Assembly (NCBI RefSeq): GCF_001679665.1
Contig: NZ_CP013244.1
Location: 3,531,001 to 3,595,000 of the forward strand
Reading direction: 5' to 3'
From: Candidatus Viadribacter manganicus
GTDB taxonomy: Bacteria; Pseudomonadota; Alphaproteobacteria; Caulobacterales; Aquidulcibacteraceae
Length of the DNA stretch: 64,000 nt
How positions within the stretch are numbered: the first letter of the stretch is position 1; the number at the start of each line of letters is the position of its first letter. This document shows positions 1-64,000 of this stretch, one piece after another. The notes under the pieces were generated by a model. That model searched no databases, was not told where the DNA came from, and saw nothing but the letters and a program-made list of their open reading frames with translations. The position numbers were made by a program, and so were the translations under genes.

Positions 1-162
1 GGGGTTGTACTGGTGGTCGGGGCCGCACGTGGCGCTGCGCCGGCTGCGCTCGAAGCCAGGGAATTGCTGCTTGAAGCGGGGGCCAATCTCATGGGCCTCG
101 TTTACGCGGGCGCGGATTCGCCTGCTGTGGCGATCGATCGGCTGCTACGTCAGGCCGGTTGA
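1..162 (+). CDS. C-terminal end of a Wzc/CpsD-type polysaccharide kinase (HfsB-like), truncated by the window edge
   Basis: Frame 1 is open from the first base to a TGA at 160-162 and encodes the last 53 residues of a protein. The segment GVVLVVGAARG, then ALEARELLLEAGANLMGLVY, matches the end of ParA/MinD-fold tyrosine autokinases that control polysaccharide chain length: a late beta strand, a helix with AREL and the final strand before the C-terminus. It runs convergently into a polysaccharide gene cluster and its stop overlaps the end of the next gene by 13 bases. In Caulobacter the corresponding kinase-like gene is hfsB, end gene of hfsDAB. The kinase active site is outside the window, so the family call rests on a short segment and context. 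Confidence 0.6.
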   Translation, partial: GVVLVVGAARGAAPAALEARELLLEAGANLMGLVYAGADSPAVAIDRLLRQAG

Positions 163-1058
163 CGCGTCAGCGCTTGGCCGTAGAAGCGCTGCTCCCAAAA
201 CCAAAATACCTTTCCGGCCCCGCGTGCGGCGCGATCAAGCAAGGTAAGCGCGCGCGAGGTTGAGCCGGCGGCGACGACGACGCTTGCCGCGCCGAAGACA
301 ATGGCCTGAGCCGCGCCAATGCACATGTGACGCGCGAGCGCCGGCATATTGCGTGCTGACCAGGCCAGTTCGCACGGGCCTTGGCCATAGGCGAAGGCGC
401 GCTTCAATCCGTAGGCGAGATGGGTGCGCTCGGCGCCCAAGTGCTCAATGACCTTGGCGTTCGAAGCCCAAGCGAACGTGGCGCCTGCATCGGCCCATGA
501 AGCGAAGAGCGCATCGTCTTCACCGCCGCGCTGATCGGAGCGGGCGTCGAAGGGGTGGAGCGCGTCGAACATTGCGCGTGGTTGCAGCGAATTGCCGATG
601 CCGTAGGCCTCGCACGCGCCGTCTTCGCGAGGGCCGCTGCGTGTATAGAGTTGCTCGTAGAATTCTGCGTTGATGGTGTCTTGATGTGCGCGCGCGAGCA
701 CAGGTCCGAATACGCTTTGCGCGCCGGTTTTGCGGCGCACACCGATTAGGGAGGACAGCCAGTCGGGTGAAGCTTCTTCATCGTCATCAAGCCAAGCGAC
801 GAACTCGCCCCGCGCCAGCTTAAGCGCGGCGTTGCGTGCTTGGGCCACGCCCGGCTTTGGCTCGTGCGCCCAACGAAAAGGAACCGACGCCTCGGCCTCA
901 AGGCGGCGGAATGTGCTGAGGGCTGAGCCTTCTGGAGAGTTGTCGATTGCGATGATCTCGAACGACGCGATGCCGCGCTGTGCGAACGCGCTGCGGACAG
1001 CGCGTAAGAATGAGTCTGGGCGGCGAAATGTGGGGATGAGAACGCTGACTTTTATCAT
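150..1058 (-). CDS. Family 2 glycosyltransferase
   Basis: A 302-residue GT-A fold glycosyltransferase, probably adding a sugar to an undecaprenyl-linked polysaccharide repeat at the cytoplasmic face of the inner membrane. It begins with the classic VSVLIPTFRRP strand and loop, has IIAIDNSPEGS at about 35-45, the metal-binding DDD at 91-93 (WLDDDEE) and an acceptor-side GGEDDALF at 178-185. A hydrophobic helix follows near 245-265. It is the last gene of a five-gene minus-strand series and its ATG overlaps the deacetylase stop by four bases. Its position after an hfsEFGH-like order is where Caulobacter has hfsC (a polymerase), so this gene is not that one; it could play a role like the extra holdfast glycosyltransferases. 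The sugar is unknown. Confidence 0.85.
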   Translation of the reverse strand: MIKVSVLIPTFRRPDSFLRAVRSAFAQRGIASFEIIAIDNSPEGSALSTFRRLEAEASVPFRWAHEPKPGVAQARNAALKLARGEFVAWLDDDEEASPDWLSSLIGVRRKTGAQSVFGPVLARAHQDTINAEFYEQLYTRSGPREDGACEAYGIGNSLQPRAMFDALHPFDARSDQRGGEDDALFASWADAGATFAWASNAKVIEHLGAERTHLAYGLKRAFAYGQGPCELAWSARNMPALARHMCIGAAQAIVFGAASVVVAAGSTSRALTLLDRAARGAGKVFWFWEQRFYGQALTRQPA

Positions 1059-1810
1059 GCGAGCCTCCGTTCAAGTGCGGCCGTCACAGGCAAGATCACG
1101 AAGTCAAGCCTGCGCGCCTCGGTGAGCAGCGATTCCAATTCGTCGGAGCGCGTGCCCCATGGCGAAGGCGTGTCAGCGACATCGTGCGTGAATCCGATCA
1201 CCCACGCCTTGCGCTTGGCCGCGCGCTTCAGCGCCTTCATGACGCGATCCATGCCGCCGGGGCCGAACAGCGGGTAAGCGTGCAATTGGGCAAGGTCCGT
1301 TGCGCCGACATTGAGCCCCGGCAGAATACCGCGCGCAGACATGAAACGCGGTGGCAGGTTGTCTTTCACCTGCGGCTTGGTCTCACCATAGGGGTAGGCG
1401 TGCGAACGCGGTGCTGGCGCACCCATCCGGCGCAGTGCATCGCGATTGTGGGCCAAGTCTTCGAGCGTGGTGAAGACATCGCGCTGTGCGCAATCTGCGT
1501 GGCTTGATGTGTGGCAGCCGATTTCGTGTCCGGCAGCTGCGAGACGCGCAATATCCGGCGCTGCGTAGCCCATGCCGCAAGGACCTTCGACGCCGGCCAT
1601 GCCCGAAGCGGTGTAGTACGTGCCGCGCGCGCCGTGCCGTTCCAGGATACGTGCGCCCTCGATTGCGGCGCTGGCCGGGAAATCGTCGAACGTTATGGAC
1701 AGGACCGGCTCGGCGAATGCGAGCTTTGCGGGACGCGCCGCATAATGCTGCGTCATGCGGCGGCGGACCTTGCTAACGAGATCGCGGCGAGGTGCGTAGG
1801 CGAGGGTCAT
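1055..1810 (-). CDS. hfsH: Polysaccharide deacetylase, HfsH-like
   Basis: A 251-residue NodB-family carbohydrate esterase (CE4) that should remove N-acetyl groups from a polysaccharide or its precursor. The signature parts are visible: SITFDDFP with the catalytic and metal Asp pair at 42-43, and the metal-binding HTSSH at 100-104; SHAYPYGE near 155 matches the RxPYG region. There is no signal peptide, which fits the cytoplasmic deacetylase HfsH of Caulobacter holdfast synthesis rather than a secreted chitin deacetylase. ATGA-type overlaps join it to glycosyltransferase genes on both sides. The family is secure; the hfsH name rests on synteny (sugar transferase, flippase, GT, deacetylase) and similar length. 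Confidence 0.8.
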   Translation of the reverse strand: MTLAYAPRRDLVSKVRRRMTQHYAARPAKLAFAEPVLSITFDDFPASAAIEGARILERHGARGTYYTASGMAGVEGPCGMGYAAPDIARLAAAGHEIGCHTSSHADCAQRDVFTTLEDLAHNRDALRRMGAPAPRSHAYPYGETKPQVKDNLPPRFMSARGILPGLNVGATDLAQLHAYPLFGPGGMDRVMKALKRAAKRKAWVIGFTHDVADTPSPWGTRSDELESLLTEARRLDFVILPVTAALERRLA

Positions 1811-2736
1811 GCCAAGTGCTCCGCATAATGAGAGGCGCGGAGCAGCTTGAAGGCTGCGCAGCGAACACGCATAGGCGCCAGGCCGCGCGGGTCGCGCGCC
1901 AGCCAGCTGTAGATACGACGTTGAGTGTTACGCGCTGGTGAAGCGCGCAGCGCGCTGGCGATCCGGTGGGCGGCGAAGCGCTTGACTTGCGTCGGATGCT
2001 TGCGTGCGAGGCGGCCGAAGTTCGGGCCAGCTTCAGCGGATTTACGCATCAGGGTGGTGACGTCGTCCAGCCCTGCGTGCGTTGCTGAGTTTTCGACATG
2101 CATGATCTCTGCGACGCGCGCGACGTCTAGCGCCCAATCAGTATCCTCGAAGCCCCAGCCGGTGAAGTGCGAGTCGAACGGATGTGCGATGAGGAAGTCG
2201 CGCTCGACGAGCAAGTTCGATGAGGCTGTTGCCTGAGCCGCGCGACGTGCGCGCCGGCGCGCAGGCTGGCAGTCCGAGCCGCCGAAGAGTGCAAAGTGCA
2301 GCGCCGTCTCGGGCGTGCGCTGCGCTTGGGCCAGCGAGAGGCCGCCGAAAGCGACGCGCGGGCCTTGCGTCTCGATGATGCCCAACCAGACCGACAAGAA
2401 TGCCGGCGCGTCCGGCAGCATGTCGGCGTCGAGAAAGAGCACGTAGTCGCCGTTCGCTTCGGAGACGAGGCGGTTGCGCGCCCGGGCGCGACCGAGGTTC
2501 TGGCCGCTGACGATGACCCGCGCCGGCGCGCCAGTGTTGTGCAGCGCGGTGACGACATTGGAGACAAGCTCGGCGGATGCAGAGCCATCGTCCAGCAGCA
2601 CAAACTCAACACCTGCTGGAACGCGACCGAAGTGCTTCAACATGGCGGACGGATCATATCGGTAGAATGGCGTCAGCACGCTGAGGCGCGGCGTATGCGC
2701 GCGATCGCGAACGATGATGGTCTGCTCAGTCGACAT
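1807..2736 (-). CDS. hfsG: Family 2 glycosyltransferase, HfsG-like
   Basis: A 309-residue GT2 enzyme. The N-terminal half shows LSVLTPFYRYDP at 18-29, FVLLDDGS at 45-52, a DAD metal motif at 103-105 in LFLDADM, and GWGFEDTDW at 193-201, the ED acceptor motif seen in chondroitin/hyaluronan-synthase-like transferases. The C-terminal 80 residues are basic. It overlaps the flippase gene by 11 bases at its start and the deacetylase by four at its end, so translation is likely coupled. In Caulobacter the GT between the flippase HfsF and the deacetylase HfsG/H junction is HfsG; the order and length agree. Donor and acceptor are not readable from sequence. Confidence 0.8.
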   Translation of the reverse strand: MSTEQTIIVRDRAHTPRLSVLTPFYRYDPSAMLKHFGRVPAGVEFVLLDDGSASAELVSNVVTALHNTGAPARVIVSGQNLGRARARNRLVSEANGDYVLFLDADMLPDAPAFLSVWLGIIETQGPRVAFGGLSLAQAQRTPETALHFALFGGSDCQPARRRARRAAQATASSNLLVERDFLIAHPFDSHFTGWGFEDTDWALDVARVAEIMHVENSATHAGLDDVTTLMRKSAEAGPNFGRLARKHPTQVKRFAAHRIASALRASPARNTQRRIYSWLARDPRGLAPMRVRCAAFKLLRASHYAEHLA

Positions 2737-4198
2737 GGGCGGTGCTCGAAATGGGTTGGGTGCGGCGTGCGGCGGCGCGGACCGCGGCGTTTAGAAGATC
2801 ACGAATGCCCATCACGTTGAGCGCGATGGCCACAATGGCGTAGATTCCGGCGCCCAATGCGGCGCTCTGAAAGAGACCCAGCGTCGTGTGCGCGCCAGGA
2901 AATGCGATGACCGCGGCCGCCATAAGTGCGGTGGCGGCGGCGATGCGTGTGAGTTGGCTGAGCGGCAGCGGAAGCGGCAACAAGCGGCTCCCGACCAGCG
3001 CCAACAGCACCGCGCCAATGCTTGCGCCTGCCGCTGCGCCGATGGCCGCACCCACCGCACCATGCGTGGCTGAGAGCCATGCGGTCAGTCCGAGCTGAAC
3101 TGCGCCCGGCACAAGCATCAGCAATGCGCGCTGTCCGGTCCGCCGCGTCAGCTGAAACGCTTCCGACCAATAATAAAGGCCGAAGCCCGACATCAGTCCG
3201 GCGATGGCAAGCCACGGCAGTGTCGCGGCGGTTTCTGCGCGCAGCGCTTCGCCGACCATCAAGGTTGCGATCGGCTGTGAAAGCAGCGCCAGGCCGATGC
3301 TGGCCGGAACGGTTATCGCCGCAAGAAGAATAAAGCCGCCGCGCGCAGCGTTGCGGGCTGCGTCAGCGCCCTTATCCTCGTAGGCTGCGAACACGAGCGG
3401 CGCGAAGGCCGCGCTGATGCCCATGAACACGATGTCGAGCGCGCGCGCCAACCCGAAGGCTGCTGCGTAGGCGCCGAGCGGCGCCGTGCCCGCTTCGCCG
3501 GCAAGAACCAAGCGTGCGATCGCTTGGACGCCGAGATCAACCGCCAGCGCGAGCGCCAGCGGCGTGCCATACCCAGCGTAGGAGAGTGAACGAACAATCG
3601 AGGGCGCGCCGCCGCGTGAGTTTTGAACAAGACGGGGCAAATCGAGCAACGCGACGAGTGCGCCAGCCGCCAGCAAACCGACGAACGGCGCTGCGGGACC
3701 GAAGTTCAGTATGACCAAAAGGCCGACGCCGACGGCGAAGCCAACCACCAGATAGACTGTTTCAAGAATTGCGTAACGGCCAAACGCAAGCGCGGCGCGA
3801 TCGCTTTCGCGACCGATGCGCGTGATAAAGCGCAACACCGCGGCGCCCGCAGCAAATAGCGACAGTGCGGCGATATCTTCGCGCAGGCCGGCGAAGGCGA
3901 GCACGCCCGCAGTCGCCGCTAATACGCCAAGACCAAGTGTCAGCGCCAGAACGAGTAATGTCGCGAAGTGATCGGCGAGGCGCTTTTCTGCGCGCGCCGC
4001 GGCGAAGAAGCGGAATGCCGCGGCCTCAGCCCAGGTGAACATCAGCGTGTGCGCCGCCATCGAGATCGACAGCGCCAACGCATAGCGGCCGAAATCTTCG
4101 GGGCTCATCAGGCGCGTGAACGCGGCGATCGCGCCGAACCCAATCAGGGCCTGCGCGAGCTGCAACGGTGCGAGCGAGAGGAAGCGCGCAGTGCTCAC
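2726..4198 (-). CDS. hfsF: Wzx-type polysaccharide flippase, HfsF-like
   Basis: A 490-residue integral membrane protein of the MOP/MATE superfamily, expected to flip undecaprenyl-pyrophosphate-linked repeat units across the inner membrane. It starts with [19 protein letters not shown] and [18 protein letters not shown], the usual opening of Wzx/RfbX proteins, and contains about twelve to fourteen hydrophobic segments with charged loops at the expected spacing. It lies directly after the initiating sugar transferase, overlapping it by four bases. Loss would be expected to block export of whatever polymer the locus makes. An alternative is a teichuronic-type or O-antigen flippase; specificity cannot be told by eye. 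Confidence 0.85.
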
Positions 4199-5874
4199 CG
4201 GGTGACCTTGTTGTCCCCGAACAGAACCGGCGCGGTGCGCGCCAAGATCTCAAGATCCAGCCAGAGTGAGGAACGTGCGACGTATTCGAGGTCGAAACGA
4301 ACGCGGCGACGAACGGCGGAGGCGGATGTCACCGGGCCGCGCGAGCCGTTCACCTGGGCCCAGCCGGTGATGCCCGGCTTAACGCGATGGCGGTGTGCAT
4401 ACTCGGCAACGATCTCGGTGAGATCGCGCTCGCACGTTTTCATGCCGACGGCGTGCGGACGTGGGCCGACGAGGCTCATGTCGCCGCGCAGGACGTTGAA
4501 GAGTTGCGGCAGCTCATCGAGGCTGGTGCGGCGCAGGAACGCGCCTACCGGCGTGATGCGCGGATCGTTCTCACGCACTTGGCTCAGCGCCGCGCCCGGA
4601 TCGTGGCGCATGGTGCGGAATTTCAGCACTGTGATGATGCGGTTGTTGAAGCCGTGGCGGCGTTGGCGATAGAGCGCCGGGCCGGGGGTGTCGAGCTTGA
4701 CCAAAGCGGCGATCAGCAGCATCGGCAGCGCGAAAAGCGCGACCAGAAGCGAGCCGACGACGATGTCTTCGACGCGCTTCACGAAAGCGCGGCGGTGGTT
4801 GTGCGGGCGGCCGGAGACGCAGGCCACAGCCGCGCCGCCGAAGCGCTCAACGCGGCGGCCGCGGACGGCGTGGGTGTCGAAATCCAAGAGCAGATCGACG
4901 CGGTTCGGCGCAACCCGCAAACGCTCGATCATCGACTTCACGCGGCCTTCGGCTTTTTGCGTGACGGTGATGATGATGCGATCGACGTTCGGCAGGTCTT
5001 GCCATGCGAGCAGTGCATCGACGCCGCCAATAACCGGAGCTGCGCCGACTTGCGCGGGCGAACGGCCAATGCGGTCATCGACGACAGCAACGATGCGTGC
5101 ATCGCCAGACTTGGCGGCGCGTGCAGCGAGGCGTTGCGCTGCTTGCGTCGCACCGATCAGGACGATGTTTTCAGCGAAGAGACCCTTGCGGTGCGCGGCC
5201 GAAATCCAAATGGCCAGCGCGGCGTGGATGCCCGCCAGCAGCATGGCGGCGAAAGGCAGCGTGGCGGCGAGCGCGGCGGCGCTGCGTGCGTCCGGCGCGA
5301 AGGCGTTAGAAATCAGGAGGCCGACGATCGCGCCGAGGGCAAGGCCGCCCATGCCGCGCTCCGGGCGAATGCGAGCTGGCGAGAAACGATAAAAGTCGGT
5401 GAGCCAGAGTCCGGCCTTCAGCGCGAGCGCGGAAAGGATGAATGCGGCTGCCTGGCCGATGGAGAGTTGCAGGAGCCCCGCGTCAGCGCCCCACATCGCC
5501 GCGAATTGTGCGGCCGCCGCGACGATCACCCAATCTGTCCACTGGAGGGCCTTAGCCGGGAGGCTGGGATCGACATGCATGCCAGGGCGCACTTGGGCGG
5601 GGCTGACCGGCTGGGGCCAGTCATTGGCCGGGGCGCCGGCTGGAATTTCAAACGCGCGATAGGCCAGGTCGGCGGTCGCCAGCGGGAAGTCCGGGTCGCC
5701 GGGCTGGTCAATCGGCAGGCCAAAGAGAGCGAACGCGCCAGCCAATTCGGCCAGGCGCTCGGCCTCGGACTGCGCCGAAACACCAGACGGTTCAGCCTGG
5801 GGCGCCGAGCCGAAGATTTCCGCGCTCGCCTGGTCCAATTCGGCGCCGACGAGCTGCAGTGCGGCCTGAGACAT
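4195..5874 (-). CDS. hfsE: Initiating undecaprenyl-phosphate sugar-1-phosphate transferase, HfsE-like
   Basis: A 559-residue polyprenyl glycosylphosphotransferase that should start repeat-unit synthesis by moving a hexose-1-phosphate onto undecaprenyl phosphate. A polar N-terminal 105 residues precede four to five membrane segments, then a Rossmann CoA-binding-like domain ([28 protein letters not shown]). After KRVEDIVVG and one more membrane segment comes the catalytic PglC-like domain with [27 protein letters not shown] and SLVGPRPHA, then [13 protein letters not shown]. It is first in the minus-strand series, and the 83 bases before it, up to tRNA-Ser, must hold its promoter; AAGGG precedes the ATG. 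The unusually long polar N-terminus (family usually about 460-510 residues) is worth noting. Confidence 0.88.
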
Positions 5875-5957
5875 ACTTAATTCGCCCTTGAGACTAGTTT
5901 TGTCCCGAGGGCTCGCGCAAAGGCGGCGCCAATTAACGATAGGGGCTGGTGAAGCGG

Positions 5958-6048
5958 TGGCGGAGACGGAGGGATTCGAACCCTCGATACGCGGTTAACG
6001 TATGCTCCCTTAGCAAGGGAGTGCCTTCAGCCACTCGGCCACGTCTCC
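5958..6048 (-). tRNA. tRNA-Ser (GCU anticodon)
   Basis: The minus strand folds as a class II tRNA: acceptor GGAGACG pairs with CGTCTCC, discriminator G, and the CCA end is encoded. The anticodon loop TTGCTAA closes a CTCCC/GGGAG stem, giving GCT, and the extra arm between anticodon and T arms is long as in serine tRNAs. The T loop reads GTTCGAATC. It lies between the esterase gene and the polysaccharide operon on the same strand. Confidence 0.97.
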
Positions 6049-6131
6049 GGCGGGGGCACGCTTAGCCGCGCTGCCCGATCCGGGCAAGGCGGCATTGCTG
6101 AACCTGTGAGTTAACCGGCCGATGGCGGTCA

Positions 6132-7916
6132 TTAACGGCGCTGTGGGCGACGATAGGTTTGGAGGGTGTGGCGGGAGAAGAATTCCCAAAGGATCTCACC
6201 GGCATCCATGTCCATATTGACGTCGCCCAGTTCTGCCTGCGGGCGTGGATGCCCGGGCCAGGTGTGGCCGCCGCCGTTAATCATATAGAGCACGACGTCC
6301 GCGCCGGATGTGCAGTCGCGCGGAATGAAGCGCACTACCTGGGTGCCGGGAGACTGACCGCCTTCTGCGTAAGTCGTACTTTCGCCGGAGAGGCTGCAGC
6401 CATTGCGGCGCGCGAACATCGCAACCGTATCCTGGATGCCGTAGGAGATGCGGATCGGGTCGCCCATCTCGCGGTTGGCGACGAGCACACCCTCGTACGG
6501 CACGCTTGGATCGGCCGTGCCGTTCATGATGAGAATCGGCGTCGGCGGGCTGCGGCTGCAGACCTGCGACAGCTCCGAATAGAGATTGCCGCTCACCGGC
6601 GCGAAGGCGGCGAATGTGCCGCCGGCCGAGCAGGCCATCCGGTAACTCATGAAGCCGCCGTTTGAAAATCCGCCGAGATAGAGCCGGGTGCGGTCGATGT
6701 TAAAATCGACGGCGACGTCATCCATCAATGTCTGCAAGAAGCCGACGTCGTCCTGCGGGAGTGTTGAGCGGCGCCCAGTTAGAGAGATATCGCGCGCTGA
6801 TATATCGAACTGGGCGTTCCATTCGTTGTCGATGCCGTCGGGATAAACAACTATGAAATTGTGGTTCTCGGCGACGGCGTTCATGCCCGTCATCGAAGCC
6901 ATGCCGCCGCTATTGCCGGGGCGTCCATGCAACAAAACAACCACTGACGCTGGTTGGGCCGGATCATAGGTCGGGGGAGCATAAACGATCCACGAGCGCG
7001 AGCGCCCGCTGCTGCGGGTGTCAGGCAATGTGAACGCAGTGCGATCGAAGAAGAACTGATTGATGAGCGCCGTGGCATCGACGTTCTGACGATTGATTTG
7101 GTAACGGCTGTTGGCGCGGAACCAATTGTGCCCGCCTCCGGCGACGCCAACGTAAGCGACTTGTGCGCCCGATGAGCACGAACCGTAAAGGACGGCGCCT
7201 TCTCGGCCGCTTGCGCTCGGCTCTCCGCATCCATTCACGCGTCGCCACACCGCGAGTGTGTCGTTGACGCCGAGGCGGCGGACATCGATGCCGTTCACAT
7301 CGCCGCCATTGATCGGCGTGTATTGATCGTCGCGGCGTCCGTGTACGATCAGCATCGGGGTTGGCGTGGCGCTGCTGCACGCCTCGCGCGCATAGTCCCA
7401 CATAAGCGCGCCGACGATTGCGACACCGGCGAGCGAGACGGGCGGCCTGCATGCGAGCGCGTACGCCATGCCGCTGTCGTACCCGACCACGTAGATACGG
7501 CTGCGATCGATAGTGAACTCAGCGGCGGCCGCCTCGATCAGATCGGCGATGAAGCCTGCGTCGTCCGCCGCCGGGCCGGGGCGATTGAGCAGTGCGTGGC
7601 CGCCATCATTCCAAAAGCCGGCTAAGGTTTCGGGATAAACGACGATGGCGCCGCGCTGGTCGGCGACGCTCGCCAATCCGCTGATGGCGTGCATCGCTTG
7701 TGGCGATGAAAAGCGTCCGTGCAGCGCGATGATCAGCGGCGCCGCCTGCCCGTGATGATAGGTTGAAGGCTGATAGATTCCGGCAAAGCGCGCTTCGCCG
7801 TCATGTTCATAGCCGCGCATTGCGAGGGCGCGCGAAAAACTTTGGGTATCTTGCGCGTGAGCAACGCCGAATGTCAGCACTGCCGCGAATACCGCTGCGA
7901 TCCATTTCGTAAGCAT
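6132..7916 (-). CDS. Secreted tandem-domain esterase of the PHB depolymerase/feruloyl esterase (LpqC) family; first domain lacks the nucleophile serine
   Basis: A 594-residue exported protein with two alpha/beta-hydrolase domains. The start at 7916 gives a clean signal peptide ([22 protein letters not shown]) and has GGGA seven bases upstream; a longer frame adds 15 residues. Domain 1 is about 30-290, domain 2 about 300-590. Domain 2 keeps a full triad: S418 in GGFSNGG, D469 in ADPSVPY, H551 in GGGHTWPG. Domain 1 has the oxyanion-region ALHGRFSS, D197 and H263 in GGGHNW, but the nucleophile elbow reads GYDSG at 145-149, with Asp147 where Ser should stand. Domain 1 may thus be a dead binding module, or use Asp chemically. 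Substrates of the family include polyhydroxyalkanoates and hydroxycinnamate esters; the real substrate is unknown. Confidence 0.85.
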   Translation of the reverse strand: MLTKWIAAVFAAVLTFGVAHAQDTQSFSRALAMRGYEHDGEARFAGIYQPSTYHHGQAAPLIIALHGRFSSPQAMHAISGLASVADQRGAIVVYPETLAGFWNDGGHALLNRPGPAADDAGFIADLIEAAAAEFTIDRSRIYVVGYDSGMAYALACRPPVSLAGVAIVGALMWDYAREACSSATPTPMLIVHGRRDDQYTPINGGDVNGIDVRRLGVNDTLAVWRRVNGCGEPSASGREGAVLYGSCSSGAQVAYVGVAGGGHNWFRANSRYQINRQNVDATALINQFFFDRTAFTLPDTRSSGRSRSWIVYAPPTYDPAQPASVVVLLHGRPGNSGGMASMTGMNAVAENHNFIVVYPDGIDNEWNAQFDISARDISLTGRRSTLPQDDVGFLQTLMDDVAVDFNIDRTRLYLGGFSNGGFMSYRMACSAGGTFAAFAPVSGNLYSELSQVCSRSPPTPILIMNGTADPSVPYEGVLVANREMGDPIRISYGIQDTVAMFARRNGCSLSGESTTYAEGGQSPGTQVVRFIPRDCTSGADVVLYMINGGGHTWPGHPRPQAELGDVNMDMDAGEILWEFFSRHTLQTYRRPQRR

Positions 7917-8012
7917 GCGCGAATCCCGAGTTGTGATCGCATCAACTCGCGCCTCCGTCACCTACGCTAAACACATCTCCGCGAGGTGCTGCGAACCAAC
8001 GGGGATTTGCGA

Positions 8013-8663
8013 CTAACGCTCGGCGAGGCCGGCCTGGTTCATGCGCCAGATCAGGTGATCCAAGCGGTCCTGCCCGAAGAAGGGCTCGTTCTGGAAAACG
8101 AAGAGTGGCACGCCCCAGTGGCCGGCATCGCGCTGGTCGGCGACGTTTTGCGTGATCTCGGCGCCCAGGTCTTCGCCGTTGTCGCGGACTTCCGCTTCGA
8201 TGGCGCCCGCATCGAGCCCCGCTTCGGCGGCGGCATTGCTTAGGTGGTCGCCCTCATGCCAAGCGTCGACTTCGCCGGACCAGATTTTGTGCGAGGCGCG
8301 GCGCGCGAACTCGAAGCCGCGACCAGCGCGTGTGGCGGCGACGGCCATGCGGCTGACGCGATGAATGTACGGCTGCTCCGCCGCCACTTCTCCTGAAGCA
8401 ATATCCATGATGATCGGATCAGGCCGGGGCCAGCGATAGGGAATGTTGTTCATCTGCGAGATACGAAACGTGTCGCGCAGCAGGTAAGGCGGCCAAAGCG
8501 GGTTCACGGACTTGAAGAAGCCCGGAATACGGATCGCGATTGGAGTTACGATGCGCATGCGGGGCTTTAGATCGTATTTCGCCATTAGCGCCTCGACTTG
8601 CGGCGCGGCCAGATACGAATAAGGGCTGCGGAACGAGAAATAAAAATCGAACTCAAGTGTCAT
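8013..8663 (-). CDS. DsbA-fold protein of the 2-hydroxychromene-2-carboxylate isomerase family
   Basis: A 216-residue kappa-class GST/DsbA-fold protein. The N-terminus FDFYFSFRSPYSYLA carries SPYS where thiol oxidoreductases have CxxC, with the serine used as glutathione ligand in HCCA isomerase. IRIPGFFKSVNP and WPRPDP loops and the C-terminal GHWGVPLFVFQNEPFFGQDRL are typical of the family. HCCA isomerase acts in naphthalene degradation, but most chromosomal members have unknown substrates. No other aromatic degradation gene is near. It follows the PLP enzyme gene by three bases on the same strand, so the two are very likely co-transcribed and might act on one substrate class. Confidence 0.8.
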   Translation of the reverse strand: MTLEFDFYFSFRSPYSYLAAPQVEALMAKYDLKPRMRIVTPIAIRIPGFFKSVNPLWPPYLLRDTFRISQMNNIPYRWPRPDPIIMDIASGEVAAEQPYIHRVSRMAVAATRAGRGFEFARRASHKIWSGEVDAWHEGDHLSNAAAEAGLDAGAIEAEVRDNGEDLGAEITQNVADQRDAGHWGVPLFVFQNEPFFGQDRLDHLIWRMNQAGLAER

Positions 8664-8666
8664 GGG

Positions 8667-9893
8667 TCAGCCCGCGTACTTTGGTGCAAATTGTTCTTCG
8701 GTGACGGCGCCAACCGAGGCTTCGAGATCGGCGAGATACTCGTGCGCGACTTCGTTGTGTTTCGGTGAAAGCATCAAGTGCAGCGCGCGCGGATCGACCA
8801 ACGCCGCTGTAAACCAGCCGCGCTTGTGCATCTGAGCGTAAATGCGCAGGGCGTCGATCTCGGGGTGTGCAAATGAGACGATGCCAAGCTGAGGTTTGCC
8901 CAGAACACTGAAGCCAAGCTTGCGGACGCCCGCTTCGATCTTCTCGCGCGCTTGCGTGACCTCGCCCTGTTTGCGCTTGTAGCCTTCGACGCCCAAGAAG
9001 TTCATCACGGCCCAGGCGGCCGCGATGGCGCCGCCCGGCCGGGTGCCGGCGAGTGTCGGCGTAATCATCCGCCCGAGCGGCCAGGGGCCAGCATCGAATT
9101 GCATGAAGTCCTTCAAGGCTTCGCTGCGGAAGAACACCGTTGAAGCGCCCTTCGAGGCATATCCATATTTGTGCAGATCGCCGGAGATCGACCAGACGCC
9201 CGGGACTGAGAAGTCGAACGCTGGCAGATCGACGCCGTTCATGCGCACGAACGGCGCGATGTAGGCGCCGACGCAGGCGTCGACGTGTAGCCACACGCGC
9301 TTGCGTTCGGCGAGTTCACCCAGCGCCTCGATGGGATCGATCAGTCCGTAAGGAAAGCACGGCGCCGAACCCACGATCATCAATGTGTTGGCGTCGATTG
9401 CGGATTCCATTGCTGCAACGTCGGCGAGATAGTCCTTGGTCGGGATGCGCCGCATCTCGATGTCCATGGTCATGCACGCTTTGTCGAAGGCAGGATGCGC
9501 CGATGCTGGCGCGACGATGTTGAGGGCGCCGGTGAGGCCACGTTTGGCGCGCGCGTGATCTCGAGCGGTCTTTACCGCGAGGAAAATAGAATCTGTGCCG
9601 CCGCTCGACATCGCGCCTGCCGCGCCGGGTGGCGCATTCAGCAGGGAAATGCCTGCTGCGACGACTTCACGCTCCATTTGCGCAAGGCTTGGAAACGCGG
9701 CGGGGCCAAGGCCGTTCTCCTCGCAGAACATGGCGTAGGCTTCTTTCTTGACGCGTGCGACGTCCTCGCCTGCGTTAAAAATGTACATGCCCGTGCGGCC
9801 ATCGCGCCATTTGACGTCGCCCTTGGCGAGTTCGCGCATGCGCGGTTCAAGCTCGCTCCACGGCGCGCCGCGTTCTGGAAGGGCTGACGACAT
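8667..9893 (-). CDS. PLP-dependent lyase/decarboxylase resembling sphingosine-1-phosphate lyase
   Basis: A 408-residue fold-type I PLP enzyme. The start at 9893 is chosen because GGAGG lies six bases upstream; an upstream extension of over 100 residues looks non-coding. Key parts: SSGGTDSI at 97-104 (phosphate/PLP contacts), ASAHPAFDKA at 130-139 with the stacking His133, LHVDACVGA with Asp205, and ISGDLHKYGYASKGAS with the Schiff-base Lys242. The DLHKYGYASKG block is close to the THKYGYAPKG of sphingosine-1-phosphate lyases rather than to glutamate or aromatic amino acid decarboxylases. Caulobacterales can make sphingolipids, so long-chain-base phosphate breakdown is a reasonable inferred role. 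It heads a two-gene minus-strand unit with the HCCA-isomerase-like gene. Confidence 0.78.
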   Translation of the reverse strand: MSSALPERGAPWSELEPRMRELAKGDVKWRDGRTGMYIFNAGEDVARVKKEAYAMFCEENGLGPAAFPSLAQMEREVVAAGISLLNAPPGAAGAMSSGGTDSIFLAVKTARDHARAKRGLTGALNIVAPASAHPAFDKACMTMDIEMRRIPTKDYLADVAAMESAIDANTLMIVGSAPCFPYGLIDPIEALGELAERKRVWLHVDACVGAYIAPFVRMNGVDLPAFDFSVPGVWSISGDLHKYGYASKGASTVFFRSEALKDFMQFDAGPWPLGRMITPTLAGTRPGGAIAAAWAVMNFLGVEGYKRKQGEVTQAREKIEAGVRKLGFSVLGKPQLGIVSFAHPEIDALRIYAQMHKRGWFTAALVDPRALHLMLSPKHNEVAHEYLADLEASVGAVTEEQFAPKYAG

Positions 9894-10024
9894 CCGGTTC
9901 CTCCGTTTGGGCGCAAAAAGCACGCCCTGACCCCGCAGACAACCGGCGCGCGACGGCGCTTCGGACTTCACTCGGCGGCAATCTTCCGTAATGTGCGCTC
10001 TGGGGACGTGAGCGGGAGATGGCG

Positions 10025-11068
10025 ATGGCCAAGCGGAATTGGGCGGCGGCGCTTTTAGGAGCGGCCACTTTGAGTTTGGCCGCGCCTGCTGCAGCGCAAA
10101 CGCGGTTGTTCTCGGAAGACTCAGAGCTCCCCATCGTGATCGAAGGCCCCATTGGCGATCTCGTGCGCCGAGCTGTGCGCAATACCGATCCTGCGCCCGC
10201 TGTTTTGATCGTCGGCGATCAGCGCTTCGAGATGGAGCTTTCACCGCGCGGGTTCTCTCGCCGTACGCTCGGCATCTGCCAGTTTCCGCCGCTGCGGATC
10301 GACCTCGCTGGCGAGCGCCAAGGCACCATCATGCAGGGCCAGAACAAGCTAAAACTGGTGACGCGTTGCCGCTCAGGGGCCTCGTACGAGCAGTACATCG
10401 TGCTCGAATACCTCACTTATCGCATGTTCAACGAGATCACGCCGCTCAGCTATCGCGTGCGGCCGGTGCGCACCACGTATCGCGACACTGCCGGCCGCCG
10501 CCGCGAGGAAACTCAGTTCAACTTCGTCATCGAGGATGTTGGCGATTTGGCGCGCCGCAATCGACGCGTGGCGCTGGACGTTCAATCGCGCGAAGTGGCG
10601 TCCAGCCAGCTCGACCCGCAACAGGCGGCGATTGTCGGCATGTTTCAGTTCATGATCGGCAATTTGGATTGGGACATGGTCGAAGGCGCCGCCGGCGAAG
10701 AGTGTTGCCATAATGGCAAACTGCTCGCTGCGAACGAGACCAGCCGTGAGAATGTCGTGCCGGTGCCGTACGACTTTGACTATTCGGGGTTTGTCAGCAC
10801 CTCCTATTCCACGCCCCCGCAGGGAATGCCGGTGCCTAATGTGCGTCAGCGTTACTATCGCGGCTACTGCCGTTACAACGACCAAGCTCAAGCCGCCGCA
10901 GAACTTTTCCGCTCCCGGCGGGATCGCCTCTATGCACTGATTGATGGCGAGAGCCGTTTGTCAGCCTCGCGGCGTGCAACGGCGCGCGCATACATCGAAG
11001 GCTTCTTCCAGATTATCGACAATCCGCAACGCTATCAGCGCCAGATCGTCGACAATTGCCGCCGCTAG
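10025..11068 (+). CDS. Exported protein with CotH-like (Fam20C/HipA-type) protein kinase motifs
   Basis: A 347-residue protein with a signal peptide ending about AAPAAA-Q. The ATG at 10025 is preferred to 10019 because GGGAG then sits six bases upstream. I do not recognise a named family, but the order of motifs resembles CotH spore-coat kinases: LRIDLAGE then KLKLVTRC (N-lobe strands with Lys), a helix with YEQYIVLEYLTYRMFNEI like the CotH LxxKLAYDLFRE helix, a strand YRVRPVRTTY, then IGNLDWDM at about 211-218 (catalytic-loop position) and VPVPYDFDYSG at 246-256 (metal DFG-like position). Six cysteines, including CC before HNGKLL, suit disulfides outside the cytoplasm. Its stop interlocks with that of an exported phosphatase. 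Kinase activity is an inference; a pseudokinase is possible. Confidence 0.6.
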   Translation: MAKRNWAAALLGAATLSLAAPAAAQTRLFSEDSELPIVIEGPIGDLVRRAVRNTDPAPAVLIVGDQRFEMELSPRGFSRRTLGICQFPPLRIDLAGERQGTIMQGQNKLKLVTRCRSGASYEQYIVLEYLTYRMFNEITPLSYRVRPVRTTYRDTAGRRREETQFNFVIEDVGDLARRNRRVALDVQSREVASSQLDPQQAAIVGMFQFMIGNLDWDMVEGAAGEECCHNGKLLAANETSRENVVPVPYDFDYSGFVSTSYSTPPQGMPVPNVRQRYYRGYCRYNDQAQAAAELFRSRRDRLYALIDGESRLSASRRATARAYIEGFFQIIDNPQRYQRQIVDNCRR

Positions 11069-12210
11069 TTCGCCGCAGCGGCGTTCGCGGCGCATTGGGT
11101 CTGCTCTAGCTGCGCCACTGGGCCGGTTCCATTGTCCAGCGCCACGATCTGGCGAAGATAGGCGCAGGTTTCTTGCGGCGTTGACGCAATCACTGGAATA
11201 CGTTGGCCGCGGTGGATCGTGACCCATGCGCCGTTTTCCATGATGAGAAACGCGTGCGGGTCCGAATGGCCGCGCGGTACGGCGATGTCAGCGATCAGAA
11301 CGCGCCCATTGAAGCGCGGCAGCACCGTCGACGTCACTTTGGTGTGCCCGACGATGACGCGCGCAACACCCTGCGCGCGGAGCACGTTGTCGAGGTTTGC
11401 CGCTTCAGTGGCCTCTGCATTTTGAGAGAGGCCGCGGTACCAGAGCGGCCCTTGCTGGTTATCGACGATGTCCGGATAAGTTTCGAGCGGGCGATCGCGC
11501 AGCGCCGCGCTCACGGCTTGGTTCATTCCGGCGCGGGGCGCAGCGGCAAATGAGGGCCCAAGGCCGGCGTGTAAGAACAGCGTATCGTTGATACGGATGA
11601 CTGCGTTGTGTTGCGCAATCCATCGTCCGTAGCGCCCGTTAGGACCCCACGCTTCACGGTGCTCGACCCAGCCAAGCGGGTGCTCTTGGTTCCATTGTTG
11701 GCGATAGACTGAATCAAAGACTGGCGCCCCGGTGGCGGGTGGTGAGCGGCGCAGGGCGCGTGTGTAGCGCTGATAGTATTGGTTGCGGACCCGCTCGGAG
11801 CGCGATGTCGCGAACGCCGCGAATTCGCCCGGATGCGTGTAACGCAAATCCCCTTCGATGTTCATGGCTTCGTGATTGCCGATGAGTGCGTGGACGTGTC
11901 CGCCGGCGCGCTGCGCTTGCGGTTCGAGGCGCATCAGCAGATCCATGATCATGCGGCTGTTCGGTCCGCGATCGGGAATGTCACCGAGTTGAACGAGGTG
12001 GGTCTGCCCGCCGGTCCAGTTGTTCTGCGCGTCGATCAGGCCCGCGGTGCGGAGCATGTCGGTGAACTTCTCGTAGTCGCCTTCGAGATCGGCAATGGTG
12101 ACGATGCGAGCAACGCCATCCCATTGTTCGCGCGCCTGCGCGAACGCGGGCGCCGCCCCGGCAAAAACGAGCGTCATGAGGACAGCGAGGGTGCGAAGCA
12201 GTTTCATCAT
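11065..12210 (-). CDS. Exported PPP-type calcineurin-like phosphatase (Shewanella-like phosphatase group)
   Basis: A 381-residue metallophosphatase. The start at 12210 places a signal peptide (MMKLLRTLAVLMTLVFAGAAPAFAQA) at the very N-terminus; a 12-residue longer form is possible and no strong ribosome site separates them. PPP motifs appear in order: IADLEGDYEKF (41-45), LGDIPDRG (75-82), IGNHEAMN (110-117), FLHAGLG and VGHTKV with the late His residues. The first motif is D-L-E-G where the family normally has D-x-H-G, so the metal-ligand His is Glu. The domain resembles bacterial Shewanella-like Ser/Thr or Tyr phosphatases. Export plus the facing kinase-like gene suggests action on phosphoproteins outside the cytoplasm; other phosphoesters are possible. 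Confidence 0.82.
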   Translation of the reverse strand: MMKLLRTLAVLMTLVFAGAAPAFAQAREQWDGVARIVTIADLEGDYEKFTDMLRTAGLIDAQNNWTGGQTHLVQLGDIPDRGPNSRMIMDLLMRLEPQAQRAGGHVHALIGNHEAMNIEGDLRYTHPGEFAAFATSRSERVRNQYYQRYTRALRRSPPATGAPVFDSVYRQQWNQEHPLGWVEHREAWGPNGRYGRWIAQHNAVIRINDTLFLHAGLGPSFAAAPRAGMNQAVSAALRDRPLETYPDIVDNQQGPLWYRGLSQNAEATEAANLDNVLRAQGVARVIVGHTKVTSTVLPRFNGRVLIADIAVPRGHSDPHAFLIMENGAWVTIHRGQRIPVIASTPQETCAYLRQIVALDNGTGPVAQLEQTQCAANAAAAN

Positions 12211-12328
12211 GCCGGCCAAGATAGCGCCAAAGCGGCGCTTGACCATGGCGGCAAAGCGGCCACCGCGTGGTGGAAAAACGATTGCCGCGAAGCCATGTCG
12301 CGCTGCGCGTGCAGGCGCGAATGCCTAG

Positions 12329-14454
<2,126 letters not shown>

Positions 14455-14534
14455 TCACCGCGCTTGCGCCGCAAAGCGCTTGAGCGCGCTCCCCTCAAGC
14501 GCCTAAGCTTCCAAATTATTTGGGGACTTCATCC

Positions 14535-16211
14535 ATGAATTTACGCCACATCTTGTCGGCGGGTGTGATCGCACTGGCCGCTTGCGCGACGTCGGATCAA
14601 TCCGCGGCGCCAACTACCGACATCGCCGCTTTTAGACATGCGCCGCTTTCCGCTGAAGCGTTGATCGAGCACGTGCGCGTGCTTGGCTCGGATGAATTCG
14701 AAGGTCGCGCGCCCGGTACGAATGGTGAGCGGCTTACGATCGAATACTTGCAGCGCGCTTACGCCGCCGCTGGCCTTCAGCCTGGTGTCGTGCTGGCGAA
14801 CGGCGAACGTTCCTGGGTGCAGGAAACGCCGTTGGTGGCGGCGACACTCACCAACACGCCAACCTTGACGCTGTCCGGGACCGATGGTGAGCGGACGTAT
14901 GCCTATGCGACGCAGTTTTCCGCTTGGACGCGCCGTCTCGATCCCACAGTCGATATCGCCAACGCGCCGCTGGTATTCGTCGGCTACGGCATCCATGCGC
15001 CGGAGCTCGGCTGGAACGACTACGAAGGCGTCGACATGCGCGGCAAGATCGCCGTCATTCTGATCAATGATCCTGATTTCGAAACCGGCGACGATCGCGG
15101 TTTCGGTGGTCGCGCCATGACTTACTATGGCCGCTGGACTTACAAGTTTGAGGAAGCTGGCCGTCAAGGCGCTGCTGGCGCCATCATCATCCACGAAACG
15201 GCGCCTGCGGCGTATCCTTGGGCAGTCATTCAATCGTCCACCGGAAGCGCGCGATGGGACATCGTCCGCGCCGATCGCGGCGCCAGTCGCGCTGGCTTCG
15301 AAGGTTGGATCAACAACGAAGTCGCGATGGAGACTTTCCGCCGTGCTCGTCTGGATTTCAATGAATTGAAGTCGCGCGCTCAGCGCCCCGGCTTCCGCGC
15401 GGTGCGCATGAACCTCACAGGATCATTGCACCTGGAAACGCGCGCCGAAGAGCGCACCACCTACAATGTGGTCGGTGTTCTTCCAGGGACTGAACGCCCG
15501 AATGAAACGATCATCTACACGGCGCACTGGGATCACCTTGGCCATTGCCCGCCGGTGGACGGCGATGACATTTGCAACGGCGCCTTCGACAACGCGACAG
15601 GTACGAGTGCATTGATCGAACTCGCGCGTCGTTTCCATGCACAAGGCCCAACCGATCGAACGGTAGCGTTCATCGCGCTCACGGCCGAGGAGCAGGGCCT
15701 GCTTGGCGCTCTTTACTACATGCAGCACCCGCTGTTCGCGCCGCGCGATACCGTTGCCGCCATCAACATGGACGGCATCAATGCGTTCGGGCGCACCCAC
15801 GAGATCGAGGTGCGTGGGTTTGGCCAAAGTGAGATGGATGACCTGTTGACCACCGCCATCCAAGCGCAGGGCCGCCGCGTGGCGCCGGATTCATCGCCGG
15901 AGGCCGGGTACTATTATCGCTCGGACCACCTGCACTTTGCCCAACTCGGCATCCCGGTGCTTTACACTTCGCGCGGCATCGACATGCTTGATGGTGGCAT
16001 CGAGCGGGGCCGCGCGCTGTCGCAGGCTTACGTCGCCAATGTCTATCACAAGCCCGCAGACGAAGTGACGGACGCTTGGGACATGAGCGGTGGCGCTGAA
16101 GACTTGGAGGCGCTCTATGCTGTTGGTCACCGTCTTGCCGATGGAAACGAATGGCCCCAATGGCGCGCGAATTCCGAATTCCGCGCCGCGCGCGAAGCCT
16201 CGCGTCGCTGA
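14535..16211 (+). CDS. Exported M28-family zinc aminopeptidase, lipoprotein
   Basis: A 558-residue peptidase anchored as a lipoprotein: the ATG at 14535 (GGGGA eight bases upstream) gives a signal with VIALAAC and lipidated Cys17. A protease-associated (PA) insert occupies roughly 130-290, with WNDYEGVDMRGKIAVILIND. The M28 catalytic half shows the two-zinc ligands in order: TAHWDHLG, GAFDNATGTS, TAEEQGLLG (catalytic Glu plus ligand), NMDG and SDHLHFAQLGIP. Such enzymes trim N-terminal residues of peptides in the periplasm or outside. It stands alone, with a strong hairpin after its stop. Confidence 0.9.
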   Translation: MNLRHILSAGVIALAACATSDQSAAPTTDIAAFRHAPLSAEALIEHVRVLGSDEFEGRAPGTNGERLTIEYLQRAYAAAGLQPGVVLANGERSWVQETPLVAATLTNTPTLTLSGTDGERTYAYATQFSAWTRRLDPTVDIANAPLVFVGYGIHAPELGWNDYEGVDMRGKIAVILINDPDFETGDDRGFGGRAMTYYGRWTYKFEEAGRQGAAGAIIIHETAPAAYPWAVIQSSTGSARWDIVRADRGASRAGFEGWINNEVAMETFRRARLDFNELKSRAQRPGFRAVRMNLTGSLHLETRAEERTTYNVVGVLPGTERPNETIIYTAHWDHLGHCPPVDGDDICNGAFDNATGTSALIELARRFHAQGPTDRTVAFIALTAEEQGLLGALYYMQHPLFAPRDTVAAINMDGINAFGRTHEIEVRGFGQSEMDDLLTTAIQAQGRRVAPDSSPEAGYYYRSDHLHFAQLGIPVLYTSRGIDMLDGGIERGRALSQAYVANVYHKPADEVTDAWDMSGGAEDLEALYAVGHRLADGNEWPQWRANSEFRAAREASRR

Positions 16212-16216
16212 GGTGA

Positions 16217-16256
16217 AGCCTTCCCGGCGCGTGAAATCACCCGCGCCGGGGAGGCT
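16217..16256 (+). terminator. Strong hairpin after the M28 peptidase gene, probable terminator
   Basis: A 15-bp stem (16217-16231 with 16242-16256, one G-U pair) and a 10-base loop begin five bases after the peptidase stop codon. No real U-run follows, so it may act with Rho or as an mRNA 3' end stabiliser. Confidence 0.55.
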
Positions 16257-16338
16257 GCGTTCCAGTCACATCGGCTGTGAGCCCAATTCACTTGCGATGC
16301 GTGAGGGGCGCTGACAGAAGCCGCCCAGGGAGACGGCG

Positions 16339-16947
16339 ATGACAATCAAGCTCTATGGCAGTGCGTATAGCGGCAATTGTCTGAAGCCGAAGTGGGTGCT
16401 CGATCGCCTTGGCGTCGCTTACGAATGGATCGAGACGGACAGTTTTGACGGCTCGACACGCAAGCCCGAATTCCTTGCTCTCAATCCAGCGGGTCAGGTG
16501 CCGGTGATTGTGCTTGAGGACGGGCGCCTGCTCGCACAATCGAACGCCATGATGCTGCACTTCGCTGAAGGCAGTAATCTCATTCCGACTGACGCCTATG
16601 ACCGCGCCAAAATGTTCGAATGGTTGTTCTGGGAGCAGTACAGCCACGAGCCGCAAATCGCGGTGCGGATTGCCCGCAAGCACTTCCTCGGCAAGCGCGA
16701 CGACGAGCTAGATCCGTCGCTGCTGGTGAAGGGCAATGCGGCGCTCGCCCGGATGGAGCTTCAGTTGAAACAAACGCCGTTTCTCGTCGGCGGCGCCTTC
16801 ACTTTGGCTGACGTCGCCCTTGTGGCGTACACGCGCAAAGCTCACCTCGGTGGCTTCGAGCTTAAAGATTACCCTGCCGTTAGGAGATGGGTCGCGCGTG
16901 TCGAAGAGCTACTCGGAATTGAATCCGCGCTACCCGCAAACGGTTAA
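16339..16947 (+). CDS. Glutathione S-transferase family protein
   Basis: A 202-residue cytosolic GST. The thioredoxin-like half reads IKLYGSAYSGNCLKPKWVLD, FLALNPAGQVPVIVLEDG with the cis-Pro, and LAQSNAMMLHFAE, the E/S-N-A form of the gamma-glutamyl-binding motif. The helical half has FLVGGAFTLADVALVAYTRKA, the N-capping box of GSTs, and ends at a typical length. AGGGAGA precedes the ATG. It is a single gene between a terminator-like hairpin and a transporter; the role could be detoxification or a biosynthetic glutathione-dependent step. Confidence 0.9.
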   Translation: MTIKLYGSAYSGNCLKPKWVLDRLGVAYEWIETDSFDGSTRKPEFLALNPAGQVPVIVLEDGRLLAQSNAMMLHFAEGSNLIPTDAYDRAKMFEWLFWEQYSHEPQIAVRIARKHFLGKRDDELDPSLLVKGNAALARMELQLKQTPFLVGGAFTLADVALVAYTRKAHLGGFELKDYPAVRRWVARVEELLGIESALPANG

Positions 16948-17022
16948 CGCGGGAACCCGCCGCTCTCTGGCCGCATTGTGATCTGAAGGGTAAGCTGCCG
17001 GTTCGGGCAGTGACGAGGGAGC

Positions 17023-17889
17023 ATGGAACTTACAACGGACCTTTGGCCCGGCCTTGCGACCGTGTTCGGTCTCTTTCTCGCGGTTGGTTTTCTCGCCCAA
17101 TTGGTAGATGGCGCAGTGGGGATGGCGTACGGCGTCATCTCATCAAGCGTGCTGCTTGCTTTCGGCGTGCCCCCCGCCCAGGCGTCGGCGACGATCCATG
17201 CCGCTGAGTGCTTTACGACCGGGGCGTCTGGCGCATCTCACCTTCTGCATCGCAACGTCGATTGGAAGCTGTTCTGGCGCTTGGCGCCGGCGGGCGTTGT
17301 TGGCGGCGTGGCTGGTGCATATTTGCTGACTGGTTTTGACGCCACCTTCATCAAGGCGATCGTTATCGCCTATCTCGGCGTTCTGGGCATTTACATGCTC
17401 TTCCGCGCGATGCGCGAACCCAAGGAAGAGCCGCCGCACCTTAAGCACGTTATTCCTGTTGGCCTCGCGGGCGGTTTTCTCGACGCCAGCGGTGGAGGCG
17501 GCTGGGGCCCGGTGGTGACGTCGACGTTGCTGGGGCGCGGACACACGCCCCGGTACGTGATCGGGAGCGTCAACTCCGCCGAGTTTGTCGTTACGGTTGC
17601 GATCTCATTAACGTTCCTCTGGACGCTGATAACAGGGCGCTTCGAACTTGAAGGCGGTCTTTGGACCGGCGGCGCAGCGCTTGGCGGCCTTATCATTGGC
17701 GGGCTCGTAGCAGCTCCGCTTGCGGGCTATGTCACAAAGATCGCGCCCGCGCGCGTTCTGCTCGCTGCGGCGTCCGTGCTCGTGATTGGACTATCGATCT
17801 GGCAGGGCATTCAGCTTTGGCCGCGCCTGCTCGAATACCCGATTTTCAACGAGATGGTTCAGTCGGCGCGTCTCAGCGTTAACCGTTAG
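17023..17889 (+). CDS. TSUP-family transporter (TauE/SafE, sulfite exporter-like)
   Basis: A 288-residue membrane protein with about eight hydrophobic segments and the internal pseudo-repeat of the TauE/SafE family. The first half has FLAQLVDGAVGMAYGVISS and the second half GLAGGFLDASGGGGWGPVVT, the two matching reentrant GxxxG-rich motifs; SVNSAEFVVT follows. Members move sulfite, sulfoacetate or other organosulfur anions. cysK lies 2.5 kb upstream but is not in the same operon, so a sulfur role is only suggestive. GAGGGAG precedes the ATG. Confidence 0.85.
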   Translation: MELTTDLWPGLATVFGLFLAVGFLAQLVDGAVGMAYGVISSSVLLAFGVPPAQASATIHAAECFTTGASGASHLLHRNVDWKLFWRLAPAGVVGGVAGAYLLTGFDATFIKAIVIAYLGVLGIYMLFRAMREPKEEPPHLKHVIPVGLAGGFLDASGGGGWGPVVTSTLLGRGHTPRYVIGSVNSAEFVVTVAISLTFLWTLITGRFELEGGLWTGGAALGGLIIGGLVAAPLAGYVTKIAPARVLLAAASVLVIGLSIWQGIQLWPRLLEYPIFNEMVQSARLSVNR

Positions 17890-17943
17890 GCGCCAACCGC
17901 GCGTTTACGGGTCCTGAGCGATCCTAAACGCTTCGGAGTCGTC

Positions 17944-20900
17944 TTGGTCAGTCTTGCCAATATGAATGTCGCCGCCGCTCTGCTGAGTGGGGCGAGCGGA
18001 ACCACCGTTGGCGCAAGCACGCTGACGCAGTGGGCCGCTTCGCGCGCCGGCATCATCAGCGCTGATTCCCAGGGGGCGACCCAGGATCCGAACGCACCGA
18101 TAGCGCCGGTCTGGACGCCCGGTGTTTCTCCGAGCGCCGAGGCGCTCGTTCAGCGCGCGCTCACCAACAAATCGTTCTTCGACACCAATGCCAAGCTCTA
18201 CAGCGACCTCGGCGCGAGCGGCGACTACAAGAAGCTCTTCGCGCTCTATTCAGGGCTTACCACGCTGCAAGCGCTGGCCGGACACGCCGAAGACACGAGC
18301 TTGTCCAAAGCTGCGCTGGCGCAAACGCAAGCTCAGTTCGCGCGCGGGCTAACGGAGCTTGAGGCGTTCTTCGCGCAGCAGAAGTTCGACGACATTCGCT
18401 TGTCGCAAGGCGACCGGGTCGACACCGCGCAGACGACACTGGCGATGGCCAGCAAGAGCGAAGACTACACAACGCCGGTGATCCATCGAGGCGGGCTTTA
18501 TGATAAGATCACCGGCCTCGCGAGCGATGCGAAGTTCAACATTGTCGCGACCTCGCTCGGCGGTACGGTTCGGAACGTCGCGATTGATCTTAGCGAGATG
18601 GGCTCGTTGCCGCGCACGCTGAGCAATGTGGTAAGCTATGTGAACGGCAAGCTCTCTGCCGCTGGCGCAGCGTCTCGTCTTGAGGCGCTCGATCAAACGC
18701 CAAAGACTGTGAATACTGTGATCGGCGGAAAGGTTGTTGCGACCAAGTATACGGGCGCAAAGCAATTCGCACTGAAGGTCGATGTAAACGCGAGCGAGAA
18801 GGTCTCGTTTCAGCCTGTCGACGCGGATCCCGCGTTTTATGCAGTCGGTACGACAGCCAATGGCGCGCGTCTTATCAAATTGGAAGATGTCGGCGGCGCA
18901 ACGGGGCAACCTGTGTTGCTGGATCGAGCTCGCTCGACTGTTGATCCAATTGGCGCGCTGATTGGCGCGGGCTGGATCGGCGCAGGCGCTCCGTACACGT
19001 CCGCTCCGGCTGGCGCGACCGAGCAACGCACCAACGCCATGACGTCGGACGGCGCGAATACGTTCGAGGACGCATTGCGCGCGGCCGGCGAAGCGGTCTT
19101 GAAATTGGAATTGCCGGATGGGCGCTCGCTGAGCGTGACAACAGCTTGGCGCAGCGATGATCTCGAAGCGTGGCGGGTGCGCGCTGGCGAGAGTGAAGAT
19201 CAGGGTATGCTCGATGATCTCGCCGAGCGCCTCACTCAATTGTTGCACGAACAAGGCGTCGCTGCAGGCGTCGAGGTTTGGGAAGACGACGGCAAATTCG
19301 GCCTTTCGATATACGGCGGCGATGGAGTTCGGGCTTCTAGCCTTTCCATCGGCGGCAAGTTTGCGTCGCTCGACACCGTCGAAACGCCGGGCATGGTCGG
19401 TGGGCTGCGCGATGGCGTCTTTGCGCGGCGTTTCGAGGTGGCGGGCATTGTGCCTGAAGATGGCGTCTTCACCGGGACGCAGACCTTCACGTTCACAACC
19501 GGCACGAGTGCCAACGCCATTACGATCGACGGTGGCGACGACGGCGTCAGCGCGGCTCAGTTGCAAGACAAGCTCAATGTAAAGCTGCGGCAGAAGGGTC
19601 TCGCCGCGGCGGCGTATCTTGTCGACAATGGCGGGTCCTACACGCTGCGCATCGATGCGCTGCACGACATGGTCGACGTTGGCGCTGTCCTGAATAGTGA
19701 AACGGTTGATGCGGATATCGTGGCGCCCGGAGCTTGGGCGTCTGGTGGGCTGCCGAATGCGACCAGCGGCCAGCCGTTCGGTGATTCCATTCGCACCTAT
19801 GGCGCCAGCGGCTCCCCGCTTTCGACGCACTTAGGCGCGCTCAACATCGAAGTGGTTGTGGCCACGGCGAACGGCAACAAGACCGTCAATCTGGCGATCA
19901 CCGCGCAGGATCGCCTCGACAATCTGGATCTGGCGCCCGGCCGATGGAATTCGGCGCTGCAGGCGCGGCTTGACTTGGCGCTCAACGCGGCCGGCGTTTA
20001 TGTAAGCGCGCCCGGCGGCGAACTCACACAGTGGAATGTTGCGGAAGGCGCCGGCCAGCGCCTGGTTTCGGTGAGCGTCAATGGTGATGCTCTTGCACTT
20101 GAAGGCGATGCCCCAACTCTTGGCGTCGGCGGTGCGTTCTCGGCGCAACGCAGCTTCACCAGCGCGCAAGCCACAACTGGCGTCAGTGATGATGTTGCGG
20201 CGCTGTTGAGTGATCAGAACGTCTCCATCACGCTCGACACGACCTGGGGGCCGCGCACGATCAGTGCAGTGCTTGAGCCAGGCGATCCACGCACGCTTGA
20301 GAGCGCCGCGCTGCGCTTGAACGAGGCGCTTGCTGCAGGCGGTTATGACGCGGGCTTGGTGGCGACCAACCTTTCGGGCGGTGGTGCGGGTCTTCGTGTT
20401 GTGACCGGTTCTTCGAACACGGTTCGCGGTGTAACCAATCTCGATCTTGGCGGCTCGTCAGTAGCTTCGACGCTCGATCCAATCGATGCTGCGTCGCGGG
20501 CCGATGATCCGGTCGGCGCATTGCGCGTGTTTGAACGCGCCTCGCGCGGTGCGGCGATCACGCAGACGCTCTCGGCCACCTCGCCCTTCACGGCGCCGAG
20601 CGTCAATTCGTCTGCTTGGTTTGCTGGACGCGCGTTCGACGTCAGCGTTGGCGGCGGCGCAAAGGTCGCGACGGCGCGCGCGGTGGCGACGGCGGCAGAC
20701 GGCTCAGTTTACGTGCTGGCGGACCTCAGCGATGGCTCCTCGACGACCGACATCAAAGGCGCGCGCGATGTGGCGCTGCTGAAGTATGATTCCGCCGGCA
20801 AGCTGGCGTTCAGCGAAATTCTGGGGGCCGCGCAGTCCGCAAGTGGGTATGCGCTCGCCGTGTCAGCCGACGGCAAAGTCGCGGTTGCAGGCTCGATCGA

Positions 20901-22371
20901 AGGCGCGTTCAGCGGCACGACGGCAAAGGGCGGCGCAGATTCCTTCGTCACGATGTTTGATGCGGCCGGCAAAGAGCTTTGGACCGCGCGCCGGGGCGCA
21001 AGCGCCAATGATGAGGCGCTGGCAATCGCATTCGCGCCGGACGGAAGCGTTGTGGTCTCGGGAAAGACGGATTCGGCGCTGAGCGGTCAGGTCGGCGCGG
21101 GCGGATCGGATGGCTATTTGCGTGGCTACAGCGCCGCTGGGCTTGAGCTCTTCACCCGCCAGTTCGGCACAAGCGGCGCGGATGCGGCGTCGGCGCTGGT
21201 CGTACGCGACAATGGCGTCGGCGGCATCGATATCTTCACCGGCGGCGTCGAAGACAATCGCGGCGTCGTGCGGAGCTTCAGCTATGCGAGCGGCGCTGGG
21301 CTCACCGTCGGCGCGACGCGTGACCTTGGATACTTCTACAAAGGCGCGATCAACGCGCTCGTGGTCGATGGTTCGTCGCTTTACGTTGGCGGCGAAATCG
21401 GCGCTGATCGTTTGACGCTAGCCAGCACGGCGCGCGGCGCGGTCGCGGGACAAGAGGGCTTTGTCGCGCGTATCAATGCTGATCTGACATCGACCGGCCT
21501 TGATCGCGCAACTTATCTGGGTTCGGCGCAGGACGACGCGGTCAAGAGCCTCGCGATCGTTAATGGCAACGTTTACGCCGCAGGTGTCACGGGTGGCGCG
21601 ATCTCGGGAACGGGCGCCGCAAAATCTTCAATGAGCTTCCTCACGCGCTTGGGCAGCGACGGCGAGACGGACTGGATGCGCTCGTTCACGTCTTCAGGCG
21701 GCTCGGTGGCGCTGACCGGACTTGCTGTCGATACTGGCGGCGCCTCGGCGCTCGATATTCTGGGCCTGCCGCGCGGCGCCTTGCCGACAAGCGATTCAAG
21801 CACCCTCACCAACCGCAGTGCGCTTCGCGCCGGCGATGAGTTCAAGATCGGTGTTGATGGGCGCCGCCTGACAACGATCAAGATCGGCGACAAGGACACC
21901 ATCCAGACGCTGGCGACAGCGATCAACCGCGCGATTGGCTCAGCAGGGCGCGCCGAGATCGTCAAAGCCGATGGCGTCGAACGCATCAAAATTACACCGC
22001 GCAGCGGGCAGGCGCTCCGGCTCGATCCGGGTGGCAAGGACCGGGACGCATTGCCGGCGCTGGGACTTGGTCAAGGCATCATCGCTGAGAGCGATGCCGG
22101 GCGCGCAGCGCTCAAAACCTACGGCCTTGGCCTCGTTGGTCTGACGCTTGACGGCAAAACCGCCATTTCGAACGCCAAGTCGGAGCTTTCGGCCGCCATT
22201 TCGATCGTCCGCATCGCCTATGACGCCATGCTCAACCCGAACGCCAAGGCGATGACGGATGAGGAAAAGGCGCTCCAGGCCCGCCGCCAGAACATGGGCG
22301 CAGCGCCGGAATACTATACGGCGAAACTGGCGAACTATCAGGCCGCTCTGACCCGTCTGACCGGTGAGTAA
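17944..22371 (+). CDS. Very large modular protein resembling Caulobacter regulatory protein FlaEY
   Basis: A 1475-residue protein. GGAG five bases before the TTG at 17944 favours the start MVSLANMN over the ATG at 17962. There is no Sec signal, as for axial flagellar proteins. Residues 60-180 are helical. Four modules (about 380-475, 510-580, 630-700, 758-833) and one more (1296-1363) look like flagellin-IN/hook-associated repeats: a beta hairpin, then a helix like TIQTLATAINRAIGSAG, then a strand. Residues about 903-1276 hold beta-propeller-like repeats (AVATAADGSVYVLADL, ALAVSADGKVAVAGSI, AIAFAPDGSVVVSGKT). The C-terminal 58 residues are helical. I recall similar proteins being annotated FlaEY in Caulobacterales; this is from memory. 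A flagellum-linked surface or regulatory role is inferred. No other flagellar gene is in the window. Confidence 0.6.
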   Translation: MVSLANMNVAAALLSGASGTTVGASTLTQWAASRAGIISADSQGATQDPNAPIAPVWTPGVSPSAEALVQRALTNKSFFDTNAKLYSDLGASGDYKKLFALYSGLTTLQALAGHAEDTSLSKAALAQTQAQFARGLTELEAFFAQQKFDDIRLSQGDRVDTAQTTLAMASKSEDYTTPVIHRGGLYDKITGLASDAKFNIVATSLGGTVRNVAIDLSEMGSLPRTLSNVVSYVNGKLSAAGAASRLEALDQTPKTVNTVIGGKVVATKYTGAKQFALKVDVNASEKVSFQPVDADPAFYAVGTTANGARLIKLEDVGGATGQPVLLDRARSTVDPIGALIGAGWIGAGAPYTSAPAGATEQRTNAMTSDGANTFEDALRAAGEAVLKLELPDGRSLSVTTAWRSDDLEAWRVRAGESEDQGMLDDLAERLTQLLHEQGVAAGVEVWEDDGKFGLSIYGGDGVRASSLSIGGKFASLDTVETPGMVGGLRDGVFARRFEVAGIVPEDGVFTGTQTFTFTTGTSANAITIDGGDDGVSAAQLQDKLNVKLRQKGLAAAAYLVDNGGSYTLRIDALHDMVDVGAVLNSETVDADIVAPGAWASGGLPNATSGQPFGDSIRTYGASGSPLSTHLGALNIEVVVATANGNKTVNLAITAQDRLDNLDLAPGRWNSALQARLDLALNAAGVYVSAPGGELTQWNVAEGAGQRLVSVSVNGDALALEGDAPTLGVGGAFSAQRSFTSAQATTGVSDDVAALLSDQNVSITLDTTWGPRTISAVLEPGDPRTLESAALRLNEALAAGGYDAGLVATNLSGGGAGLRVVTGSSNTVRGVTNLDLGGSSVASTLDPIDAASRADDPVGALRVFERASRGAAITQTLSATSPFTAPSVNSSAWFAGRAFDVSVGGGAKVATARAVATAADGSVYVLADLSDGSSTTDIKGARDVALLKYDSAGKLAFSEILGAAQSASGYALAVSADGKVAVAGSIEGAFSGTTAKGGADSFVTMFDAAGKELWTARRGASANDEALAIAFAPDGSVVVSGKTDSALSGQVGAGGSDGYLRGYSAAGLELFTRQFGTSGADAASALVVRDNGVGGIDIFTGGVEDNRGVVRSFSYASGAGLTVGATRDLGYFYKGAINALVVDGSSLYVGGEIGADRLTLASTARGAVAGQEGFVARINADLTSTGLDRATYLGSAQDDAVKSLAIVNGNVYAAGVTGGAISGTGAAKSSMSFLTRLGSDGETDWMRSFTSSGGSVALTGLAVDTGGASALDILGLPRGALPTSDSSTLTNRSALRAGDEFKIGVDGRRLTTIKIGDKDTIQTLATAINRAIGSAGRAEIVKADGVERIKITPRSGQALRLDPGGKDRDALPALGLGQGIIAESDAGRAALKTYGLGLVGLTLDGKTAISNAKSELSAAISIVRIAYDAMLNPNAKAMTDEEKALQARRQNMGAAPEYYTAKLANYQAALTRLTGE

Positions 22372-22448
22372 CGCGATCCAGCGCTGCGGCGCCGATGGGC
22401 TTCCAATAGCGCCCGGAGCCGGTTAGAAGCCCCGCTTCGCGTCGGTCC

Positions 22449-22523
22449 GCCGCGGTAGCTCAGTGGTAGAGCGCACCCTTGGTAAGGGTGAGGTCGAGAG
22501 TTCAATCCTCTCCCGTGGCACCA
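22449..22523 (+). tRNA. tRNA-Thr (GGU anticodon)
   Basis: A 75-nt cloverleaf with encoded CCA. Acceptor GCCGCGG pairs with CCGTGGC (one G-U), the D arm reads AGCTCAGTGGTAGAGC, and the anticodon stem CACCC/GGGTG frames TTGGTAA, giving GGT. The T loop is TTCAATC. It faces the M48 peptidase gene, whose end lies 27 bases downstream. Confidence 0.97.
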
Positions 22524-22550
22524 GCTTCGCGCACTCGTGTCGCCTTTCGT

Positions 22551-23666
22551 CTAGTCGCCGTTCGGCTGCGGCTCTTCTGTGTCCTCGATGATGTCGTCTG
22601 CGCCCCCGCAGGCTTGTTGAACGATGCGCCATTGGCGGTCGTCGAGTGAGGGCGCGAGGCCTTCGCGGGCGCGCGCTTGAGCGGCGAGCGCGCGTTCCTG
22701 TGAGGCGGGGTGACTTGAAAGCATGCTTGGGATGTCATCGACGCCGGCTTCCTCTTCGTAGTCCTGGAATCGATCGAACATGCGCGCGATGCCAGCGGTG
22801 CTGACGCCGGCGGCGTCGAGATAATCCATGCCGCGGCTGTCAGCGTCGCTTTCGTCGCCGCGGCTATAGCGGAGGCCCGCGAGGTTGACCGAGGCGATGG
22901 CGATGGCTTGGCCCGCGCCGGCGCCGCCAAACACGACGTCGAAGAAAATGCCCGCCCCGATCTGGCGGACGACGTTGCGCATGATGTGATTGTGCTCGAT
23001 GTGCGCGATCTCGTGCGCAAGCACGCCGGTTAATTCGTCGGGGTGCTGGGCCATGCCGATGAGTTCATCGGTGACGATAATCGAATTGTCCGGCAGTGCG
23101 AACGCATTGGGGAAGCTGGCGTCGGCGATGGTGATCCAAATGTCGTCGCGCTCGGCAACGTCGGAGCGTTCCATGATGCGGTAGGCCAGATCGTTCAGGA
23201 TCTGGGTAGCTTCATCGGAATCGTCGCACTGGGCCGTGAACGCGTTGACTTGCGACCAAGAGATGTCGGCGATTTGGGTGCGATACTTCTCCGGCATCGC
23301 GCGCGCCATCGGATCGGCCGCGTAGGGTATGCCGACCAAGAATGCGCCCGCCAGCGACCAAGCGAGCGTGACCAGCGCGATGACGGTGCGCCGGCCCTCG
23401 ACGCCCTGCGCGTGCGGTTTCATCAAATGCGGGGCGACTGCCGCGAGCTCACCATCGTACCAGTCGCCGAACATAATGCGTTCGCCGGTATCGAGCTTCT
23501 TGCGGCGCAGGATGATGCGGCCGTTGTGGTCATCGGTGCGCGAAAGATCGGCATAGTCCCATTCGATGGCGGCTTCGCCCGTCCGGATGACCAGCTTTTC
23601 TGGCGCGAGTTCGATTTCGGCGTCGTTGAAAACAGCGGCGCGGCCATTGGCGTAACGGGCCTGCAT
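22551..23666 (-). CDS. M48-family membrane metallopeptidase
   Basis: A 371-residue zinc peptidase. One membrane segment at about 96-113 follows a 90-residue cytoplasmic beta-rich N-terminal domain (GRAAVFNDAEIELAPEKL). The peptidase domain carries HEIAHIEHNH at 218-227 (two His ligands and catalytic Glu219) and the third ligand in RGDESDADSRG, Glu272. NAFALPDNSIIVTD before the helix is the usual M48 edge strand. These Oma1/BepA-like enzymes degrade or quality-control membrane and outer-membrane proteins. Its start shares one base (TGATG) with the stop of the DUF898 gene; these two families are often paired. Confidence 0.9.
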   Translation of the reverse strand: MQARYANGRAAVFNDAEIELAPEKLVIRTGEAAIEWDYADLSRTDDHNGRIILRRKKLDTGERIMFGDWYDGELAAVAPHLMKPHAQGVEGRRTVIALVTLAWSLAGAFLVGIPYAADPMARAMPEKYRTQIADISWSQVNAFTAQCDDSDEATQILNDLAYRIMERSDVAERDDIWITIADASFPNAFALPDNSIIVTDELIGMAQHPDELTGVLAHEIAHIEHNHIMRNVVRQIGAGIFFDVVFGGAGAGQAIAIASVNLAGLRYSRGDESDADSRGMDYLDAAGVSTAGIARMFDRFQDYEEEAGVDDIPSMLSSHPASQERALAAQARAREGLAPSLDDRQWRIVQQACGGADDIIEDTEEPQPNGD

Positions 23667-24763
23667 CAGATCACCCCCACGCCCATGTCGAGATCAAATG
23701 CGTCACCCAGGCTTTCGCCCGCGTTCGAGTCTTCGAGAACGGATTGGCCGATCGTGGCAAAGCGCGGCAGCTCGATGAGTTCGAGGCGGTTGAGCACGTA
23801 GCGCACCTGCAGAAAGCCAGCGACGGGCGCCAACAAGCCAAGCGAGCAGACAATGAAGAACCAGCCCAAGGCTGTGACGCCGAGCAGTGAGAAGGTTTTT
23901 GCACGAAGCTTGAAGCGGGCGCCGTCGAGCGTGATCTGCGCGGCGATGCGGTTCATCGCAGCGGCGTTGTAGGGCGCCCAGCAGATCAACCAACCGATCG
24001 CGTAGAATGCTAGCATGCCCGCATAGATGGCGATCACGCTCGCTGGATCGCCCTGGGTTAGATCGACGCCATTGGTGACGGCGATGACGCCGGCAGTGAT
24101 CGGTCCGGCGAAGGCGACGACGACCATTCCGATCCAGCCCATCGCGAATGGCCACCACATGCCTTTTTGTGGGGACTCCCCGTCTTGCGCGTGAAATTGA
24201 AATGGCTGATCGCCGAAGCGCGTGTTCTCCCACATGAGCCGGGCGCGGTTGATGCGCGCTGCGGGCGTGTACCAGCCAAGTGAGAGCATCTGCAGAACCC
24301 ACCAGCCCCACGACGCGCCCGCAAAGCCCCAAGCTGAACCTGCGAGCCCGAGACGGATGCCGCGCCAGCGTGTGCGGGAGAGTTGATAGCGGCGCATCCA
24401 GAAGCGGGCGGCGGCGACGAGCGGCACGGAGAAAACGTAAAAGCCGAAGGTCAGCCAGCCAGCGGCTAGCGGCTCCATGGCGATGGGCGCGATGTAGAAA
24501 ACGAATATGGCCGGCAGGAAAAAGCACGGCAGCGAGATCAGGAAGCCGCGGAACAGTTCGCCGGCGCCGCCCGTGTATTCGAGCGGGTCGCCGAGCACCC
24601 ATGTACGTGACCAGAGCCGCCGCCGCATCGAGGTGCGCGCCCAGAAGCGGTACATGGTGAGGGTTAGTATGGTGAGGCCCGCGTTCTTCAAGGCGAGCCC
24701 AAGCACGTTGAAGAACTTGCCGCTGTGAGCGAAAGTCTGGCTTGGCGCGGCTTCGGCCGTCAT
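23666..24763 (-). CDS. DUF898/YjgN-family membrane protein
   Basis: A 365-residue polytopic protein with about eight hydrophobic segments. FAHSGKFFNVLGLALKN at the N-terminus, TLTMYRFWARTSMRRRLW and YQLSRTRWRGIRLGLAGSAW are characteristic of YjgN proteins, which also end with an YVLNRLELI-like stretch as here. The biochemical role of the family is unknown. The downstream overlap with an M48 peptidase gene suggests the two form one membrane unit. It is divergent from the small gene and murA. Confidence 0.85.
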   Translation of the reverse strand: MTAEAAPSQTFAHSGKFFNVLGLALKNAGLTILTLTMYRFWARTSMRRRLWSRTWVLGDPLEYTGGAGELFRGFLISLPCFFLPAIFVFYIAPIAMEPLAAGWLTFGFYVFSVPLVAAARFWMRRYQLSRTRWRGIRLGLAGSAWGFAGASWGWWVLQMLSLGWYTPAARINRARLMWENTRFGDQPFQFHAQDGESPQKGMWWPFAMGWIGMVVVAFAGPITAGVIAVTNGVDLTQGDPASVIAIYAGMLAFYAIGWLICWAPYNAAAMNRIAAQITLDGARFKLRAKTFSLLGVTALGWFFIVCSLGLLAPVAGFLQVRYVLNRLELIELPRFATIGQSVLEDSNAGESLGDAFDLDMGVGVI

Positions 24764-24815
24764 CGAGATCCCCCGGTCAGCATCCTAGCCGGGGTCTGGC
24801 AAAGGGTCGATCCGG

Positions 24816-24935
24816 GTGGTGAACGATAAGCAGAAACCGCCTTCTAAGCGCGACAAGCGTCTGGCTGATGCGCTAAAGCGCAACATCCAGCTCCGGAAGG
24901 CGGCGCAGAAGCCGTCCGACCCTAAGAAAAACTAG
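24816..24935 (+). CDS. Conserved-looking 39-residue basic protein upstream of murA
   Basis: A short frame from GTG (24816, AAGGG nine bases upstream) to TAG encodes [20 protein letters not shown] and then [11 protein letters not shown] and a short lysine-rich tail. It is strongly basic, predicted to be one amphipathic helix, with no membrane segment. Short proteins of the type KPPSxRDxRLAxALRxNLxRRKAQ occur just before murA in many alphaproteobacteria, as far as I recall, but have no known function. Coding is supported by the ribosome site, by codon choice like its neighbours and by position. A second GTG at 24819 could also serve as start. Confidence 0.7.
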
Positions 24936-25030
24936 CTCCGAGCCATGCTTGGAAGCATAGCCGCCGCCTTGCTTACGCCCGCGCCGCATCCCATAAACCG
25001 CCCGCCGGGGGGATCCGGCGAAAGAGTTTC

Positions 25031-26311
25031 ATGGATCGTATTGTCATAACGGGCGGCGCCCCGCTCAACGGAACTATCCCGATTTTCGGGGCGAAAAACT
25101 CGGCGCTTAAGCTCCAGGCGGCGGCCTTGCTGTCTGCCGATCCGGTCATGCTCGAAAACATGCCGGATCTCGCGGACACGCGCTTTATGGCGCAGCTGCT
25201 GAATACGCTGGGCGTCGAGATCACCTGGATCAAGGAAACGCATACCCTGCGGATGCATGCGGCCGAGATCGTGTCGACGATCGCGCCGTACGATCAGGTG
25301 CGGAAGATGCGCGCTTCGTTCAACGTGCTTGGCCCGCTGCTGGCGCGCGCTGGCCACGCAACAGTTTCGCTGCCTGGCGGTTGCGCCATTGGCGCGCGTC
25401 CGGTGGACCTGCACTTGAAGGCGTTCGAAGCGATGGGCGCGGACATCGTCATCGAGCAGGGTTACGTGAAAGCGGCGGCTCTGCGTGGGCTGAAGGGCGC
25501 TGAAATCGATTTTCCGTTCGTTTCAGTCGGCGCAACCGAGCACGCGATGTTGGCGGCCGTCTTGGCGCACGGCGACACAGTTCTCAAGAACACCGCGCGC
25601 GAGCCGGAGATCATCGACCTTGCCGATTGCCTGAACGCGATGGGCGCGAAGGTGGAAGGCGCCGGCACAAGCGAAATCCGCATCAAGGGTGTCGCGAAAC
25701 TTTCGGGCGTGAAGCATCCTGTGGTGGCCGATCGCATCGAAGCGGGCACCTACGCGATGGCGGCGGCTGCGGCGGGCGGCAACGTTTTGCTTTCCGGCGC
25801 GCGCTTCGAACATCTTGGCGCGATGCTGAAATTCTTGCGCGATGCGGGTGTGCGGGTCGAAGCCGAGGGGCGCGGCATCCGCGTGCAGCGCAAGCTCACC
25901 GATCGTATGAACGCGGTCGATTTCGAAACGGAGCCGTTCCCCGGTTTCCCGACAGACCTGCAAGCTCAGGCCATGGCGCTGATGTGCATGGCCGACGGCG
26001 TTTCGCGGATCAAAGAAACCATTTTCGAAAATCGCTTCATGCACGCACCGGAATTGGCCCGTCTTGGCGCGAAGATCGAAGTGCATGGCAATGAAGCCGT
26101 GGTGACGGGCGTTCCAAAGCTTGTCGGTGCGCCGGTGATGGCGACGGATCTGCGTGCTTCAGTCAGTCTCGTTGTAGCTGGCCTTGCGGCTGAAGGTGAA
26201 ACCACGGTCAACCGCGTCTATCACCTCGATCGCGGCTTTGAGAAACTGGAAGCCAAGCTGCAAGCCTGCGGCGCGCAAATCGTACGGGAACGAGAAGACC
26301 AGGCGGCATGA
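25031..26311 (+). CDS. murA: UDP-N-acetylglucosamine 1-carboxyvinyltransferase
   Basis: A 426-residue EPSP-synthase-fold enzyme for the first committed step of peptidoglycan synthesis: transfer of enolpyruvate from PEP to UDP-GlcNAc. [12 protein letters not shown] holds the Lys22-Asn23 pair, [14 protein letters not shown] holds the catalytic Cys118 (fosfomycin target), and the late [17 protein letters not shown] and [13 protein letters not shown] are standard. Length is typical (about 419-430). It starts a tight same-strand series through yacG, with the DUF2948 gene overlapping its stop by four bases. Confidence 0.97.
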
Positions 26312-26748
26312 GTGCAAGCCTACTCAGGTTGATGGCGGAAGATGCTGGCGACCTCGATATTATCGGGGCGGCGGTGCAAGACGCGCTGGTGCGGGTCGGC
26401 GAAATCAATTTCGACAGAAAAGCACGCCGCTTTACGGTGATGATCAACCGGTTTCGTTGGGAGGCCGCCGGTGAAAAGGGGCCGTATGAGAGGGTTCGTT
26501 CGGCATTGTCGTTCGACAGCGTCTTAGGCGTGAAGAGCCGCCGGGTGCGCCAAGATACCGACGAAGCGCTCGCCTCGCTGCTTTCGCTCGGATTCATTCC
26601 TGAAGAAGAGCCGCCGGGCGGCGTTGTACGTTTGTTGCTCGCTGGTGGCGGTGAAATCGCCATCGCTGTTGAATGCCTCGACGCGGTTTTGGTCGACACA
26701 GGTCCGACTTGGTCTACGCCGCGCCGGCCTGATCACGAGCAAGGTTGA
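26308..26748 (+). CDS. DUF2948 family protein
   Basis: A 146-residue soluble protein of unknown function. [20 protein letters not shown] at the start, [23 protein letters not shown] in the middle and [16 protein letters not shown] at the end are the marks of DUF2948, an alphaproteobacterial family found after murA. The ATGA overlap with murA suggests coupled translation. In several rhizobia hisD comes next; here the UPF0262 gene follows directly. Confidence 0.85.
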
Positions 26749-26759
26749 GCGGCGTTTCA

Positions 26760-27233
26760 ATGAGCGAACGCAACCGCCTCTTTGAGATCAACCTCGATGA
26801 AGCGTCGGTTGCGCCGGCGTCCGCAAACGTAGAGCATGATCGCCGCATCGCGCTTTTCGATCTGAAGGAATCCAACTCCTTCGCGGTACAAGGCGAAGAT
26901 CGTGGGCCCTATGTGCTGCTGCTCGGGATGTCCGAGGGTCGGCTTGTGCTCGACGTGAGCGACGAAGCGCGCGATCGCATCATCCTTCACCAGGCCCCGC
27001 TCGGCGCGTTGCGCAAGATCGTCAAGGACTACGCGCTGATTTGCGAAAGCTACAACGCCGCTATCCGCGATGCGCCGCCGAGCCGCATCGAGGCTCTCGA
27101 CATGGGGCGGCGCGGCTTGCACAATGAGGCGGCTGAGGTCCTGCAGGAACTTCTCTCCAGCCATTTCACCATCGACAATGAGACCGCACGGCGCCTGTTC
27201 ACGCTGGTGTGTGCGCTGCATGTCCGAGGCTGA
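26760..27233 (+). CDS. UPF0262 family protein
   Basis: A 157-residue protein of unknown function, found in alphaproteobacteria. The ATG at 26760 gives MSERNRLFEINLDEASVAP, the usual family opening; a TTG at 26745 would add five residues and overlap the upstream stop. LKESNSFAVQGEDRGPYVLL, LGALRKIVKDYALICESYN and RIEALDMGRRGLHNEAAE are typical. The phosphatase gene starts 14 bases before its stop. Confidence 0.88.
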   Translation: MSERNRLFEINLDEASVAPASANVEHDRRIALFDLKESNSFAVQGEDRGPYVLLLGMSEGRLVLDVSDEARDRIILHQAPLGALRKIVKDYALICESYNAAIRDAPPSRIEALDMGRRGLHNEAAEVLQELLSSHFTIDNETARRLFTLVCALHVRG

Positions 27234-27684
27234 CGCACTTCCGGCGTCGGTGCTGTTTGCCTGCACCCACAATGTGATCCGCTCGCCCATGGCCGCGGAA
27301 CTCATGCGCATGCAGTTTGGCTCCGCCGTCCGTGTCGACAGCGTAGGTCTTCGTCCAGGCGAAGAGGTTTCCTATATGGCGGCATTCGTGATGGATGAGG
27401 CGGGCGGCGATATCTCCGGATACACGCCCAAGGGCTTCGATTTCTTCGAAACGGACTATTTCGAGGGCGGGCCCTTCGACCTGATTGTTTCGTTGAGCCC
27501 GGAGGCTCACCACACAGCGTTGGAGCTTGTCCCGAGGCTCGCTGCCGCGGCGGAGTACTGGCCGACCTTTGACCCCTCCTTGGCGGAAGGTTCGCGCGAA
27601 CAAGTGCTTATGGAGTATCGGACGGTGCGGGATGGCTTGGCCCGGCGCATCGCCGCACGGTTTCAGCGGCCATCGACGGGATAG
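27220..27684 (+). CDS. Low-molecular-weight protein-tyrosine-phosphatase-like protein
   Basis: A 154-residue LMW-PTP/arsenate-reductase-fold protein. The P-loop is ACTHNVIRSPMA, fitting C-x5-R-S with nucleophile Cys15 and Arg21, and the general acid is probably Asp118 in WPTFDP. The extra DFFETDYFEGG stretch resembles the family that sits between UPF0262 and infA in alphaproteobacteria. Substrate may be a phosphotyrosine protein, or arsenate if thiols assist; only the fold and active site can be claimed. The ATG at 27220 lies inside the UPF0262 gene end. Confidence 0.85.
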   Translation: MSEADALPASVLFACTHNVIRSPMAAELMRMQFGSAVRVDSVGLRPGEEVSYMAAFVMDEAGGDISGYTPKGFDFFETDYFEGGPFDLIVSLSPEAHHTALELVPRLAAAAEYWPTFDPSLAEGSREQVLMEYRTVRDGLARRIAARFQRPSTG

Positions 27685-27742
27685 GCGCCCACGCCTATAA
27701 GGCCCCGCGACTTACGAGTCTGGGCCATGTTCAGGAGAGAGA

Positions 27743-27961
27743 ATGGCAAAGGAAGAACTACTGGAATTCGCCGGAACCGTGATTGAGCTTCTGCCCAACG
27801 CGACGTTCCGGATCGAACTTGAGAACGGCCACGAGATCATCGGGCACACCGCTGGCAAGATGCGCAAGAACCGCATCCGCGTGCTGGCCGGGGATAAAGT
27901 GCTGGTTGAGATGTCGCCCTATGATCTGACCAAGGGGCGTGTGACGTATCGCTTCAAGTAA
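27743..27961 (+). CDS. infA: Translation initiation factor IF-1
   Basis: A 72-residue S1/OB-fold protein that binds the ribosomal A site during initiation. [39 protein letters not shown] and [11 protein letters not shown] match IF-1 end to end and the length is exact. AGGAGAGAG lies directly before the ATG. The 58-base gap upstream, longer than others in this block, may hold its own promoter (CCTATAAGG is present at 27693-27701) although the -35 is unclear. Confidence 0.98.
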
Positions 27962-27974
27962 TAGGTCAACAAAC

Positions 27975-28847
27975 ATGACGTCAGGCTCTCTCGATCGTGC
28001 GGTGGTTGTGACTGGTGCGTCCACCGGCATCGGCCGCGCAGCTGTCGCCAAAGCGGTGCGCGAGGGCGCGCACGTGTTTCCGAGCGTGCGCAAACAATCG
28101 GATGCCGACAGTCTCAAAGCTGAGTTTGGCGAGGCCGTTACCCCGCTTCTGTTCGATGTTGTCGATGAAGGCGCCGTGCGTGCGGGCGCAGCGCAAGTTG
28201 CGGCGGCGCTGGGCAATCGCAAGCTCTTTGGTTTGCTAAACAATGCAGGCATAGCCGTGGCGGGGCCGTTGCTTCACCTCGACACCGACGAATTGCGCAA
28301 ACAATTCGAGATTAATTTCTTCGGCGTTCACAACGTCACGCGCGCGTTCGCGGACTTGCTCGGCGCCGATAAGTCGCGCACGGGCAACCCGGGCCGCATC
28401 GTCATGATTTCGTCCGTGGGCGGTCAGAACGGTTCGCCGTTTGTGGGTCCGTACTCGGCTTCGAAATTTGCGATGGAAGGCTACTCCCAATCGCTACGCC
28501 GCGAACTCATGCTCTATGGCATCGACGTGATTGTTGTTGGCCCCGGCGCGATCGCAACGCCAATTTGGGACAAAGCGGGCGAGAGCGATCTTAGCCGTTT
28601 CAGCAACACCGATTACGCTCCCATGCTGAAGGGCGTTGAGAACTACATGCTGAAGCAGGGGCATGCGGGCCTTCCGGCGTCTGATGTTGGCGATCTCGTT
28701 TGGCTTTGCTTTACGGCTCCCAAGCCCAAGACGCGTTATCGTATCCTCCGCAACGAATTTATGGACGTGACGATGCCGAACCTGATTGGCCCGCGTGCGG
28801 TCGATAAGGTCATCGCCAAGCGTCTTGGATTTCCGAAGCCCAAATGA
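27975..28847 (+). CDS. Short-chain dehydrogenase/reductase
   Basis: A 290-residue classical SDR with Rossmann fold. [14 protein letters not shown] is the cofactor glycine motif TGxxx[12 protein letters not shown] is NNAG, MISSVGG gives the catalytic Ser and [10 protein letters not shown] is YxxxK. ASFPKQ-like C-terminal variation hides the substrate. It sits between infA and maf, which are usually adjacent in alphaproteobacteria, so it appears to be an insertion into a conserved block; base composition matches neighbours. NAD or NADP preference is uncertain. Confidence 0.9.
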
Positions 28848-29401
28848 CCCGCCTAGTGCTCGCCAGCGCGAGCCCGCGCCGGTTGGCGCTTTTGGCGCAG
28901 ATCGGGATCACGCCCGACGAGGTGATCGCAGCCGACATCGACGAAACGCCACTCAAGGACGAAACGCCGCGCTATCTGGCTGTGCGTCTCGCGCGCCAGA
29001 AGGCGGAGGCTGTGAAGGCGGTTGGCGCGATTGTGCTGGCCGCCGACACAGTGGTTGCAGTTGGACGGCGCGTCTTGCCCAAGGCGGAGTCCGAAGCCGA
29101 GGCGCGCGCGTGTTTGCGTTTGCTCTCGGGGCGCTCACACCGGGTTTACACAGGGGTCGCAGTGAAGACGCCAAGTGGCGAACTGCGAGATCGTCTGGTT
29201 GAATCGCGCGTTGCGTTCAAAGTGTTAGGCGCCAGTGAAGTGGAAGCCTATATCGCAAGCGGTGAATGGTACGGCAAAGCAGGCGGTTATGCGGCGCAAG
29301 GCTTGGCGGGCCGCTACATCACTTCGATCGTCGGTTCATATTCGAGCGTCATTGGCCTGCCGCTCTATGAGACGGCTAACCTCATCGAGTCCGCGCGATG
29401 A
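28844..29401 (+). CDS. maf: Maf-family nucleoside triphosphate pyrophosphatase
   Basis: A 185-residue house-cleaning pyrophosphatase that hydrolyses non-canonical or UTP/dTTP-type nucleotides. [19 protein letters not shown] is the diagnostic N-terminus, [19 protein letters not shown] carries the metal-binding acids, [14 protein letters not shown] follows, and [16 protein letters not shown] gives the C-terminal signature. ATGA overlaps couple it to the SDR gene before and the RNase gene after. Confidence 0.93.
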
Positions 29402-30495
29402 GCGAAGCACTTGAAACTTGGATTGACGCCGCCATCGGCGAGACGCGCGAGGCATTGGTGCGCGACGGCAAACCGATCGCGCTGCGGATCGCACGCGACA
29501 GCGACGAAGGACGTCGCGCCCGTTGGGGGGAGCTTTACTGCGCCCGCGTGCGCGAGTTGGATCGGCGTCGTCGGGGCGCCTTTCTAGACCTGGGCTTGCA
29601 TGACCAGCACGGCTTCTTGCCTCTCGGCGATGATGGCCGCGCACGGATGCGCAAGGATCGCGTCAACCTGCGCGAAGGCCAGGGTGTCATTGTGAGCGTC
29701 ACGAGAGAGGCGGCGCGCGGCAAGAACCCTGTCGTCGATCTCACTGAGGTCGACCACGACGGTGAGGAGCCGCACCGCATTGGCCGTCATGACACCGACG
29801 CGGACTTGCTGCTCGCCAAGTCGGCGGCCGATGCCCAGGTACGCGGCAAGCTTGACGCCGCCATCGAGGACGCCTTGGCGAGGACGACGCCGATACCGGG
29901 CGGCGGCGTGCTCACCATAGATGCGGTGACCGCCCTCGTGGCGATCGATGTTGATGCTGGCGGGCGTCAAGGTAGCGGTGATCCCGAGCGCTTTGCACTC
30001 GATCTCAACATCGCTGCGGCGCACGAGGCAGCGCGGCAGATACGGCTTCGCAATCTTGGCGGGATCATTGCGATCGATTTTGTTTCGCTTCGCGCGAAAT
30101 CGCATGTGAAGCAACTTGAAGATGTCGTCCGCGGCGCTTTCGTGGGAGACCCCTGGAGTGTGCAATTCGGCGGGCTCTCGCGTTTTGGCGTGTATGAGCT
30201 CGCCCGCGCCCAGCTGCGGACGCCTCTGCATGAGCAAGTGCGTGACCACGATGGACGGCTCAGTGTTGAGACGGTGGCCCTGACGGCGTTGCGCGCGATA
30301 GAGCGTGAAGGTCGGTCGCAAACCGGCCGGCAGATCGCCTGTACGCTTGCGCCGGAAGTGAAGGCTTGGCTCGACACCGCCGAGATCGATTGGCGCGCGC
30401 AGCTCTCAAATCGCATCGGCATGCGATGGAGCATCGACGCCGCGCCTCGGGAAGCATTCTGGCCGCGGGACAAGATTGACGCGAGGGCGCTATGA
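29398..30495 (+). CDS. Compact ribonuclease E/G family protein
   Basis: A 365-residue RNase E/G-like endonuclease, shorter than E. coli RNase G (489). An S1-like strand set appears as [19 protein letters not shown] and [20 protein letters not shown]. The catalytic DNase-I-like domain keeps [12 protein letters not shown] (first Asp) and [12 protein letters not shown] (second Asp), with [12 protein letters not shown] between. The zinc-link and C-terminal region of RNase E is missing. This compact form sits between maf and yacG in many alphaproteobacteria. It likely helps process rRNA or degrade mRNA; whether it is the sole RNase E-like enzyme in the genome cannot be told here. Confidence 0.88.
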
Positions 30496-30668
30496 GCAAG
30501 TGCGCTATTTGCGGCAAGCCGCAGGATGCAAAGTATCGGCCGTTTTGTTCAAAGCGCTGCGCGGATGTCGATCTCAATCGCTGGCTGAGCGGGGGCTATT
30601 CTATTCCCGCCGCCGAAGAGGACGATCCGGACGATGAAAGCGTGATCGCGCCCAAAGGCCAAGACTAG
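30492..30668 (+). CDS. yacG: DNA gyrase inhibitor YacG, zinc-finger protein
   Basis: A 58-residue protein with a four-cysteine zinc site, CAICGKP and FCSKRCADVDLNRWLSGGY, which is the YacG signature; the acidic tail is typical. YacG binds GyrB and inhibits gyrase in E. coli. It starts inside the RNase stop (ATGA) and its own stop interlocks with that of xth as CTAG. Confidence 0.93.
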   Translation: MSKCAICGKPQDAKYRPFCSKRCADVDLNRWLSGGYSIPAAEEDDPDDESVIAPKGQD

Positions 30669-31447
30669 TGGAAGGTCGCCACGATCGGCACGTGGTCTGA
30701 CGCTTTTTCAAGCCCACGCGCCTTCTTGAAGATTTCGACGCTGTCCAATTGATCCGCCGCTTGCGGTGATAGCAGCAGATGATCGATGCGGATGCCGTGG
30801 TCCTTTTGCCACGCGCCGGCCTGGTAATCCCAGAATGTGTAGCGATGCGCCGCGGCGTCGGCTTGCATGTAGGCGTCGCGGAGGCCGAGATTGAGTAGCG
30901 CACGATAGGCGGCTCGTGTCTCGGGCTGGAAGAGTGCGTCGCCAGTCCAGACCGCGGGATTGTGGCAATCGACTTCGCGCGGAATGACGTTGTAGTCGCC
31001 GGCAATCACAAAGCGCTCTTCGTGCGCAAGGAGCGATTGCAGATGCGCGCGGAGGGCGTCCATGAATTTCAGCTTGAACTCGAACTTTTCCGTTCCGATC
31101 GGATTGCCGTTTGGCGCGTAAATTGACGCCGCACGCACCGGGCCTTCGGGTGCGGCGATCACGCATTCGATGTAACGCGAATGTTCGTGGTCCAGTCCCG
31201 GGACGCCTCGGATCGTTTCTTCGATGCGATACTTCGAGAGGATGGCAACTCCATTGTAGCTTTTCTGCCCGAACGTCTCGATGTTGAAGCCCATGGCTTC
31301 AAATTCGAGGCGCGGAAAGCGCGGATCCTCGCACTTTATCTCCTGGAGGCACCAAACGTCCGCGTTCACCTCCTCGAACACCTTGAGCGCCGTTGGCAGG
31401 CGGGCAAGGATCGAATTGACGTTCCAGGCGGCGATTTTTAGGGCCAT
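30665..31447 (-). CDS. xth: Exodeoxyribonuclease III (AP endonuclease)
   Basis: A 260-residue EEP-superfamily nuclease for base-excision repair. IAAWNVNSILARLP, VWCLQEIKCED with metal Glu36, VAILSKY, SIYAPNGNPIGTEKF, FVIAGDYNVIP with catalytic Asp/Asn, and the terminal KASDHVPIVA with catalytic His are all present. Length and start agree with ExoIII. It is convergent with yacG, sharing the CTAG stop overlap, and is near erpA and dgt as in related genomes. Confidence 0.95.
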   Translation of the reverse strand: MALKIAAWNVNSILARLPTALKVFEEVNADVWCLQEIKCEDPRFPRLEFEAMGFNIETFGQKSYNGVAILSKYRIEETIRGVPGLDHEHSRYIECVIAAPEGPVRAASIYAPNGNPIGTEKFEFKLKFMDALRAHLQSLLAHEERFVIAGDYNVIPREVDCHNPAVWTGDALFQPETRAAYRALLNLGLRDAYMQADAAAHRYTFWDYQAGAWQKDHGIRIDHLLLSPQAADQLDSVEIFKKARGLEKASDHVPIVATFH

Positions 31448-31478
31448 CCACGCGGCTTAGCCGCGCTTTGAGCCGGGT

Positions 31479-31631
31479 TCAACCGAGTAGGATCGCAGCG
31501 GCGAACGCAATGCCTACGATCACAAGCACCACGCCCGTGACCAGGACGTAGCGCAGGCCAACACCGGTTTGACCAGCACGGGCTGCCTCTTGTTCAACCT
31601 CGACGTGGTCGCCGACACGATGAGCTGTCAT
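31479..31631 (-). CDS. Small single-pass membrane protein
   Basis: A 50-residue frame encodes MTAHRVGDHVEVEQEAARAG, then QTGVGLRYVLVTGVVLVIVG and a short hydrophobic end. The last 23 residues form one membrane helix (YVLVTGVVLVIVGIAFAAAILL) and the N-terminus is polar, cytoplasmic by the positive-inside rule or not resolved. No family recognised. It lies 31 bases upstream of xth on the same strand. No clear ribosome site is visible, so this is a moderate call based on amino acid pattern. Confidence 0.5.
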   Translation of the reverse strand: MTAHRVGDHVEVEQEAARAGQTGVGLRYVLVTGVVLVIVGIAFAAAILLG

Positions 31632-31711
31632 GGCCTATTCTCCGAATCCCCCGTGGCTAATGTCCGAGCAGAGGGAAAGCCAAAATCAATCCGCCGTGGT
31701 ATGACGGCGAC

Positions 31712-32044
31712 ATGATAGTAATCCTGTGGGCCTTTACTCTGTTCCATGTGGCTGTGGGGCTGGCTAGTTTGGGACTGGCGCTGCGGCTTTTGACGCCGAA
31801 AGAGCGTGCACACTGGACGTCGCCGGCGGCGTTGCTGGTGGCTGAATTTCTTTGCTGGATTTACCCCATAGCGGCGTTCGTGGGCGCGAAGTCTGCGTGG
31901 GCGGCGCATGCGACGGGTCACCATCACGCCGTACCGATGATGATCGCGCCGATCCTGTGGTTGGTGCTCATGGGATTGTTGTTCGCCATCGTGGACTTTG
32001 CGGAAGACGGCGTGCTCGGTAACGCGCGCAAGGCCGACGTCTGA
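31712..32044 (+). CDS. Hypothetical three-helix membrane protein
   Basis: A 110-residue protein with three hydrophobic segments at about 2-27, 38-60 and 76-96. The helix-2 to helix-3 loop carries HATGHHH, a histidine cluster that could bind metal, though nothing proves it. No family recognised. The stop shares one base with the start of the next gene (TGATG), so the two are a small operon divergent from the 50-residue membrane protein. Confidence 0.65.
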   Translation: MIVILWAFTLFHVAVGLASLGLALRLLTPKERAHWTSPAALLVAEFLCWIYPIAAFVGAKSAWAAHATGHHHAVPMMIAPILWLVLMGLLFAIVDFAEDGVLGNARKADV

Positions 32045-32295
32045 TGTCGGCGCTTAGAGCTGGCGTGTACGGCGCGCTAACGCCGCTGCTTGCAGTCGGC
32101 GCATTCTTTCTGGGTTTCTACGCACTGTTGATGGCGGCCAGCCGGGCAGACTGGCTGCTCGTCGTCGTCGCTGCGATTGCTTCAATCGCCGGTGCAATGG
32201 CAGCGTTTGTGCTTCGGAAAACCCGGCCGAATCTTACGCTCGTGTTGGCCAGCGTGCCGGCGTTGTTGCTCGCGGCCGTGTTGTTCTTACGCTGA
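32044..32295 (+). CDS. Hypothetical small membrane protein
   Basis: An 83-residue protein with three hydrophobic segments (about 9-31, 36-56, 64-82) joined by short charged turns (ASRADW, RKTRPN). Coupled by TGATG to the preceding membrane protein gene. No function can be assigned. Its stop lies one base from the end of the convergent nitroreductase gene. Confidence 0.6.
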   Translation: MSALRAGVYGALTPLLAVGAFFLGFYALLMAASRADWLLVVVAAIASIAGAMAAFVLRKTRPNLTLVLASVPALLLAAVLFLR

Positions 32296-32296
32296 A

Positions 32297-32956
32297 CTAG
32301 AAGCCTCTGAAGGTGGCTATCTCGTCGACACCGGCGCGATCGCTTCGCATGCTGTTGACGGGCTTGCTCATGTCAGCGCGGCCAAGCGCCATGCCCGCAT
32401 AGATCATCTCGTGATCGCCGAGTGCAAAGTGTACTGCAAGCGGCGTTCTCATGCGCGCCCAAGCTTCCTGCATGCAACTTTGTACGTCGCGTTCGAGCGC
32501 TGCGAGCGCCACGGATTGCATGAACATGCCCATGTGCGCCCACTGGCCGTGTCCCATGGCTTTGTCGATGACGAAGAAGAGACCAACAGGCGCGCCAAAG
32601 AATTCGAAGTTCTGCGCTAAATGCATCAGGCGACCAACCTTGTTGTCGCGCGGGATGCCAAGCAGTTCGTACATATCTTCGCCAAGCTTATAGCGCCGCG
32701 TGCGATAGGGGTCCCAGAGGTTGGCCGGATAGACGAGGCGTTCGCCCTCGTCACCGGGTAGATTGGCCTTTGCGATAGCGATGACCGCGTCTCGCTCAAC
32801 ACCGGAGACAGCGATAACGCGCCAAGGTTGGAGATTGCCGCCGGATGGCGCGAAGCGGGCGACTTCGAGGATCTCGCGGATTAGCGCTTCTGGAATCGGA
32901 TCGGGCTTGAACGCGCGCACGGAGATGCGCGTCTTCAGTGCTTCATCGACGTTCAT
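32297..32956 (-). CDS. Nitroreductase-family FMN protein
   Basis: A 219-residue NAD(P)H/FMN reductase. TRISVRAFKPDPIPEALIREI and ARFAPSGGNLQPWRVIAVSG are the standard N-terminal FMN-binding segments, LGIPRDNK and GHGQWAHMGMFMQSVALAA follow, and HEMIYAGMALGRAD is the C-terminal FMN loop. Its start overlaps the Sel1-protein stop by four bases, third in an erpA-sel1-nitroreductase series. Physiological substrate unknown. Confidence 0.9.
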   Translation of the reverse strand: MNVDEALKTRISVRAFKPDPIPEALIREILEVARFAPSGGNLQPWRVIAVSGVERDAVIAIAKANLPGDEGERLVYPANLWDPYRTRRYKLGEDMYELLGIPRDNKVGRLMHLAQNFEFFGAPVGLFFVIDKAMGHGQWAHMGMFMQSVALAALERDVQSCMQEAWARMRTPLAVHFALGDHEMIYAGMALGRADMSKPVNSMRSDRAGVDEIATFRGF

Positions 32957-33582
32957 TTCCGCCCCTGGGTTTTATCTCTGATCTCGCGCGCATATTCGCG
33001 TCCGTATTTTTGCGCTTGCTCGATCTCGGCTGCGCTCATCTCCGCTGCGAGTGCGCCGGCGCGTTTGCGCGATGCGTCGTCAGCGGAAAGCGTGACGGCT
33101 GCGTAGAGCCAAGAGAGCGCCTCGACCGGGTCGCGTTGCATCAAGAAGTCCGAAAGATGCATCATCGCCGGTGCGTACCCGAGTTCGGAGGCGCGCATGA
33201 GCCAGCGGCGTGCATCCTCCGGTTCACTCATGGTCGCCAGTTGCACCATCGCTTCGCGATCACCCGCGCCTGCCGCAGAGCGAAATTGGTTCCGTGCTTC
33301 TTCGTTGTTTTTTGTAACCCCGACACCAGATCGCAGAGCGATGCCATAGGCGGTCTGCGCACCGGGGTGACCGAATTCCGCGCCGCGTTCGAAGCAGTCC
33401 GCCGCGGCAGCTTTATCGACAGCGCCGCCGAGCCCGCGCCAATAGAGGACGCCCAGATGATAGAAGCCGGAGGGACGAGGTTCTGCCTGCAACGCGTCTT
33501 CAAGAAGCTTGCGCGATTTTTTCCACTCGCGCCGCTCGAATGCGTCGAGGCCTTTGTCGAGTTTGGAGCGAGCGCCGAACAT
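32953..33582 (-). CDS. Sel1/TPR repeat protein
   Basis: A 209-residue helical repeat protein. The ATG at 33582 overlaps the erpA stop as TGATG and is preferred over one ten residues upstream inside erpA. A TPR-like pair (AFERREWKKSRKLLEDALQA, GFYHLGVLYWRGLGG) is followed by Sel1 units: AADCFERGAEFGHPGAQTAY, ARNQFRSAAGAGDREAM, ARRWLMRASELGYAPAM and ALSWLYAAVTLS. These repeats usually mediate protein contacts. No signal peptide is seen, so a cytosolic adaptor is likely; partner unknown. Confidence 0.82.
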   Translation of the reverse strand: MFGARSKLDKGLDAFERREWKKSRKLLEDALQAEPRPSGFYHLGVLYWRGLGGAVDKAAAADCFERGAEFGHPGAQTAYGIALRSGVGVTKNNEEARNQFRSAAGAGDREAMVQLATMSEPEDARRWLMRASELGYAPAMMHLSDFLMQRDPVEALSWLYAAVTLSADDASRKRAGALAAEMSAAEIEQAQKYGREYAREIRDKTQGRK

Positions 33583-33908
33583 CAGACCGAGAAGCTGACG
33601 CCGCAACCGCAACTGGATGTCGCGTTGGGATTCTTGACCTTGAACGAAGCGCCAATGAGTTCATCTACCCAGTCGACTTCGGATCCCAGGAGAAAGGGCA
33701 ATGACACCGGGTCGACGAACAAGCGAGCGCCGTCGCGTTCTATGACGAGGTCGTCAGGGTTGGGGGCGCCTGCGACGCCAATCTCGTACTGAAAGCCCGA
33801 GCAGCCGCCACCTTCGACTGCGACGCGCAGGCCTGCGCCAGCGGGCTCGCCGGTGACCACGGATTTGATCCGCTCGGCGGCGGATGCGGAAAGGGCGACG
33901 TCAGCCAT
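33582..33908 (-). CDS. erpA: A-type iron-sulfur carrier, ErpA/IscA-like
   Basis: A 108-residue HesB/YadR/YfhF protein that passes Fe-S clusters to apoproteins. The three ligand cysteines are Cys36 in EGGGCSGFQYE and Cys100/Cys102 in SSCGCGVSFSV. AERIKSVV near the start and LFVDPVSLPFLLGSEVDWVD are typical. It is divergent from dgt across an 82-bp gap. Naming as erpA rather than iscA rests on its place next to dgt and xth in alphaproteobacteria. Confidence 0.92.
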   Translation of the reverse strand: MADVALSASAAERIKSVVTGEPAGAGLRVAVEGGGCSGFQYEIGVAGAPNPDDLVIERDGARLFVDPVSLPFLLGSEVDWVDELIGASFKVKNPNATSSCGCGVSFSV

Positions 33909-33990
33909 TCGTTAACAGTGACCTTTGGGCGTTTCTAAAGCGTCTCGGCCCCATATATGATCATCCCCCAGCGTGAGGAGAAGCCGGTTC

Positions 33991-35223
33991 GTGGCTGACG
34001 GGCACAAAGCAGTGAAAAAGGTGAAGGTGCTCAAAACGGCGCCGCCCTTCGTGCGTCCGCCGCGCGCCCCTTATGCCACCGATCCGGCCCGCTCGCGCGG
34101 CCGACTTCATGAAGAACCGGACAGCAAGACGCGGACGCCGTTCGAGCGAGACCGTGACCGCATCGTGCATTCCTCGGCCTTTCGTCGCCTGCGCGGCAAG
34201 ACGCAGGTGTTCGTGGCCCACGAGGGCGACCATTACCGCACGCGGCTTACCCATTCACTGGAGGTGGCGCAGATCGCGCGCAGCGTGGCGCGCGTCATGG
34301 GCCTCGATGATGACCTGGCGGAGACGCTGGGCATTGCGCACGATCTGGGTCACCCGCCATTCGGACATACCGGCGAAGACGTGCTCGACGCCTGTATGGA
34401 GGGTTTCCAGGGCTTCGATCACAACGCCCAAACCTTGCGCGTGCTGACGAAGCTTGAGCGCAAATACCCGCTCTTCGATGGCCTCAATCTTACGTGGGAA
34501 ACGCTGGAAGGTGTTGTCAAACACAACGGACCGCTGATCCGATTCGGCGCGACGTTACACGATCTTCCCGTCGCAATTCAGGAATACAATTCCACGCACG
34601 ATCTTGAGCTGGAATCGTGGCCGAGCCTGGAGGCGCAGGTCGCGGCTCACGCGGACGATGTCGCCTACAACAACCACGATATCGATGATGGCCTTCGCGC
34701 CGGGCTCTTTTCGCTGGCAGAGCTCCGCGAAGAGGTGCCGATGGTGGATCGTGTGCTGCTGACGGTTGAGCGCGATCATCCGGGCGTCGATGAATTTCGG
34801 ACTTCAGCCGAGACCGTGCGCCGCCTGATCGGCGTTTGGATCGACGATTTGATGTGGGAGTCCGGAAATCGCATCACGGCTGCTAAGCCCAAAAGCGTCG
34901 AAGACGTGCGCGCCGCGGGCAAGCCGCTGATTGGCTTTTCGGACGAGATGAATGAGCACCAAGCCGTGCTCCGCCGTTTCTTGATGGCGCGCATGTATCG
35001 GCACTGGAAGGTCAATCGCTCGCGCAGCCACGCCAAGCGGATCATCCGCCAGCTTTTCGATCTCTTCATCGCGGAACCGGAACTCTTGCCACCAGCATGG
35101 CAGGAAGGCGGCGATGGTCCGCGCGGACAGCGTACGGGCCGGCGCGTTTGCGATTACATCGCCGGTATGACTGACGATTTCGCAATAGAAGAGCATCGGC
35201 GCCTGTTCCGTCTCGATCGCTAA
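33991..35223 (+). CDS. dgt: Deoxyguanosinetriphosphate triphosphohydrolase-like HD protein
   Basis: A 410-residue HD-domain dNTPase that cleaves dNTPs to nucleoside and triphosphate. The GTG at 33991 is preferred since GAGGAG lies ten bases upstream. RDRIVHSSAFRRLRGKTQVF precedes the metal site: His88 in RLTHSLEVAQIAR and the HD pair at 117-118 in GIAHDLGHPPFGHTGED. FDHNAQTLRVLTKLERKYP and ADDVAYNNHDIDDGL give the remaining ligands. Length fits the short alphaproteobacterial type-2 subfamily. Confidence 0.94.
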   Translation: MADGHKAVKKVKVLKTAPPFVRPPRAPYATDPARSRGRLHEEPDSKTRTPFERDRDRIVHSSAFRRLRGKTQVFVAHEGDHYRTRLTHSLEVAQIARSVARVMGLDDDLAETLGIAHDLGHPPFGHTGEDVLDACMEGFQGFDHNAQTLRVLTKLERKYPLFDGLNLTWETLEGVVKHNGPLIRFGATLHDLPVAIQEYNSTHDLELESWPSLEAQVAAHADDVAYNNHDIDDGLRAGLFSLAELREEVPMVDRVLLTVERDHPGVDEFRTSAETVRRLIGVWIDDLMWESGNRITAAKPKSVEDVRAAGKPLIGFSDEMNEHQAVLRRFLMARMYRHWKVNRSRSHAKRIIRQLFDLFIAEPELLPPAWQEGGDGPRGQRTGRRVCDYIAGMTDDFAIEEHRRLFRLDR

Positions 35224-35343
35224 CCAGTCCGTTACGTCTGCGGAATTATGGATTCATGCATGGCTGCTCTTCGTCCCGTTAAGCTGGGGAGAAGATGCGG
35301 CGTGGTAAACACCGCATGAAAACGCGATTCCGTGGAGCCGCAG

Positions 35344-35913
35344 GTGAGCAGAAGTTACGATCCGCGTATGCACGCATATGACGACCAGTCTCGTCATGCG
35401 GGTGTGCTGTACGTGCTGATGATCGTCATCGCTGTGGCGTTCGGCGGTTTCCTTTGGCAGCTCTACAGCGCACCGGAAGTGCCCCGCATCACTGCTCAGG
35501 CAGGGCCCTACAAGATCGAGCCGCCGCCGGAGGCGCCGCCAGCGACAACGCTTGTGGAAACCGCGCCTGCGCCAGTCGATGCTGCCTTGGCCGAGGCGCA
35601 AACACCGATGGTTGAACTCAATCCGCAGGTCGACGCCCCTTCGATGCCGACTTTTGCAACCAATGGCCGCTTCGTGGCGCAACTCGCGGCGCTTCAGTCA
35701 GAGGCGTCGGTCGAGCCATCTTGGCGGCGCTTTGCGTCACGGGCGCCGAACTTGTTCGCGGGCGCTCATATGGACGTGCAGCGCGCCGATCTTGGCGCCC
35801 GCGGCGTCTACCACCGCCTGCGCGCCGGTTATTTCGCCACCAGTGACGACGCGACACTGTTCTGCGAGCGGATACGGCAAATGGGCCAGGACTGTATCGT
35901 CGCGGCGCGTTAG
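35344..35913 (+). CDS. SPOR-domain inner-membrane protein
   Basis: A 189-residue single-pass protein. GTG at 35344 has GGAG six bases upstream, better than a GTG twelve bases earlier. A short cytosolic N-terminus, one membrane helix at about 19-38 (VLYVLMIVIAVAFGGFLWQL), a proline-rich linker (EPPPEAPPA) and a C-terminal SPOR domain (FVAQLAALQSEASVEPSW, RLRAGYFATSDDATLFCERI). SPOR domains bind denuded glycan strands at division septa. It is followed closely by nagZ. In related genomes argS lies between dgt and this gene; here only 120 bases intervene. Confidence 0.85.
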   Translation: MSRSYDPRMHAYDDQSRHAGVLYVLMIVIAVAFGGFLWQLYSAPEVPRITAQAGPYKIEPPPEAPPATTLVETAPAPVDAALAEAQTPMVELNPQVDAPSMPTFATNGRFVAQLAALQSEASVEPSWRRFASRAPNLFAGAHMDVQRADLGARGVYHRLRAGYFATSDDATLFCERIRQMGQDCIVAAR

Positions 35914-35922
35914 GACTGCTTG

Positions 35923-36948
35923 ATGCTTTCGTGTCTTCTCGGTCTCCGCCAGCCCAAGCTCGATGCGGAGACGCGCGCATTCTTTCGGGACGCGTGTCCT
36001 TGGGGCTTCATTGTTTTTCGCGAGGCGTGCGTCTCGCGCGAGCAGCTACGTGCGCTCTGCGCCGATCTTCGCGACACGGTTGGTCACGACGCGATTGTTT
36101 GGATCGATCAAGAGGGCGGCCGTGTTGCGCGACTGAAGGCGCCGGAGTGGCCAACTTGGCCTGCCGCTGGAAAGTTTGGTGAAATCTACGCCAAGCAGAA
36201 AGACGCCGGTCTGGAGGCGGCTTATCTTGGCTACAGGCTGATCGCACACGAACTGCGTGACGCTGGTCTCGATGGCGATTTTGCACCGGTGCTCGATGTG
36301 CCGGTTGAAGGTTCCGACAAGATCGTTGGCGATCGCGCTTTCTCTGCAGATCCTAAGATCGTTGCGCTGTTGGCGCGTGCTGCCCTCAACGGCCTTCATG
36401 ACGGCAGCGTCGCGGGCTGCATCAAGCACATGCCCGGTCACGGTCGCGCGACCGCCGATAGCCACTTGGCGTTGCCGAAGGTCGGCGCCCAGGAGATCGA
36501 CCTCGCCAACGACGTCCTGCCATTCACGGAACTCGCTGATGCCGAGGCCGCTATGACTGCGCACATAGTGTTCAAGGCATGGGACCCCGATCGGCCGGCG
36601 ACATGCTCGCCTGTCGTAATTGATGAGATCATCCGTAAGCGCATCGGTTTTCAAGGCATGCTGATGAGCGATGATTTGGACATGCATGCCCTGCAGTACG
36701 CTCTGAACGGCGGGCTCAAGGAACGCGCTGAAGCAGCTGTTGGGGCCGGATGCGATGTGGTCCTCCAGTGTTCCGGCGTTCTGAAGGAGATGCAGACCAC
36801 GGCGGCAGGTTGCCGTGAACTTGCCGGCCTGCCGCTGGTTCGCGCGCGCGCTGTAGAAGCTTTCGCAAAACGCCCACCGCGCGAGTTCGATGCGGGGGCA
36901 GGCTGGGCTCGATTCAAGCAGTTGATGGCTGATTTCGCGCCAGCGTGA
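35923..36948 (+). CDS. nagZ: Beta-N-acetylhexosaminidase NagZ
   Basis: A 341-residue GH3 enzyme of peptidoglycan recycling, releasing GlcNAc from muropeptides in the cytosol. IVWIDQEGGRVARL at 58-71, DFAPVLDVP, the GH3 histidine loop CIKHMPGHGRATADSHLALP with His174/His181, and LMSDDLDMHAL with the nucleophile Asp are present. GGA precedes the ATG at 35923. Stop-to-start gaps of 9 and 15 bases to its neighbours indicate one operon with the SPOR gene and scpAB. Confidence 0.93.
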   Translation: MLSCLLGLRQPKLDAETRAFFRDACPWGFIVFREACVSREQLRALCADLRDTVGHDAIVWIDQEGGRVARLKAPEWPTWPAAGKFGEIYAKQKDAGLEAAYLGYRLIAHELRDAGLDGDFAPVLDVPVEGSDKIVGDRAFSADPKIVALLARAALNGLHDGSVAGCIKHMPGHGRATADSHLALPKVGAQEIDLANDVLPFTELADAEAAMTAHIVFKAWDPDRPATCSPVVIDEIIRKRIGFQGMLMSDDLDMHALQYALNGGLKERAEAAVGAGCDVVLQCSGVLKEMQTTAAGCRELAGLPLVRARAVEAFAKRPPREFDAGAGWARFKQLMADFAPA

Positions 36949-36963
36949 CGCTATAAGGCTCCC

Positions 36964-37782
36964 GTGAGCGAAGACGCGGAAAATCTCGAACTAGACCTCG
37001 GCGCCGCCGAGGAGGCGGAAGGGCGCGAGGCCCTTTTGCTTGCGCTCGATGCGTTCGAAGGACCGCTGCATCTGCTGCTGGAACTTGCGCGTACGCGCAA
37101 GATCGACATTGCGAAGATTTCGGTTGGCGAGATTGCCGATCAGTACTTGGCGTTCATCGAAGAAGCGCGCGCGCACGACATGGAGATCGCTGGCGACTAT
37201 CTGGTGATGGCCGCTTGGTTGGCGCTCATTAAGTCGCGAATGTTGATCCCGAAGCCGCAGCTGCCGGCCGATGAACCCGATCCATTGGAGCTTGAAGAGG
37301 CTCTACGCCTCAAGCTGATGAATTTGGCAACGGCGCGCGCTGCCGCGAAGAAGCTCGAAGAATTGCCACAACTCGGCCGAGACGTATTCCTCAACGGCCA
37401 GCCACAACCGACTGTGCTCACCAAACAAATCGTCTGGCGCGCGGATCTTTATGAATTGTTGAATGCGTATTGCGCCGAGCGTTCAAAGAGCGTCCGCAAG
37501 CGCGCCTACCGCACGTTCGTTCGCCGCGCCTACCCATTGGAAACGGCGCGCAAGAAACTCGAACAAGCGCTGGCAAGACTTGAGGAATGGCGTGCCATCG
37601 ACGCGGTGGCGCAAGCGACCGACACTGGCCCCGATGCACCGCCGCCCGAGAGCTATTTGGCGTCGACGTTCGGCGCGGCGCTCGAATTGGCGCGCGAGCA
37701 TAAACTTGAATTGCGTCAGGCGGAGGCCTTCGCGCCGCTGTTCTTAAGGGCGCGCGCCGTTCAGAGTGGACGCACAGAATGA
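36964..37782 (+). CDS. scpA: Segregation and condensation protein A
   Basis: A 272-residue kleisin that bridges SMC heads. LDAFEGPLHLLLELARTRKI and DIAKISVGEIADQYLAFIEE give the N-terminal helical domain, LVMAAWLALIKSRMLIP follows, and the C-terminal winged helix is in LYELLNAYCAERSK to the end. It starts with GTG, AAGG upstream. The stop overlaps the scpB start by four bases. Confidence 0.93.
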   Translation: MSEDAENLELDLGAAEEAEGREALLLALDAFEGPLHLLLELARTRKIDIAKISVGEIADQYLAFIEEARAHDMEIAGDYLVMAAWLALIKSRMLIPKPQLPADEPDPLELEEALRLKLMNLATARAAAKKLEELPQLGRDVFLNGQPQPTVLTKQIVWRADLYELLNAYCAERSKSVRKRAYRTFVRRAYPLETARKKLEQALARLEEWRAIDAVAQATDTGPDAPPPESYLASTFGAALELAREHKLELRQAEAFAPLFLRARAVQSGRTE

Positions 37783-38510
37783 CGGCCGAGAACGATCCAC
37801 CGCTAGCGGACACGATGCGCCGTATCGAAGATGCTTTCTCAGAAGGCGGCGAGGAGCGCGTGCGTGCGCAGCCGAGCGCCGATGCAATCCGTGCCGCAGA
37901 AGCTTTGTTGTTCGCCGGCGGAGAGCCGATCACGGCGAAAGCCTTGGGTGAGAAGCTGGGCCCCGCCGTCGACGTGGCCGCCGTGCTGATGAAGTTGAAG
38001 GGCGATTACGCAGACCGCGGCGTTCAATTGGTCGAGGCGGGGGGCGCGTGGCGCTTCCAGTCCGCGCCCGATCTTGGAGCCCTCTTTGCTGAGACACGTG
38101 AGGCGCCTCGCAAGCTTCCGAAAGCCGCGATGGAGACGTTGGCGGTTGTTGCATACCACCAACCGGTCACGCGGGCGGAAATCGAGGACATTCGGGGGGT
38201 AAGCCTCTCTCGCGGCTCGATGGAATTGCTTCTGGAGATCGGCTGGATTCGGCCACGCGGCCGCCGCCGGACGCCCGGCCGGCCGCTGACCTTCGGCACA
38301 TCGGACGCGTTCCTTAGCCAGTTTGGCCTAGCCTCGCTTGACGCCCTCCCGGGCAAGGACGATTTGAAGGCCCTGGGCCTTCTCGATCCCCGGGCGGCGG
38401 GAGCCATTGACGTTCCGCGCCCAACCGAGGACATGGCCAGCGACGAAGAACCACTGTCGCCAGGTGACGACGCGGCAAGCTTTTTCGTGGATCATCTGGA
38501 AGACGAATAA
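37779..38510 (+). CDS. scpB: Segregation and condensation protein B
   Basis: A 243-residue tandem winged-helix protein of the SMC complex. RAAEALLFAGGEPITAKALG opens domain 1; AAMETLAVVAYHQPVTRAEI and EDIRGVSLSRGSMELLLEIG, then PGRPLTFGTSDAFLSQFGL, form domain 2, all diagnostic. A 30-residue acidic N-terminal lead and a C-terminal acidic tail extend the core. Translation is coupled to scpA by ATGA. Confidence 0.93.
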   Translation: MTAENDPPLADTMRRIEDAFSEGGEERVRAQPSADAIRAAEALLFAGGEPITAKALGEKLGPAVDVAAVLMKLKGDYADRGVQLVEAGGAWRFQSAPDLGALFAETREAPRKLPKAAMETLAVVAYHQPVTRAEIEDIRGVSLSRGSMELLLEIGWIRPRGRRRTPGRPLTFGTSDAFLSQFGLASLDALPGKDDLKALGLLDPRAAGAIDVPRPTEDMASDEEPLSPGDDAASFFVDHLEDE

Positions 38511-38555
38511 GGCGTCCCTCCCGGCGCCCCACCTGCAGTTTGGAGTACCCGTTAG

Positions 38556-38771
38556 ATGCATATGCCTGGCCTTATTCCGCTCCTCATCGTGCTGGGGCTG
38601 GCCTTCCTGCTGTTCAGCCGTCCGGGCCGCATTTCGAGCCTGATGGAAGATCTCGGCAAAGGTATCTCCGGCTTCCGCAAGGGTCTGAGCGAGGGCGACA
38701 AGCCGCCCGCGCAAGAGCCGCCGCCAGCCCAGGTGCGCGACCAGTCCACCAACGGAGACCGCGCGCAATAA
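38556..38771 (+). CDS. tatA: Sec-independent translocase subunit TatA
   Basis: A 71-residue protein with one N-terminal membrane helix (IPLLIVLGLAFLLFSR), the FSRPGRI hinge and an amphipathic helix SLMEDLGKGISGFRKGL, as in TatA. GGAG ten bases upstream supports the first of two nearby ATGs. The polar first residue before the helix, Gln or Glu in many TatA proteins, is Pro-Gly-Leu here. Followed by tatB and tatC, which settles the identity. Confidence 0.88.
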   Translation: MHMPGLIPLLIVLGLAFLLFSRPGRISSLMEDLGKGISGFRKGLSEGDKPPAQEPPPAQVRDQSTNGDRAQ

Positions 38772-38797
38772 TCTGCTAGCGCGCGGGACAGCCGCCC

Positions 38798-39232
38798 ATG
38801 CTTCCAAGCCTTGGCTTCAACGAGATCGTCATTCTCGGAATCCTCGCCCTTGTGGTCGTGGGGCCGAAAGACTTGCCGCTGTTGTTTCGCAAGCTTGGGC
38901 AATGGACGGCGAAGCTGCGTGGCATGGCGCAGGAGTTTCGCACAGGTTTCGACGAGCTGGCGCGTCAGGCTGAACTCGATGAGTTGAAGCGTGAAGTTGA
39001 TGCGCTGCGGCGTACGACATCGCTGCAGGAGATACGAAGCGAAATCACCAAGCCGCTGGCGACCTTGGAAGACTACGCTGGCATCAAGTCTCAGCCTGCG
39101 ATCCCGGCGCCTGCTGTGACGGCGCCGGTCGAAGCGCCCGTCGAGCCGCCGGCGGGCGAAATTGGCGTTGAGCCGGACGTTGAAAAGGTGGCGGACGAAG
39201 CCGTGGCGCCGGTTGCGCGGAGCGCCCCGTGA
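38798..39232 (+). CDS. tatB: Sec-independent translocase subunit TatB
   Basis: A 144-residue protein: LGFNEIVILGILALVVVGPK is the TatB membrane helix with the conserved Glu at residue 9 and the VVGPKDLP hinge. The amphipathic part has KLGQWTAKLRGMAQEFRTGF, then a coiled helix to about 85 and a Pro/Ala/Val-rich tail. TatB forms the twin-arginine receptor with TatC. The last four bases GTGA start tatC. Confidence 0.93.
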   Translation: MLPSLGFNEIVILGILALVVVGPKDLPLLFRKLGQWTAKLRGMAQEFRTGFDELARQAELDELKREVDALRRTTSLQEIRSEITKPLATLEDYAGIKSQPAIPAPAVTAPVEAPVEPPAGEIGVEPDVEKVADEAVAPVARSAP

Positions 39233-40077
39233 CGGCGTCGGCGCAGAAAAAAACCAACAACGAAGATGAAATCGAGGCGTCGCGTGCGCCGTTGATGGAT
39301 CATCTGATCGAGCTTCGTGACAGGCTGATGCGCGCGCTGCTGTGCGTCATCGTTGGCGTCGTCATCTGCTTTTTCTTTGCCGATCAGCTGTTCTTGTTCT
39401 TGGTGCAGCCGTTCCAAGCGGCGATGGCGGCGCAAGATCCCGATGCCGCCGGGCAGGCCGTGGAACTCATCAATACCGGTGCATTTGGCTTCTTCTCGGT
39501 GAAGATGCAGATCGCGCTTTTTGGCGGCATCGTGCTGGCGTTTCCTGTGATCGCCTGGCAAGCCTACGCGTTCATTGCGCCTGGGCTCTATCGCCAAGAG
39601 CGTGCGGCGGCCGCGCCATTTCTCATTGCCGCTCCGGTGATGTTCGCGCTCGGCGCGTCATTCGTGTTCTATTTTGCGATGCCTTACGCGCTGCAGTTTG
39701 CGCTGAGCCAGCAAGTGACGAGCGGGCCGGTGCATGTCCGGTATTTGCCGAAGGTCGAAGAATATATGGGGCTGGTCACCACCTTGGTGCTGGCGTTCGG
39801 CCTCATGTTCCAATTGCCGGTGGTGCTCTCGCTGCTGGGGCGCATTGGCATTGTGTCGGCGTCGTTGCTGCGGAGCGGGCGCCGGTACGCGATCGTGGGC
39901 ATTGCAGCCTTCGCGGCGTTGGTGACGCCCAACGATGTCGTGTCCATGTTCGTCATGGCGGCGCCGGTCTATGCGCTTTACGAAATTTCGATCTGGATCG
40001 TGGCCGCGATAGAAGCCAATCGCGCGCGCCGTGAAAAAGCCGAGGCCGCGGCGGCAGTGCAGCCGCCCGCCCCGTAG
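39229..40077 (+). CDS. tatC: Sec-independent translocase subunit TatC
   Basis: A 282-residue six-helix membrane protein. MDHLIELRDRLMRALLCV is the conserved cytosolic N-terminal motif that contacts the twin-arginine signal, FIAPGLYRQERAAAAPFLIA includes the catalytic-loop region, and FGLMFQLPVVLSLLGRIGI is the late signature. Starts with GTG, GGAG eight bases upstream. Completes the tatABC operon. Confidence 0.95.
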   Translation: MTASAQKKTNNEDEIEASRAPLMDHLIELRDRLMRALLCVIVGVVICFFFADQLFLFLVQPFQAAMAAQDPDAAGQAVELINTGAFGFFSVKMQIALFGGIVLAFPVIAWQAYAFIAPGLYRQERAAAAPFLIAAPVMFALGASFVFYFAMPYALQFALSQQVTSGPVHVRYLPKVEEYMGLVTTLVLAFGLMFQLPVVLSLLGRIGIVSASLLRSGRRYAIVGIAAFAALVTPNDVVSMFVMAAPVYALYEISIWIVAAIEANRARREKAEAAAAVQPPAP

Positions 40078-40100
40078 CGCTCGTGCGCGGGTTCCGCTAA

Positions 40101-42178
<2,078 letters not shown>

Positions 42179-42233
42179 GCGCCCGAGAATGCCAAAATCC
42201 TCGGCGCGCGTCAGCTCTTTGCGGCAGCCTTGC

Positions 42234-42449
42234 TTAGTCGTCCGAGCTCAGGCGCGAACGCAGCGCGTCGCGCCCGATCGATGCGCCGTGAAATTCAGGC
42301 GTCGTTGTTTCGGGTTCGAGCGGGGCGATGACCGCCGGGCCGAAGCTCTCGTCCTGATTTTGTGCCGGAACGGCGCAGCCGTGCAGCGCCATAACTGCGA
42401 AAGCCAACGCCACGAGCACGGCGAGGCTGGCGAATGATTGTTGAGCCAT
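42234..42449 (-). CDS. Small predicted lipoprotein or exported protein
   Basis: A 71-residue protein with an N-terminal hydrophobic segment (LAVLVALAFAVMALHGCAVP). Cys25 could be lipidated, though LHGC is a poor lipobox because of His. The mature part is acidic and Pro/Thr-rich. No family recognised. It is 55 bases upstream of aat on the same strand, and a stem-loop precedes its start. Confidence 0.55.
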   Translation of the reverse strand: MAQQSFASLAVLVALAFAVMALHGCAVPAQNQDESFGPAVIAPLEPETTTPEFHGASIGRDALRSRLSSDD

Positions 42450-42455
42450 GAAAAC

Positions 42456-42483
42456 GTGAACCCCAGTCGAATTTCGGGTTCAC
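42456..42483 (-). promoter_or_regulatory. Stem-loop just before the small lipoprotein start
   Basis: A perfect 8-bp inverted repeat GTGAACCC/GGGTTCAC with a 12-base loop ends six bases before the ATG, followed on the minus strand by GTTTT. It could hinder ribosome access or stop part of the transcription from accC. Only the structure is seen; function is inferred. Confidence 0.35.
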
Positions 42484-42507
42484 ATCTGCAAGCAACGCGC
42501 CGTTAAC

Positions 42508-42975
42508 TCAGTTCGAGGGCAAGCCGAGAATATCTGGCGCCACGCCATGGCGGCTGGCCCAGTCAATCCAAGCTACATCCGTAGGCGCGATGACGTGCTC
42601 AAGCACGACCCAGGTCCCGTTCTCGTTCTTGAGCAGTGCGTGAACGCCGCCACCGGTGTCCATGGCGCCGTTTTCGTAGCGGCTGGCGAGATTGGTGGTC
42701 GTCCAATTGATTTCTGTGCCGTCGCCGTTGCGGACCTGCGCGTCGACGTAAGCCCACTCATCGCGCACGTTTACCGTCGTCGGCTGCAAGCTCACCGGCT
42801 GACCAACCTCGTCGGCCACAACGGGTTGGAGCACGTTGAGCAGCAACTGTGTTTGCGCATCATCGACGCCAGGCGCCGAGACGGCGGGTGCATCGGGCGT
42901 TTCAGTCGTTGCAGCCGGTGGAGGCGAACACGCCACAGCCAATCCAGCCATAACGGCGACCAGAAATATCCGCAT
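42508..42975 (-). CDS. Predicted lipoprotein of unknown function
   Basis: A 155-residue protein with a lipoprotein signal (LVAVMAGLAVACSPPP, lipidated Cys16). The mature part has a Pro/Thr linker to about 38 and then a compact domain (LLLNVLQPVVADEVGQPV, WAYVDAQVRN, HALLKNENGTWVVLEHVIAP) that resembles small periplasmic beta-rich NTF2-like folds; no family recognised. It starts three bases after accC on the same strand and so is probably co-transcribed with it. Confidence 0.7.
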   Translation of the reverse strand: MRIFLVAVMAGLAVACSPPPAATTETPDAPAVSAPGVDDAQTQLLLNVLQPVVADEVGQPVSLQPTTVNVRDEWAYVDAQVRNGDGTEINWTTTNLASRYENGAMDTGGGVHALLKNENGTWVVLEHVIAPTDVAWIDWASRHGVAPDILGLPSN

Positions 42976-42978
42976 GCT

Positions 42979-44334
42979 TCAACCCTCCGCTGCAGCTTTC
43001 GCCGCGAGGTTCTTTTCGAGCCAATGGATCGAATAGTCGCCGTTGATGACGTCGGTCTCGTTCATCAGATCGCGGAAGAGAGGCAGCGTGGTCTCGACCC
43101 CGGTGATGACCATTTCATTCAACGCGCGGCGCAAGCGCATCAAGCATTCGGCGCGATCACGCCCATGCACGATGAGTTTGCCGATTAGCGAGTCGTAGTT
43201 GGGTGGAATCGTGTAGCCGGCGTAGATGGCGCTATCCAAGCGCACGCCGAGACCGCCTGGCGGGTGATATCCCGTGATCTGGCCCGGTGACGGGCGGAAG
43301 GTCGCGGGGTTCTCGGCGTTGACACGGCACTCGATGGCGTGGCCGTTAAACTTCACATTCTCTTGCTTCACCGAAAGCTCGGCCCCGTCAGCGATACGAA
43401 TTTGCTCGCGTACGAGATCGAGGCCGGTGATCATCTCCGTCACCGGGTGCTCGACCTGGAGGCGGGTGTTCATCTCGATGAAATAAAATTCGCCGTCTTC
43501 GTATAGGTACTCAACCGTGCCGACGCCAAGATAGCCGAGCTTCTTGATCGCGTCGGCCGTGACCTGGCCGATGCGAGCGCGGTCTTCGGCGTTCAACGCC
43601 GGTGACGGCGCCTCTTCCAAGACCTTCTGGTGGCGCCGTTGCAGCGAACAATCACGCTCGCCCAGGTGGATGACGTTGCCGTGTGAGTCAGCGACGATCT
43701 GGATCTCGATGTGACGCGGGTGCGTCAGAAACTTTTCCATATAGACTTCGTCGTTGCCGAACGCCGCCTTCGCCTCGGCGCGAGCAGTGTTGTAGGCCTC
43801 GACGACTTCTTCTTCCGAGCGCGCGACTTTCATGCCGCGCCCGCCGCCGCCGGCAGCCGCTTTGATCAAGACCGGATAGCCGATGCGCTTGCCGTTCGCT
43901 TTGGCGTCGGCTTCGTCTTTGATGCCGCCGTCGGAGCCCGGTACAACAGGCATGCCGGTATCGATGGCCGCTTGTTTGGCCGCGATCTTATCGCCCATCA
44001 GCCGGATGTGCTCGGCGGTGGGGCCGATGAAGGTCATGCCGTGCTGCGTGACGATTTCAGCGAACTTGGCGTTCTCTGAGAGGAAGCCGTAGCCGGGGTG
44101 AATGGCTTGCGCGCCCGTGATCTCGGCGGCGGCGATGATCGATGGAATATGCAAATAGCTCTTCGCGGCCGGTGGCGGGCCGATGCAGACGCTTTCGTCG
44201 GCGAGGCGCACGTGCATGGCTTCGGAATCGGCGGTTGAGTGCACCGCGACTGTCGAGATGCCCATCTCTTTGCACGCACGATGAATCCGCAGCGCAATCT
44301 CGCCACGGTTCGCGATAAGGACTTTTTCGAACAT
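42979..44334 (-). CDS. accC: Acetyl-CoA carboxylase, biotin carboxylase subunit
   Basis: A 451-residue ATP-grasp enzyme that carboxylates biotin on AccB, first step of fatty acid synthesis. [35 protein letters not shown], the glycine-rich ATP lid [34 protein letters not shown] with catalytic residues, and [13 protein letters not shown] are all canonical. Follows accB by three bases. Confidence 0.97.
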
Positions 44335-44337
44335 CGG

Positions 44338-44910
44338 TTACTCGATGATCATCAGCGGCTGATTGAACTCAACGGGATCGGCGTTGCCGACTAGGATCTG
44401 CCGAACAGTGCCGTCGCGCGGGGCGTGGATTTGGTTGAACGTCTTCATGGCCTCGACGAGCAGGATGGTCTGGCCTTTCGTGACCTTGTCGCCAGCGCGC
44501 ACAAACGGAGGCGCATCTTCATTGGCGGCAAGATAAGCGGTGCCGACCATAGGCGAGAGGACAGCGCCAGGGTGTGAGGCGGCGTCTGCCGGCGTGGGAG
44601 GCGCAGCGACCGGCGCTGGCGGCGGTGCGGCGGCGGCAGGCGGCGGTAGCGCGGCGGCGGGCGCCGGCGCTGAGTGAACGACGTGGGTGTGAGCCGGCGG
44701 CGGCGCCATCACTAATGTCCGCGCCAAGCGTAGGCGAAGTTCGCCGTATTCGACTTCGATTTCAGTCAGGCCAGAATCGTCTAGCACCTTGGCGAGATCT
44801 CGCACCAGTTCAGCGTCAACGCCATGCGTTGGTTTGCGCTGCGGCGTGCGCTTCTGCGGCACACGCGCCGGAGATTTCTTCACCACTGCTCGAGACCGTT
44901 TCTTGCTCAC
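44338..44910 (-). CDS. accB: Acetyl-CoA carboxylase, biotin carboxyl carrier protein
   Basis: A 190-residue carrier. After a basic, Arg/Lys-rich N-terminal 30 residues, longer than in E. coli (156 aa), comes [20 protein letters not shown], a Pro/Ala linker (about 70-115) and the biotinyl domain with [11 protein letters not shown], biotin on Lys156. [20 protein letters not shown] closes the fold. Overlaps aroQ by four bases, the usual alphaproteobacterial aroQ-accB-accC order. Confidence 0.95.
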
Positions 44911-45365
44911 GCGCTTTGACCTTCATTCGCCAGCAAGGCAGCCGCCTCGATGGCCAGTAAATACGATGTCGCCCCAAAGCCGGCGATCACGCCCTTTGCG
45001 GCTTTGCCCACTAACGAAACGTGACGGAATTCTTCACGTGCTGATGGGTTGGAGAGGTGGGTCTCGATCACCGGAACGCCGATGGCTTTGATGGCGTCAT
45101 GGATCGCGACTGAGGTATGGGTATAAGCCCCGGCGTTTAGAACGACAGCCGCCGCCTTGTCGCGGGCTTCTTGCAGCCAATCGACCAATTCGCCCTCGAT
45201 ATTGGATTGCCGGAACAAGACCGTACGACCAAGTTGTCCGGCGCGCGCGGCGCAGGCCTTCTCAATGTCCGCAAGAGTGGCGCGGCCATAGATTTCAGGC
45301 TCCCTGGTCCCCAACAGGTTCAAATTGGGGCCGTTCAGCACGTAGATCGGTTTTGCGTCCGGCAT
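44907..45365 (-). CDS. aroQ: Type II 3-dehydroquinate dehydratase
   Basis: A 152-residue shikimate-pathway enzyme. The ATG at 45365 gives the normal length; GGGGA is unusually close to it (two bases), so an upstream non-ATG start is not excluded. [19 protein letters not shown] holds the catalytic Tyr26, [18 protein letters not shown]-like strand and helix hold Asn and His, and [19 protein letters not shown] binds substrate. First gene of aroQ-accB-accC. Confidence 0.95.
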
Positions 45366-45457
45366 CGTCCCCAAAAACGTACCTTGCGCGGGCGGATAAC
45401 GGGCCTGCGTTGAACCCCGGCTCAAGGGGCTCTAAGTCGGGGCGGATAGGAAGGCCT

Positions 45458-45658
45458 ATGCGTCTGACGGTCAATGGTGAAACGCGAGAAGCGCCCGATC
45501 AGGCGACGCTTGCGGATCTGCTCGCCTCCCTGGGGATCGATGGGCGGCGCGTCGCCGTCGAACGCAACCGCGAGATCGCGCCTAAGTCTCTGTGGTCGCA
45601 GATTGTTTTGGCTGAGGGGGATCAGCTGGAGATCGTGCAGTTCGTGGGGGGCGGGTGA
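45458..45658 (+). CDS. thiS: Sulfur carrier protein ThiS
   Basis: A 66-residue ubiquitin-like protein: MRLTVNGETREAPDQATLAD, VAVERNREIAPKSLW, and a C-terminal QFVGGG whose Gly-Gly end becomes a thiocarboxylate for thiazole synthesis. AGGAAGG precedes the ATG. It is divergent from aroQ. thiG follows only after an unrelated gene. No TPP riboswitch is visible in the 92-base leader. Confidence 0.92.
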   Translation: MRLTVNGETREAPDQATLADLLASLGIDGRRVAVERNREIAPKSLWSQIVLAEGDQLEIVQFVGGG

Positions 45659-45664
45659 GCCGCG

Positions 45665-46855
45665 ATGGCGTCCAATCTCGAAGCGTCGCTAGTTGAGCGT
45701 GCGAGGCGCCTTGGAATTGTCGCCTACGAGGGCCGCTTGATCCACGACGCTCAGCCCGGGATCGCGGAAGCCACGATTGTTGAAATCGAACGCCATTGCC
45801 GTGGGCCGTTGCCAAAGGGCCTAAAGGACCTCTGGCGTGCCTCATTCGGGGGTTCAATTGACTACGACCTCGAAGCGGCGTTCGGCGATTCAATCGTAGA
45901 GTTTTCTTTCACCGAATTGTTCTTTCCCGGCAGTGACGGCTATCGTGACCTTTGGGGATGGATCGAACACGAAGCCGAACTTGCGCAAGAGGCTGCCGAG
46001 AGGGCTCGCCGCAAGTTTGATGGCCGTTTAAGCTATCTCCCATTCGGAGGCTTTGAGTACGCCGATCGACTGTACGTCTGCGTCGAACCCGGCCCGGACT
46101 TCGTCTCCGTCCACGCCTGGATGCAGGGGCTTCCGCCCGGATGGGTCATGCGGTTGAACGAAGACCGCGTGAGCCGCATAGCTGACGATATCCCGTCACT
46201 CTTCAAATTGCTCGATCTCGCAAGCGACCCCTTCATTGAAGGTGATGAACAGTTCGCGATGGGAGAGCAATTGGCGGCAATCATCCAAGAAGTTTTAAAC
46301 GAAGACCGGCCCCTTGCCGATGCATTGCGGGGCATCGTGCGCGGCGCCGTCGTGGATTGGCGCGGCGCATTGGCAAGCGGCGCGATAGCGGGCGAGCCGC
46401 GGCTGCGGCGCGTCGCGATGAGGGACGCCATTACCCGAGACGACCGTGAGTTGTTGTCTCAGCTCGAGGCGGCGAAGTGCTCGTTCGATGAACCGCTGCG
46501 GGCGACAGGAAACGCTCTCGATCTCGCACTCGCGCTTGGCCATGTGGAACTCGCTGAGCTCTTCTTTAAGAAGGGTGTGAATGCGGTGAACGCGGTGAGC
46601 AACGGCGCTCACAACGCGCCACCGGACTTTGTGCGTCGCCTTCTTGAAGCCGGTTCGCGCCCCAACCGCATCGCCGCGCGGTCTGCTGCACTCGCTGGCC
46701 TCCACGACAGCGCCGTGCTGATTGCCTCGGCGCTGACACGTGATGAGCGGTCCAAATTGGTCGCTGAACTCGATCCAGACAGGGCCCAGGAAAATTGGAA
46801 GGCGATTGAAATGTTGCGCGACGCCTGCCTCGCGATGGATAGAAGGCGCCAATGA
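45665..46855 (+). CDS. SMI1/KNR4 (SUKH)-like protein with C-terminal ankyrin-like repeats
   Basis: A 396-residue protein. About 30-190 looks like a SUKH domain: [54 protein letters not shown] and [13 protein letters not shown] match the family's opening helix, GG turn and F-G-D-like core. About 260-390 has ankyrin-like helices ([52 protein letters not shown]). SUKH proteins include immunity proteins to polymorphic toxins and eukaryotic SMI1/KNR4; ankyrin immunity proteins also exist. It lies seven bases after thiS and overlaps thiG by four, so it is translated with the thiazole genes. No toxin gene is adjacent. Confidence 0.68.
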
Positions 46856-47625
46856 CAGACTCCCCACTCACCATCGCCGGCCAGAGCTACAGCTCCCGCC
46901 TCATCATCGGCACCGGCAAGTACAAAACCTACGCCGAGAACGCAGCCGCGCTTGAAGCCAGCGGCGCCGAGATCGTCACCGTCGCGGTGCGGCGCGTGAA
47001 TCTCTCCGATCCCAGCAAAGAGCGTCTCACCGATCACATCGATCCGAAGAAGACGACCTTCCTGCCCAACACCGCCGGCTGCTTCACCGCCGACGAAGCT
47101 TTGCGCACGCTCCGCCTCGCACGCGAGGCGGGCGATTGGAAGCTGGTGAAACTCGAAGTTCTAGCCGACCAGAAGACGCTCTATCCAGACATGGAAGAGA
47201 CGCTTTCCGCCGCCAAAATCCTCGTCGCCGAGGGTTTCGAAGTGATGGTCTATTGCAGCGACGATCCGGTCTACGCAAAAAAACTCGAAGACGCCGGCTG
47301 CGTTGCCATCATGCCGCTGGGCTCGCTCATCGGCTCCGGTCTCGGCATCCAAAACCCGGTCAATATCAGACTTATCGTTGAACAGACCAAAGTGCCCGTG
47401 ATCGTCGACGCCGGCGTCGGCGCCGCGAGCGACGCCGCCATCGCGATGGAGCTAGGCGTCGACGGCGTCCTCATGAACACCGCAATCGCCGAAGCTAAGG
47501 ACCCGGTGCGTATGGCTCGCGCGATGAAACACGCGGTTATCGCGGGGCGTGAGTGTTATCTTGCAGGCCGCATGCCCAAGAAGAAATACGCCGATCCCTC
47601 TAGCCCTCTCGGAGGATTGATCTAG
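46852..47625 (+). CDS. thiG: Thiazole synthase ThiG
   Basis: A 257-residue TIM-barrel enzyme that forms the thiazole phosphate of thiamine from DXP, dehydroglycine and ThiS thiocarboxylate. FIGTGKY-like [35 protein letters not shown] with Schiff-base Lys100, [16 protein letters not shown] and [20 protein letters not shown] are diagnostic. Codons here are richer in C-ending forms than most neighbours. The start overlaps the SUKH-like gene stop. Its stop interlocks (CTAG) with the minus-strand frame. Confidence 0.96.
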
Positions 47626-48137
47626 CAGGCCACGGCGCAGGCGAAAACGCGTTCGCCGGCGTCAAGCCGAAGTATTCCAGCGAACTCGTTTGCGGCCTTG
47701 AGACTGTTGATCTCGTCGCCTGAAAAGAGATCGCCAACTTCTCGGATGTTGCGAACGAGCAGCAATTCGCTCCCTTGTCCGTCGCGCGAATGGCGATCCT
47801 TCATCCAATAGGAGACGACGCTACGAGCCTCGCGGCTCTCGCAAACCCATGCAACACGGCGCAAAAGGAAAAAGTCGCTGCTGGTGTGAAGCACACGATA
47901 GTGCTGGCGCATGCCATCCAGGAGCTCGTTTGTAATTTGGGAAAAGTCGGCGTTGGCGGCGATGAAGTGCGCGGTGTCAGCGGAGGCGGCGCGCGGTTGA
48001 CGTTGATGGAATGCCGCCAGACCACAGAGCTCGTTGTGAGTGATGCGACCATCGAACTGAATGCGAGGGAGCTTCAGAATAGCATTTTCACTGACAACGA
48101 TTGGCGCCAGCTCACCCCAGCTGCACTGATCGCGTAG
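47622..48137 (-). pseudogene. Open frame without a usual start codon; possible 5'-truncated gene
   Basis: On the minus strand one frame stays open from just after a TAG at 48138-48140 to TAG at 47622, 171 codons, with neighbour-like codon use. It has no ATG, GTG or TTG until the ATG at 47912, which would leave 96 residues starting MRQHYRVLHTSSDFFLLRR. The upstream part also looks like protein (WGELAPIVVSENAILKLPRI, DGRITHNELCGLAAFHQRQP). The product is soluble and unrecognised. Either a remnant whose N-terminus was lost, a rare start codon, or a 96-residue gene. The region up to 48243 shows nothing else clear. Confidence 0.5.
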
Positions 48138-48243
48138 CTAGGTCGCAAAGCCGAACGATGGTTTAAGTAGCGCGTGTTGCTCCATAGTCCGTTCGGACTG
48201 GAGCTATTGAATATTGGCGCTGTGACAGCACGAGAGAGTGGCG

Positions 48244-49635
48244 TCATGCCGCGTTTGAATGCTGCCAGGCTTGTAAGTCAGTCAGTGCGCGCTCGGCCAG
48301 CGCTAGTTTCTTCGCGCGGCCGCGGTCTTCGCCTTTCAGCTTTTTACCGTCGGGGCCATGCGTGGGTGCGGCGATTTCCGGAAAGAGACCGAAGTTCACA
48401 TTCATTGGCTGAAAGGAGTTCTTGCCGTCGCTGACGTGCCCGCCACTGACGTGTGCGATCAGCGCGCCGAACGCTGTCGTTGCAGGCGGCGCCTCAATCG
48501 GACGGCCCAAACGCTCGGCGGCGGCAAATCGCCCAGCCATCATGCCCATGGCGGCGCTTTCAACGTAGCCTTCAACACCTGTGACTTGCCCTGCGAAGCG
48601 CACGCGTGGTTCGGCGCGCAGGCGCAGCGTGCCATCGAGCAGCTTGGGTGAATTCAGGAACGTGTTGCGGTGGATGCCGCCAAGGCGCGCGAAGCGAGCG
48701 TTCTGAAGCCCTGGGATCATGCGGAAGATTTCTTCCTGAGCGCCGTATTTCAGCTTGGTCTGGAAGCCCACGATGTTGAAGAGCGTGCCGAGCTTGTTGT
48801 CTTGGCGCAACTGCACAACAGCATGCGGGCGCTTACCGACCCGTGCATCCATCAATCCCACCGGCTTCATGGGCCCAAACCGCAGGGTTTCCGGGCCGCG
48901 CTCGGCCATGACTTCGATGGGAAGGCAGCCTTCGAAGTATGGCGTGTTCTTTTCCCACTCTTTGAACTCGGTCTTTGCGCCGCTGTTCAGCGCGGCGATG
49001 AATGCCGTGTACTGCGCCTCGTCCATCGGGCAATTCACATAAGCGGCTTTGTCGCCGCCGGGGCCTTCCTTGTCGTATCGGGACTGCTTCCAGGCGATGT
49101 CAAAGTCGATCGAGTCCGCATGCACGATCGGCGCAATCGCGTCGAAGAAGGCGAGTGAATCTTCGCCGGTGAGATTGCGGATCGAGTCCGCGAGCGCTGG
49201 CGATGTGAGCGGGCCGGTTGCGAAGATGACCTTTTCGGCCTCGCTCGTGAGGAGTGCTTCGAGGGATTTTACTTCGCCGCGCTCGATGGTGATCAGTGGG
49301 TGGTTTTCAAGCGCGGTTGTGACCGCGTTGCTGAACACGTCGCGGTCAACAGCCAGAGCACTGCCCGCTGGCACCTGCGCCGGCGCGGCGCTCGCCATCA
49401 CGAGTGAATCCAGGCGGCGCATTTCTTCGTGGAGCAGGCCGACCGCATTGCCGCGCCAATCATCCGAGCGGAAAGAGTTCGAGCACACGAGTTCCGCGAA
49501 TTTTTCTGTGTGATGCGCGTCGGTTTTCACGATTGGGCGCATTTCGTGCAAGACGACTGGGACAGTGGCGCTTGCGAGCGCCCATGCGGCTTCCGAGCCA
49601 GCAAGGCCGCCGCCGACAACATGGACAGGTTTCAT
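48244..49635 (-). CDS. trmFO: Methylenetetrahydrofolate-tRNA-(uracil-5-)-methyltransferase TrmFO
   Basis: A 463-residue FAD enzyme that methylates U54 of tRNA using methylene-THF. The ATG at 49635 puts the FAD motif [17 protein letters not shown] at once at the N-terminus; an upstream extension overlapping the divergent gene is not needed. [45 protein letters not shown] with catalytic Cys, and [20 protein letters not shown] match Trm[14 protein letters not shown] near the end is typical. Confidence 0.95.
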
Positions 49636-49723
49636 GGCGCTCACATGCCGCGCCCAGGCGCGCGCTTCAAGCTCGCAGGCGCCCTCAAATCCAGGCATAA
49701 GCGCCGCCACAGGAGATTCAGCC

Positions 49724-50587
49724 ATGCCGGCAGGGGCAGTTCCCGTCCGTGAGAGCGTAGGTGCGGCGTTGCGGTTCGTCCGCGAAAATCTGCGTTTCAT
49801 CGCAACCGTTGCGCTGATCTACGCGGTGGCTTCGACACTGATCGCGGGGCTTGCGCTTAGCGTGCCGCAACTCGGCGTGCTCACCATGGTGGCGAATGGC
49901 CTCGTGCAGGCGTTTTGCTATGGCGCGTTGACTGCGGGCGCGTTGTTTGGCGTCGATACTGTCCGATCACGATGGACCAAGGACGGATGGCGCGTTTGGT
50001 CGTCCATGGTCGTGGTCGGCTTTTTCATGTTCATCGTGATGGTGGTCATCACCATTCCCGTCACAATCGCCCTCGTGGCTGGACCGCTTGGCGCTTATGC
50101 GACGGATCTGCAGGCCGCTGGTTCGGATGAAGCGGCCGTGATGCAGATCATGATGCGGTTCTTTACGGAAAACCCCGTTGCGGTGCTGATCACCATCTTG
50201 TTCTATTTTGCCGTTTGGCTGTTGCTCACGTCGCGGCTCTATCTTGCGGCGCCGGCAAGTGTCGAAGCAGGGCGCGTGCTCACGTTCGACACTTGGAACT
50301 GGACCAAGGGCGCGATGGTGCGCATCACGTGGGCGCGCTTCATGTTGCTGGTTCCAGCGTATGTGTTGATGTTTGCGCTTACGGCGCTGCTTGGGCGCGT
50401 ATTTGGATTCAACGTTCTCGATGGCGCCTCAATGCAGGCGGCGGTCGCCGCCAATCCAATCGGCATTGTCATCTTTGAGTTTGTGACTTCATTCATCGTG
50501 TTGGGGTTATATGCCTCACTCGAGGCAGGGCTTTCGGCGTACCTTTATCGCGGTTTGAAGCCCGCAAGCGCGCCGCCTGCCGCGTAA
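49724..50587 (+). CDS. Hypothetical multi-pass membrane protein
   Basis: A 287-residue protein with about six hydrophobic segments. AGGAGA before the ATG at 49724 fixes the start. Features include [20 protein letters not shown], a loop [20 protein letters not shown], and [20 protein letters not shown], the last resembling membrane domains of glycerophosphodiester-phosphodiesterase-like or DUF families rich in amphipathic loops. No function can be assigned. Divergent from trmFO, upstream of a MATE gene by 42 bases. Confidence 0.75.
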
Positions 50588-50629
50588 GTCTCGACCGACT
50601 CGCGCGCCTCGGCTAAGGCGTGCGTCCCC

Positions 50630-51964
50630 ATGACCGCCACCCGATCTTTCGTCGTGCCGTTGTTGCGTATTGCCGGACCTGTGGCGCTCGCGCGCCTGGG
50701 CATTATCGGCATGGCTCTGGTCGATACGATCGTTGTTGGGCAGCTCGCGCCTGACGAACTCCCTCACCAAGCTCTCGGATGGGCGCCGACGGCGGTGTTT
50801 CTCGTGGCTGCTATTGGTTTGTTGCAAGGGGTGCAGGTACTCGCTGCGCGCTCGATCGGAGAGGGCAATAAGAAGGGAGCAGGTGTTGCGCTCCGTCGCG
50901 GGCTTATCGTCGGCTTGATAGCAGGCGTTCTGTCGGCGATCGCGATGTGGGTGGCAGGGGAGCGGTTGTTCACCGTGTTCGGCATTGAGGCGCACCTGGC
51001 GGGTCCGTCCACGCCGGTGATGAACATTCTCGCGCTCTCGATACCGCTGCATCTGCTCTACATCGCCGGCACTTATTTTTTGGAAGCGATCAAGAAGCCG
51101 GGAATCTCAACGGCGGTCATGTGGATTGCGAATGCAGTGAACCTCGGCTTGAACTTGTGGTGGGTGCCCGAGCATGGCGCGGAAGGTTCAGCTTGGGCGA
51201 CCGTTGGCGCACGCGTGTTTCTCGCCGGTGCGCTGCTCATTTGTATCTATCTGCTGCGTGACGGCGTCGCGTTTGGTGTGCGCAAAAGTAAGGACGCGAA
51301 GGGGCCTAGCTATGGCGGCCTGCTCGCGGTGGGCGCTGCCGCCGCCGTGAGCCAAGCTGTCGAAGCTGGAGCGTTTTCGGCGATGACGGTGATTGCCGGA
51401 CGGATTGGCGCAGAGGTGGTCGCCGCGTATCAGATCATGCTCAATCTAATGGCCCTCGTGTTCATGATTGCGCTTGGCCTTGCGGCTGCGACGGCGGTGC
51501 TGGTGAGCGAAGCGATCGGAAGGCAGGCGCCCCATGACGCCGCGCGCGCCGGCTGGACAGGTGTGGGGCTGAACGCGATCGGTATGCTGATCGCAGCCGT
51601 GCTTATCCTCGCATTTGCTGGACCGATCGGGCGCGCCTACACGGCCGATCTCACGCTCTCGGCGTTGATTGCGTCCTTGATGTGGGTCGCGGCGATGGTG
51701 CTGTTGCCTGACGGCACGCAGGTGGTCAGCGCATCGGCATTGCGCGCACGAAGCGACAACTGGTTTCCGACCTTCAGCCATATTCTGGCCTATGCGGTCG
51801 TGATGCCCGTCGTCGGCTATTGGCTCGCGGAGCATCAGGGCATGGGTGTCGCCGGCTTATTGTTCGCAATCTTCTGGTCGAGCGTGCTCAGTGCGGCAGT
51901 CTTGCTGGCGCGCTGGTGGGCGATTGCAAATCGGCCCGTTAAAGCGGTCGTGTCAGCCGCCTAG
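50630..51964 (+). CDS. MATE-family multidrug/organic cation efflux protein
   Basis: A 444-residue transporter with twelve predicted helices in two related halves. RIAGPVALARLGIIGMALVDTIVVG is split across the opening helix with the usual Asp, GVQVLAARSIGEGNKKGAGV is the first conserved loop, and SEAIGRQAPHDAARAGWTGV is its counterpart in the second half (QAIGRGD-like). These Na+- or H+-driven exporters remove drugs and metabolites. Its stop interlocks as CTAG with the next, convergent gene. Confidence 0.9.
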   Translation: MTATRSFVVPLLRIAGPVALARLGIIGMALVDTIVVGQLAPDELPHQALGWAPTAVFLVAAIGLLQGVQVLAARSIGEGNKKGAGVALRRGLIVGLIAGVLSAIAMWVAGERLFTVFGIEAHLAGPSTPVMNILALSIPLHLLYIAGTYFLEAIKKPGISTAVMWIANAVNLGLNLWWVPEHGAEGSAWATVGARVFLAGALLICIYLLRDGVAFGVRKSKDAKGPSYGGLLAVGAAAAVSQAVEAGAFSAMTVIAGRIGAEVVAAYQIMLNLMALVFMIALGLAAATAVLVSEAIGRQAPHDAARAGWTGVGLNAIGMLIAAVLILAFAGPIGRAYTADLTLSALIASLMWVAAMVLLPDGTQVVSASALRARSDNWFPTFSHILAYAVVMPVVGYWLAEHQGMGVAGLLFAIFWSSVLSAAVLLARWWAIANRPVKAVVSAA

Positions 51965-52851
51965 GCGCTCGCGCCGAGAATCCAACCTTCTTCGTGCTCA
52001 ACGATCTCGCGACGCGGATCATCTTTGGCTGGGCCGAAGATGGCGCCGAGCTGAAACTTTTCGTCCAGCGCGTTGAAGCGCTCGCACGCACCGCGCACTT
52101 GGGCCTGATCTTTGATCTCACCGGCATTTGGCTTTGCGGCGTAGAGTGAGGGATAGATTTCAGCGAACACCGCGTCGACATCTACAACGTCTCCAGGCGT
52201 AAGCGCCTTCCAGCCGGTTTCAAATGGCCAGACTTTTAAGGCGCGCGCATCGCGCAGACGCTTCACGACCGGCAAGCCCGTGAGCGCCTGACCGCCGACC
52301 GACCCTTGATAATAGAGCTTCCAAATTGATGAGGCGCCCTTAGCCGCCTCATCCGCGTAGCGCAGTTCCGGTAGATCGCCGGGGCCATGTTCACGAGGAC
52401 GTTTCGCTGAAAGCATCGTTTGTTCATCGCGGGCCGGGGCGCCCCAGAATGGAAACGCCTCGCCGGTCATCAACCGATTCATCTTCGCGCCAACTTGAAA
52501 CCGGTTGTTGGTGTTGTCCGGCTTGTCCTTCACTTCCTTCGCGGCGAAATCCATGAGCGCACGCCAGGGTTCGCCGCCGAGTTTCAGCGCCGCTGCCGTG
52601 CCGCGCGGAAAGCCCATTGGAAAATCGAAACCTACGAGGACGCGCTCGCCCTTGCGCTTGAGGTCATCAAGGATGCTGTTCAGAAGTTTTTCGGCTTCAG
52701 CGCGCGTCGCGGGGTTGTGCGCGTCAAACGCCATCTGAAAGCGAACATTGCGTTTAAGCACGCCGATCCAGACCGAGTCCGGACCGGTTGTCGGCTTGGA
52801 AGCAGCGCTCCAGTCGACCATCACGTACGCTTGAAAAAGTCTTTGGTTCAT
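51961..52851 (-). CDS. Uncharacterised conserved protein with RNase H-like features
   Basis: A 296-residue soluble protein. YVMVDWSAASKPTTGPDSVW at 9-28 and VLVGFDFPMGFPRG near 90 give two Asp-bearing strands reminiscent of RNase H-fold proteins of the DUF429 type, but I cannot confirm the family. GPGDLPELRYADE, KVWPFETGWKAL and VFAEIYPSLYA are other conserved-looking parts. I recall such proteins being loosely labelled cobalamin biosynthesis CbiG in alphaproteobacteria; nothing here supports that. It starts one base after the MDR reductase stop, so the two form an operon. Confidence 0.6.
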   Translation of the reverse strand: MNQRLFQAYVMVDWSAASKPTTGPDSVWIGVLKRNVRFQMAFDAHNPATRAEAEKLLNSILDDLKRKGERVLVGFDFPMGFPRGTAAALKLGGEPWRALMDFAAKEVKDKPDNTNNRFQVGAKMNRLMTGEAFPFWGAPARDEQTMLSAKRPREHGPGDLPELRYADEAAKGASSIWKLYYQGSVGGQALTGLPVVKRLRDARALKVWPFETGWKALTPGDVVDVDAVFAEIYPSLYAAKPNAGEIKDQAQVRGACERFNALDEKFQLGAIFGPAKDDPRREIVEHEEGWILGASA

Positions 52852-52852
52852 A

Positions 52853-53851
52853 TCAGCCGAGTTTTACGAGCATCTTTCCCGTGTTTCCTCCGCTGAAGAG
52901 GTTGAGAAACGCTTTCGGTGCGTTCTCTACCCCATTCTCGACGGTTTCCTCCGCCTTAATCTTACCGTCGCGAACCCAACCGCCCATCTCGGTATAGAAT
53001 TGCTCGCGCATGTCGGCGAAGTCGGAAACGATGAAGCCCTGCATCTTGATGCGCTTGCCGACGATATAGCTCATGTTGCGCGGGCCGGGTGCGGGTTCTT
53101 TGTCGTTATAGATGGAGATCATGCCGCATTCGATGAAGCGCGCGAACGGTCGCGCGACGTCAAGGGCGACTTCCAGATGTTCACCGCCGACATTGTCGAA
53201 GTAGATGTCGATGCCCTTAGGTGCGGCGGCGCGAACGTTTTCGAGCAAGTTGCCCTTCTTGTAATTTACGCCGGCATCGACGCCGACGCTCTTTAGCCAC
53301 GCAAGCTTTTCATCTGAGCCAGCCGAGGCAATCACGGTGCATCCGCGCAGCTTCGCAATCTGGCAAACCGCCGAGCCGACAGCGCCCGCAGCGCCGGAGA
53401 CGAATACGGTGTCGCCAGCCTTGGGTTCGCCAATACGGTGGAAGCTGGTGTAGGCGGTCATGCCGGGCATGCCGAGCACGCCAAGATACGCCTGCGGCGG
53501 CACGCCCCCTGGAAGCTTGTTGAGCGCTGATCCGGAGGCAACGAAAGCCTCGCGCCATCCATTCATGCTCTCGACGAGATCGCCAACCGCGAATTTCGGA
53601 TCGTTCGACTGCACGACAGTACCGACCGCGCCGCCTTGGAGTGCTTGGCCGATTTGAAAAGGCGGTACGTAGCTCGGGCGATCGTACATACGCCCGCGCA
53701 TGTACGGGTCGACGGACATCCATTGGTTGCGCACCAAAACTTCACCTGGCCCGGGGTCGGCGACGTCCACTGTCGCGACTTCAAAATTCGACGCTTCCGG
53801 CATCCCAACCGGACGGCTTTTCAAACGGATCTCGCGCGACTTGGTCGCCAT
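52853..53851 (-). CDS. Zinc-free MDR-family NADP-dependent oxidoreductase (CurA/leukotriene B4 dehydrogenase-like)
   Basis: A 332-residue medium-chain reductase. AGGAG before the ATG at 53851 decides the start over a long upstream extension. VRNQWMSVDPYMRGRMYDRP is the signature of the PTGR/CurA group, GMPGMTAYTSFHRIGEPKAG and VFVSGAAGAVGSAVCQIAKL hold the NADPH site, and IYFDNVGGEHLEVAL follows. Zinc ligands are missing, as expected. Likely reduces alkenal/one double bonds. Followed by the RNase H-like gene; divergent from gltX. Confidence 0.92.
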   Translation of the reverse strand: MATKSREIRLKSRPVGMPEASNFEVATVDVADPGPGEVLVRNQWMSVDPYMRGRMYDRPSYVPPFQIGQALQGGAVGTVVQSNDPKFAVGDLVESMNGWREAFVASGSALNKLPGGVPPQAYLGVLGMPGMTAYTSFHRIGEPKAGDTVFVSGAAGAVGSAVCQIAKLRGCTVIASAGSDEKLAWLKSVGVDAGVNYKKGNLLENVRAAAPKGIDIYFDNVGGEHLEVALDVARPFARFIECGMISIYNDKEPAPGPRNMSYIVGKRIKMQGFIVSDFADMREQFYTEMGGWVRDGKIKAEETVENGVENAPKAFLNLFSGGNTGKMLVKLG

Positions 53852-54017
53852 GGTGGTTGCTCCTGAAAGGATAGGGCGACCATATCCGAAAACATCCTCC
53901 GGCCAAGGCGTCACACGTCCATAAGCCAAGACTCTGGTCAGGATTGCCGCGTGCGGCTGGACAGGGCAGGGCGGCGCGCCGCATAACCCCGGCCTTCCCG
54001 CAACGAGACCTAACGTA

Positions 54018-55355
54018 ATGTCCATTCGCCTCCGTTTCGCGCCGTCCCCCACCGGACGCATCCATGTTGGCAACGTCCGCACGGCGTTGATGAATTGGCT
54101 GTTCGCGATCCCGCAGGGTGGACAAGTGCTCTTGCGGATCGATGACACCGATCTTGCTCGCTCGACCAAGGAGTATGAGCAAAGCATCGAGGACGATTTG
54201 AAGTGGCTTGGGCTCCATTGGCAGGAGCGCGCCAACCAATCGCATCGTTTTGAGGCTTACGAAAAAGCCGCCGCCGCGCTGAAAGGGGCAGGGCTCCTTT
54301 ATCCCGCTTACGAGACCGAAGAAGAACTCGACCGCAAGCGCAAGATCGCACAAGCGACCGGTAAGCCACCGGTCTACGATCGCGCTGCGCTGAAGCTCAG
54401 CGCGGACGATCGAGCAAAACTTGAAGCGGAAGGACGCAAGCCGCACTGGCGTTTCAAGCTTTCCGGCGCCCGCAAGGAGTGGAACGACCTCGTGCGCGGG
54501 CACGTCTCGATCGACACTGCCTCGCTCAGCGACCCAGTATTGATCCGTGAAGACGGCGCATTTCTCTACACGCTGCCGAGTGTCGTGGACGATATCGACT
54601 TCAAGATCACCCACATCGTCCGCGGCGAGGACCACGTAACGAATTCCGGCGTTCAGATCGAAATCTTCGAAGCGCTCGGTGGCCCTGTTCCCTTGTTCGG
54701 GCACTTCCCGCTTTTGGTGGGCGCCGACGGCAACGCGCTCTCGAAACGGATTGGTTCGCTCGGTGTCGGAGAACTCGCCGCTGAAGGTTATGAGCCGATG
54801 ACGGTGCTCTCGCATCTCGCGAAGATTGGCACCTCTGACCCGGTTGAAGCGCGCGCGTCGCTCGAGGTTCTGGCGTCCGAGTTTGATTTCGCCAAGATCG
54901 GCCGGGCGCCGGCGCGGTTTGATCCGGAAGATTTGAAGCGCGTGAACGCGCAGCTGCTCCATCAGTACGACTACGCCAAAGTCAAAGATCGCTTGGTGAA
55001 GCTCGAGGCTGATCGTGGAGAAGCGTTTTGGAACGCCATTCGCGCGAACATTCAGCTGCTGCCTGAAGTGCGTCAGTGGGCGCATATTGTTGACGGGCCT
55101 ATCGAGCCCTTCGTGCCGGATGCAGCGTTTGCCGCTGCTGCCGCCGAAGTCTTGCCGAAGGGCGATTATGATGCGTCAAGCTGGCAATCGTTCACCAACG
55201 CTGTGAAGGAAAAGACCGGCGCAAAGGGCAAGGCGCTCTTCATGCCGCTTCGCCAAGCACTCACGGGGCTGGATCACGGACCCGAGATGGCAGCGTTGTT
55301 CCCGCTGATTGGTGAAGAGCGCGCGCGCAAGCGGTTGCTTGGGCAGACAGCGTGA
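54018..55355 (+). CDS. gltX: Glutamyl-tRNA synthetase
   Basis: A 445-residue class I synthetase. [20 protein letters not shown] carries the HIGH motif as HVGN at 16-19, [12 protein letters not shown] follows, [11 protein letters not shown] is the acceptor region, and [12 protein letters not shown] near 240 is KMSKS-like. The length is slightly short of E. coli (471). Alphaproteobacteria often carry two gltX genes, one charging tRNA-Gln as well; which one this is cannot be settled here. Its stop overlaps the bioB start (GTGA). Confidence 0.95.
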
Positions 55356-56302
55356 GTTTCGACGCGTTGCCCGCGCGACATGACTGGACGCGTGACGAAG
55401 TGGAGGCGCTGTTCGCGCTCCCGCTAAGTGATCTTATCTTGCGTGCGCAGGCGGCTTTGCGCGCTCACCACGATCCAGCGCACGTTCAGCGCTCGCGGCT
55501 CCTCAATATCAAGACCGGGGGGTGTGCGGAGAATTGCGGTTATTGCAGTCAGTCCGCGTACTTTCCAACCGGCCTCAAAGCCTCGAAACTAATGGATTGC
55601 GAGGATGTGGTCGCTGTCGCCGCGCGCGCGAAGGCCGAGGGAGCGGAGCGCTTTTGTATGGGCGCCGCATGGCGCGAACTTAAGGACCGCGATCTTCCGG
55701 CGATTGCCGAGATGGTCAAAGGTGTGAAGGCGCTTGGGCTAGAAACATGCATGACGTTAGGCATGCTGAGTCAAGCGCAAGCGGACGCGCTCGGCGAAGC
55801 AGGCCTAGATTACTATAACCACAACCTGGACACCGGGCCCGAATATTACCCCTCCGTTGTCTCGACGCGCACCTATCGGGAGCGTCTCGATACAATCGAA
55901 TACGTGCGCCATGCCGGTGTGAAAGTCTGTTGCGGCGGCATTTTGGGCATGGGGGAGCGGCATCAGGATCGCGCCGATTTGATCGTCGAGCTTGCAAAGC
56001 TGCGTCCGCACCCGGAATCTATACCTATCAATCAGTTGGTGCCGATCGCTGGCACGCCACTCAGTGGCGCGCCGCCTGTCGATGGCTTGGATTTCGTTCG
56101 CTGGATTGCGGTGGCTCGCATCGTGTTTCCGGAGGCCTACGTGCGCCTTGCCGCCGGTCGCGATCAGATGAGCCAGGAATTGCAGGCCATGTGCTTGCTG
56201 GCCGGTGCAAACTCCATCTTCGTAGGCGATAAGTTGCTGACGACGCCGCTTCCCGGTGAAGCACGTGACCGTGCGCTTCTGAATCAAATCGAGCGCGGTT
56301 AG
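55352..56302 (+). CDS. bioB: Biotin synthase
   Basis: A 316-residue radical-SAM enzyme that inserts sulfur into dethiobiotin. The 4Fe-4S motif is [15 protein letters not shown] with Cys58, Cys62 and Cys65; [32 protein letters not shown] and [11 protein letters not shown] give the 2Fe-2S ligands and substrate site. Starts with GTG overlapping gltX. No other bio gene is close, though accBC for biotin use is 11 kb away. Its stop interlocks with that of the sigma-linked membrane protein (TTAG). Confidence 0.97.
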
Positions 56303-56889
56303 TCCTCGCATACTTTATCTAGCGCCCCGATCTCCGCATCCAGCTTCTTTACCGCCAAAGAATTGAGCCACCCGACCGCGGCGAACACGGCGGCGATCAA
56401 GCCGCAGCCGGTCAAGAACACGGCGAGCTTCGCAGGCAAGGGCGCCGGGTTCGCTTCCGTGAACGAAACGCCAGCCAGAAACACAGCCATGCCGGGAATA
56501 AATGGGGCGAGATACCAGCCCCACACCGTGCGTAACGCTTCGCGTTGGCGCGCCAGCTGCGAACGGTGAAACACGACCCAGCTTTGAGCACCCGCTTCCA
56601 ACTCGGCCCGCGTGGCGGTTCGACCTTGCCGGTGAAGTTGCCAGCATACGTAAAGCGCACCCGCCGCAATCAGCGCTGCGCCAACTTGCACGATGAATTC
56701 CGGCACAGTGAACGCTGTCCAAACGAAGAATGTCACCACGAACGCGGCGGCGAGATATTCGATGATGTTGCGCGTACGAATGCGCGTCTGAAAGCGCTGA
56801 GCGTGAGCGTGTACGTCGGCCAACGACATGGCGAAAGGATCCTGCGTTTGCTGCGTCCACAGCTTTTGAAAGGGATCGTGATCAGACAT
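56299..56889 (-). CDS. Membrane protein coupled to an ECF sigma factor
   Basis: A 196-residue protein with four hydrophobic segments (about 43-61, 65-84, 122-141, 149-172). The soluble N-terminus starts [20 protein letters not shown] and includes a short amphipathic helix. It overlaps the sigma gene by eight bases. It could be an anti-sigma factor that holds the sigma factor at the membrane, although the usual HxxxCxxC zinc motif is missing. Similar sigma-plus-membrane-protein pairs are common; its own family is not recognised. Confidence 0.72.
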
Positions 56890-57403
56890 TGGCGGTCTCT
56901 TGGAACAAGCGGGCCAGGTGCGTCTTCAAGCGCGATACGCGCGTCGCGACGGCGCCAGCTGAAAGCCCTGTGATTTCGGCAATCGAAGCGGCGTCGAGCC
57001 CTTCGAGGTATAGTGTAATGATCTGTCGATCGGGCGGTCCAAGCCTGCGGATGATCGCGTTGAGCCGCGAGAGCGCCTCGCTTTCCTCCACCTCTGCCGA
57101 CAGGTTTTGTGCGGAAGGCAAATGCTCGATGTCTTCCAGTGGCACGAACGGGGCCCGCGTCCGCTGCTCACGGTCTACGTGCGATGCCGCGACGTTGTGC
57201 GCGACCCGGTAAACCCAGGTGCGCACGGAGCAGCGTCCATCGAAGGACGCGAAGCTTCGCCATAGGGCGACGTGCATATCTTGGAGGAGATCTCGCCGTC
57301 GCTCCGGGTTCGCCTCGGTTGCCGACGCCAGACGTTGAAGCGCGCGGCCATGCGCGACGGTGGCTTCTAGATAACGAGCGTCCTGATCGGGCGAGGGCCT
57401 CAT
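56882..57403 (-). CDS. ECF-type RNA polymerase sigma factor
   Basis: A 173-residue sigma-70 family protein. Region 2 is seen as RRRDLLQDMHVALWRSFASF and SVRTWVYRVAHNVAASHVDR (the -10 element reader); region 4 is LGPPDRQIITLYLEGLDAAS and IAEITGLSAGAVATRVSRLK, the helix-turn-helix for the -35. There is no long C-terminal tail. Downstream and overlapping lies a membrane protein that may be its anti-sigma. The signal and regulon are unknown. Confidence 0.92.
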   Translation of the reverse strand: MRPSPDQDARYLEATVAHGRALQRLASATEANPERRRDLLQDMHVALWRSFASFDGRCSVRTWVYRVAHNVAASHVDREQRTRAPFVPLEDIEHLPSAQNLSAEVEESEALSRLNAIIRRLGPPDRQIITLYLEGLDAASIAEITGLSAGAVATRVSRLKTHLARLFQETANV

Positions 57404-57433
57404 GACTGGATAGTCTAGCGGTCCCGGAATTTC

Positions 57434-58015
57434 TTACACGGCTGCTTTAACGCCAAGCGCGCTTAGGCATTCCGCAACAGAGTGGGCGTCGATGACGCCA
57501 TCCCGGAAGGAAGCTGGGGTCAGGTTCGCCTCCACCGTGTGATCCATCAGCATAAAGAATGGTGTCCAGAAGCCGTCTTCCGAGAGGAAGATGATGGGCT
57601 TCTTGTGCAGGTCGAGCCGGCGCCACGACAGCATCTCGACGGCTTCTTCGAGCGTGCCGATGCCGCCCGGGAGCACGACGAACGCGTCACTCTCCTCGAA
57701 CATGATGTGCTTGCGCTCATGCATGGTGTCGACCATGCGGTGCGGCACGGCCTCGTAGGTGATTTCGCGGCGTTCAAGAAAGCGCGGCATGATGCCTAGC
57801 ACCTCGCCGCCGGCTTCGTGCGCCGCCTTGGCCACGCGACCCATAAGTCCAACGGCGCCGCCCCCGTAGACCAAGCGAATGCCAAGCCCTGCCAAAGTCG
57901 CGCCGAAGCGGGAGGCCAGATCTAGGTATTCGGGCTTGGTCGTATTGGAGGAACCGCAATAGACGCACACGGAGCGGACTGCGGGACCGGGGGAGCTGGA
58001 ATCAGCCATGGGCAT
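57434..58015 (-). CDS. LOG-family (TIGR00730) Rossmann-fold protein
   Basis: A 193-residue protein of the cytokinin riboside 5'-monophosphate phosphoribohydrolase group. SVCVYCGSSNTTKPEYLDLA, LVYGGGAVGLMGRVAKAAHE and the nucleotide-binding VVLPGGIGTLEEAVEMLSW are the defining motifs. In bacteria these enzymes split nucleoside monophosphates to base and ribose-5-phosphate. It is 30 bases upstream of the sigma gene on the same strand and may share its transcript. Divergent from an ABC exporter. Confidence 0.92.
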   Translation of the reverse strand: MPMADSSSPGPAVRSVCVYCGSSNTTKPEYLDLASRFGATLAGLGIRLVYGGGAVGLMGRVAKAAHEAGGEVLGIMPRFLERREITYEAVPHRMVDTMHERKHIMFEESDAFVVLPGGIGTLEEAVEMLSWRRLDLHKKPIIFLSEDGFWTPFFMLMDHTVEANLTPASFRDGVIDAHSVAECLSALGVKAAV

Positions 58016-58046
58016 TGAACAGACTTAGCCAATGAAGCGGCATTGC

Positions 58047-58060
58047 GGGGAAATTTCCCC
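58047..58060. promoter_or_regulatory. Perfect 14-bp palindrome in the divergent LOG/ABC promoter region
   Basis: GGGGAAATTTCCCC is fully palindromic, lying 31 bases before the LOG gene start and 33 before the ABC gene ATG. Such symmetric elements are often dimeric repressor sites. No regulator can be named; a metal or Fe-S sensor would fit the ATM1-type exporter, but this is inference. Confidence 0.4.
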
Positions 58061-58093
58061 GTCACTAAGTGGTGCCTTCAAGGATTGTTCCAA

Positions 58094-59929
58094 ATGGCGC
58101 GTGGTGAAGGCAGGACAGTGTCTAAGGCGGAGCCGGCCGCCGACGTGGCGCCGCCGCTGACGCGAACCATTTCACAATTACTCACTCTTATCGGTGGTTT
58201 GCATGAGCGCGGGGTGCGCCTGCGCCTGGCGGTTGCGTTTGCTCTCACGCTGGTGAGCAAGGTCCTAGCGGTCGTTTCGCCCCTGGTACTTGCGGACGGC
58301 ATCAACGCGCTTGCTGGTGGTGATGCGTCAGGTGCGCTTTCGACGTTCCTGGGGCTCGCTGGCTTTTGGGCAGCGCTTCGTTTTGCTTCCACTGCCGGCC
58401 CGCAGGTTCGCGACGCAATCTTTCAGCCAGTGAGTGAAGAGGCGCAGCGGCGCGCTGGCGCCCGCGTGTTCACGCACGTTCACAACCTTTCTGTCCGGTT
58501 CCACCAGTCCAAACGAACCGGCGCCGTTTATCGCACAATTGAGCGCGGCATCCGCGCCATCGACTTTTTGCTGCGCTTCCTGGCGTTCAACATCGCGCCC
58601 ACCGTGATCGAACTGCTGCTCGCTGCCGGCGTGCTTGGATTCAAATACGGCTGGATGTTCTCGGTCATCGCGGCTGGCACGGTCATTATTTATGCCTGGG
58701 CGACATTCGGTGTGACCGAATGGCGATTGAAGCACCGCCGTGAAATGAACGAGGCGGACACTGAAGCCGCAGGGCGCGCGGTAGACTCTCTCCTAAACTT
58801 CGAAACGGTGAAGAGCTTCGCCGCTGAGCAGCGCGAAAGCGAGCGTTATGATCGCGCCCTGTCATCGTACGCGAATGCGGCGGTGAAGGCCTATACCTCG
58901 CTCGTCATGCTCAACATCGTCCAAGGTGTGATCATGACCTTGGGCTTGCTGGCGATGGTTGTTGGAGCCGGTTGGCTCGTCGCCCGTGGATCGATGGGAC
59001 CTGGCGACATCACTGCCGTGATCCTGATTATGACCAACCTCTACGCGCCGCTGAACATTTTGGGTTTTGCTTATCGCGAGATCAAGCAAACCAGCATCGA
59101 CATGGAAAAGATGTTCATGCTGCTCGATGAGGCGCCGGATGTCGCCGATGCGCCGGGCGCGAGCGTACTTACGGCGCGTGGCGGTTCGGTTGAGTTCGAC
59201 AATGTGAGCTTTGCGCATGAAGGCCGCGACGTTGGCTTGGAGATGGTGAGCTTCACGGCGCCAGCGGGCAAGACGACGGCGATCGTTGGGCCGTCCGGCG
59301 CGGGCAAATCGACGGTCTTAAAGCTCCTTTATCGCTTCTACGACCCGAACGATGGCGCCGTTCGCATTGACGGTCAGAATTTGAAGGACGTGACGCAAAG
59401 ATCGTTGCGCGGCGCGCTGGGTTTGGTGCCGCAGGATGTTGTGCTGTTTAACGATACGATCCGCTACAATATCGCGTACGGAAAGCCGGAAGCGACACAG
59501 GCTGAACTCGACGAAGCAGCGCGGAGCGCGCAGCTCTTAGAGTTCATCGAGGCGCTACCGAATGGCTGGGACACGCGCGTTGGTGAGCGCGGATTGAAGT
59601 TGAGCGGCGGCGAGAAACAGCGTGTCGGCATCGCGCGCGTCGTGCTGAAGGATCCCGCTATATTGATCCTGGATGAGGCGACGAGTTCGCTGGATTCCGC
59701 GACCGAGCATGAGGTGCAGGCAGCTCTCGAAGCAGCGTCGCGTGGGCGCACCACCCTGGTTGTCGCGCACAGGCTCAGCACGATTGCAGACGCCGATCAG
59801 ATCGTCGTTCTTGATGCTGGCCGGATCGTCGAGCGCGGGACGCATTCGGCGCTCATAGCCAAGGATGGTCTCTATGCGAGCCTCTGGAGGCGCCAGGCGG
59901 AGGAGCCTGAGACGGTGGCTGCGGAATAG
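58094..59929 (+). CDS. ATM1/HMT1-type ABC exporter (fused permease and ATPase)
   Basis: A 611-residue half-transporter. The ATG at 58094 has AAGGA ten bases upstream; a longer 5' frame runs through a palindrome and is unlikely coding. Six membrane helices fill about 35-330 with HVHNLSVRFHQSKRTGAVYR and the ATM1-like LNFETVKSF. The ATPase has Walker A GPSGAGKST near 398, Q-loop VPQDVVLFNDTIRYNIAYGK, LSGGEKQRVGIARV near 503 and Walker B ILILDEATSSLD. NFETVK and the long helix 2 loop are typical of Atm1/ABCB7 exporters of glutathione-metal or Fe-S related compounds. Confidence 0.9.
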   Translation: MARGEGRTVSKAEPAADVAPPLTRTISQLLTLIGGLHERGVRLRLAVAFALTLVSKVLAVVSPLVLADGINALAGGDASGALSTFLGLAGFWAALRFASTAGPQVRDAIFQPVSEEAQRRAGARVFTHVHNLSVRFHQSKRTGAVYRTIERGIRAIDFLLRFLAFNIAPTVIELLLAAGVLGFKYGWMFSVIAAGTVIIYAWATFGVTEWRLKHRREMNEADTEAAGRAVDSLLNFETVKSFAAEQRESERYDRALSSYANAAVKAYTSLVMLNIVQGVIMTLGLLAMVVGAGWLVARGSMGPGDITAVILIMTNLYAPLNILGFAYREIKQTSIDMEKMFMLLDEAPDVADAPGASVLTARGGSVEFDNVSFAHEGRDVGLEMVSFTAPAGKTTAIVGPSGAGKSTVLKLLYRFYDPNDGAVRIDGQNLKDVTQRSLRGALGLVPQDVVLFNDTIRYNIAYGKPEATQAELDEAARSAQLLEFIEALPNGWDTRVGERGLKLSGGEKQRVGIARVVLKDPAILILDEATSSLDSATEHEVQAALEAASRGRTTLVVAHRLSTIADADQIVVLDAGRIVERGTHSALIAKDGLYASLWRRQAEEPETVAAE

Positions 59930-60045
59930 GCGCAGCTGGCTCTACCCTAGCGTGCAGTGTTTCGAATCTGGGTAACACCGAATACGCAATTCACCGCGGT
60001 TCTGATAACTTTCATTTACCTTTTCACGCCAATTCTTGGCGCGTC

Positions 60046-60240
60046 ATGCAGCCCGAAAACACGATCATTAATTGCGGATGCGGCGCTTGTTATGAGCGCG
60101 AAGTGCGCGTGTTGCCGATCAAGGACATTGGTCTGTTCGAGTGCACAGATTGCGGCGCGCGTCTTGAGATATGGAGTGGGCGCAGCGTGCCCGTATTCAA
60201 GCGCATCAAAAGCGAAGCCGCGCAAAAACGAAGCGCCTGA
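60046..60240 (+). CDS. Small zinc-ribbon-like protein
   Basis: A 64-residue protein with CGCGACYERE near the N-terminus and FECTDCGARLEIW later, so Cys pairs that could bind one zinc ion as a ribbon. The rest is basic (VPVFKRIKSEAAQKR). No family recognised. A 6-bp stem-loop (60027-60041) ends four bases before the ATG and no purine-rich ribosome site is visible, so start control is unclear. It ends two bases from the convergent lipoprotein gene. Confidence 0.6.
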   Translation: MQPENTIINCGCGACYEREVRVLPIKDIGLFECTDCGARLEIWSGRSVPVFKRIKSEAAQKRSA

Positions 60241-60242
60241 TC

Positions 60243-60656
60243 TCATTCGGTAAGAAACGCGCCGACGTTCAGCACAATTGTGCAGTCGTAAGCTTGCGCG
60301 GTTGTCCGCCGGCAGAAGTCGACAAAGGATGGGTTTTCTCGGATCGTAGACGTGAAGCGCCACATCACGCCTTCAGCCTCATATTGCGAACCGATCTGCG
60401 TGCTCCAGTTCGCAAGCCCTTCGAAAAAGCGCTGAGCCACAGCGCCGGTGCAGTGAAACCTTAAAACATTCGCCTCGCGATCATAGCTGTTGGCGCCAGC
60501 CGCTTGGCTGATGCAGTCGGCATAGAAGCGAGATTGCGCCGGGGCCGGTGCTCCTGGGGCTATAACAAGTGTTGGTGCTCCGCTGGGGGCTTCAGGGCTG
60601 GTAGCGCAAGCGGCCAATGTAAACGCAGCCAAAATAGCGACGATGCCATACCTCAT
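60243..60656 (-). CDS. Predicted lipoprotein
   Basis: A 137-residue protein with a lipoprotein signal (YGIVAILAAFTLAACATS, Cys17). The mature domain has CISQAAGANSYD, LRFHCTGAVAQRFFEGLANW and FCRRTTAQAYDCTIVLNV, with four more Cys that could form disulfides. Function not recognised. Its ATG overlaps the stop of the phytoene-dehydrogenase-like gene (ATGA), indicating co-translation with it. Confidence 0.72.
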   Translation of the reverse strand: MRYGIVAILAAFTLAACATSPEAPSGAPTLVIAPGAPAPAQSRFYADCISQAAGANSYDREANVLRFHCTGAVAQRFFEGLANWSTQIGSQYEAEGVMWRFTSTIRENPSFVDFCRRTTAQAYDCTIVLNVGAFLTE

Positions 60657-62290
60657 TTCACCGCTCCGTTGCGGAAGTCGCGCTTCACGACCTGTGCTGC
60701 ATTGTGCCCCGGCGCGCCGGTGACACCGCCGCCGGGATGGGTGCCCGAGCCGCACATATAGAGGCCCTTGATTGGCGCGCGATAATCGCCGTGGCCGAGG
60801 ACGGGCCGGGCGCTGAACAATTGGTCCAGCGATAGGGCGCCGTGCATGATGTCGCCGGCGACGAGCCCGAACGTGCGCTCCAAATCCAGCGGCGACATGA
60901 TCTGGCGACCGAGGACGCTCGCTTTGAATCCTGGGGCGTATTTGTCGACGGTTGCGATCATGAGGTCCGCGACTTCATCGCGATGGTCGTCCCACGAACG
61001 ACCGCCGGAGAGTTCCGGCTGCACGTGCTGGCAGAAAAGCGACGCCACGTGCTTGCCGGGCGGCGCGAGTGAATCGTCCAGAGTGGACGGGATCAGCATT
61101 TCGACAATCGGTTCGCGCGACCATCCATAGGCGCGCGCGTCATCATAGGCGCGTTCCATGTATTGCATCGATGGCGCGATAATGATTCCGGCGGTGAGGT
61201 GATCGCCCGGCTCCGGCTTGCAGATGAAGCGGGGCAACTCCGAGAGCGCCACGTTCATCCGGAAAGTGCCGGAGCCAACCTTGTAGCGCGTGATCCGCTC
61301 GCGGAAGTCCGCAGGCAAAGCGTCTTGCGGCACGAGCCTGCTGAACATGAGCTTGGGGTTGAGGTTTGAGATCACTGCGCGCGCGCGCAACGTCTCGCCA
61401 TCCTCGGTCAGCACGCCGGCAGCGACGATTTCTTCGTCGACTGTTACACCACCCGCCCGCTTGGCGTTGCGATCGATGATGAGTTCCTTCACCGCTACGC
61501 CGGTGCGGATCTCGACACCGCGCTCACGGCAGCATGCGGCCATGGCTTGCGTGATGGCGCCCATGCCGCCGATAGCGTGCCCCCATAATCCCTTCTTGCC
61601 GTTTACTTCTCCGAAGACGTGGTGAAGCAAAACGTAGGCTGAGCCGGGCGTGTAGGGGCTCGCGAAGTTGCCGACGATGGAGTCAAAGCCGAAGAGCGCC
61701 TTGATCGGCGCGCTTTCGAACCACTCGTCCAGCCATTCGCCGGCGGATTTTGTGAAGAGATCGAGCAGGTCGCGCTTGCCGGTGATGTCGAGTTTGTTGA
61801 GCCGTCCTCCGAGAGCGGCGGCGCGCATGGCTTCCTCGACCCCGCGTACGAAGCCGTGCTCGACCAGATTAGGCGGCTGCTCCAACAAGAGCGCGCGGAC
61901 GACATCGGCGATGATCTCAAGACGCCGCTCGTACTCCGCGAGTTGGGTTGCGTCGCGATTTGAGAACTTAGCAACCTCGGCTTGGGTGATGCCCGGCGCC
62001 GACATGAAATATTGATCGCCAGCGAGCGGCAAGAAGTTGGAGATTTTGCGCTCGACGACCTTCAGTCCGTGCCGATGCAGGTTAAGGTCTGCGATGACTT
62101 TGGGATTGAGCAAGGAGACCGTGTAGCTCGCGACAGAGTTGCGAAAGCCGGGGTGAAACTCTTCGGTGACCGCAGCGCCGCCAACCACGTCGCGCCGTTC
62201 GAGCACCAAAACCTTCAGGCCAGCGTCGGCGAGATATGCGGCGCAGGTCAGTCCGTTGTGACCACCGCCGATGATGATGACGTCGTGCAT
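60653..62290 (-). CDS. Phytoene dehydrogenase-like FAD oxidoreductase (PYROXD2/COG1233)
   Basis: A 545-residue flavoprotein. GGGAGG before the ATG at 62290 fixes the start. The FAD motif VIIIGGGHNGLTCAAYLADA and LERRDVVGGAAVTEEFHPGF at the N-terminus, YVLLHHVFGEVNGKKGLWGH and GGMGAITQAMAACCRERGVE in the middle, and LYMCGSGTHPGGGVTGAPGH at the end match the PYROXD2-like branch, not the carotenoid CrtI branch. No carotenoid gene lies near. Substrate unknown. First gene of a pair with the lipoprotein. Confidence 0.88.
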   Translation of the reverse strand: MHDVIIIGGGHNGLTCAAYLADAGLKVLVLERRDVVGGAAVTEEFHPGFRNSVASYTVSLLNPKVIADLNLHRHGLKVVERKISNFLPLAGDQYFMSAPGITQAEVAKFSNRDATQLAEYERRLEIIADVVRALLLEQPPNLVEHGFVRGVEEAMRAAALGGRLNKLDITGKRDLLDLFTKSAGEWLDEWFESAPIKALFGFDSIVGNFASPYTPGSAYVLLHHVFGEVNGKKGLWGHAIGGMGAITQAMAACCRERGVEIRTGVAVKELIIDRNAKRAGGVTVDEEIVAAGVLTEDGETLRARAVISNLNPKLMFSRLVPQDALPADFRERITRYKVGSGTFRMNVALSELPRFICKPEPGDHLTAGIIIAPSMQYMERAYDDARAYGWSREPIVEMLIPSTLDDSLAPPGKHVASLFCQHVQPELSGGRSWDDHRDEVADLMIATVDKYAPGFKASVLGRQIMSPLDLERTFGLVAGDIMHGALSLDQLFSARPVLGHGDYRAPIKGLYMCGSGTHPGGGVTGAPGHNAAQVVKRDFRNGAVK

Positions 62291-62382
62291 TTCGCCTCCC
62301 GCAGCCCTCATGCCCTGACGGCAGGCAAAGCGAAAGCCCATGCAACCTCGACGCTTTGTGTTGATCGGCTTAGGCTTGCTCG

Positions 62383-62820
62383 ATGAGCGCCCTTACCAAA
62401 CTCCATCCTAATGCCGCCGTGTCGCTGGAAAAGTGGCATGCCATGGTCGCAAGCAAGGACCTTGGCGAGCTGGATGCGATCCTTCATCCCGACGCCACAT
62501 TTCGCTCGCCGATGGCGTTCAAGCCGTATCAATCGGCTCAAGCGGTGGCGTTGCTGCTTCGCACCGTTCTGACGGTGTTTGAGGATTTCGCTTATCATCG
62601 CCAATTGGCCTCAGAGGATGGATTGAGCGTGGTGCTCGAGTTCGGCGCGCGCGTTGGCGAGAAACGGATAAAGGGCATCGATCTGGTGCAGTTCGACGCA
62701 GACGGAAGAATTGTTGATTTTGAGGTGATGGTCCGCCCGTTCAACGGCTTACAGGCGTTGGGCGCCGAGATGGGCGCGCGGCTTGGTCATCTACTGCCGG
62801 CGTTCAAGCCAGGCGCTTAA
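62383..62820 (+). CDS. SnoaL/NTF2-like fold protein
   Basis: A 145-residue alpha+beta-cone protein. SLEKWHAMVASKDLGELDAI and LHPDATFRSPMAFKPYQ, then LEFGARVGEKRIKGIDLVQF, DADGRIVDFEVMVRPFNGL, give the cone fold. This family includes isomerases, dehydratases and binding proteins; no catalytic assignment is safe. Divergent from the oxidoreductase gene across 92 bases. Confidence 0.82.
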   Translation: MSALTKLHPNAAVSLEKWHAMVASKDLGELDAILHPDATFRSPMAFKPYQSAQAVALLLRTVLTVFEDFAYHRQLASEDGLSVVLEFGARVGEKRIKGIDLVQFDADGRIVDFEVMVRPFNGLQALGAEMGARLGHLLPAFKPGA

Positions 62821-62832
62821 GGCGCAAACAAA

Positions 62833-62859
62833 AGCCCGCTGCCTAAGAGGCTGCGGGCT
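62833..62859 (-). terminator. Intrinsic terminator after tRNA-Asn
   Basis: On the minus strand an 11-bp stem with one mismatch (62859-62849 with 62843-62833), loop TCTTA, is followed by TTTTGTTTG. It lies 33 bases past the tRNA-Asn CCA end. Confidence 0.8.
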
Positions 62860-62891
62860 GAGATAAAATCCAACCAACGAAGAAAAGAGAA

Positions 62892-62966
62892 TGGCTCCCC
62901 GGGTAGGGTTCGAACCTACGACCATCCGATTAACAGTCGGATGCTCTACCACTGAGCTACCGAGGA
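62892..62966 (-). tRNA. tRNA-Asn (GUU anticodon)
   Basis: A 75-nt cloverleaf with encoded CCA. Acceptor TCCTCGG pairs with CCGGGGA, D arm AGCTCAGTGGTAGAGC, anticodon loop CTGTTAA giving GTT between ATCCGA and TCGGAT, and T loop GTTCGAAC. A terminator follows. Confidence 0.97.
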
Positions 62967-63083
62967 ACATTCTTTGCCCGGCCTGGGCCGAGCGAAGCGG
63001 GTCTCTATCAAAGTAGGCGCCGGGGGAAAAGACCCCAATCGCCTTCGAGAGGTATACGTCGTCACACCCTGCCAAAACGAAAA

Positions 63084-63107
63084 CGAGGGCCCCTTGCGGG
63101 GCCCTCG
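63084..63107 (-). terminator. Intrinsic terminator, perfect 10-bp GC-rich stem
   Basis: CGAGGGCCCC and GGGGCCCTCG pair perfectly around a four-base loop; on the minus strand TTTTCGTTTTGG follows. It would end a transcript coming from tRNA-Cys, 145 bases upstream, before tRNA-Asn begins. Confidence 0.85.
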
Positions 63108-63162
63108 AAGGCGTTGGGTATGGTGGGGTGTCTCCAAGGGAAGACACTGGTGACTATCGTCC

Positions 63163-63183
63163 TAACCGGTAAAGAACCGGTTA
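63163..63183. repeat. Inverted repeat between tRNA-Cys and its terminator
   Basis: TAACCGGT and ACCGGTTA form a perfect 8-bp stem with a five-base loop. It may be a processing hairpin, an operator, or part of a small RNA. The 63108-63252 stretch has no convincing reading frame. Confidence 0.45.
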
Positions 63184-63252
63184 ATGACAAACGCGGCGCT
63201 AACCAAGGCTGCCAAAGCGTTGATGTGTAGGGGATTTACCTGGGGATAAAGT

Positions 63253-63326
63253 TGGAGGCCTCGCCCGGAATTGAACCGGGGTACGCGGATTTGCAGTCCG
63301 CTGCGTCGCCACTCCGCCACGAGGCC
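63253..63326 (-). tRNA. tRNA-Cys (GCA anticodon)
   Basis: A 74-nt cloverleaf with encoded CCA. Acceptor GGCCTCG pairs with CGAGGCC, discriminator U, anticodon loop CTGCAAA giving GCA between GCGGA and TCCGC, and T loop GTTCAATTC. It is on the same strand as tRNA-Asn but separated from it by a terminator. Confidence 0.97.
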
Positions 63327-63407
63327 TCAGTCCGCCGCTATATCCTCGCGACGGGGCGGCACTCCTAGGCGTCCGAACCGGAATCGGTCAAGGCGCTCAC
63401 CCTCGCA

Positions 63408-64000
63408 ATGCGCATTTTAGGCATCATCCCGCCGCCGTCGAAGGCTGAGCATGAGCGCGCCCGGATCTGGGCGGCGTCGGCGTTGGCCGCATTGGCGCTT
63501 TTGATGTTGATGCTGGTGATCGGCGCGCCGCCGCCGGAAGAGGCTGATCTCATGCCAGAGCCGCTAGGCGCCGCCCGGCTCGATGATTTTCAATCCGATA
63601 TAGCGGCCTGCCGCGCAGCGCTTCATGGAGCGGGCTTTCAAACAGAGCGCATCGCCGACGTCAGCGAGGCGAACGGCTGCGGATATCGAAACGCTGTGGA
63701 ACTCACCCGGTCGCTTCACCTCTATTCCGGGCCGGTGGCCAGCTCGTGTGCCTCTGCCGCCGCTTTGGTGCTGTGGGAGCGCGACGTCGTGAAGCCAGCT
63801 GCGATGCGCCATTACGGGCAAGATGTTGCGCGGATCGAGCTGGCTGCGCCCTCGTATCAGTGCCGCCGCATCGCCGGCCGCGGCGACAGACGTTTGAGTG
63901 AGCATGCGCATGCCAATGCAATGGACATAAGCGGGTTCACGCTGGCCAACGGCCGCACCGTTACGGTTTTGGCGGGGTGGCGCGGTCAGCAGCGGGATCG
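63408..64000 (+). CDS. Extensin-like family protein, cut by the window end
   Basis: The frame starts at ATG 63408 and runs off the window after 197 codons. One membrane helix at about 20-39 (IWAASALAALALLMLMLVIG) anchors an outside domain. The domain carries CGYRNAVELTRS and SYQCRRIAGRGDRRLSEHAH followed by ANAMDISGFTLANG, the signature of the extensin-like C-terminal domain, which has a D-Ala-D-Ala carboxypeptidase-like (M15/VanY) fold with His and Asp zinc ligands. A peptidoglycan role is likely but unproven. No good ribosome site is visible; an in-frame stop at 63366 limits upstream extension. Confidence 0.82.
   Translation, partial: MRILGIIPPPSKAEHERARIWAASALAALALLMLMLVIGAPPPEEADLMPEPLGAARLDDFQSDIAACRAALHGAGFQTERIADVSEANGCGYRNAVELTRSLHLYSGPVASSCASAAALVLWERDVVKPAAMRHYGQDVARIELAAPSYQCRRIAGRGDRRLSEHAHANAMDISGFTLANGRTVTVLAGWRGQQRD

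Follow-up and report, generated by a model that had tools for sequence, protein, structure and literature searches.

A predicted exported CotH-fold kinase-like protein and a Shelph-related phosphatase are encoded side by side in Candidatus Viadribacter manganicus and its relatives

Introduction

Could a Gram-negative bacterium phosphorylate proteins outside its cytoplasm and remove the phosphate again? This question is raised by two convergent genes in the window, i.e., the whole 64,000-nucleotide stretch of the Candidatus Viadribacter manganicus genome analysed here, which the original prediction had read as encoding an exported kinase-like protein (hereafter K) and an exported phosphatase (hereafter P). 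Extracytoplasmic Ser/Thr/Tyr phosphorylation in bacteria is known mainly from the spore protein CotH, for which neither a phosphatase nor the source of ATP has been identified (PMC7821199); phosphorylation by CotH of Bacillus subtilis may therefore be irreversible (PMC7821199). The protein families of K and P were both already known, and what is new here is the proposed coupling of an exported kinase of the CotH type to an exported phosphatase of its own, a combination that is not described in the freely accessible literature searched.

Results

Layout and export signals of the gene pair

Both predicted open reading frames are present and end in a common CTAG, the stop codon of K being the TAG at 11066-11068 and that of P the complement of 11065-11067 (Table 1). 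Since homologues of each occur in dozens of genomes, with identities of ~32-79% to K and 34-79% to P of the window, neither is a chance reading frame. We dropped the CTAG overlap as a regulatory device, as the gap between K and P differs among relatives and is usually 0-100 bases. The two genes being convergent in the window, their co-expression there is not assured.

The signal peptides expected on both proteins are probably a family-wide property: besides the Sec-like N-termini of the window copies, hydropathy revealed a hydrophobic N-terminal stretch in 75/81 K homologues and in 59/60 P homologues. K and P are thus both predicted, from N-terminal sequence and family-wide hydropathy, to be exported and extracytoplasmic.

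Table 1. Coordinates in the window of the K and P genes and of their predicted functional elements
Feature	Position	Strand	Basis or remark
K, exported CotH-fold kinase-like protein, 349 aa	10019..11068	+	AlphaFold, Foldseek, Pfam matches of homologues
K, alternative start	10025	+	second in-frame ATG
K, predicted Sec signal peptide, residues 1 to ~27	10019..10099	+	cleavage near SLAAPAAAQ-T; sequence
K112, strand-borne Lys, 81/81; probable nucleotide-binding Lys	10352..10354	+	alignment, model
E130 in helix 121-140, 80/81; probable helix-C Glu	10406..10408	+	alignment, model
N215-L-D217, N and D 81/81; probable catalytic-loop Asp	10661..10669	+	after helix 200-212
C229-C230-H231-N232, H and N invariant; N232 probable metal-binding Asn	10703..10714	+	
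Y251-D252-F253-D254, DFG-like putative metal-binding motif; Y, D, D 81/81, F 80/81	10769..10780	+	
CTAG common to both convergent stop codons	11065..11068		
P, exported Shewanella-like PPP-fold phosphatase, 381 aa	11065..12210	-	phmmer, profile, AlphaFold, Foldseek
P, possible longer start	12246	-	ATG
P, predicted Sec signal peptide	12136..12210	-	cleavage near AGAAPAFAQA-R; sequence
P, first PPP metal motif A40-D-L-E43-G44 in place of GDxHG	12079..12093	-	alignment
P, GDIPDRG (GDxxDRG motif), residues 76-82	11965..11985	-	
P, GNHE motif, residues 111-114	11869..11880	-	

Elsewhere in the window, at 17944-22371 (+), a 1475-aa open reading frame combines flagellin/FlgL-like ends with a long repeat-rich middle, which is an unusual mix of domains as read from sequence only.

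Predicted fold and catalytic residues of K

K matched no entry of Pfam (E up to 10) or of NCBIfam, and sequence searches of the PDB, with the single protein or with a profile of 81 rows (K of the window plus 80 homologues from the genome scan), gave nothing useful. The predicted structure was informative and agrees with the earlier claim of a CotH-like kinase. With the AlphaFold model (mean pLDDT 94.6) as query, the first two Foldseek matches in the PDB were both the CotH kinase of Bacillus cereus (5jd9/5jda; E 2-3e-10, probability 1.00, TM 0.56-0.58), and the next ones, far weaker (E 4e-4 and up), were PI3/PI4 kinases; the model and these top matches place K in the CotH-type kinase fold. At the profile level, 13 of the 81 family members match PF08757 (CotH) at E<1, the best at E 2.7e-5, some through the N-lobe part of the profile and others through its C-lobe part, whereas K of the window has no match, and we therefore handle K as a divergent sister group and not as a member of PF08757. 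As modelled, K is a divergent family of CotH-fold, predicted kinases lying beyond the present Pfam model.

Invariant throughout the alignment (81/81) are K112, E172, N215, D217, H231, N232, Y251, D252, D254, and R278 as well as C87, C117, C284, and C347, and E130 and F253 are kept in 80/81. On the model, the Lys lies on strand 110-114, the Glu in helix 121-140, and the Asp after helix 200-212, followed by a metal-type Asn and by the DFD after strand 246-250, so that the predicted order fits Lys/Glu, catalytic Asp, metal Asn, and DFG Asp. The conserved residues of CotH are the equivalents of D166, N171, and D184 of PKA (PMC12189002); judged by order and position, their counterparts in K would be D217, N232, and D252/D254, all found in 81/81. 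A canonical CotH of an alphaproteobacterial genome (L148) reads GDDDGYVCCAHNFYLY...PWDFD against GNLDW...CCHNGKLL...PYDFD in K, with CCAHN at a place like that of the K motif CCHN and WDFD at that of YDFD. When K was compared, profile against profile, with three canonical alphaproteobacterial CotH proteins, just the N-lobe aligned, and weakly; the proposed catalytic counterparts are therefore assigned from residue order, invariance, and secondary structure. Six cysteines (87, 117, 229, 230, 284, and 347) are invariant or nearly so, and the conserved ones probably form disulfides.

Predicted fold and metal site of P

P had been assigned a metallophosphatase core of the Ser/Thr-phosphatase kind. 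Sequence searches instead led to the cold-active tyrosine phosphatase of Shewanella (1v73/2z72/2zbm; phmmer E ~1e-35, profile E 1e-56), the best Foldseek match of the AlphaFold model (pLDDT 94.9) was 2zbm (E 2.6e-22), and among the solved structures compared this enzyme lies far ahead of other PPP structures. The PPP metallophosphatase fold thus stands, while the Ser/Thr type is not established, the nearest enzyme being Tyr-specific (PMC535813). As the PPP phosphatases of the Shelph group have the Shewanella enzyme PPI as their type member (PMC535813), P is, by sequence and model and judged among solved structures, predicted to be Shelph-type rather than a classical Ser/Thr PPP.

Apart from the GDxxDRG and GNHE motifs, P keeps HxG and GHT, but its first metal motif is ADLEG, whereas most of the family carries the complete PPP signature; because the window copy is such a motif variant, we term it Shelph-related. 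The variable position holds H in 47 and E in 13 of 60 P homologues, and the E forms are all close to the window clade. A close relative nested among them (L065) has H, and the site is otherwise conserved, so the His-to-Glu swap is probably tolerated. One homologue (L068:6987-8123, - strand) carries, in addition to DxEG, a second metal-ligand change, LPGG for HGG.

K and P are neighbours across genomes

A survey of co-occurrence, by which the proposed link could be judged, showed that where both homologues occur in a genome they are almost always neighbours. Among 101 relatives, K occurs in 26 and a strong P homologue in 27. P adjoins K in 26/26 K genomes, and the 27th P homologue sits at the end of its contig, so that any gene next to it would be missing. 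Even sampling of 385 genomes from the class yielded 3 with K and 4 with P; three genomes have both, adjacent each time. All these counts share ancestry and do not amount to independent trials. The 80 GTDB loci examined overlap these genomes in part; P lies beside K in 63 of the 74 with enough flank, at a median gap of 14 bases.

This neighbourhood is found in Alphaproteobacteria, Gammaproteobacteria, and one member of the Bacteroidota, and the two genes are oriented to each other in four ways, namely P>K> in sphingomonads and Marinicaulis, where the gap of about -9 to +51 bases is operon-like, K><P in Hyphomonadaceae and Lysobacterales, <P K> in L139, and K>P> in the Bacteroidota locus L141. 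Mapped on a tree of K, the arrangement has switched at least three times with adjacency kept, and full-length P homologues occur almost exclusively beside K. The K-P pairing is real.

P is not obligatory, since some lineages keep K, with or without the DUF4956 protein described below, and no P. K with DUF4956 and without P is found in L103, L107, L125, L129, L131, and L132, an erythrobacter/sphingomonad subgroup among them, and K alone in Gemmatimonadota, Cyclobacteriaceae, and L112; two gammaproteobacterial loci with K also lack P. In the Erythrobacter/sphingomonad loci L125, L131, L132, and L107, K and DUF4956 are present with no phosphatase between rpoB and K, which makes them a natural test of the need for the phosphatase.

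K is duplicated in some genomes. One Hyphomonadaceae genome holds a second K paralogue (L027:1462-2523 / L081) that adjoins a phosphoglucosamine mutase-like gene and has neither phosphatase nor DUF4956 beside it. In Cyclobacteriaceae, L136 carries two tandem K-family genes (5956-8333, + strand) with no phosphatase nearby, and the second of them is broken into two reading frames (7030-7893 and 7845-8333), for which a frameshift may be responsible.

Further partners in most relatives

The original prediction of a two-gene system was right about the pair but describes less than what most relatives hold, as their fuller module adds a DUF4956 membrane protein (PF16316), beside K in 52/80 loci, and often an SdiA-regulated-like lipoprotein (PF06977, E 5e-7), present in 33/80. 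The order in L068 and L070 is K, P, lipoprotein, and DUF4956, then a ferredoxin-NADP-reductase-like gene, and the same reductase-like gene follows P in the window. L066 is without DUF4956, and the window and L063-L065 are without both DUF4956 and the lipoprotein. Orthologues of the DUF4956 and SdiA-like proteins of L068 were not found elsewhere in the genome of the window. That the partners are kept elsewhere in this genome was considered and rejected, the sole PF16316 match being sub-threshold and lying in an isolated gene that has no K, P, or lipoprotein gene next to it. The lineage of the window has lost DUF4956 and the lipoprotein, and K-P is the part retained.

Beyond this module, the neighbours of K-P are ribosomal/rpoB genes in sphingomonads and a ferredoxin reductase-like gene in Hyphomonadaceae. 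DUF4956 also accompanies canonical CotH: an alphaproteobacterial locus (L150) has a canonical CotH gene beside a DUF4956-like gene, and Gram-positive pel clusters carry cotH with genes for a polyphosphate polymerase, DUF4956, and DUF4832 (PMC7112168). This neighbourhood common to K and CotH is therefore fold-independent, contextual evidence that K belongs with CotH. In L150 (139-2871 and 2861-3553, - strand), CotH is a 910-aa protein with a long C-terminal region, its gene overlaps the DUF4956-like gene, and no Pel genes lie within the 4 kb examined. Outside Pel loci, the trio of CotH, polyphosphate polymerase, and membrane protein was not found in the earlier study (PMC12345266).

Discussion

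The K-P pair is supported by the computed export signals, the kinase fold with its catalytic constellation, the phosphatase fold, the co-occurrence, and the neighbourhood. We propose that K and P are a dedicated extracytoplasmic kinase-phosphatase pair for reversible phosphorylation, a reading to which we give a probability of about 0.6. Both proteins would leave the cytoplasm by the Sec route and work in the periplasm or on the cell surface, where K would phosphorylate a single exported protein or a small number of them and P, a Shelph-type metallophosphatase, would take the phosphate off again, making the modification reversible. In most relatives, the DUF4956 inner-membrane protein, and often the SdiA-regulated-like lipoprotein, would work with the pair, and the lineage of the window would have dropped these partners and kept K and P. 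Catalytic activity, a protein substrate, a phosphate donor, and antagonism of K and P on the same substrate are what we infer. The specificities of the two need not match, since CotH phosphorylates Ser (PMC7821199) and the Shewanella relative of P is specific for Tyr. Counting against such a switch are the Glu that stands for the first metal-ligand His in P of the window and the need for a phosphate donor outside the cytoplasm; the genome of the window gave no match to polyphosphate polymerase (PF09359), by which such a donor could be explained.

The pair resembles known systems in part. K shares with CotH (PF08757; 5JD9/5JDA) the overall fold and the order Lys/Glu, catalytic Asp, metal Asn, and DxD, and with some CotH genes a neighbourhood that includes DUF4956, but the identity is just 12-13%, PF08757 does not recognize the window copy, and K carries a predicted Sec signal peptide as well as conserved Cys in hosts that are Gram-negatives without spores. 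Unlike CotH of B. subtilis, thought to act possibly irreversibly and without a phosphatase (PMC7821199), K is paired with one. P agrees with the Shewanella PTPase/Shelphs (1V73, 2Z72, 2ZBM; PMC535813) in sequence, fold, and the motifs GDxxDRG, GNHE, HxG, and GHT, and differs from the Shewanella enzyme in its identity of 25-26%, in neighbouring a kinase gene, and, in the window clade, in the DxEG first motif and in D-I-A as against D(S/T)G or similar in bacterial PPPs. Like the Gram-positive pel accessory genes (PMC7112168, PMC12345266), K loci encode a DUF4956 membrane protein next to an exported protein with the CotH kinase fold; that accessory set (CotH, polyphosphate polymerase, DUF4956, DUF4832) names no PPP phosphatase and no SdiA-regulated lipoprotein, and K-P, unlike the pel clusters, has no polyphosphate polymerase and no adjoining Pel genes. 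The arrangement of K and P also recalls a well-known pair of the cytoplasm. The Hanks kinase PrkC/PknB and its PP2C phosphatase are encoded by adjacent genes and have opposed activities, as the adjacent K and P genes may have, but their catalytic domains are cytoplasmic, whereas K and P each start with a predicted signal peptide and neither has a fold of the Hanks or PP2C family.

The nature of the substrate is where another explanation has most to offer. K could phosphorylate a non-protein target, i.e., an envelope glycan, an LPS sugar, or a lipid, as do Fam20B and PI kinases, with P reversing the modification on the same molecule. The PI3/PI4 lipid kinases that come after CotH among the fold matches of K would suit this explanation, as would the cotH-DUF4956 association in Gram-positive pel clusters (PMC7112168) and the pel locus of Streptococcus intermedius, in which deletion of the cotH-like gene or of the adjoining four-TM MgtC-type gene, which from cluster order we infer to be the DUF4956 gene, alters Pel level and aggregation (PMC12345266). 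However, CotH, the sole close structural match of K, is a protein kinase (PMC7821199), and polysaccharide or LPS genes were not recurrent beside K-P loci, and we regard a glycan or lipid target as unlikely. It is less likely still that K and P have only regulation in common, P being a phosphatase of the periplasm that scavenges phosphate or acts on nucleotides, and K acting elsewhere on no common substrate. The loci holding K and DUF4956 without P and the broad specificity of bacterial PPP phosphatases (PMC535813) would agree with this, but a scavenging phosphatase is expected outside K loci too, whereas full-length P is found almost solely beside K, and the adjacency has outlasted at least three rearrangements. 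Finally, we see very little room for K being a pseudokinase or a nucleotidyl-transferase (SelO/Fam20A-like) that serves as scaffold or AMPylator and not as phosphotransferase: fold alone does not show chemistry and kinase-fold proteins with other activities exist, but the predicted catalytic residues are invariant or kept in 80/81 in homologues from three phyla, unlike in decayed kinases, which argues against a pseudokinase though not against an AMPylator.

For the dedicated pair that we favour, a bolder and tentative extension, which we hold to be possible but doubtful, would be a wholly extracytoplasmic Gram-negative circuit of K, P, and the lipoprotein, in which DUF4956 would supply or gate the donor, be it ATP or another phosphorylated compound. 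The recurrent DUF4956 protein is the first candidate for feeding or controlling K. Our analysis offers a likely function for a protein family without a Pfam entry, that of K, and a context for DUF4956. As K-P occurs in culturable strains of Erythrobacter, Qipengyuania, and Sphingomonas, reversible extracytoplasmic phosphorylation becomes directly testable.
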